Assembly: GCA_025345505.1 (NCBI GenBank)
Contig: JANVCC010000064.1
Location: 5,339,927-5,403,926, forward strand
Length of the DNA stretch: 64,000 nt
Direction: 5' to 3'
Source of the DNA: Todiramphus chloris collaris
Taxonomy: Eukaryota > Chordata > Aves > Coraciiformes > Alcedinidae
The stretch's first letter is position 1. Every line of letters begins with the position of its first letter. The position numbers and the translations under genes are program-made. Positions 1 through 64,000 of the stretch are shown piece after piece. Below the pieces are notes generated by a model, which did not search any database, was not told where the DNA came from, and saw only the letters and a list, made by a program, of their open reading frames with translations.

Positions 1-3000
1 ACTAAAATGAAAAATTGTTATTGACATGAATTGTATAACACTACAGAATATTCATCCACCTCTTTCATAGGTGTCCCTCGTGTTTTAATCAAGTGAAGTC
101 TTTTTCCCTTTTTTGTTTTAAGTTTTACTTGGAAATACAAGTATTTTCCTCTCTGATGATTTTTCTCTGTCCCTCTCTCCCCCTATCAGCACTCATCCTT
201 CCTTTGTGTTTGCATTTTAACTCACATATGTGCTCACAGAACTTCTTCTATCATTTGAAGAGAATTAACGAGGATCTTCTAAGTTACTCAGCTTCCATTT
301 GTGTGAGTTAACGCTTAGATCCAACACTCACTGAAACCAAAGACTCCTTATTTTCAGTGAAAGCTGACCAAGAAATTCTGCATCACATGCAGAACGAAGC
401 AGTATGGTGAACAAATAGAGAAATGCATCAATAAGTATTCTCAGTTAAGGAAAATGAAGTTGCTTAAGGGATACCTTCAAGTATAGAAAACTATCATATA
501 AGAATACAATATTAATCAAGTTCTTTTAGTCACGTGGAAAGCATTCAAGTGAAAGGACAGGAACCATACATAACATTTATTCAATATACTCACAATATAC
601 TCAAAGCTGAACTAGTTTGTACAGTATGTTCTATAACAGTTATACATTAATTGCATTGTCATTAGTAGGCACGCTTGCCGTTGTTTCCATGTTCCTTCCC
701 GTAGAATAAATATATTCTTTCATGCACTATGCAACTTACTGATTTTTCTGTACTGGCATAGCCATACTACACTCACAACAGAAGTGATTATCACGAAAAG
801 AAGAAATTAAATAGACATTAAAATCTGACATAAGGGGTTTGTTGTCTGTTGGGTTTTTTTCCAGACTAGTGTTGCCTGTGCAGGAGCACCAGCACTGCCA
901 GAGGGAGTGGGGAGGGGAGGTGATTTATTTGAAGAATAAACTGTCTCCTTTTCAAGGCATTCATTAACCCACCACCTCCAACTAGTAGCTAGACAACAAC
1001 TCTTTCAATGAGCTATATAACTAACTCTCAGCATTTTTTTCCACACTAAAATTTTTGCCTACAACTAATCTCCAACTAGAAGAAATAACCCATGGATCTA
1101 AGGGCATTAAGTAATTTAAGAGTTTGCTGAAAAAGCTGTATTTTTTCAGCCATTCACTGTGGCTAACAGCTACAAACTATTCTATACCAAAAGAGAATGA
1201 AAGAAGGTTTCAAATAGGAATTAACCTCCCAAACTTGCAAAATTTTTTTCTAACAGTGTTTTTCTTCTTGTGAGCAAACAGATCTGTTGGCATTTAAACA
1301 GAGACTTTGCAAGTACTGCATATTGCCCACTCCTAGTGTGCTTGTGACTGCAAGTGATAACACAGCTCTTTACAATTGTCCTCAACAGCTAGGATGGGGG
1401 GGATAAAATAAATCAAGTGAGTGCTGGGTACAAGCTAACAGTTTGGGCAGGGCAGCACTAAAATTAACCCTGACCTGTATGTACAGTACTAGATAGGCCT
1501 AGTGATCTTGATGGTTCAGATAAAAGCCTTTTGCTTTGCTTCTCATCATGAAAGGAAAACCTCCCCTGGCAAGGCAGCTCCTTAACCTAATTAATTAATT
1601 CATCACTGTCTGAAAGAAAAGGACAGCATTTACTGAATCATTAGCTTTACTTCCGTCGGCCCCCCATGTTAGAAGTCTGCCCACAGATCTCTTTTAGACA
1701 ATCCCAGCTCAAACCTGCTCAGTTAGCAGTGGTACCAGGATCTTAGCAGAAGATTTCACAATACTTTGGGTTACCTCGATACCTTCACCCAGGACGGTCT
1801 TTAAACTGAAGTTGTGAGTATGTACGTATGAACACCACCCTACCGTTCTGCAAAGACTCTGCTGCGCCCAAGAAATCCTCTTTCACATTAATTCCAGAAA
1901 CTGCCTTCCACGTCCAGTCCTGGTGCCAACAAGATTTCAATTGGAGATGAAATCCAGGGAGCAACCTCGATCAAGATCTCGAGCGAGACACGTCCTGTAC
2001 CTTATTCACACGGGCTACTGTCATGCCTGCAGCAGAGGGAGAGGCTTTACCATCCTGCACTCGCACGTGCAGAACGTTCTTCTGCCACGAAGCAACACTT
2101 GTCCAGCAGGGAGCAGAGGCCAGACCCCTTGGTTGCACTGACGTTACCAACCTGGCTCAAAACTCCCCACTCCTGGGCCCTTCTCAAAACAGCTGCCGCA
2201 GCATCCCAAGGTTCAAGGCATACAGCTAGATGGGGTACCAAGGGACCAAGTGCTGTGCTTCTGGCACCCAAGAACCAGTTCTGGTGACCAGGCACTTGTG
2301 GTAGAACTCCTAGAGGTAATTCATTCTAAACCAAACAATGCGGGCTCCCACAAGCTGCAGCCGTGCCTTTGAAGTGCAACACAGCCCTTCTTGGAGAAGC
2401 TGCTTTCCTGCAACTCATTTCTCCCCTCGTGCTACAAAACGAGCGCCGTTCCCTGTCTTGCAGGATTACTCAGGTTCCCCGCTCCTTTGAAGATACACGA
2501 GCAGTGGCAAGCAGAGCTATTTTCAAGAGCAGCGTAAAAGCTTTGCCACTGAATTAGCAGTGATTCAGCAAAGAAAGACAAAAGTAACTAAAGAGCTGAG
2601 AGCCAGTGCTGCCAGCAGTCCTCATGGATCAGGAAAGATGACGCTGATGAGATACCTGTTGCAGATTTGTAATGGCTTGAAGGAGGCCCTGGCAAGGATG
2701 GAAGCCTTCCTTCCCTGGCAGGGCTCTCTGATGGCCACTGCAGGGATTTACGATCAGCAACAGCCCCAGGTCCTCGATCCTGTACACACAGCAAACGCAG
2801 AGCAAGTGCCTTCAATGGATGTACAGAATCCCGCAGCGCTCACGCCAGTTTTCTAGGCTTTCCTAAGTGTCTGCAATCAGAGCTGGGGGAAAACAACTGT
2901 CTCAGCCAGAGCCCTTAAAGCTGGTTACCCAGAAGACAAGTTGCAAGTTACAGCAAGGGGATGAACAAATACATGTTAAAATAGCCTGAGGCAGGGGCAC

Positions 3001-6000
3001 AGGAACTCTGAGGTGTTACTTCACTAGGACTTTGGCTGAATATTAAATCTTTGTCACACTAAATCAACATTTTAAGGTTCCAGAGGGACACAGGACACTA
3101 TCACAGATTCTTTGATGCTGCTACTACACAGTGAGAAGGGCAAGTCCTGGGAAGAAAAGCCTTCAGTGTGAAGTCATTGAACTCAACAGCTTTCCTGGTG
3201 CGCACAGGGACGTTTCCACTGGCTTTCAGAAGTCAGCAGTAACACAACTTCTTGGTATAGCCTACTGTAAAATGCTGTGAAAAACAAAGTGCAAGTGTTG
3301 CCACGTAGCAGCACATCTGCATCTCTGAAACATAACACAAGTTGCAGAGAGGACAAAGGGCATTGCAAAAGATGAAGAAAAGTAGCGGAGATATTTTACG
3401 GTCCAACAGCTGCCACTCAAAGAGAAACACTGACATTTCCTCTACACCGCTCTGCATCCCGCTTCCCATAACTCCACATCTCTCTCCACGTGATGACAAC
3501 CAGGCTGAACTGCAAGCATTGCTAAGGAGCCAAGTTTCTGAGCCAAGCGAGAGGGAGAGGCTGAGCTCTTGGCTGGTTCGGATTCTTTTAGATCAGTCTC
3601 ACCCATCAAGTTTTATTTTTCCTGCTTTCTTTGTGGCTAGAGAAACTTGGAAACCAAAGGATTCAATTTAAAGCAAGACATGTTTCTGCAGCTGTACTGA
3701 ACAGGACAGATGGAATAAATTTAGAGAAGGGAGCCCAGTAATGAAAAACTGAGTATCTCAAGCACTTTGAAGAGGAATGACGGTGAGGAGAGGCCAGAAA
3801 AGAAATAAGGACAGCACATTGTCTCCCACCTGACCTGGACAACAGGTTTCAAACTATAGCAGCTGCTACGACCCAGAGTGCCCTGGCCACATAGGCAAGC
3901 AAACCAGGAGCTGCTCTTCGATGCTGGTGCGCACGTCATCGGTTTGTTTACCCAGAAGTTCCACCTGTCCTTACGATAAGCACGCTACGCAGCTTCCCAT
4001 CTGGAGGCTGTAGGGTCAGCCCTAAAGAAGTCATTTCTGTCTCCAGATGGTCTAAATGGGCTGGAGTTTCAGGCATCCCTCTTGCTCTAGATACTTACAT
4101 CCATGAGGAGCTGGCCACGTGGTACTCGTGTCCCAAAGTACCACACCATGGTTTTCCCGTCTTGTTTTCCCCACCCCTCATTCCATGTGGTCCCTACGAG
4201 GAGGAAGGAGTTTAAACTGGGGTTATCAGGAAACGATTTTCCTGAAGAAAGATGGTGAAGGGAAGCAGATTCTTGCGGAGCTTCCTGCAACACCCAGGAA
4301 ACAATGCTCCTTCCCTGGCATTCCAGGTTACAATTTTTTTTTTTCCACCTACTTTGAAGCCACGTCACCTTTAATTTAGTGGCACAGTTTTGGGGTTCGC
4401 TTGGCTTAGCAGCAAGAGTTTAGGCTCTGGGGGATTAAAAAAAGAAAAAAATCACTTCTTTGGTATAAAAGCCCATGAAGGTGTTAAGCAGTTGATATCA
4501 GGAAGGCCCTAGGCACTGCTCTGCTCCATGCTTGGCCCTGCTTCACTGTTACACCCATGAGAAGCCTGTCTAGGTAGGTCCCAGCTCTTAATTATCTCTA
4601 TTTGTTATCTCTCTCTATCACCACTAGCCAAATAGGTTTACAGAAATCTTCTCATGTTTGGAAAAAATGAGATCTCCGAACACAAACACTGAAATGTGTG
4701 TGGTGTGATAAGAACATGCAGAAATCACAGCACTATTACCTCAGTAACTAGAGGGTTACTTTATAACCCAGAATAAATACTCACTTCAGCTCTGAAGGAA
4801 AGCACGCAGCAGGAATTCATACACAACTCTGGTGGCAGACTTTTAATATTATGATTGGCTTGGTTTTGCTTTGTTTTAAATAAAACCCTCTGGATCCTCT
4901 TCCTACTGATGAGTAACCAGTTTTTTAATCCTTCACAATTACTTTGGAAAAGGTGTTCACAGCTAATTGGTCGCTAAGGGCACAAGCACACAATAACCTG
5001 CCTTCAGAGATCTACACAAAGGCCAAAACGAGATTTCCACCCGCACAAACCCTGGAATTTAACAGAGTATTCTGGAGTCCACAAAGCTCAGCCACATTCA
5101 AACTTGTTTTCTTTTTCTGCACTGGACTCACACTTCTCTTCCTGTCCATTTCACATGAAGTTTCTTTAGAGAGCAGGACGACAAGGTGTATCTGCACCTC
5201 CACTCAGGCATGATGAAATCTCTTTCCAATTAAATAAGAAATATTTGCCTGCTAGAAAGACTCGAGGAAACACCAGTGAACAAAAATTAATCACCTAGGC
5301 TTTTTGAGTGGTTTTCTGATTCAATTTTCTAATGCTTCCAGGTGTACATGCTTTGACTCCTAGTTAACATGACCTTTCCATTTCACTGGAATTATTACTC
5401 ACACAGAAAGGCAATCCTTTTTCTGATATAAAAAAAAGATAAGCTTCTGCAGAATGCAGCAGTGCAACTTCACAGCCAGACAGACTGTTTGCCAAGGTGA
5501 AACACGTACACTATTAAAGTCCATCTTGATGACATTTATTAATGTAATAGAGGTCATTTTAATACTGGATTTTTATTTTCTATGTTCACAACAGGCTATT
5601 TCCAACAAAATACTTGTTTACAGTAAAACAAGTATCTCCACTACATTCTACAGATTAAATAAAACTTAAGTTTTTAATTCCCCGAGGAAGTGAAAGCCAT
5701 GCACCACTATATTCCCCTCCTTAGCTCCACACCCAGAATCAGAGTTCAGCTGCAGAGATACTAATTTATATCCCCCAAGGTTTTAATCCACCTAGCTATA
5801 AAACACTGCTTTTGCAATATAATACAAAGTCAAAGCTAAAAAGCCTGGCAACTTCCAGTCTTTGCATTGGTCCTGGGATTTGAAAACTGAGCTCTCTTTG
5901 CACTATATCCTTATTTAAATTTAATTCATGATTCAGATGGCTTCTCAGGATCTCACAATAACCCATCCTCATTTTTTCTGTGTGTTTTCCAACACAGTAA

Positions 6001-6297
6001 CAGAGTCCCAAGCACCTGAAGCCTTACGCTCGTTTGGTTCTCCAAAAGGAAGAAACCAGAAGAGCAGCAATCAGTGAAGAATAAAGAGAAATAAATCAGA
6101 GAAGGCATGGAAAGAGGAAGGAAAATGAAGTTAGAATCTTCCACATGTTGGATCACTTTCACCCCTCCTATTTAATGGGTGGTGTTTGTTTTTCTGAAGA
6201 TGACAATCCCACAAAGCTCAGGTTGTGCTGTCACATGCTCCTATTTTACACAGAGAAAGATTCCTTCCTCTTTTTCAGCGATTAAATACACTGCAGT

Positions 6298-6353
6298 CCA
6301 AAAAAACCCCAAACAAACACAAAACAAACAAAACCAAAACAAACAACCCCACC
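6298..6353. repeat. A/C-rich low-complexity run
   Basis: About 55 bases made almost only of A and C, with imperfect CAAA and CAAAAC units. This is simple-sequence DNA with no coding content. Confidence 0.7.
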
Positions 6354-7507
6354 GAACAGAAAGCACAGGAACATAAATATAAGTAGTACGTTCCAGCTCC
6401 TACTTCAGACAGGAAATAGGACTTAGTTGTTAAGTCATCTTGATTTCCCTCCCAGCACCTCCAAACTGGGGGCATAAAATTAACTTTGCTCTCCCGTCCC
6501 AGCCAAGTGTAAAACCGAAAGGGAGCACACTGAACACTCCAAGTTCATCATCGTAACGTCCTCACCCTGGAGCGAGGTGAAAGGGTACAAGGTTAAGTTG
6601 CAGTTTTCAGACTATTAAGTCCTCCGAGCGTCACTCGTGAGCAATGCCTCCAGAAAACATCAAAACTACCTTGGCTTTGTTCCAACTGTCACAGCCCAGC
6701 CTTTCACTGGAAGGCTTTAAAATTATTTCAGCATTTGCATAAGCTTCTCTTCAGAAAAGCCATATGACAGTAAACCGAGCATTACCTGAAGGGAACCGGC
6801 CTCCTTCCGCAGAGTCATTATCCGGAGAATAAAGCTTACGTGGAAAAAATAACAACGTGGTGTAACTACCGAGTGGGTTGCTCAAGATTTGCAGGAGAAC
6901 TCAAGGGGTCACCACGTCAGACGGGTCTTTGAGAATGACTTAGGCACCGATTCCTGGTCTTGATTACAGTCACAGAACATTTTAGGGGACATTAAACTCC
7001 AGTCTCTGCCAGGAAAACGGCAGCTTGGCATGGCCGGCAACATTGCTCATCAGTTCCGTGGAAAAAGGAACTTGCGCATCTGCTTGCGATAGCGACACCG
7101 AACCAAGACCTGGCGGGGAAAATGCCATCACAAGCTCTTCCCTTCCCCTAGACACGGGTTTCTGTAGCAAATACTCAGATACACAGCTACAACATGCTTC
7201 CTATAGAAAGGAAAGCTACTAACTTCCTCTGCTATTCTTTGCCTATGAAAGCTAACGCCTCAGGGAATCTCGGGGGTCATTTCCGGAACGCTGTGCGTGT
7301 TGCATTCCCCAAGGCTGAACGTATCAGACCCGGGTCTGGGAGACTTGCCCAACCTCATCTTCCCGAGGGGAAAAGAAAAAAAATAAATAAAACCTCTGCA
7401 CCAGAGTTTCTAGACTTAGAGTGGGATCCAGAGCCTCGCAGCAGCTGGCTGAAATGCAGATGTGCTGCCGGAGGGAGTGAGCTGAACGCAACCAGATGAC
7501 CACTTGC

Positions 7508-7849
7508 TGCTCTCACTAGACTATTAGACTATTGCAATAGCAGCTGCACAGCTCCAGCAGAGCAGCAGGATTCTGCTGTGATGTCCCTTCTGCTCTCACT
7601 AGACTATTAGACTATTGCAATAGCAGCTGCACAGCTCCAGCAGAGGAGCAGGATTCTGCTGTGATGCCCCTTCTGCTCTCACTAGACTATTAGACTATTG
7701 CAATAGCAGCTGCACAGCTCCAGCAGAGCAGAGCAGCAGGATTCTGCTGTGATGCCCCTTCTGCTCTCACTAGACTATTAGACTATTGTCATAGCAGCTG
7801 CACAGCTCCAGCAGAGCAGAGGAGCAGGATTCTGCTGTGATGCCCCTTC
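7508..7849. repeat. Four-copy tandem repeat (minisatellite), 83-88 bp units
   Basis: Four head-to-tail units start at 7508, 7591, 7674 and 7762, with lengths 83, 83, 88 and 88. A partial fifth begins at 7850. The length change comes from an extra AGCAG-type 5-mer in the CAGCAGAG tract of units 3 and 4. Units 1-3 each carry the perfect 12-bp palindrome CTATTGCAATAG, which reads CTATTGTCATAG in unit 4. Every unit also has an E-box-type CAGCTG and a short CAGCAG...CTGCTG inverted repeat. The array ends about 1.4 kb upstream of the start codon of the unnamed gene. Confidence 0.95.
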
Positions 7850-9146
7850 TGCTCTCCTCCCTCGGCTCACGGATACTGCCTGGCATCAAGGTGCTGGTTT
7901 GTGAGGCAAGAGACCTGGACTGAAACTTCCTTGGGAAAGGAAGGAATCAAAAGTACACTTCTGTGTGAGCGTTCCAGCTCCATGTATGTCGGCTGGCAGA
8001 TGGCTCTGGCTGGATCTGGGATTAAAAACAAAGAGACTACAAAGAAACGGAAGAAATGGCTTCCCTTAATCTGGCAATTCCCAGAATTTACTAGGTGTGC
8101 TCTGAGAGCAGGCACCAAAGCAAAGCCCTGCAGGGGACAGGAGAACAGGCAGAATCACAGCTAGTTCCTGCATTCCAATCTGTTTCAGGCAGGACCTATG
8201 CACAGGATTACTCCGATGGGGCAATTCCAGGCATGCTCAGAGACAGAGATCTCTATGCTTGGGGAATGCAAACTCAAACAAGGAGGTGAGTTTAGGCAGT
8301 TCCTGCATTAGGGAGCCGCTGAGCGGGAATGTTTTGGATTGTAATGTAAAGATTATAATTACTGCATGTAAAACAAAAAAGTATACTAACTAATCCTTCA
8401 CTGTATATAATAAGATAGTGCTTCCTGCATATTGTCAGTTAAGATGCAATCCTATCTTCTGCAAAAAGATAAATAACTATCTCCCCTCTCCAAATGCCCC
8501 TGTTTTGCTTCACAATTATTTTTTTCCAGTGGAACAATGACTGCCCTTCAAAATATGTCTGGAAATCACTCTTTTACCATGTCCCTAGAAAGTCCACCCA
8601 ACCACAGCTCTTTAAACCTGTGGTGCTGGAGGAGGCAGCTCCCGAATCCCCCTGGATCCAACCGCATCCCCCCTGGTGCAGCGGGGAGCAGCCAGGCTGC
8701 CAGGGACCAAGAGGTCACTCCAAACACCCACCAAGAACGGTCCTCCTACTGCCTTCGAGGATCTGCCACAGGCCTCCAACACCAGAGGGGTCAGCAGAGA
8801 ATAGCTGCATTTTCTATAGCACACACCGAAAACCACACCAGCTGCTTACCCGCTTTTTGGGTTTACGCTCATCATAAACTCTGCCCCGAAACTAAAACCC
8901 TGTGTATCCCACAGGAATGGATGATCCTTCATGGCAAATGAGGGCTCAGGCTTGGAAAAATCATGGCTGCTGTAGGGACCCTGCAAACTTGAGATGACAA
9001 AGTACAGTACCGAATTGTCTCCAGCTGTAAAATAAGCACTGTGTCGCAACAGTCAGATTTCATAGGCGAATTCTTCAGATCAGAGAGCACAGCTTCTGTT
9101 TTGTGACCCGTAGGGGAGCACAACAGGCTCAAATAACGTGCGTTAA

Positions 9147-9155
9147 TATTTTATA
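9147..9155 (+). promoter_or_regulatory. Possible TATA-like element upstream of unnamed gene
   Basis: The AT-rich string TATTTTATA lies about 120 bases before the proposed start codon at 9278. Its place fits a core promoter with a short 5' UTR, but nothing else supports it. It could be chance, and an upstream non-coding exon would make it irrelevant. Confidence 0.2.
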
Positions 9156-9277
9156 TCAACCCATTGGCATGTTTTAACTTCCACTGACCATTAAATATTC
9201 AGCGGCTGCACAGAAAGCTCCCCTTACGCGCACGTCTCTTACATTTGGCGACTGCAGCCTCTCAGCGTGGCACAGAA

Positions 9278-12200
9278 ATGGCCCTTTTCCTCTGGGTTTT
9301 CTTTATTTTTTCAGGCCCTCGCTCTGACAATGGGGAGCTACGACTCCAAAACGACGAAGACTGCCCAAGTGGAAGTTACTGCAAAAGAGGAGAACAGAAC
9401 CTGTCCCGTTGTCCAGCAGGTATTTGGAGATAATTATTAGTTTCTTTCGAATGCTTCTTGGTCACATACTGCTCAATAAAAATGCAGGCAGGCTTTCATT
9501 TTACTGAAGGCTACAGAAGGGCTTAAACAATCAATCAGGTTTGCTGAAATTTATATTGCAAAAGGCAAGGAAGCTTAAACAAGTACAGAGCATTCAATTT
9601 TACCGTAATAAGGTTCACCTATTAGAAAACTTCCTTTCTGTACTGCACAGTAAAACAATATTGAAGGGGGGGATATTTTCATCGATGCAGAATTAATTTA
9701 ACCGATTTAAGTGTTATGACAACATTCAAACAGGAACAGCACTAAGTCATCTATCTCCATAACACAGCTGCATTATCTAAGAAAAATCGACAAGAATTTT
9801 TGTTGTTGTTTGCAGGCTTTTTCTGCCCTGAAGGAAGCATCACCCCACTTCCATGTCCTCCAGGAACTTTTCGTTCGGAAGGGGCAGCGCTGACACCACA
9901 CGGCTGCTTGGCATGCCCCGTGGGTTTCTTTAATCCCATGCCTGGCCAAAGAGCGTGCCTTCCATGTGGCTCCGAGGCAGCACAGCCTGCAGAAGGGCAA
10001 GAGACCTGTGTCTGTCTCGGGAAGGGTCAGGTGTTTCAGGTACAGGAGCTGCCTCACGAAAGCTGTCCGGTCTCATCACACATCTGTATCCCTTCATACT
10101 TCGCTCTTCCTTCTTTTCCCCTCATCTGCACTGCCCGTGTCAGTCTCTCTCTCTCTAGCATTGATAGCCTTTGGTCCAACACCTCATTTCCAATTTCACA
10201 GACCCTTAGGGACAAGGACACAATCTCTACACAAGATCTACCTTCTGAGTTTCCTCAGGGCTACGGCAACCCTTCCCCTTCACGGGAAGGTAAAGAGGAT
10301 GCAGATGGTCAGCAGTGTTTCATCTGACCTTGGTCAGATCAAGTGCAATGCCCAATGCAGACAGGTACAGAAAAGCATCTGCACGAGACTGCAGGTTTCT
10401 AAACAAATACCTATTTTTTTCTTCCAGCCCCGTGATGCTCACTGCACGTGCCCTCCAGGTTATTTGAGGTCCTTAAGTGATGAGAGACACTGTATCAGAC
10501 AAACATATGATGTTTGTCGAGATCCAGCCTCCCGAAATCAGGAAGGACAGTGTTTAACCAAGAAAGGATGGGTTCACTATTGCTCAGAGAAGGTATTTCA
10601 ATTTTTGCATTAGTTAAACCCAAAGACCGTGCAGAAACTGCCCTAAAAGCAAACTCCCAAGCTCTGCCTTCAGAAGGCAGAGACAGCATTGCATCCAAGT
10701 GTCACTTGTGTTTGCACAGGAGATTTTGCCTCTTCTTCAGCCTTAAATAGGAAGCCCAAATTTCCCTTCTCACCAAAGTCATTACTTGTACTGCTATTTT
10801 ATTCCCCACCGCCCCTTTTTTTTCCCCTTCTCTCCTACAGGTTTGTACTGCCCCTAGAGATTACCAAGGCTATGACAAGGTTCTTGGCCTCTGCATTTGC
10901 CAGACTGCCAGTCTGGAGAGCGTGTGTGATTCTCAGTGTAGAAGACAGCAAAGAGACACCGTGCAGGTCACTTGTGCAGAGAAAACTGCTCAGCTTTTTA
11001 TCACTTACAGAAATGGGAGCAAGGTAAAAGCTGCAGTCATTTTCAGAAGCTACCTGTTCTGGCAAGGCTTTCTAGACCTTTAATAATCTTTTAACCAAAG
11101 AATACCCTCATTCCTATTTTCTTAGAAAGTTATAGAAAGCAACAAACAAAATCCCCAGATATCATTCTATTACATGCATAACCTATATTGCTGCTTATAT
11201 TGAAACTGTGTGGAAAATTCATGTAAAAAATGTCTAAACTCTTTTTCTGTTAGACTGCTGTTGCCTTAGAGGAATTAAGAACAGTTCTACTAAGACCGTA
11301 TTTCTCTTTAAAAGACATCTGCCTTTCAGAACAAAGCAGATTTACCCATCCAACATACATCGTGAAAATGAGTGGTAAGTGAAAGAACAAGCACTGCCTT
11401 CGAATAAGAGGAATAGAATGAAAATACCCATTGGTTTTAGATTCTGTAAATCTTACCTGGGATCTTTGGTGAGTGGATAATTTATAAACTAGAAAGAAAA
11501 GCAAAAGTGACCCATGTTTGTTTGGTTTTTTTATACCCCTTCAGGGAAAGGATTTTTAGGGGTGTATAATCCAGACCCACAGCTATTACACAACTTCATC
11601 ATGCTGAATGAGGCTTCATCACATCACAAAAATAAGCCTCCTTCACCAACAGCTCCAGGTAAGATCTCCTGTAAAGCTCCCAAGCATTTATTTAATATGG
11701 ATTCTTTAAGATTTAATTGTGCTGTATCGTATCAACCATCTCCCCTGCTGCCCTAAATTGGAAACAACAACAGTTAAATCCAACAGACCTCACCATCTTC
11801 AAATTCCTGGAGAAGCTCTTCACACAAAACATAACAAAGTCAAACAAAAAGCTTCACTTTCTTTGCTCCAGAAGTCAGAACCTCCCCAGCCCAGACCCAG
11901 TGGTTAGCAGACTGCTTCCTTCTGGCTTTTTTCACCAGGGGAAATGAGGAACAGGGGCAGCTGTTGAACCCTCCACCTGTGGACCACAGCTGAGCTGCTC
12001 TTATTTCATCCCACCTCTCTCCTTGGGTTTAATAGTCCTGATGCACAGTTTAACTGCTGGCTTCAGTTCTGATCTACACCATCCCCCTCCTTAGCTTTGG
12101 GTGGGTCAGATCACTTCATTATTCCTTCCACCTGCATTCCTCTTGAGTCCCTCTTTAGTAGCTGCAGAGATATCATGAAATCTATAGGCAAGCCAAAGCT

Positions 12201-13685
12201 GACTGAAGAGAAAGGGACAAAGCCCTTACACAGGATGCTGAATTTGCAAGAAGTGCTGCTGCTTTGCCAGGGGCACCTCAGCAGAGTTGTTGCAAAAAAG
12301 ACAAGAAGATGTGGTGCCCAGTTATCCAATGGCAGGGAAATGCCAGTGGCATGTTTGTGGGCTGTCTTGGCAATAAACCTTATTCAGGAAACAAAATTTG
12401 CATGTATAAAGCATAAAAATGAAAAGGAAATGCTATATCCTGTAGTTGTTCTACAGACAAAAGAATGATCAATAATGATCCAAACCTAATGAGGTCTCTG
12501 CTTTTACAGCTAAGTCTGGCCATGAAGAACACAGGTCTCCCCAGGTACAAAGCCTGAGACCTTCAAACTCGACATCAAAAACCATCTTTACTGGCATCTT
12601 AAATCCTACCACATGCATTAATGTTAATGTCACCATCATGTTCATTGTCTCCAAGGAGCATTACCCAGTTTATGATGTGTAAGTATAAGTGCTAGGCATA
12701 GAAGAACTTAGCTAATGCACTTTTACTTGATCTAGAGAGAACAAGGCTGGTGTTTTCACTTTTTTTTTCAATATAGAATTAAGAGAAAAAATGACAAGGA
12801 AGAATAGAAATCTCATTATTAAACATACTTCGATGTCTTTTTGACACAAGAAGACGTGGCACAGTATGAAACAGCATGTGGCACAGTAGGAAACAGCACG
12901 TAAGACGTTAAGAAAATAATATTCACTTATTAAAATAAGCAAAATGAAATGTATGCATACTGTTCCTGATGACTTGCTGATGCTGTTTCTGACCTGTGTT
13001 CACACACTGTGCAGCTTGACTTCTCACTGACGTATGCTGTATAGTCCCTCTAGCTGACCCTAGGTTCTCTTCACTTTTTTTTTTGTAGTTAAGAAGTTTT
13101 AGGTGTAGTTAAGAAGTTTTGGGAAGCTAATCCAAAACGAAACAAGTAGTTCCTACTGCCCTGAAAGCCTCAGGAGCTCTGCCTTTGTGGCTTGTATGTG
13201 TTTGGGTGGGTTTGTAGGTTTCTTCCCCTATGGCCTGTTTTGATTTCATTTGTGCCCTTCATCAAGTTTCAGAGCATACAAATAACACCAGGGACAAGCA
13301 ATCAATAACAGAAACCTACATGTGGTTTCCATGTGCTCCACGCTGACATCTGCAGTGATTAAACACCTATAGGGGTCCCTGTGACTATTTCTTTATTGCT
13401 AAATAAACATCCATGCTGCTTAGGGTTAATTTCTGCTACTTCAAAAATCTCCCCTGTAACCATGAGTCCACACCAAAACCACGGGCACTGACAAAAACTG
13501 CCTCTTGTACTTCTGCTCCTAGAAACAACCTGTACAACACAAACCCTGAATTTGACTGGGGAGACCTTCGAAGCCTCAGAGAGGAAATAAGAGAAGCCTC
13601 CCAAAAATTCCTCCTCTTCCTTTTCCAGTTCCAGTACCCTGGCACCTACGTGCTACAGCTGAGTAGCAACCAGTACAAAAAAATG
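9278..13685 (+). other. Ectodomain exons 1-8 of the unnamed gene (Cys-rich, ephrin-receptor-like)
   Basis: Coding exons: 9278-9419, 9816-10039, 10428-10592, 10841-11023, 11254-11374, 11545-11658, 12510-12678 and 13523-13685. Exons 1-4 encode closely spaced cysteines in the pattern CPxGxYC, CPAGFFCPEG, CPPGTF, CPVGFF and CTCPPGY, typical of GCC2/GCC3-type repeats of ephrin receptors and TNFR-like modules. Exons 5-8 encode a cysteine-poor region with N-glycosylation sequons and a mixed beta/helix look that I do not recognise. The donor of exon 8 (ATG|GTTCGT) is weak, but the frame into exon 9 is intact. Confidence 0.8.
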
Positions 13686-16600
13686 GTTCGTATCAAGCAA
13701 TCCGGTCTTTGCATTTACAGCATCCCTCTTAGGAAAACATTTCATGTTCCATGTGAGTGTTTGGAAACATGGGAAATTAAGAAAAAATATAGGCAGCACC
13801 TTTTAATTTTTTGTATGTCATAATGTACAGGTGAGTAGAAGAATAAATACGTGAGCCTGCATGCGTATGTGCTGCATGTGTAAGTGCCAAATGGTGCAAA
13901 TGCTGCAAAGCTTTGACTCGGTGTAACAGAGAAAAGAAGGGATTTCAGTCAGCATGGGTATGTACATCAGAGCAATGCTGTGTGACTGGCCTTTCTACTG
14001 ATGCTCATCTCGTTCAGTACCTCAGGGTCATGCCACTGGGAGGACAGTGCTATGAAGAGGGGCCGTTCTTCCCCACTACACCCAGACATGCTGTGCAGGT
14101 TGGCATGGCAAAGAAACGAGACCTCCTCCTGAAACCTGACTGGACAGCCATTACTGGAGTGATCACAGGACTTCTCATGTTGCTTATTGCCTCTGTGGTA
14201 CTGACAGTAAGTAATAGTTATGGGAACTGGGGGGTTTTTTAAGAGAATATTACAAGATTTTGTGCAATGAACCTGCAAGGTACCCGTTCCCTTAGGCATC
14301 ACCTGGAAAGTTGAAAAACAGAATAAACTGTAACTCAGTGTCATGTTTTATACATGAGATAAAAATCACCCAGCAGCATCAAAGCCCCAATATATCTGCC
14401 TGTTGCATAGGCCACTTGGAAACACTGAAAGCATAAATTAATTTCATTCCTATTTTCTGATTCATTAGCTCAAACCATAATACAATTCTTCACAACTCAC
14501 ATCTCTTCAGGAAGGAATGAGATCATCAATGAGATGATAATTATTTTTTCTTTAATATTTGACCAAGCTTGCCTCAAAATAAAGAGGACCTGGATAACTT
14601 GCAGAAAGCTATTGTAAAGAACTGTCAATGGTGAATAAAATTCCCCAGCGGTCATTCGTGTGACATTCAGTTCTGTGCTCCTTATTCAGATAAAAGTCCC
14701 AATGCCCACAAGATACCTGAGAAAAGATGCACTTTTTCACAATTAAAAACCAAGATGGTCCTTCAGACCGTTAATCCCCCAAACAGCCATTCCTTTATGT
14801 TTCTGGCATGTTCTGAAATCAATAGGCTTTTTATGCAACCAGACTACTGAGCTAATAATAGAAAATGTGATTTATTCATCCAGCAGATCCAAACAACAGA
14901 TAACTATACTTCCTTCCCCTTGCTTTCAGACTTATCTGCTGGGATTACCGACTCTTCTGTTTTTGAACAGATTGATGATGTGCCTAGAAAACAGATTCTT
15001 GGGTTCTTTGCCGAACAGCTGCTGATACATCCCACTTGTTGAGTGGGATAATGTAGGAATCACACTAAAAGAACATATCAAAATAAGAAAATGAACTTAG
15101 TTGTTTGATTCTGTTGTGTTTTGCAGCTTCTCTGTCAGAGACTTAGCTGGTCTCAGAAAGGCACTACCTGCCCTCCATTTCGAAGGCAGCAGCTGAAGTA
15201 CAATCTGGACAGCTATTCCTCCAACGTGCCAACAGCCTTTTCCATTAAAAAATGTCACCCCTCGCTGCAGAACAAAGGTAGTATGGATTATGACTCTTGC
15301 AGCACTGATGGAACAGGTCAGCTAAAAAAAAGGCTAAAAATAGTGAGTCTGCCTGGGTACTTGCACGTAACAGAGCCAGAATCCCATGTTCAGCACTGTG
15401 GCATGGCTGCTGAATTCAGTGACTTACATGTATCCTCTGTTCAAAAAATAATCCTTAAATGAAAGAAATACTAATAAATGAATATATGTGTTTCAGCCTG
15501 CTTCCTGAAAAGGAGTGATGTTTGGGAGCCCGAGGAACAGATAGACCTCGAGTCATTCAATACCAATGTTTTCTTTGAACTTTTGCTGCAACAGTCGCTG
15601 TCTGTCACAACCAAACTGGGCCATTTCAAAGAAGAGGTAAATTGTGTTATGGGGCTACTCATATTTATGCACTAAAACACGTCACTTGGGCTGTTACCAT
15701 TGTTTCATTACCATTTGGCTGTTAGGTACATGCTTTATTTTAACTGTCATCTTTTTAGAACATGGAACAAATACATACCTATATTTTTAAGTATGTTGTT
15801 TATGACATGCAATACAGTGGGAAGAGTAGTGGCCTTAAGACAGAGCCTTTTGGTTTTCTTATGGTTTTGCACTGAACTGCTACCATTTTGGGGAAGTTAT
15901 TTGCTCTTCTAGCTTCATTTTTTCATCTGTAATACAAAAAGAATATAGATTTTCTAGTCAAACTCCTAAGAGCTTCAGAGTTAACTGAGGAGAAATATGA
16001 ATGAATTAGTTAATACACAGTAACACAAATAATGGAGTCTCATCCTGTTATTTGATTTTTGATAATAATCTCTCAGCTGCAATCCATGGGACAGCATTTG
16101 AAAACCCTAATAATGAATCTGTAATACTCATCTAACTTCACTGGTGGCTCTGAGGACAGTAGAGGGAGCTGGCATTACAGCAGGCAGCGCACTGACGAGG
16201 AGTGTGGAGAAATGATCGTACCCTCATCTGAAGTGTTTTGCTATGAAAGCTCAGACAGCAGCAGCCCAAGTCATCTCTTGCAGTCCTAATATAATTTATT
16301 TATTTAATTAATTTACCTCAGGTGAAAACTATATACCGCAAGCTTACAGGTGAGATATCTTCCCTGAAAAACCTATGGATAAAGACACTGAATAGCCCAG
16401 AAGAGATGGAAGTTTATGAAAGCACAACGACAGAGGCTTACTTAAAAGCAAAACAGCAGGTACAGCTCAGTTCAGCAACATTTACACATGGAATAACAAA
16501 CGTAATCCTCAGTATTCTCTTTTCACAATTTTAGGCATAGTCAGGTTAAACCTTACTTTTGGAATGGTCGACATTTCATATTTCATAATCTGAAAGATTA

Positions 16601-19600
16601 CTCGTTTTTAGCTTTCTTTTCTTGATCTACATCCATGCACCACCTCTCTTCTTCCGGGAACTCCTGCCTGTCTGCATCAGCAGCAGAGGTTTCAGCTCTG
16701 AAAACAGCATAAATTCATCTGCTTGAGTGTGTGTTGCAACTTCTTTTTCCACGTCAGAACTGTACTTGTTTCTATTGTTGTAAAAATTCTGGGAATGAAA
16801 TGATTTCATGTCTTGAAAACAGTAATATACTCATTGTCTCACTTGGAAAAATAGGTATGCCAAGCAGTAAGGAGTTGCAAAAGCTGACTCTTTTTTAAGG
16901 ACTTACTACATCACTTGTTAAAAGGTACCCTAACTCACTAGTTTACTCAGATCTGGATATACACTGATCATTTACGTGCTAGATAACTGTAACTCAGCGT
17001 ATCAGAGTTGTCAGCATAGGTATGCTCAAACCCAAATGAACACATCAAAATTATTTTACATTTCTAACCTTTGCCATTTTAATAACGGGCATAAAAAGGA
17101 TGATCTCTGCTTACATTTAAATAAAAAAAACAACAACAAAAAAGAGACATTTGGATCTTATATCCCACCTAGGCAGAAGAAGAGATACAGCAAAGGAAAC
17201 GGTTGGCTGCTGAATATGAGGAAAGCGTGAGCAAACAGATGCAGATACTAGAGCATGATCTGAGGTGTCAGGAAGAGCACTGCCTCATGTTCAACTCTGC
17301 CGTGAGAGAGGTGCTGAGATTGGCAGAGATGCTGACAAATAAGGTGGCTTGTAAAGGAAAGCAAGCAACGCTGTCTGAGACAGACTATACAAGGTAATAA
17401 AAAACCTGTCAAATTCTGCTGCGGGTTTCTTCTTGCTAGCTAGAAAGCACTTGTGGCAAGCAGTTAGGATGGCTCGTGGGTGTATATCTGGGAGCTGAAA
17501 ACTGCTTCTTGAGCCAGAAGATCAGATGATGCAGATCGTGATCTGCTCTAGTTTTGTCCTGCTCTGGCAGGGGGGTTGGACTTCCTGATTTTCAGAGGTC
17601 CCTTCCAACCCCTAACGTTCTGTGATTTTCGCATTTTCACATCAAGCAAGGCTAGAAAATATCAGAGACATAAACTCTGAAGAGACTCTTGTGCTACCAA
17701 CCCGTTTGGCTCTGGGACATCACAGCAGTTCTAGTGAGCGTGCTGTCCACTCTCTCACAGGCCTTACAGCCATCAGAATGGTGTAATTAACAACAAAACA
17801 GAGAAACAGGAAAGTGCATTTTTCAGCGCATTAGCCAAAGCAAATACTCATCAAGCTCTCTAATTGCCAAAGTGCACAGATCATTTATATGTCCATCAAA
17901 ATCCTTCCTTTACTGCTCCCCTTAAATTGTTTTAGCTTATCTTCAGATGGCTTATCTCATCTCTATCTCCAGCCTGTTAGCCCAGATAGAGGCTGCAAGC
18001 AGCAAGATGTCAAGCCTAATCAGAAAGGAGAGTCAGCGCCTCAAAGCCTGGGGAGTGCTGGGTGAAGGAACGGGAGCTCACCTTCTTAACAACGCTAAAA
18101 CCAGGATCCTTACCAAGCAGGAGCTAGTGGGTAACTACAACCTCTAGAAATTCACTTGAAAATTATGTTAGCGTCTTCTTGGGAAGAATGTTAGATTTGC
18201 TTTAATCAAGATCTTTGACTTAGTACTTGCTAATTATCCCCTAGCAACAGAGAGGGAAATGAACTATTCTGTAGGTAAGCCTCAAAGTTCAATTCATTTG
18301 CTTATATGTGCTTGTCTGCTTTCCAATGTTGTTGCATGTGTTTTGGTAGGACAAAACATAAAAGGTACCCTGACACCAAGACACCTCTTTCTTTCATCCT
18401 TCTAAAAGGAAAAGAAGTTAAAAAAGGACAATGAAACCGCCCTTGTACGTTTAAATCAGTGTGGCAGACAGAGGGAATGAAATCTAAAATCCTGAAAGGA
18501 CATCCATGAGACATCAATCTCCTCACTTTTATGAAACTCAGGCGGACACGGCAGAGAAATAATCCAATTGCCATGTCCTATACCCACAGGCATCTTCTGT
18601 AACAGGCAGTAGCAAGATCAGTTTCTTTATTCTCACCCCATCTCTGCCCTTGCATAGAATTTCTGATAAACTAGGAATGCCACCCTTCTGCAAGGCTTGC
18701 AGGCTGCTCCTTCTCCACCTCTCTCCTTCTGTTGTACAACTGCTTTCAGACTCGAGTGGAGCTGTCAGAGCACCTGATGTCATCTCCATGGACCCTGTCA
18801 CTGGGCTGTTAACTCCCTACCCACACCACACCATGCTGCTGACATCCCAGTGCCCTGGGCCGGTACCCACCAGTCATTTTCTGCACCCCGAGACTGGGAA
18901 GGTTCTGGACATAGCTGGTAACGTTGGCTATGATCCCACCAGATCTAGGCTGCTCTGTGCTGTTGATTCTACTGCAGGTAAGTGCCACAATGCAATAATC
19001 AATTAACCTACCATCTATTTGTGGAGTACAGTCACAGTGGGGGTACTAGTTAAAAAAAACCCAAGCAACCAAAGCACAAACCCCCCCCCAACTTGCTATC
19101 CTCACATGTACTTTTCCCATAACAAAACCTAAAGCAAACCTGAGAAAGCTTCTCAACAGCACGACACCAGAACTATTAAAAGATAGTGATGTTCAGCCAG
19201 ATATAAGACTTACTGTGGATGTGTTTGAAGTTACCAGGTTTGTACAAGGAAGTTTTGAGGTATTCCTTGTTTCTGAGAGAATTCAGCCCCCCTGTTCATG
19301 GAGCTATAAAATCACTACATGCTAAAAAGCTTGCAACTTCAAGAGGATGGTCAAAGCAAAAATTAATTTTTAAAAATCCCACACAAATGAATGAATGTAA
19401 TTCATTCTGACAATAACGACAACAAACCTTTTCTACCAGCACCCTCTGAAATCTCCACAGTCTCCGTTGCGAAGCTGACATCGCATTAAGTTCTCATAAC
19501 CATGTTAAATTTCTTCTGGTTCTACACGTAGGTGAGCGTCATAAGCCTGAAGTGCCCATATTTCCCTACATTCCTTACCCAGTTTGTCCCAACACTGGCC

Positions 19601-22600
19601 TGCCCGTGAAGACAAAACTTCCAGTCCTGCGTCCTGAAAAGATGTGTAGTATGGGAGGACTCATGCTGGATCCCGTGACAGGAATAGAAGTGCCGGTGCT
19701 GGCGGTTACGATCCATCCTCACACTGGGCAAAAGCTGACTGTTGGAGGGACATACCTGAACCCCTTTACTGGCATGTTGGCACCTCTGGAAATTGGGGGT
19801 CCTATGACCGAGCCAGGGGGAGGGAAGATCGTTCCAATACTCGGAGTCGGTCTGGACAGCAGCACTGGTAGGTGAATGCTCTTCATGGCTCACTCAGTGT
19901 GGCATGCACTGGGTCCTTTAACCTGACTGATGCGAGGCACAGACCAGGATGAGCCCAAGAAGTCTTTATGTTCACTTCACACCTTTACCTTCTGTCCATC
20001 CAACTGTGGAACTTAGCTTTTACAGACAGTAATCCCTCTCTTTTCTATAGTTTGAGTTTACAGTTTATCACTCTAAAGGTCAAAGACTATCGAGTGAATT
20101 TGAGAGAGACGTCTGAGGTAGTAATTTGTTAAGTATAACACAAACTACTGAAGTTGATTTGACTCTTAAAGATGGTCCAGTTGCTCCATTAAATACAAAA
20201 AGTAGCATGAAGTGCATTGGTTAGAGGCTTGGTGGGGACGTGGTGAAGTTCTAGATTTTTTTTTAAAGCATTTTCACATACCTATAATTTTTACAACTTC
20301 TGTTAGAAGATACATGAGACCCAAAGAAAAGGAGTGGGGATCTTAGGTCTCCTACTTTCTGCTTTAGAAGATTATTTAAGAACATTATGTGAATCAAATT
20401 GTTTTATAAAGAACCTCAAACATCCCCCCAGCCCACGTGTCCCACGAGACCTAGTTCCGCTTCGTACCTTTTTCTGAGTGGGAAGGACTGGGCCATAATG
20501 AGGAGTTCCCGGGTGATGTTCTGAATCTCCTTTCCTGTTCCTTGACTGCAGGAGAAGTTATACCTCTGGGTGGGTTGGTGGGTCCTTCCGGAAACCTAAT
20601 GCTTCTTGGAGATTCCTTCACCGAGCCTCTGAGTGGGAAAACAACCCGTGTCCACGGAGCTCACGTCCGGCAAGGCGCGGTGCGGCCCCACGGTGGAGGT
20701 CACCACGCAGCGCTGGATGCTCAGTGGCTGCTCTCGCAGAGCCGCGTGCTGAACGCTCTGAACCGGTTTCGGGCATCACTTTTGGAAGATGCCTGCCCAG
20801 CAGCAGACAGATTAGCAGCGCTGAAGGCTTCAGCTGAAGATATGAAGAAGTCTTTCACCACTAGGTTTTATTATGCCATACATTGCTTGCAGAGCCTAGA
20901 GAGAAAACGAGAAATAGCTTCAAGTCTCAAGAGTAATGGTGGTAAACTGGGTAGGTATCAAACAACCGGCCTGTTTTAAGGGGTAAACAGATGTCATTAC
21001 ACTGAAGGCTACAGCAATTCACCCATTTCCATCACAGGATCTGGCCAACACATCAACACCTCAAACTTTTTTGTCAAAATAGCTACTCTGGCAAATCCTA
21101 CAACGAACTCGGCCAGTTGTCATTTGGAAGCTGTAGTAGATATAACAGCACTGTAAGGCTCTGAGAGCAAAAGCAGTTCTTTTTCTTTACAAAACTAATG
21201 GTTTATGTTTCTCATCTTTTTTGAACAAACTAGGTATGATCAAATATCCTGCCACAGAGATGTGGATGCCTGCAGTGTTTGGAATGAAAATCCCAGATCC
21301 TGGTGGGTCTGGCCTGATGGTGCCAATACTGGGAATAGACTGTGACGGGAATACCAGGCAGCCTTCCCCACTTGCAGGAACCATGGAAGACAGAAATGGA
21401 AAAGGTAGAGCAGGAAATGAATCGGGTGATGTAAACAATAATAAGACAAGGACATGTTATTTTCAGAGTGAGGCAATCATCCTACCAAAACAGATCAGTT
21501 TCTACCTCGGCACTGAATGGAAAATACCAGTTTTCATGGTGTGTACATTCAAAACAAGCAACACTAGAATAACAGTGGAGGAGAGCTAGGGCTGAGACCA
21601 AATCACACCGTGGCTTTCAGCCCTTCAAAAGTCCACTGTACTCTTTAGGAGAACAATTCTGATACTTTTCTCAGTGATGGAGCCATAAATAGATGCTATC
21701 TGAAGGTGCAGGTCTGCAGTGCCTTGGTCCAGCGCTTGGTATAATGCATTTAGAGCTCAGGAAAATTCAATCTGGTTTATATGAGATGATTTGAAATCAC
21801 TGTCAGTTTCTTTTGAACTTTAACAAAAGCTGTTCACTAGGGCTGCAGCCGGAATTCGTGATCTAAATTCTAACCATTATGCTGAGGTTTTTAATTTATC
21901 CACAGGTCTTGTCCCCATCACTATTGGGGCCAGAGCTGTAAGTCCAATTACAGGTGAAATTGGGCCTGTAATAGGTGCTCAAACCAACCCCTGGACACAC
22001 AATGTCATTCCTACTGTTCAATCTCTTGGAGCTTTACCAAGAAGAGCTACAGATCCAGATCTGGTAATTATAACTCCAGCAAATTATCTTTACTGACAGG
22101 TTTGATATCTTTGGGAAATTCATTGCTGATGCTTTTCCACTGCTGAGAGGAAATTTCACTTCTTTCTATGACCCACAAGTAGTATTTTCTTATAGTGCAA
22201 GATGAACTGAAATATGTCATTTTACTTACCTCACCTCTTTTCATTATCTGCTTTTTCTCTCCCTTCTATCTGTATTTTCTCCTGCAGATCTTTGTACCCT
22301 CTATTTCATATCATTCCCTTACCTCAAAATACACACTGCATTTCAACACGAATTATAACACACACACTTAGAACTGCAAAGCATTCATCCCCTGTGGCAG
22401 CAAAGTTGGATCTCTGCTGTCAAAAGCATTGAATGGAGAATTCATCACTAGCTTCAATGAAGTTTATAATCTTCCTTCAGCTTCCTGCAATTCTGAGCTA
22501 TTATGTCTGTCATTGCTTTACAGCTGGACTTTCTAGAAAAGGAAATAAATTCAAGGCAAATGTACTGGCATTGCAGAAGAAAAAAGGAAGAATGGCTTCT

Positions 22601-25600
22601 TAAAGAGATGGACTCTCTGTTTCTGCATGTCCTTGATGCTACAAAAGAGGGGAAGGCACAGAAGGTATGGGGCATTCCTTTTGCAGATGGCTTCAGGAAA
22701 GTTCTTTAAAAATTCCTTAAGGAAGTCTTGTTCAAACCTGTCAAATTCAAATAGCACAGGTGCTGCAGCCAGGACAGTGGTGGTCTGAATCCTAGCCACC
22801 TCCTTCCCCAGTACTGTGCAAAACAAAACTGTAAATGGAGGCGTTGCAACTTCAGTGCAACCACTGCCAGCATAAGGGAAGGGTGTCGGGTGTCCCAGCG
22901 TGATAACAATTCTCATTCAGCACGTGTCTATACACAGCAAAGGCAACATGATTCACAGTGGTATCAGAAACGGGGGATTTGCCATCAGTTTATACACAGA
23001 ATAGCCAAAAGACTTGGACAAAGCCACCATCAAAGTAAACGACCTCTTGCTCTCCTCTGTCAGAAGAAAGAGTATCAGAACAGGCCACTATCTCACAAGC
23101 CTGCAATGTTATCTACAACTCCCTCTCCTCTTCCATTTCTTACAGATAAAATACAAGGAAAAAGTGAAAGGCATTGAGGAAATGTGCCATCTTCTCCAGG
23201 AGTCCTCTCTGCAGGAAGTGGAGAGGCGAACCTCAAAGTATATTAGTAGCCAGCTGGCCACCGAACTATCCTTGCTGTTCAGAGGTACAAAAGGGTACAC
23301 AAGAGGGGGAGGCAGGATTGTGCGTAATTTTCTGTGATGTTTGCTCCCTCTGACAGGTTATCTTAAGACTTACAAACTCCTTATGTCCTCCTGAAGCAAT
23401 ACAATACAGAGGTAGGATCTGGAAATTGGGCTGTTCTAAAAGATAAAGAACGTAGATGTGGTGAAGCACACTGAGAATGTATATTACTACAGGTTTGCTC
23501 TGTGGATTTCCAGTAGATGAACAGGTGGGTGCTACTGCTAATATTTGCTGTTTATAGCTGACAGAGATGAAAAAGAACAGGAAACACAGGTTCTGTTGGA
23601 GATCAGAAAGGCACTGGAGAAGCTGATGGCGTTCATTGAGAAGGTACGACTAGAAGAAGAACGAATATACATGCAGCAGATAGAGTGGGGAAAGCAAAGG
23701 AGCCACATCTCAAGGACGGAGACAGTAACAAACCTGAAGCTCAAAAAGGTGAGGTCACTGCTGGATTGGGCTGAACATCCCCACTCTCAGTCCCCAGAAC
23801 ACACCGGTCTACCTTAGAGAAGCACTGTAAAATGAAAGCTCTGAAGCCAGCATACTGTGATATTTCCCATGCTAGGAACTATTATAAGCCATTTATAAAG
23901 AGTTGTTCCTTTCCCACTTGACCATTTCTCACTCCCAATCATAAATAAAAAGAAATAAAAGTAGAATGACAGCCATTAAGAACAACAACAAAAAGAAACA
24001 GTGAACACTCTAGTCATCATGGACACCCAGCACTCAGATATTGAACGACAGACATTTAGGGACAGCAATGTCTCATTCAACTGTGCAACTGAAGCTGGAT
24101 TTCATTAAGGAAGAAATTCAACAGAAGTGCAGAACAGCAGTGGGTGAGCTAAGAGCAGACACAAGCTGAGCTTCAGAGTTAGGGAAAAGACCTGACAAAA
24201 CCTCTGCGCTTTCCTTTAGTTTCCTGAGCGGAGAAGATTCTCCTTACACCAGGAGCTGAGCAGGGAATAAATGCAACCTCCTGTATAAAATCACAGCTAT
24301 TAGATCTGGAACAGATCTACAAAGATCCCATTGCTTTCTGGTCAAGCTGAAGTAAACACAAAGCTTTTTACTGACCGAACAGATATCAAATAGACTTTAT
24401 TGAAATCTATGCCAGAAAGCTTTCTGGTTTTTTGGCCCTTCATCACATCATCTGCAGTTTCCAGGACTGTTCTCTAACAGCTACCCAGACACCAGTGCTT
24501 TAGAGTTGTTACAGTGACACCAGCTTTGTAGCTAGTGACTTGCCAGATGATGTGTAAGAAGGGAAATGAAAGCCAGGATTTGCAAATCACTCGAAGAAGG
24601 CTAATATTTTGTAACGTTTCTTCCAGGTCATACTTGCCCTAGCTTCTGAGGCTCAAGAGTGTCTACTGAAACAACAAGCTAGTGTGGAGACTGCGTACAC
24701 CAAACTGGAGTATTTGAGGGACTTGTCCAATATCCAAGCTCAGCAGGCAAAGGTACTGACTTTGCTTTAAGGCAAAGAAAAAGCAATCACATTACTCACT
24801 TTCTAACAACAGCGCGAGCAGTCGCCGCGTTCTCAGAATATCCTTCCAAGAACACTGCTGCCAGGAATCAGAACCCTGGAAAATGACAAAAAGCTTAAAT
24901 GAGAATTGCGAAAGTTGATTTACAAAGTACACATCAAAGGCTTTAACGCTTGAGAATTCAATCAAATTTCACTTTCAAATGCAGTTTTTCAACAGCAGGA
25001 TTCGAAGGAGGTTAGAATAGGCTGGAATAGCATAACCATAACCATTGCAAAAGGCTTTTAAATTGCTGAGGCAAAGTGCTGTGGCATCTTATTGAGTCAC
25101 TGGATAATCTGCATAGGATTGCTATGAGATAACAATATAAGGTGTCCACGAGAAAGCAAAGAATGCCAGGATACTTTTTTTCCAATTATATTTTTGACAG
25201 GCATGAAATGGCCCTTTCTGCTCTGTGTTATTACAGGTGCTTTTCTCCGGGTCACAACAGTGCTTTGAAAACTATCAGACAAGCAGATTTTATGGCATTA
25301 GTGGGATCTCAGACAGCACATGCAAGGTCATCCAACAAAACCTGATTCCCCTACTCAAGTCTGTGGTTCAGATGCTGGAGAAAAATAGCAAAAGCAGTGT
25401 GTCAGCTGAGATGACAGGTAAGAGAGAAGGCACTGTCAGTTAACTCATTTTATTCTGGCCTTGAAAAATTATGTTGTTGGAACTTTCAACTTTGAAAATC
25501 CAAACAGAGATTCTCCCATCTGACAAGTGGGACGCTGCCAGAGGACGTATGCACAACAGAAATGGCATACTGGTTTTTAAACACAGAGCCTTGTGTTGCT

Positions 25601-26585
25601 GCCAGGTACTCCAGTGAATCAGGAATTAAGTAACATGAGTTTCACAATGCAGCTACTACTTACTCGATTTTTCTATCACCTCTGTTTCCTCTTGAAAAAC
25701 CAGTGATTTTAGCTGAACTGGGAAGCCTGCAGATTCATTAGCACTTTAGAACCAATTAGTTGCTATTTAAACAGTATTCTCTCATGTTTCTTCCATAGGC
25801 TACTCAGGACTGAGCACTTTAAAAGCATCTGCAGCTCGTTCAGAGGCAATAAGGACTGAAACAAGTCAGGAAACCACTTCAGCTTCCCTCACATCACCTG
25901 CTCTACCCACTTCACATTCAGAAAGGAAAAGCCACATACAAGAAGCCCAGACAAGGTAAGAACTCCTTGGCCTGCCCTGTTTAGTTGCTTTCTGCAAGCA
26001 ACGACATCCTTGGCAAACTGGGGAAGGCTTGTATCTGGGGTTTGTGTGTGGCTCAACAGAAGATATCTGTTACAGTCTACTGCTTGTTCTCCAGCCAGCA
26101 ACAAGTGTATCATAGTAATGAATATATAAAAATACTTTTTAAATTAAAAGACAGATGTGATTCAATGCCAGGGTCTCTCTCTCAGAGAGACTGGTTACTG
26201 CTCTGTAAGCTACCATCGCTTTGTCAGTAACAGAGAACTTAAGTTCTAGTGCAATTTATCTTTCTGGTTTGCTATTCCATGGAGTCTATGAATATCACTT
26301 TGAACAGCAACCTTTTTAGTGTCTGATTTTAACCATTTCTTTCCCTTTTTTAGCTTTGAAGAGGAAATTGGTGCTTGCTTGTCCCCTTCAGAACTTGAGG
26401 ATAAAGTGGATGTGTTAACGGAAGAGCTGGTGCACGTCCTAGAGGATGAAGACCAGTTTTTAAACAGTAAAGGCAATGAAGACTTGCTTGTTTACTACCT
26501 TGAAATAACTAGTTTAGAGAAAGATTGCTTGATAAAACAAATAAATGCATTAGAAGAGAAAATAACCCTCAGCAGAAAGTTATAA
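9278..26585 (+). CDS. Unnamed 26-exon gene: single-pass membrane protein with Cys-rich ectodomain, coiled coils and xPxTG repeats
   Basis: I cannot name this gene. Twenty-six exons with GT/AG borders and matching phases join into one frame of 1578 codons plus stop. The order is: signal peptide (about 1-16, core LFLWVFFIF), Cys-rich ectodomain (about 29-240), glycosylation motifs NGS 235, NST 336 and NVT 356, membrane span (about 469-491), then about 1085 intracellular residues. The intracellular part has coiled coil (about 555-758), xPxTG repeats (about 770-980 and 1082-1180), a helical insert (about 1005-1080), coiled coil (about 1191-1450) and an acidic helical tail. The start at 9278 has a purine at -3 and G at +4, and an in-frame TGA lies at 9185 with no other ATG between. 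A splice-acceptor-like TTTTTTCAG at 9306-9314 leaves open an upstream first exon. The gene ends tail-to-tail with BTG4, with a poly(A) signal at 26659. Function is unknown; the ectodomain resembles GCC2/GCC3 (ephrin-receptor-like) modules. Confidence 0.85.
14018..14206 (+). other. Transmembrane exon (exon 9) of the unnamed gene
   Basis: This 63-codon phase-0 exon ends with about 22 uncharged residues (ITGVITGLLMLLIASVVLT) after a KPDWT stretch. This is a classic single membrane span at residues 469-491. Together with the N-terminal signal peptide it predicts a type I protein with the Cys-rich part outside and the repeat and coiled-coil part inside the cell. Confidence 0.85.
15127..18130 (+). 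other. First coiled-coil exons 10-14 of the unnamed gene
   Basis: Coding exons: 15127-15277, 15497-15636, 16322-16459, 17173-17393 and 17973-18130. Exon 10 encodes a basic, Cys-containing juxtamembrane stretch. Exons 11-14 encode long charged heptad-like helices (for example KAKQQAEEEIQQRKRLAAEYEE spread over exons 12-13). For exon 14 I chose the acceptor at 17971-17972. The earlier AG at 17945-17946 would put a TAG in frame, whereas the chosen one restores S-L-L-A-Q-I-E. Confidence 0.75.
17545..17630 (+). mobile_element. CR1 LINE 3'-end fragment, sense
   Basis: The stretch with CAGGGGGGTTGGACTTCCTG, then GAGGTCCCTTCCAACC and TTCTGTGATT, is the hallmark 3' end of avian CR1 retrotransposons read in the sense direction. 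It lies in intron 13 of the unnamed gene and is a short 5'-truncated copy. Confidence 0.8.
18750..22063 (+). other. xPxTG repeat block, exons 15-19 of the unnamed gene
   Basis: Coding exons: 18750-18977, 19532-19867, 20552-20950, 21234-21404 and 21906-22063. Tetra- to pentapeptide hallmarks recur: DPVTG (774), HPETG (805), DPTRS (821), CPNTG (854), DPVTG (882), HPHTG (897), NPFTG (912), EPGGG (929), DSSTG (944), EPLSG (972) and SPITG (1150). From 882 to 976 the spacing is 14-17 residues, usually with a VPI/VPV-like triplet between. Every internal junction in this block is phase 1 and splits a glycine codon. The second half of exon 17 is instead helical (about residues 1005-1080) and interrupts the array. 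Confidence 0.8.
22524..26585 (+). other. Second coiled-coil and C-terminal exons 20-26 of the unnamed gene
   Basis: Coding exons: 22524-22664, 23146-23284, 23558-23748, 24627-24752, 25237-25417, 25799-25955 and 26354-26585. They encode alternating acidic/basic helices likely to form coiled coils (about residues 1191-1450). A Ser/Thr-rich, probably disordered linker follows (exon 25), then an acidic helical C-terminus ending in a basic SRKL and TAA. No catalytic motif is visible. Confidence 0.75.
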
Positions 26586-26658
26586 TAGTACTCAAAGGAA
26601 GAGAGGATGGTTTGGTCCTAGCTTGGTCCTCTGTGTTTATCCTCAAGGCTTAGGCCAA

Positions 26659-26664
26659 AATAAA
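26659..26664 (+). terminator. Poly(A) signal AATAAA of the unnamed gene
   Basis: A canonical AATAAA lies 74 bases after the TAA stop, followed by a T-rich stretch, as expected for a short 3' UTR. Confidence 0.75.
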
Positions 26665-26689
26665 GCTTGTATTTTTGTTTTAACTATAT

Positions 26690-27710
26690 AGTGTATTTTT
26701 CCCTTTCATAGTAAACACTCATTTATGCAGGAGTGAAAACAATGTGGTAAGTGAAATGACAAGACTTTAACTTATATTTCTGGCTATATCCCAGGGGTGA
26801 AGAGAGAAAGGGTGTTGCAAAAGCCCAGACTCAAATGTTCCAGGAAAAGCAAGCTAAGTGGTAAATCTGCTTCCTATTAGAAATAAAATACTTTACAACT
26901 AATGCATGACTCCACTAGATGTTCTGAAGGGCTGCAGGCAGCAGCTGCTAGTTGCACATTACAGCATTTTGACTAAATTAGCCAGAAAGACAGAACCTAC
27001 TTATAACACTTCTGTAACCCTTATGCCCCACACTTAAATCAGCATAGAGTGAAGCAGGTGACAGTGTCAGGAGGACAATATATCCCAAGTCACAGAGATT
27101 CCCAGAGCTTAAAATCACATATTTTACTTCATACTGGAAAGGATAGTCTATACCATAGCTTTTACATCCAGTAGTAGCCAGGGGGCTCTTTTCTAGTAAA
27201 AGGGGAGTCTCCAACTGCCTGGAGTTCTGGACTAGTGGAGGTAAAGTTTGAGTGCAGCTGTCCAGAGCTGTGAGAAAAAACTGGCAGGGTTGACATGCTT
27301 AGAACAGCTCCATCATTCTTCCAGGTGATGCATTGGCTTACAGCTGAGTGAAGCTACAGAAGCAGCTATTCACCCCTCTCTGGCCCCTGAGACTGTGTTC
27401 TTCTGGAGGGGAAGCAGTTCCTAGAGGCAAAAACAGAGCTGGAGCCCCAGATCAGTCATCCACAGCTGTATAGACCAAAGTTTCACTCAAAGGGAGCACA
27501 GCAGTGATTCTGCTTGTAACCTGCAGATGTTTTGCTCTCAATGGAGCTCCCTTTTTTCTTCCCCCCTGGCAAATGTATCAAACAAACCATCTTTTAAAGA
27601 AACTCAGAGGATATTTTTGTCATGCAGTGCTTGCTTGTGATTTCACCAAGAAGTTTTAACTCCCTTTAGGGCACTGATAGCAGAGCAGACAGCTTTTAAA
27701 AAACCAGGAG
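26690..27710. other. Convergent intergenic spacer
   Basis: About 1 kb between the poly(A) signal of the unnamed gene and that of BTG4 on the opposite strand. I see no exon, RNA gene or recognisable repeat in it. Confidence 0.5.
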
Positions 27711-27714
27711 CACA

Positions 27715-27720
27715 TTTATT
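27715..27720 (-). terminator. Poly(A) signal of BTG4 (AATAAA on minus strand)
   Basis: TTTATT on the plus strand reads AATAAA on the minus strand, 220 bases past the BTG4 stop. No other gene ends nearby on this strand. Confidence 0.6.
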
Positions 27721-27939
27721 GATATATGCATTTCCTTTTTGACGTACAAGTAGGGTCTCACATGAATTTTCAATCTTATATTAACATGAATAAAACATTT
27801 AAAAGGTTATATAATAAAACCCCAAAGTTTCAGATGTACAAAGTAAGACAGATTAGACAGTAAGTGCTTCGTTCGATGGTGCCTTCACCCCACACCATAG
27901 CTGAGTGTTGAAGAGCCTGCAAGGGGTGCAGGCACAGGT

Positions 27940-29543
27940 CTAGCGCTTGGTATTGATCCAGTGGTACCTATCGACACGCGGTCCTGCGAAAGCAGCCGTT
28001 GGCCTGTAGACTTTGTAACCCCTGTGCTGGGCATAGTATGAGCCATCAGTCAGATAGGTCTTCCTATGAAGATACTGGGACCAGGGCTGTATGGGTGCCT
28101 TGCAGTAGTCACTGAACTGAACAGCAAAAAAATGAGATAGTGTTAAAAGGTGTTGGGGAAATACAGGAGAAGAATCTGGCCCTCAGGCAAGTTTAGTGCA
28201 TTCCTTCATGACATAACCTAGAGAGCAGATGCAAGGTCTTACTGAAAGCCACGAATCATTAGCACATGCTTACCTGGTAGACACTGTTAGGATTGCTGAC
28301 AGTAGGGATAGCTTTTGGCTCCTTGCTGAAGCTCTCCTCATCCGAAGAGACGCCAGAATGATAGTCTAGAGCTGCTCTGTCAACAGCATAGCTGATCTGC
28401 TGAGGAAGCTCTGGGTTCTCCTCTCCTTCGAAGTGAGCAATTGTGAAGGGCCGGTTCTTCTCACCGTATCTGCAAGTGATGGTATTTGTATAACACAGCT
28501 CTGCGCCAGCAGCACGGACATCTGGTGTTAGCCAGCTTGCAACACGAAGCAACTACACCCCCAGACACTAAGCCTCTAGTAACAGGCTCAGAGTTGATCA
28601 CCTGTACAGGGCATTGGGCAGGTGCCAGGCACAGCTTCTCAACCCACCTGCAACACACCTCAAACGGATCAACCCACAGTGTCATCTCTTTGGGCAAACC
28701 AAGCTTATTGAAGTCCACATGACTCTCCACACATGCTTGCTCCAGCAGTGGATCTCTTGTCTGATGTTTGTTTATCCTTATACACCTAGGTAAGACCAAA
28801 GGGCAGCTGGGTTTAAGATTTCACTGCAGCTTTGCAAGTTCTGCTCGTACAGAGGGATGCTCAAGTTCACTACTTTCTCAACACATTTAGCCTGTTGATG
28901 CACATTCTCACAGCCCCAACCAGCAAATCAGCCTAACAAGCTGATTTATAAACCCTAACTAGGCTTTATTTTGTTTTAAGTTACCTATGAAGTGATTTTC
29001 TTAAGAGAATTAAAAGCAGTTACAATTCCACAAGTCATTTTAAGACAACCTGAATCCAGCATCCAGGTCAAGAAATCAGAGGGCTTCTTAAGACACTTTG
29101 TACATATTGTCCTAGGATTTCCACCTCAGCACTCTAGTTGTACCTACACAGGCACACACTGTAAAACCACTCAAAACTGGTGCATCTTTACCAGTTAAAG
29201 ACACTTGCTCCCTCAAGCCTGGGGGACAGCTAAGTCATTCTCTTTCAACTTAGCATCACTTATTTCCAATTTAAGGGCTCCAGGCACAAAAAGGGTACTC
29301 CTTGCACCCTGAATGTCATGCAAAAGATCTATTCTCCACCCCCCTCCACTTCTACTAGGGGTCCTCTTACCTGAAGGCTTGTCCTTTGGATGGATTGTCC
29401 AAGTACCAGTGATTCTTATACTTTTCAAACAGTATTGTCGTCAGCTTAGCTGCAAATTTCTCCATTTTATGCTTGCTCAGCTTGTCTTCCTTTTTCACTA
29501 GCCTTGTGATGAAGAAGACTGTGGCAGCAATTTCATCTTTCAT
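27940..29543 (-). CDS. BTG4: BTG4, BTG/TOB family anti-proliferation factor
   Basis: Four minus-strand coding exons: 29371-29543, 28648-28785, 28274-28469 and 27940-28116. They join in phase to 227 codons, close to the human length (about 223, recalled). The protein starts [16 protein letters not shown] and carries both BTG boxes. Box A is around the [18 protein letters not shown] exon junction, and box B ([20 protein letters not shown]) spans exons 2-3. The tail is less conserved and ends WINTKR. From family knowledge, BTG4 binds the CNOT7/CNOT8 deadenylases through the BTG domain and licenses maternal mRNA clearance in the oocyte-to-embryo transition. The gene is convergent with the unnamed 26-exon gene and divergent from the mir-34b/c pair. 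Non-coding 5' exons are not resolved. Confidence 0.95.
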
Positions 29544-32500
29544 TTTAAATTGAAGTGCACAAGGTGCTTTAGCTGTTGGATAGTCATCAGTAGAGATGAG
29601 ACACTACACTAGAGAGATTTAATAACATTAAAGTACTATCAGGTTCCAAGGACAGATACTGCAAAACCTGCATAAGCCATGACAGATAGAGCCAAGATAA
29701 GACCAACTGCCAAACAACTGATAAATTTAGCTCTGGGTATTGAAACCAATTTAATGCATTACTAGAAGGCACTCACACTAAGCGAGTTCACCAAGTATAT
29801 AAAAAAAAAGTTTAAAATACAGTGCTCACTATACACAACATATACACTACAGTCAACAACCAGCAATTCTTACAATTCCATAGTTCTTTTGTACACAACA
29901 AAGAGAACATTACCTTCTCAGCCCAGAGTTGGGGAAAACCTGAGATATGCTTTATAAACAGCTGCCAATAGCTACCAAAGACACAGGTCTAATGCTGCAA
30001 GAGCCTAGACCCTTCATAGAGAGGAAGGAGGAAAAACCAGCACCCAAACCATCCCTCACTCTTCCTTGACTACAGCTTACTTGGGCTTTATATAGAAGAG
30101 GGCATCATGTGGCTTTGAGGAATGTAATAATATTCAGGTGTGCATTGTTAGACTAACTAACTTACTGGTTTCAAACCTGTTTCAAATCTACTTGGTTTTA
30201 TTCCAGTATCAGCTCCTTCTTTTAAGATATATGTAATTGACTCAGTACTGTATTCTGCTGTGTCCGTCAATCTCATAAACATCTATGAAATATTTAAGTG
30301 AAATATTCACCATGAGAAAAATAGTACTAAGCTTATTAATTAATTATTAACATTGCACTTGACTGCTTCTATCAGACTCTCTACAACAGTTCCTTTCCTG
30401 ATGACAGAAGCCCTCACATTTGGTATTCTTTATTTTGAAAAGTGCACGAGTCTGTTTATCATGACATTAAACCTCTTAGTGATCCATACAAATGTTCCCT
30501 TTACTAGTACAGATTTATTTGATTTTTAAGGCGTTTCATGCAGAGTGTGAATGGCTCTGTTAAAGAGTTTGTGCACAAGCAGTTTCTCAAATGTGAGTGC
30601 TTCATTGTTTGAAACTGCAGGCAATAATTAGCTGGGGCACGTACAGAGAATAGCTGATGTGTTCTTTTTTCCCTTTGCTGTCTCAGGAAGTTGTACCTCC
30701 AGCGGCAGATACCAGGAACTGTCAAGACAAAAGAACAAATTAAGGTAAAAAGAGCTGAGTATTTAAACTGGCTCTTAATTTGACTGTAGATGTTGTAGCC
30801 AAGCAGTTCAAGTGCTTACGTTTTAGTCTTGTGAATAGATTGTGACACAAGACAGGGGACAAGAAAAATAAAGCGTGAAGGCACAAATGTACAGAAGTGC
30901 ACACCTCTGCAGAACTGTGCCCTAAACCATTCATTGCTGGCTATTTCTGAATTCCTTTTCTCCTCCGCTCACACAGTTAGTTTCTTGCTCTATACAGTTT
31001 CTTTCTGCACCACAAAATAAAAACAAACAAACAAAACCCAAAAGACTTACCAAGGCTTTTAGTAGAGACTCTGGTTTTAAGGAATGAGTAATAAACTACA
31101 CAAAAGTCTTTTTCTTTTTCTCACATATCAAAATACTTCCTTAACAAATGGGGACCTTCCAATAACCACATAAATGAAAGAGGAATCGAAGTCTGAGACA
31201 GATAGTGAATCTTCAGAGAAAAGTATTCAGCAGTGCCAGGAGCTCAGCTTTTAATAGAGTACACGAGTGTTACGACCTCAAGAGCATCCTTATCACGTGC
31301 TCTGCACTACACTTAGTTGGTCCTGGTGACACGTAAGGATTTTGTTCCATCCACAAGCCATGAGTCACTCCTTCCCTTTCACATATAGCATAAGAGGGCA
31401 GCGGTAGCCTGTCCTATGGCTTTTGGAGAATGATGTAGGACAACAGGAAACCACTGCTACGTGTTGCCAGGAAGAATTTCCACGCAATGTTTATTAGGAG
31501 TTGGTTGGCCTCTTTCTATGAAGCCTGTGAAGATTGTTACTCGCTGCTGACTGTCTGCATCCGGCACACCAAAATTAGCTCTGAGCAACAGATGAGCTTT
31601 CTGGAACAGGCAAATGGGATTGGCAGCCTAAGGCTTCCATTGTATTCTACAGATTAAACTTGCTTTAAAGATATCAGGCAACTGGTGGGTCTCTTTCTGG
31701 TCTGAGGGATTCCCTTGTAAACACTGAAGACCGAGTTCACAGCCACAACGGTTTCTCTTTCTTTTCCAACATCTGTGGCATGGTGGCATGGCAAAAGAGA
31801 AAATATTAACAATTGACTCGAAACTTTTGATCACACAGATTCTGCTACAGACTGCAGCTGAACTGTGGAAGAAGTGGGCACTATAAATAGGAGGGGTTTG
31901 CTTCTCATTTTAAGAGAGAACCCATTGATGAGGGGTTACACAAGTGGATACAGCTAGATACAGATCTCCTATAAGTAGATCTTCACAGACTCATTCTTCA
32001 CTCACTGTATGCCCAGTAGTGGATTGTCAGCTCTCTGCACAGCACTGGAACAACCCGCAGTCCTGGGATGGAATGTCTTGTAACATTCTAACCCTGCAGG
32101 ATTTCCTCAGAGCTCTGCCAGAGCTATGCATTCCTGGAAAGCACTCCAGCATCCTCAGCTAGCCACTCCCAAGGTCACTCATATTACTCCCCCAAGTGAA
32201 GATGCTTGCTTCATAAAGTACCTTAAATATCTAACGATTTTTCTAATGTTTCCATCTTTTCCTCAGCACATGCCAAGCTAGTCTGGATCAGTGAGACACA
32301 CAGCTGATGGGACTTTGAACTGTTTCCTGCCTTCCTTCTTTCTCCAACTTGTCCAGGCAGGCCCTGCGAGCTAGGAAATTCTGTGACAAGAGAGTGAAGT
32401 GACTCGATTCCACAAAGGACAATCAAAGAGAAGCCTGAAGCTCTACAACACCTCCTTTTGCTGAGCTACTTGTTCCCATAGTTAACATATAAAATGCAAG

Positions 32501-35500
32501 TCAACAGTAAACAAACTCTTCACCTGAGAAACCAGATTGCAGCGGGGCAGTCAGTCATCCAACAAGGCGCTGTTTCTTGGATGTTAGGAGGCAAAATCCA
32601 AACCAAGCTGCACACATTACAACCACACACAGGAAGACTGAAGCAAAATTCTTGGCAATTCATCCAGTTGGCTCTAATTATTAAGGCTGTCAATGGTACA
32701 GAAGTACAATTATGTGAACTTTTTATCTTTTTTTTTAACATCATGCAGGGTTTCGTAAGTATTTTTGTTAACGGTGCAGAAACCAGAATAGCAGAGAGTG
32801 TTTCTGGCTTCCCATTTCAGTGACAAGGAAAACTAGCTCTTTTAATTAGGTAGATTGACCGAACTCACATCCTTCATAGTGCTGACAGTTGTCACTGACT
32901 TGAAGAACAAGTAGCCCTGGCTATTCTATGTGGATAATAAGCAGCTAAGAAACGAAATGTCAAAATGTGGACATCCTGTGTGAGATCTGTTTAGCAACAG
33001 TTGACAAATTGTGCTCTCACTCATTCCCAGGTGCATCCAGACAGAAACTGTTAGCACCCCAGCAGATTTTGCAAACCCCATGATGAATAGCCAAGTATTC
33101 TGACTGAGAGGATGCATGAGAGAAGTGAGTAGGCATTTGTGCCTTTTGTTAAATTGTGGTGTTGGGTTTTAATCCTTACTAGGAAGAGGAAAGAAAAAAA
33201 CCCAAACCACTAAAAACCACTGCATGGACATTCATGGCACTGATACAGAATTCACTGAAATCAATGGAAATCTGTCCAAAGACTCCAGTGGGATTCAGAT
33301 CAGGCCCCTAACTCAGCACAAGCATTCTTAGCCAGATTAAATTACAGGTCTCCTGGGCCACCAGGCAAGTCTAGGCATGAACTACAAAGAGAAAGAGTCA
33401 GACACAGTTTCTCTAGTAACTGCAGGCCAAAGCCAGAGCAAACACCGCTTCCCTAAATACGCTACTGGCAAGAGTCACCCCTGCAGAATATTTTTGCAGT
33501 TTTCTTGCTTTAAAGGATTGAGTACATGGAACTAAGAAAACAAATTGCAGCTTGCTAGTAGCAATCTTCCTCCTACAAGCCATTTGATTTTTGTGGATGA
33601 CGGATGACAGACAATTTCTCCAGGTAAGCAGCTGCAGTTCAAAACTATTGATCTAAAAATCAGTAAACCAGAGTTATTTTCATAGGGAAAAATATACTAA
33701 ATGACAATCTTCTTAGAGAAAAGCACTTTGCATTTTCTTTGTCAGGCTATTTACTGTCCTGATCTTATTCAGATGTATCATGTAATAGCATTGTACTAAC
33801 AATCTTAGTGCTGCATGAATGCAGCACCAATTTAATTGACTATGCCATTAGGGTGGAGAGCAGAAGAAACCTTGTATCTGGATGTTAAAACATTACACTT
33901 ATAGGAATATAAAATATCAGAATTGGGAAAAGATTAAATTTGCTTGAAGAAGACCTTAAGTGTTTGAGCACCACGTACTGCTATAATTTCAGATCATCAG
34001 ACTTCAGTGACTTAAGCAATAACATAAACTTTTTAAAAGGAACAGACTGCTGCTGGTCTAACACGTTCTAAAATTAAATAGCAAAGGAAAGACTGCAAAG
34101 CTACCTGGGTTTATTTTCTGCAGTTTAAGAGCTACAGCTGCAGCCTTGTAAATTTTTCTGCTAATGCAGTCAAGTGTTGCTTACTTCTGTCAGTTCCTTC
34201 TTCCTCCCTGCTTTCAGAAATGACAAGAGATTTGAGCCATCCGGCTGGACACAGTTTACCTTATAGAGGCACACGGTTCTCAAAGAGGGTGGGATGCCCA
34301 GGAATTTCTAAAGGACAAGCCTTTCAAAAGCATTTCAGGTCAATTATATACACCAAATCACTAGACACTCTTCAAAGTCTTATTCTTACAGTGCTCGTGG
34401 GCCACATCACCAGCTGAGAATCGCATCTTGCCACCGCTGCCAACGTAGCAGGGAGGACTATGTTGTTTTTCTCTTGCAGCTCCTCCTTCAATGCCAAAAG
34501 GGGCAATGTGGACCAAGGAGCAAAGAACACCTTTTGTGGGAACAGTCAGCATTGGGCTAATCCATACAAGCTTATCTATCTGCCCTCTGCCCCTCCAAAC
34601 AAGTGGTAGCAGGATGGGGTAGTGTTGGCACTGATTCTGAGGAAGGAAAAAGCAAAGGATTACTTAGAGAAACAAGACCTGAAAAGCACAGGAGTGAGAG
34701 CACTGCAGCAAGCTGAACAGGACAAGAACAAGCACACAGAAAGGGCTGCCTTGGCCCCCAAGAAATAGGGACAGAGGTGGTGTGGGTCACAGTTGGGTGA
34801 AGATGTGCAGCATGGGCCTCCCACTGCAGCTGGGTGCCAGGAGCACGAGACGTTCATTCTTCTGAGCTGTTAGTCTGTCTGTTTTGGGGCCTCCTTCTAC
34901 AGCATCTAGACTCCTGGTGTGAATAAAACCAGGCTGAAGCTCCAGATCCAGGTATCAGCCTGGAGGCATATGCCTGGGCTGCCACATGTGACACTAAAGC
35001 CCGGGTCACCTCTGGCACTCATGGCACTACCTGTAGCCATCTGTCCACGGGAGAAGGGCAGAATCCATGCATGCTCCATATTGACTTTGCCCATGGAAAC
35101 CTCTTTTGTAACAAAGCTTCCTATAGCAAGAGCCATCTGCATGTCTCAAAGCAACAGTCCAGTCTCCATACACAAGCCCCAGCGGAGTGACCATGACGAC
35201 AGAGTGTACACAAAGGTTACAGGCGTGGGGCTGACCCACAGCCCAGGCTGGGGACACTCTGACCCAGGAGATCCACAAGAGATAAGGCACCCAGGGGCCT
35301 CCTAAGGGACCATCCCCAGAGGCTTCTCTGCCAGGGAAAGGCTGTTGGGTGCTCAGTGGATAGGGTGCTGTGCTAGCCATGGGAAGGGGAAGGAAATGAA
35401 GAGTGAAGAAGATAGATGTTTTTTCCTTTCCATTAACTCTTTTTAAGCATTTTATTACAAACGCAGTCCTAATCAGGGTTATTACAAGGTAAGCTTCTTG

Positions 35501-35948
35501 AGGGTAAGTCCTGAATTCTTTTTATGCATTTTATCATTTTCTCTTGGGCCAAATTTACAACTGTATTTGCACTTCAAGCTTTGAATGCAGCTACCACTTA
35601 GTCCCCATTCATGCAGCAAGAACTGCATGCCCAGGCTTTTCTTAGTTCTTATTTTCATCGTGCTGTGTATAACAATTTAAATTTTATTTCATGCTTTGTC
35701 TTTGCACTCCTCAAATGATCTTTGTGATGCATTCACTGCAATGTTTGTTTCTTAAAAACAACTCATTTTTGATATGAAGACTCTGGATTTAGCAGGATAA
35801 CACTAAGGGTGATATAAGCAATGTTTGCCATTATTGTCAATCGCTTGTTGTTATAAGAGCATTTGGGGAGATAGAGTATGTTAATATAATTTTTAGAAGT
35901 GCTTTCTTTTTCACTAGGTTTGAACACCATGACCCCATCACAAGAGCA
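29544..35948. other. Intergenic region between BTG4 and mir-34b
   Basis: About 6.4 kb with no coding exon I can support. By synteny with human it should hold the 5' non-coding part of BTG4 and the promoter and upstream exons of the mir-34b/c primary transcript, but I cannot place them. A short exon-like segment near 30692-30744 has a good acceptor and a GT, with no recognisable product. CpG content looks low near BTG4. Confidence 0.5.
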
Positions 35949-36032
35949 GTGCTTGGTTTGTAGGCAGTGTAGTTAGCTGATTGTATCCGTTGCGTCACAA
36001 TCACTAACTTCACTGCCATCAAAACAAGGCAC
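35949..36032 (+). ncRNA. MIR34B: mir-34b precursor hairpin
   Basis: This 84-base stretch folds into a hairpin with paired ends GTGCTTGGTTT and AAAACAAGGCAC. The 5' arm carries TAGGCAGTGTAGTTAGCTGA (mature about 35961-35983, seed AGGCAGU or GGCAGUG depending on the 5' end). The 3' arm carries CAATCACTAACTTCACTGCC (35998-36019), the miR-34b-3p type. miR-34 family members are p53-responsive and act in multiciliogenesis and spermatogenesis (family knowledge). The position, in a pair between BTG4 and LAYN, matches the vertebrate mir-34b/c locus. Confidence 0.97.
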
Positions 36033-36165
36033 AGGATTCCCTGCTACAACCTCAGCACAGAGAACTGCACTACAAGATTTCCTTGTGGCATTTTTATTCC
36101 TAATGCAAAATTATTCATAATTTTTATTTATTATATATAACATTTAGTCATTTACAGCTGTATTT

Positions 36166-36425
36166 AGAATCATAGAATTGTCAGGGTTGGAAGGGACCTT
36201 AAAGCTCATCCAGTTCCAACCCCCCTGCCATGGGCAGGGACCCTTCCCACTAGAGCAGGTTGCTCACAGCCCCATCCAACCTGGCCTGAAACACTTCCAA
36301 GGATGGGGCTTCCACCACCTCTCGGGGCAACCTGTGCCAGTGTCTCACCACCCTCCTGGGGAAGAAATTCTTCCTAATGTCCAACCTGAATCCACCTCCC
36401 TCTAGTTTTAACCCATCCCCTCCAG
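36166..36425 (-). mobile_element. CR1 LINE 3'-end fragment, antisense, between mir-34b and mir-34c
   Basis: The run starts AGAATCATAGAAT, continues GGTTGGAAGGGACCTTAAAG and CCACCACCTCTCGGGGCAACCTGTGCCAG, and ends near CCCATCCCCTCCAGTCTAG. This is the reverse complement of an avian CR1 3' terminus, so the element lies on the minus strand and is 5'-truncated to about 260 bp. Confidence 0.92.
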
Positions 36426-36790
36426 TCTAGAATTTCATCTGTCCGACAGAAGTGTATGGTATATGTTGTCAATACCAAGTGAAATCTTACTTCTTGAAGC
36501 TGGTGCTAAAATCTTTCCTGGAGCAAGAATGCTGTCATGTTTAAATTCTTTAGCCACATGGAGAATTATTCTATACTTAATTGTTCATGCAGCAAGCTTG
36601 GACTAGAATTTTTTTGTTTGCACCCTTCAGTTTATCTGTCAGGTACTGGGAAAATAATTTTCACGACCACTTTGCTCAGCAGTCAAGATTTGAGAAAAGA
36701 ATAGTGCCAGAACCTGCCCTGTGAGGGTTTTACAAACAAAATCCCAGTCTTCATCAACACAGAAGTTGAAAGGGAGCTGTCTCTTACAGC

Positions 36791-36868
36791 AGCCTCGTTA
36801 CTAGGCAGTGTAGTTAGCTGATTGCCAAAAGTAACAATCACTAGCCACACAGCCAGGTAAAAAGGTTT
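36791..36868 (+). ncRNA. MIR34C: mir-34c precursor hairpin
   Basis: The mature 5' arm AGGCAGTGTAGTTAGCTGAT (positions 36803-36825, ending TGC) equals vertebrate miR-34c-5p. The 3' arm AATCACTAGCCACACAGCCA (36836-36857) is the miR-34c-3p type. The flanks GTTACT and AGGTAAAAAGG close the hairpin. It lies about 760 bases after mir-34b on the same strand, so both probably come from one primary transcript. Confidence 0.97.
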
Positions 36869-39800
36869 GGAAGATATCTCGACGGAAATCAGATGCACAG
36901 GAATTTTGACAACAGAAGCATGTAACAGACAGGCAAGACAGTGAAATAAAACAGATGAAACCTACTGGATTGCCTTTCACACGTGCAAGAGACATCAGTG
37001 TATCTGTCACGCTAATCTAACCGCACCTTACTGTGCAATACGCTTCATTCACGATTGGTTTTAATCCGGGACACTAAAAAGCATGAGAACAAATGGAAAG
37101 GTTTTTTTTCTTCCCCAAATTTCAAGACATCAGCTCCTGTTCTGATTGTGTGTGTCTCAGCCTCACACTTACCTAAGACTACTCTTTTCACATTTACCTA
37201 GATTTACTCTTGCTGAATAAATAAAATGAAGGCCCGTGGCAGCAGAAATTTCCTGTTCCTAGAGAAGCCCGAGTGAAAATGGCCTGAGGGCACATGAAAT
37301 GAGGTGTACAATATGGTCAGCCTTCTGCTCTGCCATATTTACAGCGACGGGCAGTGCATCCCTCCCTGTGCCGCTGGGGCCAGGCTCCGCGGGCACGTCC
37401 GTGCTGCTGTGACCCCTCTCAGATGGCTTCACACCTTCACTGAAGTCCTCCCTCCTGGCACACAGACGCCTTTGGTGGCAGGAAGAAGGGAAGGGCCCCA
37501 GGTACCTACTGCAGCAGGTGGCAGTGACAGGGACATGGAAGTGGCACGGGCAGCATCAGGGTCCTGCCGTCCTCTTGCATCTGTGTGGCCACAGGGCAGG
37601 AGCAGACAGGGACACATCCTCATGTGGCACCATGGGGACAGAGAGAAGAACTGCTTTTCAGGGCCCACAGCTTTCTACAAGTCAGTATCTGAAGCACTGC
37701 GTGCCGCCAGCTTGCTAAACCTTTGTCGCCTAGGTTGCTGGGAGGAATTAACTCTCTGGAGGACAGAAGAGCCACAGCCACACTGTGCGTGGCTGAGGTA
37801 TTTCAGCTAATACCAGCTGTCTTGGGGTCCAGACGTTGGGATCACCAGCTTTCTGAGCAGCCCCAAAAGGACCTGATGGTTCAGTTGCCCTCTGTGAAGG
37901 ATGGTGGTAGAAGGAGCATTAGCTCATTTGCCTCTTGTTTGTCTTATTCAGAAAGTAAGAAACTAGTGAGAGAGACTCCTGAAAGCTCAAAGCATGAAAA
38001 AAAAAAAAGCTAAAGGCAAAGAAAAATATCTTCAGCAGGTAAGAACCACTGATCCCAACTCTTTTTTTCATAAATATTCCCATTCCCTATGTGTCATTTG
38101 GTGGGATAGTGGAACTTCCAAAATCATATGATGACCAGTAACGAAAACTGCCTGGGCCTGGCCCACTGTGTGGTTTGAGTGATGCAGCCCGTTTCTTGAT
38201 GGTAAGCTTCAACTTACTCCCCGTTGGGTCTTGCTGGCTTGGGGCACGGCTGAAAGTAGGAGGCTGTGTCCTTAATTTCTTCACAGTAAGCACATAATGT
38301 CTGTTCTGATTTAGTACCTAAAAGTAGCCAGCTGAGAGTGCCCAGATTGAAAAGTGGATAATCTTAGAGGGGAAAAAGCCCCAGTGTTGCCGGCACTTTC
38401 ACACACAAAATCCTGGCATGGAGACACCAAAGCACAGATCAAAGACTGAATTTATTTCTTAGTTATTGATAGATCTTCTGCATTAGCCTGTGCCCAGCAG
38501 GCAGTGCCAGGAGTTCATCGAGTGAGAGATGCGGGAAATCTGGTAGTGGGCAGGTATTAAGTTGGCTTCCATAGAAAAGCTGCTGCCTCAGCCTGTCACT
38601 CAGGGACGGGTTTATGTGGCATGTCTGGAGAGCTATACATCAAGAACTGCTGGACCAAGCCAATTCAAATTCTGTAGAAACTACTTAGCTGCAGAACAAA
38701 CTGTAGATTTCAGCACACCGTATCCAAAGGGAGTTTATAGATGATGCTTTCTTCCCAAAGGAAGGCGGAGCTGGGAAAGCGTAGTGCCTTTCAGGCTGGA
38801 TCCTGCAGGACTGTCCAGAGCCTTCTGACTTAGTGCAGTTTTACAAAACCTAACATCAGTCTGGCAGGCAACTGCCCTCTCAGCACTTCTGTTGATGGCT
38901 CCTGTAGTCTGAAACCAGTGGGTTGGATCAATAAAATGTAGCATTCTCTGAGTTATATATAATCATGTTTATGCAGTGACTAAAGCATCACACCGGCCCT
39001 GAAGAAAAGCAAGGTAAGTGACCCAGGATCCAAATCACTGAGGTTCACCTCCTGCAAAACGGTGGGATTGGATCAAGTGTTTAGACCTTGGGGTTTCTCC
39101 TGCTGCTTGGCCGAGATGAAGAAGCTGCAGACAACAGTTGTGCTTGCTGCTGAGACTCTGACAGAAACTTCTACTGAAGGCCCTGTTAAGCTAACTGGTG
39201 AATTAGTGTTCCCCATCTACACCACGAAGACAATTATAATGGCAACTAAGGCAGCTAGTATTAAATACTGTAACAACATCTTCGGCCCAACTCTGTAATT
39301 ACCCACTTTTTCCCTTCATTGTAGTGAAACATTCCACAACTTTACTGAAAAGTCTGTAGCCTGGGTTTGGGAAGCAGGCCAGATACGAGCAATCTGCAAG
39401 AGGTGCAGAAAGGTGCTGAGGTCTGCAAGTCTTTCCTGCAAGTCAGCAATCCCTCCTTTCCAATTAATAATTTCAGAATGCATCTCATCCATTATCATCA
39501 ATTAGCCATCTTTCTGAACTCTGGCTGCAGCTAGCAACGGTTCCCCGAGCCTTCTGCTCATGTTTTTAAAACACAGGAACAATAGATTACGGCAAGAAGG
39601 TTTTGCAGTTTTTTGGCATCTGGCAGCCATAAAGATGACAGATTCATTTCTACGAGTAAATTACTTTATACAACTACAGGACATGCTATAAGACTCACAT
39701 AAGTCTAAAAAAATTAAAATTAATGCGTAGGCTGAAATAAGAATAATGTTCACATTCTTATCAGCCACAGGTGTCATTTACTGTCCAAATCCAGATTTCA

Positions 39801-41912
39801 GACTTGTTTCAGACTTTCTGTTCTTGCAGCGTGGCCCTTGGGAGAGCAGAACCTGGAGGCTCTGTTGGGGCGAGCTGGGAATCGAATGCTTGTCTCCCCA
39901 GGGGGACAGGGACAGGGGTTTTTAGCAAGAAAGCCTGGCTGCATTAACGTTGTTATTTGACACACCGACAGTGAATTAATTCATTTGAAATGCTCATTTT
40001 AATTAGGTAGCTAATTTCCTATGGAATAGTAGTGAGGCACATGGTAAAAAAGCTGTTGTCTTTTGGGTATTTATTTCACTGCACTATGCTGCAATTCATT
40101 AATTCCCACAGGCTTTACAGGGTAGTTTATGACTAACAAAGAAATGTCAATAGGCAGAGAAGCTAACTGAACTTTCAGCGAGCTAAATGTGGTTACTGGA
40201 CTCTTTCCAAAATGAAAACAGCAAGGAGTAAGACAATGGTATTACAAATAAGTTCAAGTGTTTGAAGGTATGACTGTTCCTTGACGCTACAATTTATGTT
40301 TGTATGGGTGTATGTATAATTTACACACAGCTACAACATGCAGGCCTTGATTACTTTCTCCAAGACAACAGAAGAGAAGGGAAGGGATTGTGTATATTCT
40401 TGCAAACTTAACTCAAAAGGATGACTTCCTGGAGCAAAATATTCACAGAAAATGTGGAGATGGCCGAGGGAGGAGAGGAGAGGGACTGAAGCTGACCTGT
40501 GGGGGCAGACAGGGAACAATGCAAACATGAGAAAATGCAGAATCTCAAAAGCTAGAGGAACTTGAGACTGAGAAGGAAAACACAGCAGAAGCAGTGACTG
40601 TAGCACTGACAGAACGGCAGTGAGGACTGTGGCCGCACTTCACAGAATGAGAGGAATTTAAATAATTAAACCTATTTTATTACAATTATATGTGTCTAAA
40701 TTTCTCAGTTTAATATGCCAAAGGAATCTTTACATCCTGTCCATTGTTCCTTGCTTTGATTCTTTTAACTGTTGCTTGTATAGGTCTTTTTTTCCTGTGG
40801 AAACAGTAAAACTCAGTTTATAACAAAATTATTAAACTGGCTGCAGCTTTCACATGCTCTGCTCCCTAAAAAGCTCTCATAAACTAAATTTGCACAATAA
40901 AGGGAAGAAGTCCATTTAGGCATTTTTATTACCATCAGCAGTGAACTCTAGATTTACTAATTCATAATGGTTTTGCTTGGCCTGGCCGGATGTTTATCAG
41001 CAGAATAAAATTCAAGAATAAGAGGTCTGTATTATATTAAGGCAATTCTTTCCTTCAGTTTTAATTCATGTGACACAAAGCAGAGACAGATGAGTTTTTA
41101 CCCCATAAAAGGTTGAACATCTGTCCTTCTGAAGGACTCCATATCCTAACTAATACAATTTCACTGCTCGATAGCAGAAAGTAGAACTGAAATTCTGAAG
41201 CTGGTAAGTGTAGTGATTTGAGAAGTAACTTGGAAAACAAGATTCCAAACGATACTTTCAGAAATCACATGTTCATTTTGGACATGAAAGCCTGCATTTT
41301 TCTTTCTCCTTACATGAGCTTTTAATTTGGTTCATATTAAGTACTTCCTCTTCTAGCAGTGTATTAAAATGGTGAGTATTTCTGCTTTGACCATATTCTA
41401 TGCATTAGGCCTGAAGCAAAATAAAATTTTTCTCCTCCTGACACAGTAACTCCTACGAGTTTTATACTCTGGACTACTCAGGTACCATACTAGGACACTA
41501 AAAACCCCCAAACTTTTTACACACTACAGTAAGTTTAGAATGAACGAGTGATAATTAATCCCAAGAGTTGGTATAGGTTTTAAGCCTTTCATAAAATCAT
41601 TAATCCCTTATCTTAAAACCAGGACCCACCATAGTGTCTGAGCACACACTGCAGCTCTTAAAGCTTCTGTAATTGTTCCTTTTGGTGCTCTGCCCCTTTC
41701 TGCAACCTGCAAAGAGCTTGGCGAGGCTGAGCCATAGAAACCTTAGCTGCAGAGCGAGCGCGTCCCGGAAACAGGTGCACACCAGCTCCCAAGCCTCCAG
41801 GAAACAGCAGCAGCCTTTATTCGTGTCCGAAACAAACTTCTCGTGCTCTGTTTTCAGTCCTGAAAGCAGCTTCCTAAAGGCAGCTGCACATCAGTACAGG
41901 CTGCAGGGACTG
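36869..41912. other. Intergenic region between mir-34c and LAYN; HOATZ not identified
   Basis: In human, HOATZ (C11orf88) lies here on the plus strand. I found no exon that reads as HOATZ. A GC-richer segment at 37340-37720 and an exon-shaped segment at 37952-38038 are the only candidates, and the latter has stops in all three frames as given. The rest is AT-rich with no recognisable gene, RNA or repeat. Confidence 0.45.
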
Positions 41913-42006
41913 CATGGGTGGTTTGTATCTGTCATACACTCTGGTGGATGGAGGTGTCTCATGGGTGGTTTGTATCTGTCATACCCTGCGGTGGATGGAG
42001 GTGTCT
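41913..42006. repeat. Two-copy 47-bp tandem duplication upstream of LAYN
   Basis: Two adjacent 47-base units start at 41913 and 41960, each beginning CATGGGTGGTTTGTATCTGT and differing at a few bases (ACACTCTGG against ACCCTGCGG). The duplication lies about 400 bases upstream of the LAYN start codon, at the edge of its CpG island. Confidence 0.9.
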
Positions 42007-42089
42007 CCTGCACTCACGCCTTCTCGTTCCTGTGCGGGACAGGGAGAGTACAAAGCTGGAGCGATGAGGCGCCTGAAGGGTGCAGCGGG

Positions 42090-42570
42090 ACTAGGTGAGA
42101 ACGGGGACAGCGGGAAGAGCTGCGGGCTCGGCGTGTGCCGGAGCGGGAGGGGCAGACGCCTCCGGAGGAAGGATGCGCAGCGAGGGAGGTGGGTCCCACG
42201 CTCGGGCTCCGTCCCGCTGCCTCCTCCCGCGCAGGGGCTGAGCCGGGCCCGGCCCCCTGGCCCGCAGCCCGGGGTCGGAGGAGGCGCCGGCTCCTCCCCG
42301 CTCCCTCCCTTCCCTCCCCTCTCGCCTGCAGCCCGGCCGGGGCCATTCGCACGGGGCCGGGCGGCCGGGGACGCCAAGGGAGCCGGGAGGATGCTGGCGG
42401 CTGCGGCGCTGTGCGCGGCCGCGCTGGGCTGGGCTGCGGGGGCTCGGCTGCTCAGCGGTAAGGAGGGACCGGCGGGCGCGGGGTGCCGGGCGAGGGCAAG
42501 GATGAGTCCCCAGCGGGAGCCAGCCCGGCCCCGGGGAGACCTCCGCAGGCTCCGCCTTGGGTGGGAGCGC
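42090..42570 (+). promoter_or_regulatory. CpG-island promoter of LAYN
   Basis: About 480 bases of very GC-rich, CpG-dense sequence surround the LAYN first coding exon, in contrast to the AT-rich flanks. There is no TATA box near a plausible start. Long open frames on both strands here are a by-product of low stop-codon content. Confidence 0.8.
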
Positions 42571-45500
42571 GAAGGAAGCGTGCGATAGTCCGCTTGCGTT
42601 TTCCTCTCCCCGCGGGAAACCCTCCTGCTCTCTCTGCTGCCTTTCTGCCTCGGGTCTACCCGCTGGAAATGCTGCCCTGGCTGTCAGAACCACTTTTGTC
42701 ATCGACCCGCAGTGGTAATTAGCCCGGCGGAGTTTCCAGCCAGTGCTGGGTTGTCTTCACTTCCTCGACAAAGCCTCTTTTGATTATCGGCCTGTCCTGC
42801 CGGGTTTGTGCAAAGGAATGCCGCCCGTTCGGGCATCTTTCACAGAACAGATGATGGCAGCTCAAGATTGGGCTAGCAGGATTCTGGATACAGCACCCAA
42901 ACTGGGTAGGCTGGGCTGGGTTTAGGGCACAGGACAGCCGGTCTGGTGGAAGCTTCTGCCTGACTTGCCAGGTTGCTGTACTGAATAGAGTCTGAACACT
43001 GTCACCCATCGAATGCCAACATAAGGCAAATTGTTTTCTTATATCTATAGGTATAAATTCTGCCACGCTCTTGTCTGCAGTAGGACTTTGGTGGGAGTTG
43101 AGTTAGAGAGCTCAGCTGCCAGCTGTGGGTCTAGAGATGTATTTCTTTCAGGAATTTTTTACTTCTCAGTATAATTGACTCATCCCTAGTCCTGCATTAC
43201 CAAGGCTCACTGAAGTCAGCAGGCTTTGAGGCAGATCCCACGTAGGGAGTGAGGAGAAAAGGGGAAAATATGAGGAATCCTTTCAGTACTGGTTAGAGCT
43301 ACGTATTCAGTCGTCCTCAGTTACCTAAACTATATTTGGGAACTTAACTAGCAGTGAAATCTAGATAGTGAGCAACTACAATAAATTGTTCCTTAGCTGA
43401 AAGCAATGGCAAGTTTGGCCACTCAGACAAATTTTCTGCCAGTTGATAGGAAGAAAAGGTGCTCGTGTGTCAGAAAAGAACCCGAGTGGAGTTTGTGACA
43501 CTATTTCTAGAGCACTGCTGCAGGTTTTTTATAACAATGTGCCATTAACAATGTGTTTTTCTTATGGCTTTCACAATAGCAGTGGACATATCGCTCAGAA
43601 GAGGTAAGGTCTTCTGCCTTTTTCACCGAGCCTGCATGCATGCTAAGTTACAAGAGAATCAAGTGATGCCTAGAGATGTATTGTTAAACACCGCTTTTGC
43701 AGTACAGCCAGTTTTAGTTTCTGTGTAAAATGTTAGCAGACTCTGTGATTCTGAGTTCTTAATTGTTCAAAAATTCCAGTAGAAAAGCTGTCTAAATTCC
43801 CACTCTTCGAGCGGCCATGCAGAAACACGGAAGAGTAAAGAAAGCCAGCATACATCCCATGGATGGGTCTGTAATGACCTGTCCTAACATCCCATGTGTT
43901 CTGAGTACGTTACAAATGTTGGCAAATGTTTTTTCGTCTGTAAAGCATTCAGGTTAGCAGATTGTGTCTGCAGTGTGTTAGAAAATAAATATTTACTGAG
44001 TAAAACAAAACTGTTCATTTCCACAGTCTAAATATTGGGACTCCTTTGCTAAGAAATATACAAAGGCATAAGTTTAGATTATGTATCTTTTCGCTTTGAT
44101 CTTTACTTTCCTTGGAATCAAAATAAGCCATGCTGCTTCCAGCATGAGAAAGTCCTTGGCTTGTAGCAGTCTGAAAACAGACACTGTTTACTCCCTGGGC
44201 AGTCAGCAACATTACAGTGCAGAGCAATCCAAGTGTGTCAGTGCCTCTTGATGCACCAGTATATACCCCATCAAACTATTACATATACTCCAGAATATAA
44301 ATTACCATCACCTCTGCTTGTGTAAGGGGATCTCTAATTTTAGCAATTTAATTTCCTTAATAATTTTTTTAAAAGCCTCCTCAGACCCTTGTGAAGGAGC
44401 TCTCTTTTTAAAAGGTTGCACAGCTTGCTCTCTGGCACAGCACTGCTTCTTTTCAGGGAAGTCCTAGAGTCTTCAAATCACAGAACACTCACGTGGGAGC
44501 TGAGAAGTGCAAGACACAAAAGACCAGTCCTATGCAGATCAACTTGAACTGCTGCATACAGTAAGAGAAGTTTGGAGATGCCATTTGCCAGTCCAGGAAT
44601 ACAGGAAGCTTTTTACCTGTGTTGTCTTTTCCATGTGAACTATTGTACAGTGCAGAACCGAACCAAATGGAAATACGAGCATCCGCTTCCCGTACTGGCA
44701 GGCATCGTTTCTGGAAATGGTTTCTTTCCCTTTCTGCAGGACAGAGAGTTTGCCGGGGCGGAACACAGCAACCATGCTACAAAATAGTTTATTTTCACGA
44801 TGCTTCACGCAGGACCAGCTATGAAGAAGCACGCCTTGCCTGCCGAGCTGATGGTGGACATCTAGTCAGTATTGAAACAGAAGCGGAGCAAAGACTGATT
44901 GAAAAATTTATTGAGAGTCTCTTAGCTTCGGATGGAGACTTTTGGATAGGGCTTAGGAGGAGAAAGGAGGAGGTAAACAATAGTACAGAGTGTGAGAGCC
45001 TCTACTCCTGGTCAGATGGCAGCTCATCCAAGTTCCGGTAGGTACTCATGAGTGAGACTGGGAAGCAGCCTGGTCAGGGACTGTCACCTGCCTTTAGCAA
45101 TCAGAAGGGATTCTTTCAAAAGAATGAAGCAGTATTGTCCCAGCTGTCATTTGTGTCCCTTCTGCAGTCACTGAAGAGTGGGAGAACCTCCAGAGAGCTA
45201 TTCACCCCGTGCAGATATGAGGGGTGGACAAATTACGCTCTTGAGACCCTACTCTCTCCTCGTGGCTCTGGAGTGTCTAGCCTGGGCTAGACTGATAATT
45301 TTTGATTACTAAAAGGATGTGGAAGAACAACCAGTCTGATCTTAAAATTCTCCAGTTAGGCATGTACAAAGTATGTACTTTGACCTGAAGGTTCCTGCAC
45401 TTCAGATCCCCCAAAGTTTTGTCCCCAATGTCCTGAGCGAGGAAAAATAATTTGGATAGATGGTTTTGCAAAGATCTAAAATTGTGTAGAGAAAGTCAAA

Positions 45501-48500
45501 GTTCTCTTGAGCTTTTACTCAGTCTCACAGAAGAGTTTTGGGCAGTGAGGTGCTGAGCCCTTCACTCCCTAATATTTGTTGAACACCTTGCTTGATGAAT
45601 TTTCTTTGAAAATTAGGAATTCCAATAAAGAGAAGATGCACTATAAATAATGGTACTGTTATTGTTTCTTCCTTTACACAATGGAAGCAGAGGGTGAGGG
45701 TGGAGTGGACTGTGCTGAATTGTAACCCTCTTTGATTCTGTCCTCTGTGGTGCCTATGTACTATTGCCATCTGAGCTTCCGCAGCCCTGTGGAAAGCGGT
45801 GTCAAGCCTTACTTGACATCTCTGTTGTATTTTCTTAGGAACTGGTATGTAGATGAGCCATCCTGTGGGAGTGAAATCTGTGTTGTGATGTACCACCAGC
45901 CATCTGCCCCGCCAGGTGTCGGAGGTCCTTACATGTTTCAGTGGAACGATGACAGATGCAACATGAAAAATAACTTCATTTGCAAATACTCTCTTGGTAA
46001 TAAGTTGTTTGGTAGCTTTAAAATCCAGCCTGCTCCCAGTCCCCAGGAGAAGGTATGAGAAGATCGCAGTAACAGATAGGGAAACTCACTCTTAGCTTCA
46101 CTGGAAAGATCTGGTAGGAGACAGAGACCTTTAAATTTATGCAGGTCCTGGGGAAAAACAATCTCAGTATCTTCTATCTGTAGCTATTTGCTTTGTGACT
46201 TATATAAATTCTCAGAGGACCTTTATAAAGTATTTGAGATCTCAGATGGGGCCTGAGGGAGAGAGAGAACACTAAAGAAGGGTGCTCATGTTATCAGGCT
46301 ATATTCAGTATATTTGGTGTCCCTGCTCAAACTAATGAGGAAATTGTGCATATCTTCCTTCCTTTTAGAGAAGCCAACGAGTGCTCCAATAGAGAATTCT
46401 CAAAGAGGTAAGTTACAGATACTTGTTTGGGGCTTTTTTTAACCATGTCCTAACTTCCAGTAGAAATACTCTCTTGTTACTTTAATTTTCATGGATCCTT
46501 GCAGACTGAAAACTTCCTGCAAGAAGCTTCCCTGCAGTTTGCACTTTCCTTGTGCTATTGTACAATCCATTCTGCAGGAAGAGTTGTTGATGCAGTGCCT
46601 GGGACTGCTGGTCACGCTGCAGAAATCTAAGCAAAAGAGCACTGGAATACCTTACACATCTTTGCAGCTGGCAGTCTCGTCCGTCTCCTCTCACCCTCAA
46701 TCTTTAAGATTCTTACTCTTTCAAATAACATCTGCAATATTAATTCTTTGCAGATGTTGCAACAGAGCCCTTGAACCCAGTATTTCCAGAAGAACGCCAC
46801 AAGAAAGATGGCAACGTGACCGTTGTGGAAGCCAGAGGTATGTTGGGCATTCAGCAGCTGGCCTGCTCTCTGACACTGCAGGCCCACGTTTCTCACGTGT
46901 GGCTGCAATCAATCAACGTTTCAGTCTCAAGTGCTTGACCCTAAATGTAGAAGACTGGATTTAGACAACTGCACCTGAAAAAAAGCCTTCCCTCAAACCT
47001 CTTCCAGTACAAAATTAAACTGATTGCTTGGCTCCCAAACTCTAAATCTAAAGCTGTGCTTTTGGGTCTGGAAAAGGTACTTTTAATTTATTGAATCGGT
47101 TCTGAATGTCTAAATTGTTTGTGTTTTGTTTGGAAGCCTATTATTAACTATGAAAAACTTTCCATTTCTTCTTACTGCCCTGGCTCCCTCTGTACAAGTG
47201 CTTACGTAGGTGATTGATCTCTGCTAGACCTGCTGCCTTTGAGAAGATGCAGATGCTGCTACATTACGAAGTAGAAGTGCACTGAGCTGTGATGCTGCTG
47301 CTCTTTGCAACTTCTAGTTTTTCTGTCCATGTCACATTCAACTGGAAGTGAGTAAAAGCTGGAATCTCATTTTCACCCCTAGAGCCTGTTCAGAGTCTTG
47401 CCTACGTCCTCATACCCAGCATTCCCGTGCTGCTTCTCCTGATAGTCATTACAGCCATCTTCTGGTTTTGGCTTTTTACAAAGAGGTAAGTGACATGTTT
47501 GTGTAACGAGTGAACCTGTGATATCTTGTCCTGAGAATTGTTTTACAGCTAGCTTCAAGATCTGGTAAGATGCTCTTGAAAGTATTGCTCTCTAAATGTT
47601 TAAAAAGTGGCATGGCTGCTCCAGGCTGAGTTACTCACTAAGTAAAATTTTAAGTAAATCACATTATGCCATTTTGTTACGTTCACAGAGCTGTTAGGGA
47701 ATAGTGTAAAACAAGATGATGATTTTGAAGCGGTAGCACTTGTAGTGTTCTTATTAAAGAAATTATTAAAGAACACTTGTAGTGTTCTTATTAAAGATTT
47801 GAATTACCAGAAGATCCCCTTCAAAAGTGAAAAACATAGAAATAAAAGAAGTTTGGAGCAAATAACGTTTATCAGTTTCCTCTCCTTGCTTCCCCTGCAT
47901 GCACATCACCTCTGGTGGGGATGCTGCTGTGGTTTGGGAGTGTGAGTGTGGTCACTGCCCCAGCATCTCAGCTGGCAGCAGGGCACAAGGGGTATCTCAG
48001 GAGGTCCCTCCAGGTGACTACCCCAGGTGTGCATCCTGCTGCCACAAACCAGGAACAGCAAGCACTAACAGATGTCATTCTGAGGGCAGGCTCCGAGTGT
48101 CAGCTTTCCTCAAGGGTCACCATTAAACTGCTGTGAGAGGGCTGGTACTGTTTTGTATTTCCCTCTAAAAAAATGTATTGTGGCTTGTCCTCTTTCCTCC
48201 ATCCCTCAGGAGACAGGAGCGAATAGATACAAGCCCAAAGGAGGAAGATGCCTGGCTGTCTAACCCCAGGAGGAGCAGTCCAAATCTGGATATTTACAAA
48301 GTAATCAAGAAGCAATCAGAAGCAGATCTGGCTGGAACCAGGCCTGACACTACAAATTCTTCCTTCCGTACACAGGAAGATAAGGTGCTGGACAATCTCT
48401 CTAGGGATTATGATGATGTAGCAATGAATACCTCAACAAGTGGCTTTGTGACATTGGCCAGCACTGAAAGTGGTTTTGTGACCAACGATATCTATGAGCT

Positions 48501-48567
48501 GTGTGGAGATCGTATGGGGAGGAGCAAGGAATCGGCCTGGGTGGAGAATGAGATTTATGGATATTAA
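42391..48567 (+). CDS. LAYN: LAYN, layilin (C-type lectin membrane receptor)
   Basis: Eight plus-strand coding exons: 42391-42457, 43580-43603, 44740-45037, 45839-45996, 46369-46407, 46754-46837, 47383-47485 and 48210-48567. They join in phase to 376 codons (human about 382, recalled). Order: alanine-rich signal peptide (1-18), C-type lectin domain (about 35-182), acidic stalk (183-223), membrane span (about 230-254, IPSIPVLLLLIVITAIFWFW) and cytoplasmic tail. The lectin domain has the GDFWIGLRRR, NWYVDEPSCGSE, WNDDRCNMKNNFICKY signatures; EPS/WND sit at the Ca/sugar site. The tail holds repeated SGFVT motifs and ends NEIYGY; in mammals it binds talin, radixin and merlin, and the ectodomain binds hyaluronan. 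The start codon follows GC-rich DNA and opens directly into the signal peptide. Confidence 0.95.
43580..43603 (+). other. LAYN: 24-nt LAYN microexon
   Basis: The segment CAGTGGACATATCGCTCAGA plus AGAG lies between CACAATAG and GTAAGG. In phase 1 to phase 1 it adds eight residues (A-V-D-I-S-L-R-R) between the signal peptide and VCRGG. This aligns with ASDLDLRG of the human protein, so the exon is real and can be skipped without breaking frame. Confidence 0.85.
47737..47797. repeat. Short direct repeat in LAYN intron 7
   Basis: A 24-base sequence beginning CACTTGTAGTGTTCTTATTA occurs at 47737-47760 and again at 47774-47797, with a 13-base spacer rich in ATTAAAG. The unit also contains AGTGTTCTT, matched by AAGAACACT in the spacer/second copy, so a hairpin is possible. 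It looks like a local slippage duplication. Confidence 0.85.
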
Positions 48568-51500
48568 GGAGACGGACAAAAAAAGCCTGGAATACGGGTG
48601 ACAGTGTGAATATCAACACAAGTTAACCTGCCCTCCCTAGGCACTCGTTTTAATAATAGTATATGTGATGTTTATCCTGGTTTTGCACTATCCCTATATT
48701 CTTCTCTTTTTTGAAAGAATACGGGTTTTCAAAGATCTAAACAGAAAAGAATGTGTATGTTTTGCTTTGCATCAAGCCCCCTTTCGCCCCAGGAATGGCT
48801 TAATACTTTTGATTCTTTTTTTGTACTCCAAAGATAGGCCTTTGAAACTAAACGACCATCCAAAATCCCTATTTAACTGACCTGCTCATCTTCAGAGGTG
48901 TTGAAAGTCAAAAGTCAATCAGCGGTCGCACTTGAATTCTCACGGGTGTCCCCGAGAAAGCTGCCATGGTTGCAGGTTGGTCATCGTTTCCACCTCGGCT
49001 CGTATCCCCAGCTGCCGACGACACTGACGGACACTTCACCAGGAGGACAGTACTGTGGTTGCTGGTTCTTCCCCTCCCTCCTCGATCTTACTGCCAAGGC
49101 AGTGTATGTGAGGCACAGCACGTAACTGTGTGTTGCTTACACCATTAGGCTGGTTTCTAAAGAATCCCAGAAGGTGCTTTGTTGTCAAAAGGCTGGCTGT
49201 GTTCCCTCACATACCCGCTGGCAGAAGGAACTGCAAAGCAAGGAACAAGGGACTTCTCTGCAATGCTAAAGGAAGGGAATGGGGTACTCCAAAGCACTCT
49301 GAGTGGTCTCAGGAATTACAGCAGCCTAGCTAGCTGTCCAGAGATGTTCTGATTTGGCCTAAATGACAAACTGCTACCAATTCCTTTTTTGTAGAAGGAA
49401 TAGCCAGTTGCAGTTTTATTCCACATCTTTTTTCCTCCTCGGGACTGTGACGTACACTGACTTCCACTAAGACTGACATCCTGATGTTAATTTCCATACA
49501 AACTTATTTATTCCATAGAGATGGAATTTATTAAAAGATAGGTGAACGTAAAGAATTGGATTAAACCCAGTGTTTTAACAGGTAAAATAAAGTATCATGC
49601 TAATCAGTAATAACAAATTGTTGTCCATTTACAGGGACTTCATATATTCCAGTATGTAGATTAAATAAGTATTGAGGTGAGGTACTGAGGATAGTTCATG
49701 GAATTTCCTCTCTGACAACGTGAGGGAATGAGATCTTATTTTGCCATGATTTTGGAGCCAGTATTAGATAGCTCCCATTTTTCTGGACCTTTGGAGGAGC
49801 AGAAATGAAGGGCAGTTTTCAATTATTCCAGCAATGGAGCTGTTCCTTAAAAATGGAGTTACCATAGAATCCTTTGAACTGAGAAAGAAGTGGGGGTGCT
49901 GCATAGAGAACAAAGCATGTTGAACATTGGGAAGCTGGACATCTGCACTGAAGAAAAGAAAGCATTTAGGACGTAACTGTGTATCTGGGGCCATTTGGAT
50001 TCACCCCTGTACTCTGTCTGATCTTAACTATTGAGTGTCTCAGTCCCATGTGAAAACCAGAAATAGCAGTGTTTCACAGGCTTCCAGGGATGCCTGGAAT
50101 CTGAAAATCAGTGACTCTGAAATGATTTTGAGACTACAGTAATGAGGCCATACAACTGACAAAGTCTTGATGCTATTGTCCAATCTGTGCAGCAGTTTTG
50201 AAGCATGTCTAGGCTAAGACATTTGTATAAAAAGTTCTTTGATTAAAGACATGGTTTGGTTGAGCAGTTCTGGTTCCTGGCCCGGTGTGTAGCAAGTAAT
50301 CTTTTTTACTTATTCTCTCAGATTACATTTGACCTTTTCACAAGCCAAATAAAACCAGTAAACGCCTCTTTATCTCTGTATAAAAAACCCCACAACAAGC
50401 CCCATCAACTTTTCAACAAAGCCTTTGTCCATAGAGCTCAGTCAAGCACAGGACTTGTGAACACAGGCGTACTTACTGCAACGAGACAAGTACTACTGGC
50501 CACCAAAGTTAGTCCTCAGTGCTATGATATAAATAGCCAAGGGAAATTTTTAAGCTTTACAGCCTTGTCTAGGCTTCTCAAATCCTTAGCTCAGTTTTAC
50601 TTAGTGGAGTCTTAAGCAATATTGAAGATTGCCACGTAACTTCTCAGTCGTTTCTCGGCCAAATACTTCTATTAAATAGCTGCAGTACTGTGGCAAGCAT
50701 CTCCTTTCCCTGACTGAATGTTTTTGTTAAGAGTATTTACTTTGTTTAGGGTACCTTGTGTACACTGTGATGCACAGAAGTGCCAGTCTTCTGCTGGATG
50801 AGTTCTGCCTGAAGGCATACAAGAAGTAATGCAGAGCTAAAAGAAGGGTGCAAGCTGAGGCAATCTTCATGCTCTGAAGTGTTTATTGAAGCCGGAACTC
50901 TTCAGAATACTTTGTTAAAATCACAAAGAATTCTACCTGTCTGGAATTTCCAATGCTGTAATTAGTAATTCTTTTATCAAGCAATTGTGTGCCTACCCCC
51001 TTTTAGTCTTGTGTGCTTGGTCTCTTCTCTTTTTTTATTTGTTTTGGCAGGCATTAGGCACCTTTTAGGCACCGAAAACCAGAAATCTGGGGAAAAAGCT
51101 CAAGCCAGATGTAGGCTTAGGGGTGTAAATACATAAAGCCGTATATGATAAGCTTTGTGCCCTGGCCTTTTGAGCTGCTGGCTGATTGGCAAAGTGCTCA
51201 GCACCTCTGGAAGTCATTAGAAGGCAGGGTAATTTTCCTAGGTTCTTCCCTTTGGAAGCTGCGTTCAGCAGAGCAGCCCGGCTGCAGCATCGCCCCCGGA
51301 ACGCTGACCGGGGGAGGGCGCCTGCGCTCCACAGTTGGAGTCGCTCAGCCCGGGGTCTGTCCCAGTGCTTCTCAGAAGCCCTTGAATCATTTTCTCTGAA
51401 GCACAGTAAAAGCCACCAAGGGGCATTAAAGGCTGTTCTGTGCAAAGAATGTTTTTGTGACTGCAGTTCCTCTAGCAGCGTTATTCAGAAGTGCTTTGGT

Positions 51501-52663
51501 ACCCTGAAGTTTGTGGTGTGCAGCGCAAAAAAAAAAAAACTTTCTGCAAGTTCTCTACTGCAAACATAAAGTCTGGACTTAATACTTCATTTTGCACCAT
51601 TCTGGTGAGATTCTGCATGGATGAAAGTGGGCAGAAAGCAAATAAGTATTTTATTATCAAAAATTTCTTTATCATAAGGACACCGATAACAAGTATTAGG
51701 CAACATTTTGCACAGTGTAGACGAAGTTACTTTTAACACCCCAAGTTTGCATCGTGCTAGAGTGATTGTTTGGTCAGGGTTTCAGATTCCTGAAAAAGAC
51801 GAAGCCTCTGACAGCGTGAAACAGGAGTGAAATTTCCCAAGCAGCAGCTCAGGATGACACCATATTCTATTCAAGTAGGATTATGGTAAGCTTGCTCATG
51901 CACCTATCAGTCATTTGAAAGGGTGGATGTCTGACTAACTCCAGTCATCATTTAGTCATTGCCAGAACTTCTTAATGGGATAAATAAGACAGTAACAGCA
52001 TGGTTATTACCCACAGCAGTCTAAGTCAGCAGTGTCACCTCAAAATGTCATTCCTTAGAGAAATCTCACGAACGGCGAGTGCAGTGAAGGACGAGCGTCA
52101 AGTTTTCACGGAGGTCTTCAGTTGCCCCTGCAGAACAGTTCTTGCTGTTTGACGTGTAACAAATTTAACCAACTTCCCACAAGTATGAGGCAGCTTTACA
52201 TGTAAGACATCACACAGAGGGAAAGCAAGAGGCAGAAGTTTTTTTTCTTGCATTCTCCCACTCGCCTTTTGTGGCCACGCTCTGTTTTGAGCTGTGTTTG
52301 CACCCACTGCTCTGCGTTCACAGAAGGTCTGTGGCTGCTGCTGAATGTGCAGCTGATTCACCAGACACGTGTGCTCTTGTACTATCAGCCTTTTGACATG
52401 CCTCCTTTAGTCAGTGGAACCGAGCAAAGCCTGCAGGGGTGATTCCTGGTATCCAAATGTCAGAAGGTACCAGTCCTCCAGCATGAGATGGGTCAGGCAA
52501 GAGAGCGATCAGAGGAGAGGCATGAACTAACTGGGAGAGGAAAGATTGCTGCAGTGTTCAAATGAGAATGGCATTTCTTGAATGAAAGCAAGCTAATGTG
52601 TAAGTGCAAACAAAGAAGACTAGGAGGAATTAGTACTGAAGGGAAATATAAATAAACTTACCA
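48568..52663. other. LAYN 3' UTR and intergenic region before SIK2
   Basis: The first part should be LAYN 3' UTR. A canonical AATAAA at 49586-49591 is the best poly(A) candidate, about 1 kb after the stop; others occur further on. A mildly CpG-rich patch at 51230-51360 is of unknown meaning. I see no further gene. Confidence 0.5.
49586..49591 (+). terminator. Candidate LAYN poly(A) signal
   Basis: AATAAA on the plus strand about 1.0 kb after the LAYN stop codon. It is the first canonical hexamer I noticed downstream, but the true cleavage site cannot be decided from sequence alone. Confidence 0.4.
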
Positions 52664-52988
52664 CACTCTCAGTGAAGAAATGCTCCCTAACGTCCAGCCT
52701 GAACCTCCCCTGAGGCAGCTTCGAGCCATTCCCATGCATCCTGTCACTGGATCCCAGGGAGAAGAGCTCAGCACCTTGCTGCCCACATCCCCTCCTCGAG
52801 GAAGTTGTGGAGAGCAGTAAGGTTGCCCCTCAGTCTCCTCTTCTCCAAGCTAGACAGACACAAGTGTCCTCAGCTGCTCCTCACAGGACATTCCTTCCAG
52901 CTTTGCTTCCCTCCTCTGGAGGCAATTCAAGCACCTTAACATCCTTTCCCAACGCTGGGGCCCGGAACCGCACAGAGTACGCAAGGTG
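52664..52988 (-). mobile_element. CR1 LINE fragment, antisense, upstream of SIK2
   Basis: The region reads AGTGAAGAAATGCTCCCTAA, CCATTCCCATGCATCCTGTC, CCTCAGTCTCCTCTTCTCCA, CCTCAGCTGCTCCTCACAGG and CAACGCTGGGGCCCGGAACC. This is the typical reverse complement of the CR1 3' region in birds. It lacks the terminal 3' octamers and is about 325 bp. It sits about 200 bases before the SIK2 CpG island. Confidence 0.88.
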
Positions 52989-53686
52989 AGTATTGCGTAA
53001 CGCTGATCGGGATTTTGTGAGGCTGATGTACTAAGAAAAGGCATCTTTCTCATCTGGAATAACTTGTCCCACTGGAAATGCTGCTCCCTGCCAGGGAGGG
53101 GGTGTTTCCCTCAGGAAACTATGCAGAGTACGCACAGAGCCTCTGATACATCAGCCCGAACACCTGGGGCCACGAGGCCTGGAGAGATACCCGGGGCAGG
53201 CTCGTGTTTCTCCTCCTCCCGCCAAGGACGAGCTGCGGGTGGCCTCACCCGCTCCCCAACAGCCGCGCCGTGCGCGCAGGTGCGACGGGCAAGGGGAGCT
53301 TTCCCCCGGCCGCAGGGCAGCGGCGGAGCTGGGGAGGGGACGCACCCACAGCCAGGCGGCGTGCGGGAAGCGGGACCACGGCAGCGCGGGGGAGGTCGGC
53401 CCCGGGGGAGGGAGGGAGGCTCCGGGGGAGGGAGGCTCCGGGCGGACGCGGCAGCGCCGCGGGGGCCGCCGGGAAGGCGCGCGGAGGGAAGCCCGGTCGG
53501 CCGCCCCGCCGCGCTGGCCGCCGTTGCCATGGCGAGGCTCCGCCCCCGCTGACGCGCGCGGTGACGCGCGGTTGGCGGAGGAGGGCGGAGGGGGCGGGGC
53601 TCCGCGGCTCGAGGGCGCCGCAGGCAGAGCCGGAGCCGCCGCTCGCGCCGGAGCTGCTGCCGCCGCCGCCGCCCCCCGCGCCCAGC

Positions 53687-64000
<10,314 letters not shown>

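Follow-up and report, generated by a model that had tools for sequence, protein, structure and literature searches.

The GCC2_GCC3 or Ephrin_rec_like family (PF07699) includes the SCUBE, SVEP1 and Eph groups of proteins. Plakins and desmosomal tails link the membrane to filaments and carry DPxTG-containing repeats. Ephrin_rec_like domains are also present in adhesion and complement proteins (PMC6993872), and the sexual stages of Babesia bear GCC2/GCC3 proteins on their surface (PMC9843837). Among the matches listed for literature on GCC2/GCC3 or Ephrin_rec_like, no title or abstract opening described a vertebrate protein of this kind.

The window analyzed, a stretch of 64,000 nucleotides from Todiramphus chloris collaris, contains an intact 26-exon gene for a large predicted cell-surface protein, a paralogue of which lies elsewhere on the same contig. 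The exons were re-derived by eye and then joined by script (positions are those of the window; aa, residues encoded):

Exon 1, 9278..9419, + strand: aa 1-47; proposed start, hydrophobic N-terminus and first Cys pair; may truly begin at 9315.
Exon 2, 9816..10039, + strand: aa 48-122; GCC2/GCC3-like module (Pfam search, paralogue alignment).
Exon 3, 10428..10592, + strand: aa 123-177; Cys-rich, cEGF-like under the cut-off (paralogue alignment).
Exon 4, 10841..11023, + strand: aa 178-238; Cys-rich, last of the ectodomain Cys cluster (paralogue alignment).
Exon 5, 11254..11374, + strand: aa 239-278; ectodomain (paralogue alignment).
Exon 6, 11545..11658, + strand: aa 279-316; ectodomain (paralogue alignment).
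Exon 7, 12510..12678, + strand: aa 317-372; start of the conserved membrane-proximal domain (paralogue alignment).
Exon 8, 13523..13685, + strand: aa 373-427; membrane-proximal domain continued (conserved); donor weak, ATG|GTTCGT.
Exon 9, 14018..14206, + strand: aa 428-490; last part of the conserved domain, then KRDLxLxPxWxAIT next to the membrane and the greater part of the span.
Exon 10, 15127..15277, + strand: aa 491-540; end of the span, start of the cytoplasmic tail.
Exon 11, 15497..15636, + strand: aa 541-587; tail helix, weakly common to the paralogue (aligned residues 558-601).
Exon 12, 16322..16459, + strand: aa 588-633; helical tail segment.
Exon 13, 17173..17393, + strand: aa 634-706; helical tail segment.
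Exon 14, 17973..18130, + strand: aa 707-759; helical tail segment.
Exon 15, 18750..18977, + strand: aa 760-835; start of repeat block 1.
Exon 16, 19532..19867, + strand: aa 836-947; central part of repeat block 1.
Exon 17, 20552..20950, + strand: aa 948-1080; block 1 ends, and a long helix follows.
Exon 18, 21234..21404, + strand: aa 1081-1137; second repeat block, matching block 1 weakly (E 0.93).
Exon 19, 21906..22063, + strand: aa 1138-1190; end of repeat block 2.
Exon 20, 22524..22664, + strand: aa 1191-1237; proline-free.
Exon 21, 23146..23284, + strand: aa 1238-1283; proline-free.
Exon 22, 23558..23748, + strand: aa 1284-1347; proline-free.
Exon 23, 24627..24752, + strand: aa 1348-1389; proline-free.
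Exon 24, 25237..25417, + strand: aa 1390-1449.
Exon 25, 25799..25955, + strand: aa 1450-1501; Ser/Thr-rich linker.
Exon 26, 26354..26585, + strand: aa 1502-1578 and stop codon.
Candidate polyadenylation signal AATAAA, 26659..26664, + strand: 73 bases separate it from the stop codon.

The rebuilt gene (plus strand, 9278-26585) comprises 4,737 coding nucleotides, or 1,578 codons plus the stop, with no internal stop in the joined frame, GT-AG boundaries at all 25 introns and consistent phases throughout. A crude exon-chain finder, built on a splice matrix and codon usage, served as the chance control. Its best chain scored 160.4 on the gene strand and 51.9 on the reverse strand, whereas none of 40 dinucleotide shuffles exceeded 18.2. 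It reproduced 13 of the 26 exons exactly; the rebuilt chain, at 127.1 by the same scoring, is thus not the finder's optimum. An earlier version of the finder with harsher site filters recovered 7 of 26 exons (92.5; reverse strand, 19.4; shuffles, at most 13.4, n = 12). By the finder's scoring, exon 8 has a weak donor site (GTTCGT). The single open frame, the splice sites and a finder score far above shuffles bear out the first-pass annotation, which had called the gene real and intact. That the locus is instead a decaying pseudogene is scarcely credible: no sign of decay was found in the gene sequence, and the 1,578 codons are free of stops and frameshifts and are served by 25 usable introns. 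DNA repeats within the gene included nothing relevant to these results. CR1-like sequence, identified by eye, is consistent with an avian source. A sigma-70 promoter scan was set aside, as its model is bacterial.

The ectodomain opens with a Cys-rich head of GCC2/GCC3-like type; a membrane-proximal domain and then a juxtamembrane motif, both conserved, complete it. A GCC2/GCC3-like ectodomain had been proposed from the letters alone, and the similarity holds in its Cys pattern, which can be aligned to PF07699 (residues 77-108 on profile positions 10-41, E 0.00021); the score, at 19.6 bits for the whole protein and 21.4 bits for residues 1-238, does not reach the curated cut-off of 23.1. At E 0.001, 20 places in the genome pass the PF07699 model, none of them in the studied gene or the paralogue. 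The motif CxxGx[YFHW]C occurs once in the unspliced sequence from 9001 to 27000, and a second copy, CPAGFFC, is created at the exon 1-2 junction; a large GCC array is therefore absent here, in contrast to the paralogue. No Pfam family reached its cut-off across the whole protein, and PDB sequence searches (one at E 1, the others at E 10) returned no match. For the membrane-proximal domain, in which C352 and C438 are conserved, no profile match was obtained in the Pfam and PDB searches (best E 0.59, unrelated). With its late GTYVxx turn and two conserved cysteines, this domain may resemble the cupredoxin-fold ephrin ectodomains; the fold itself, considered as a candidate, gained no profile support in either search.

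The paralogue lies 1.9 Mb away on the contig, at about C45:3406000-3437600, and thus the studied protein is not an orphan. Paralogue exons were chosen by eye, partly by similarity to the studied gene, and when spliced (C45:3431084-3436214) they align with residues 45-494, from the ectodomain through the span, at a score of 417 against a maximum of 55 in 300 shuffles. This alignment independently supports exons 2-9. Outside the GCC part (residues 346-495) it still scores 195 against a shuffle maximum of 55, and a weaker match extends to the first tail helix (residues 558-601; 50 against a maximum of 41, z 5.7). Unspliced tblastn gave three stretches in the paralogue (E 2.4e-11, 1.3e-4 and 2.5e-4); a query of the whole genome with the paralogue returned the exons studied here at no better than E 1.2 and 2.4, so the case for homology rests on the spliced alignment. 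Among the candidates scored genome-wide (8/8), only the studied gene and the paralogue matched the non-GCC module. The two share GCC2/GCC3-like motifs, a Cys-rich stretch, the membrane-proximal domain, KRDLxLxPxWxAIT, a single span and the first tail helix. They differ in that the paralogue has about 50 GCC-like motifs (in its 37-kb region CxxGx[YFHW]C is matched 51 times on the plus strand and never on the minus strand), and no P-x-[TS]-G cluster was found within the 100 kb searched. A search for viral-contig relatives by the exon 9 pattern gave 50 pattern matches, none of which was confirmed.

The claim of a single membrane span is upheld by one strong hydrophobic window at residues 475-493 (Kyte-Doolittle 2.73, compared with 1.50 for the next non-overlapping window). 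The type I topology also claimed agrees with this span and is conditional on the N-terminus. The proposed start lies in the context gaaATGG, as read directly, with a purine at -3 and G at +4. However, the same stretch forms a strong competing splice acceptor at 9315, ggttttctttattttttcag|GCC, with a score of 6.1, so that the signal peptide is doubtful and the start codon uncertain. What was taken for a signal peptide may in fact be a polypyrimidine tract, in which case the topology would follow from the membrane span alone. A longer gene, in which exon 1 is internal from 9315 and a missed first exon carries the real signal peptide, is a possibility to be taken seriously, if still somewhat doubtful. 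The acceptor outscores 24 of the 25 acceptors in the 26-exon model, and an exon starting at 9315 would be of phase 1-1, like the spliced GCC exon of the paralogue. Against the longer gene stand the favorable context of the proposed ATG, a CpG peak at 9001-9250 (11 in 250 nt, compared with 2-8 in seven other 250-nt windows of 8001-10000) and a 53-kb upstream interval in which no additional GCC module was found. A longer gene would fit any of the functions proposed for the protein.

The cytoplasmic tail, of about 1,085 residues, is organized as two blocks of short repeats with a long helix between them. The Pro-Thr-Gly repeat array noted at first pass is real: [DNHSEC]P.[TS]G occurs eight times in residues 766-1190, compared with a mean of 0.16 and a maximum of 2 in 2,000 shuffles. 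Blocks 1 and 2 are mutually homologous (score 89, whereas 500 shuffles reached no more than 59), and a repeat period of 47 outscores one of 15. The coiled coils predicted around the array are borne out in part: the heptad signal is clear at residues 1001-1080, where none of 200 shuffles equalled it; it was equalled by 11 of 200 at 561-770, and is not significant in the two C-terminal segments, 1191-1430 (40) and 1501-1578 (110). The AF2 single-sequence model of exon 17 (mean pLDDT 59.8) places a helix at model residues 50-128, with block means up to 93, and the helix alone was retained from it; the exon 16 model was uninformative (mean pLDDT 38.8) and was discarded. The repeat region matched no Pfam family, even at E 10, and no fold by Pfam or PDB sequence search, and the genome search gave no convincing match to the repeats elsewhere. 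Because no P-x-[TS]-G cluster was found in the 100 kb around the paralogue, the second half of the protein is unsupported as a feature common to both genes, as would be expected if the model joined two neighbors: a receptor gene ending near exon 12 and, from about exon 13 to exon 26, a gene for a cytoplasmic protein of repeats and coils. Such a fusion is nonetheless improbable: the phases join unbroken through all 26 exons, and the receptor does have a tail, since the paralogue runs beyond its own span into a helix related to residues 558-601.

The gene had been placed between POU2AF1 and BTG4. That order stands, with BTG4 next downstream and tail to tail with the gene; POU2AF1, as placed by its Pfam model, is outside the window, 53 kb upstream, and its motifs gave nothing usable within the window. 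Short motifs of HOATZ found no match and are too weak to argue absence. Two mir-34 precursors also lie in the neighborhood. BTG4 and mir-34 are active in the germ line or multiciliated cells, and this proximity is weak evidence for a ciliary or sperm-flagellum membrane protein with its head outside the cilium and its tail anchored to structures of the axoneme or basal body. An X-box near the start is common, though not universal, among motile-cilium genes; none was matched near exon 1, and matches across the window were not above shuffles (3 against a mean of 3.57; 2 against 3.73). A ciliary role is unlikely. Loss in mammals, raised at first pass, stays conjectural. A list of cat genes lying up to 1 Mb from a SNP (PMC8813908) and a human gene list in a linkage table (PMC6834745) both include POU2AF1, BTG4, C11orf88 and LAYN, and neither names an evident candidate for the studied gene; they bear on such a loss indirectly.

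Our preferred reading, a tentative one, is that the gene encodes a single-pass protein of the cell surface, one of a two-member branch for which no name was found, and that this protein serves as a receptor for adhesion or tethering whose tail acts as a scaffold. The head would bind a partner, perhaps the paralogue, in the matrix or on a second cell, and the head-to-membrane module common to both genes would set presentation or pairing at the membrane. Within the cell, the tail may pair through its helices while its repeat blocks hold cytoskeletal or cortical partners. The Ephrin_rec_like adhesion and complement proteins and the Babesia surface proteins support adhesion by analogy alone. The latter proteins, together with the presence of a two-member branch on a single contig, would also suit a gamete or egg recognition protein paired with the giant paralogue, but the apicomplexan proteins are distant, their likeness is one of domain analogy only, and a meeting of the two proteins is conjecture; this role is quite unlikely. 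Beyond the adhesion or tether reading, the pair could conceivably, though we lean against it, represent an ancient two-gene vertebrate receptor family, lost from placental mammals, whose members share a membrane-proximal domain of ephrin-like (copper-free cupredoxin) fold and act as partners in cell contact; one would be compact, its long tail bearing the repeats, and the other would have about 50 Cys-rich motifs. If expressed and conserved, the genes would constitute a sizeable receptor-like pair that is unnamed, perhaps because the studied gene is missing from those mammalian lists, and a test case for the cell-surface losses of mammals.

Among described systems, the Ephrin_rec_like or GCC2/GCC3 proteins are among the closest: PF07699 is the best Pfam match, and the cysteine spacing and CPxG motifs are alike, although 21.4 bits fall under the 23.1-bit cut-off. 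Eph receptors appear among the paralogue's weak PDB matches (best E 0.16), but the studied protein is without Pfam matches to their tyrosine kinase, SAM, fn3 and ligand-binding domains. It differs likewise from the plakins, as its repeat region, with 0 Pfam families at E 10, is without a plectin-repeat profile match, and the tail thereby adds a repeat type matched by no Pfam model.

The gene at 9278-26585 on the plus strand is real. Its exons were re-derived from the raw sequence, independently of any prior exon list, and yielded 26 exons with 4,737 coding bases, or 1,578 codons and one stop, with GT-AG boundaries in all 25 introns and consistent phases throughout, which bears out the first-pass annotation of an intact, single-frame gene of this size. 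A polyadenylation-type hexamer lies shortly 3' of the stop:

26659 (start), plus strand, AATAAA

As a chance control, a simple gene finder using general-knowledge splice matrices and a codon-usage table built on 618 codons taken from other genes scored 160.4 on the gene's strand versus 51.9 on the reverse strand and at most 18.2 in 40 dinucleotide shuffles. Exact matches to the hand-built model were found for 13 of the 26 exons, and the hand-built chain reaches 127.1 on the same scale; the control thus places a gene at the locus without fixing every boundary. Splice scores are lowest for the donor of exon 8 and the acceptor of exon 18; the former belongs to a join supported by a paralogue alignment running gapless across the exon 8-9 junction. 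Intron 7 carries short tandem duplications at 12856-12899 (22 bases) and 13077-13116 (20 bases).

The predicted protein opens with a Cys-rich stretch (residues 29-222) and crosses the membrane through a single span at 475-493, as had been proposed. The ectodomain had also been called GCC2/GCC3-like, and the similarity holds at a level below the curated threshold: the top Pfam match is Ephrin_rec_like at 21.4 bits versus a cut-off of 23.1, with a trace of cEGF. The N-terminus as modelled is doubtful, because the bases read as its hydrophobic signal, LFLWVFFIFSG, double as a polypyrimidine tract that leads into an acceptor at 9315, whose score of 6.1 exceeds those of 24 of the 25 acceptors in the model. 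Against these bases preceding an internal exon stand a CpG peak just upstream of the modelled start, the good context of its ATG, and an upstream search that gave no further GCC module.

At about 1,085 residues, the tail is roughly twice the length of the head. It contains two blocks of repeats, at about 766-1000 and 1081-1190, whose mutual homology scores 89, compared with no more than 59 in any of 500 shuffles. The Pro-Thr-Gly array noted earlier is evident in eight [DNHSEC]P.[TS]G motifs within residues 766-1190, where 2,000 shuffles average 0.16, although the period is not sharp, with self-comparison of the first block giving a top offset of 47 and a second of 15. Searches of the repeats against Pfam and the PDB at E up to 10 matched no family and no chain, and in the bird's own genome the convincing match was to this gene only, four other places having E of 0.92 to 9.2. 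The coiled coils of the first-pass annotation stand in part. The heptad signal of the long helix between the blocks was equalled by none of 200 shuffles, and this helix is predicted with a block mean pLDDT of up to 93 (59.8 for the whole model); that of residues 561-770 is borderline (11/200), and those of the C-terminal segments are not significant (40/200 and 110/200).

The full protein was searched against the whole genome with 30 of 36 candidates scored, such that weaker places may be hidden. Besides its own exons, it found four places at C45:3411257-3431301 (C45 denotes full-length contig coordinates; best E 2.7e-10), which are parts of one second gene, its paralogue:

About C45:3406000-3437600, plus strand, ~50 tandem GCC2/GCC3-like motifs, single span and tail helix

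The CxxGx[YFHW]C pattern matches this region 51 times on the plus strand and never on the minus; a few of the matches may be intronic. Its nine membrane-proximal exons were spliced by eye, the choice being partly guided by similarity to the window protein, and the product aligns with residues 45-494 at a score of 417 (maximum 55 in 300 shuffles), or 195 versus 55 without the GCC part, while the exon past the span aligns with residues 558-601 (50 versus 41). Because similarity helped that choice, the unspliced tblastn evidence matters: in a 60-kb search, E was 2.4e-11 for the GCC part, and the membrane-proximal part gave 1.3e-4 and 2.5e-4. The aligned domain is identical in 48 of 145 columns, including two cysteines and a KRD-L-L-P-W-AIT motif. 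The intron after K238 and one of the paralogue's introns, both in phase 0, lie no more than one residue apart, and several others differ in position, which suggests an old duplication. A genome search with the paralogue's non-GCC module at E 10 (8/8 candidates scored) hit only two genes: the paralogue itself, and the window gene through exons 9 and 8 (E 1.2 and 2.4). The 20 genome places that match PF07699 (Ephrin_rec_like) with E no higher than 0.001 include neither of them, and the pair therefore looks like a separate branch. A P-x-[TS]-G cluster was not found in 100 kb around the paralogue. Adjoining it, at about C45:3460574-3473589 (minus strand), is a P-type ATPase gene, presumably ATP12A, a piece of which has potassium-transporting ATPase alpha chain 2 as its closest PDB entry.

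Judged from sequence, the window protein would be a GCC2/GCC3-like surface protein, below the curated cut-off, of a two-gene branch and with its own tail repeat. The Cys-rich head and conserved membrane-proximal domain would lie outside the cell and the long repeat and helix tail inside, and from this architecture and the homology to the paralogue we infer that it is most likely a receptor gripping an external partner and, within the cell, a scaffold. As the paralogue has the head-to-membrane module too, this part probably governs how the protein is presented or paired at the membrane. Roles in cilia or in gametes are live alternatives, the former drawing no support from the promoter.

The proposed placement between POU2AF1 and BTG4 was confirmed, POU2AF1 itself lying outside the window, which occupies C45:5339927-5403926 of the 1.17-Gb genome. 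The POU2AF1 (PF09310) exon matches span C45:5292963-5295848, to the left of the window by 44 kb and of the gene by 53 kb. The interval up to the window, judged by open frames alone, gave no convincing gene. It includes an open frame of 253 residues at C45:5333422-5334180 (plus strand), the first 180 residues of which had no Pfam match at E 0.01. Directly downstream, BTG4 (joined pieces match PF07742, E 2.9e-45) stands tail to tail with the gene, their stop codons ~1.35 kb apart, and is followed by two precursors:

35955-36025, mir-34 family precursor 1, past BTG4; above cut-off on the minus strand too
36796-36862, mir-34 family precursor 2, past BTG4

Beyond these lie a C-type lectin gene and then a kinase gene, which we take to be LAYN and SIK2.

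The proposed loss in mammals is doubtful. The available text of one study names POU2AF1, BTG4, LAYN and C11orf88 among the cat genes lying up to 1 Mb from a SNP on each side (PMC8813908), and the same four appear in a list of human genes, likewise in excerpt (PMC6834745); neither shows an evident orthologue, which does not prove one absent. That the gene is undescribed is also doubtful, though among the matches listed for GCC2/GCC3 terms (thyroglobulin, Ephs, Babesia, Toxoplasma and others) there was no such vertebrate protein. The finding would weigh more if both the mammalian loss and the pairing with the giant paralogue were true. In human, according to the excerpted text of PMC7074044, BTG4 lies head to head with miR-34b and miR-34c, and the mir-34 precursors beside BTG4 here agree with that arrangement.
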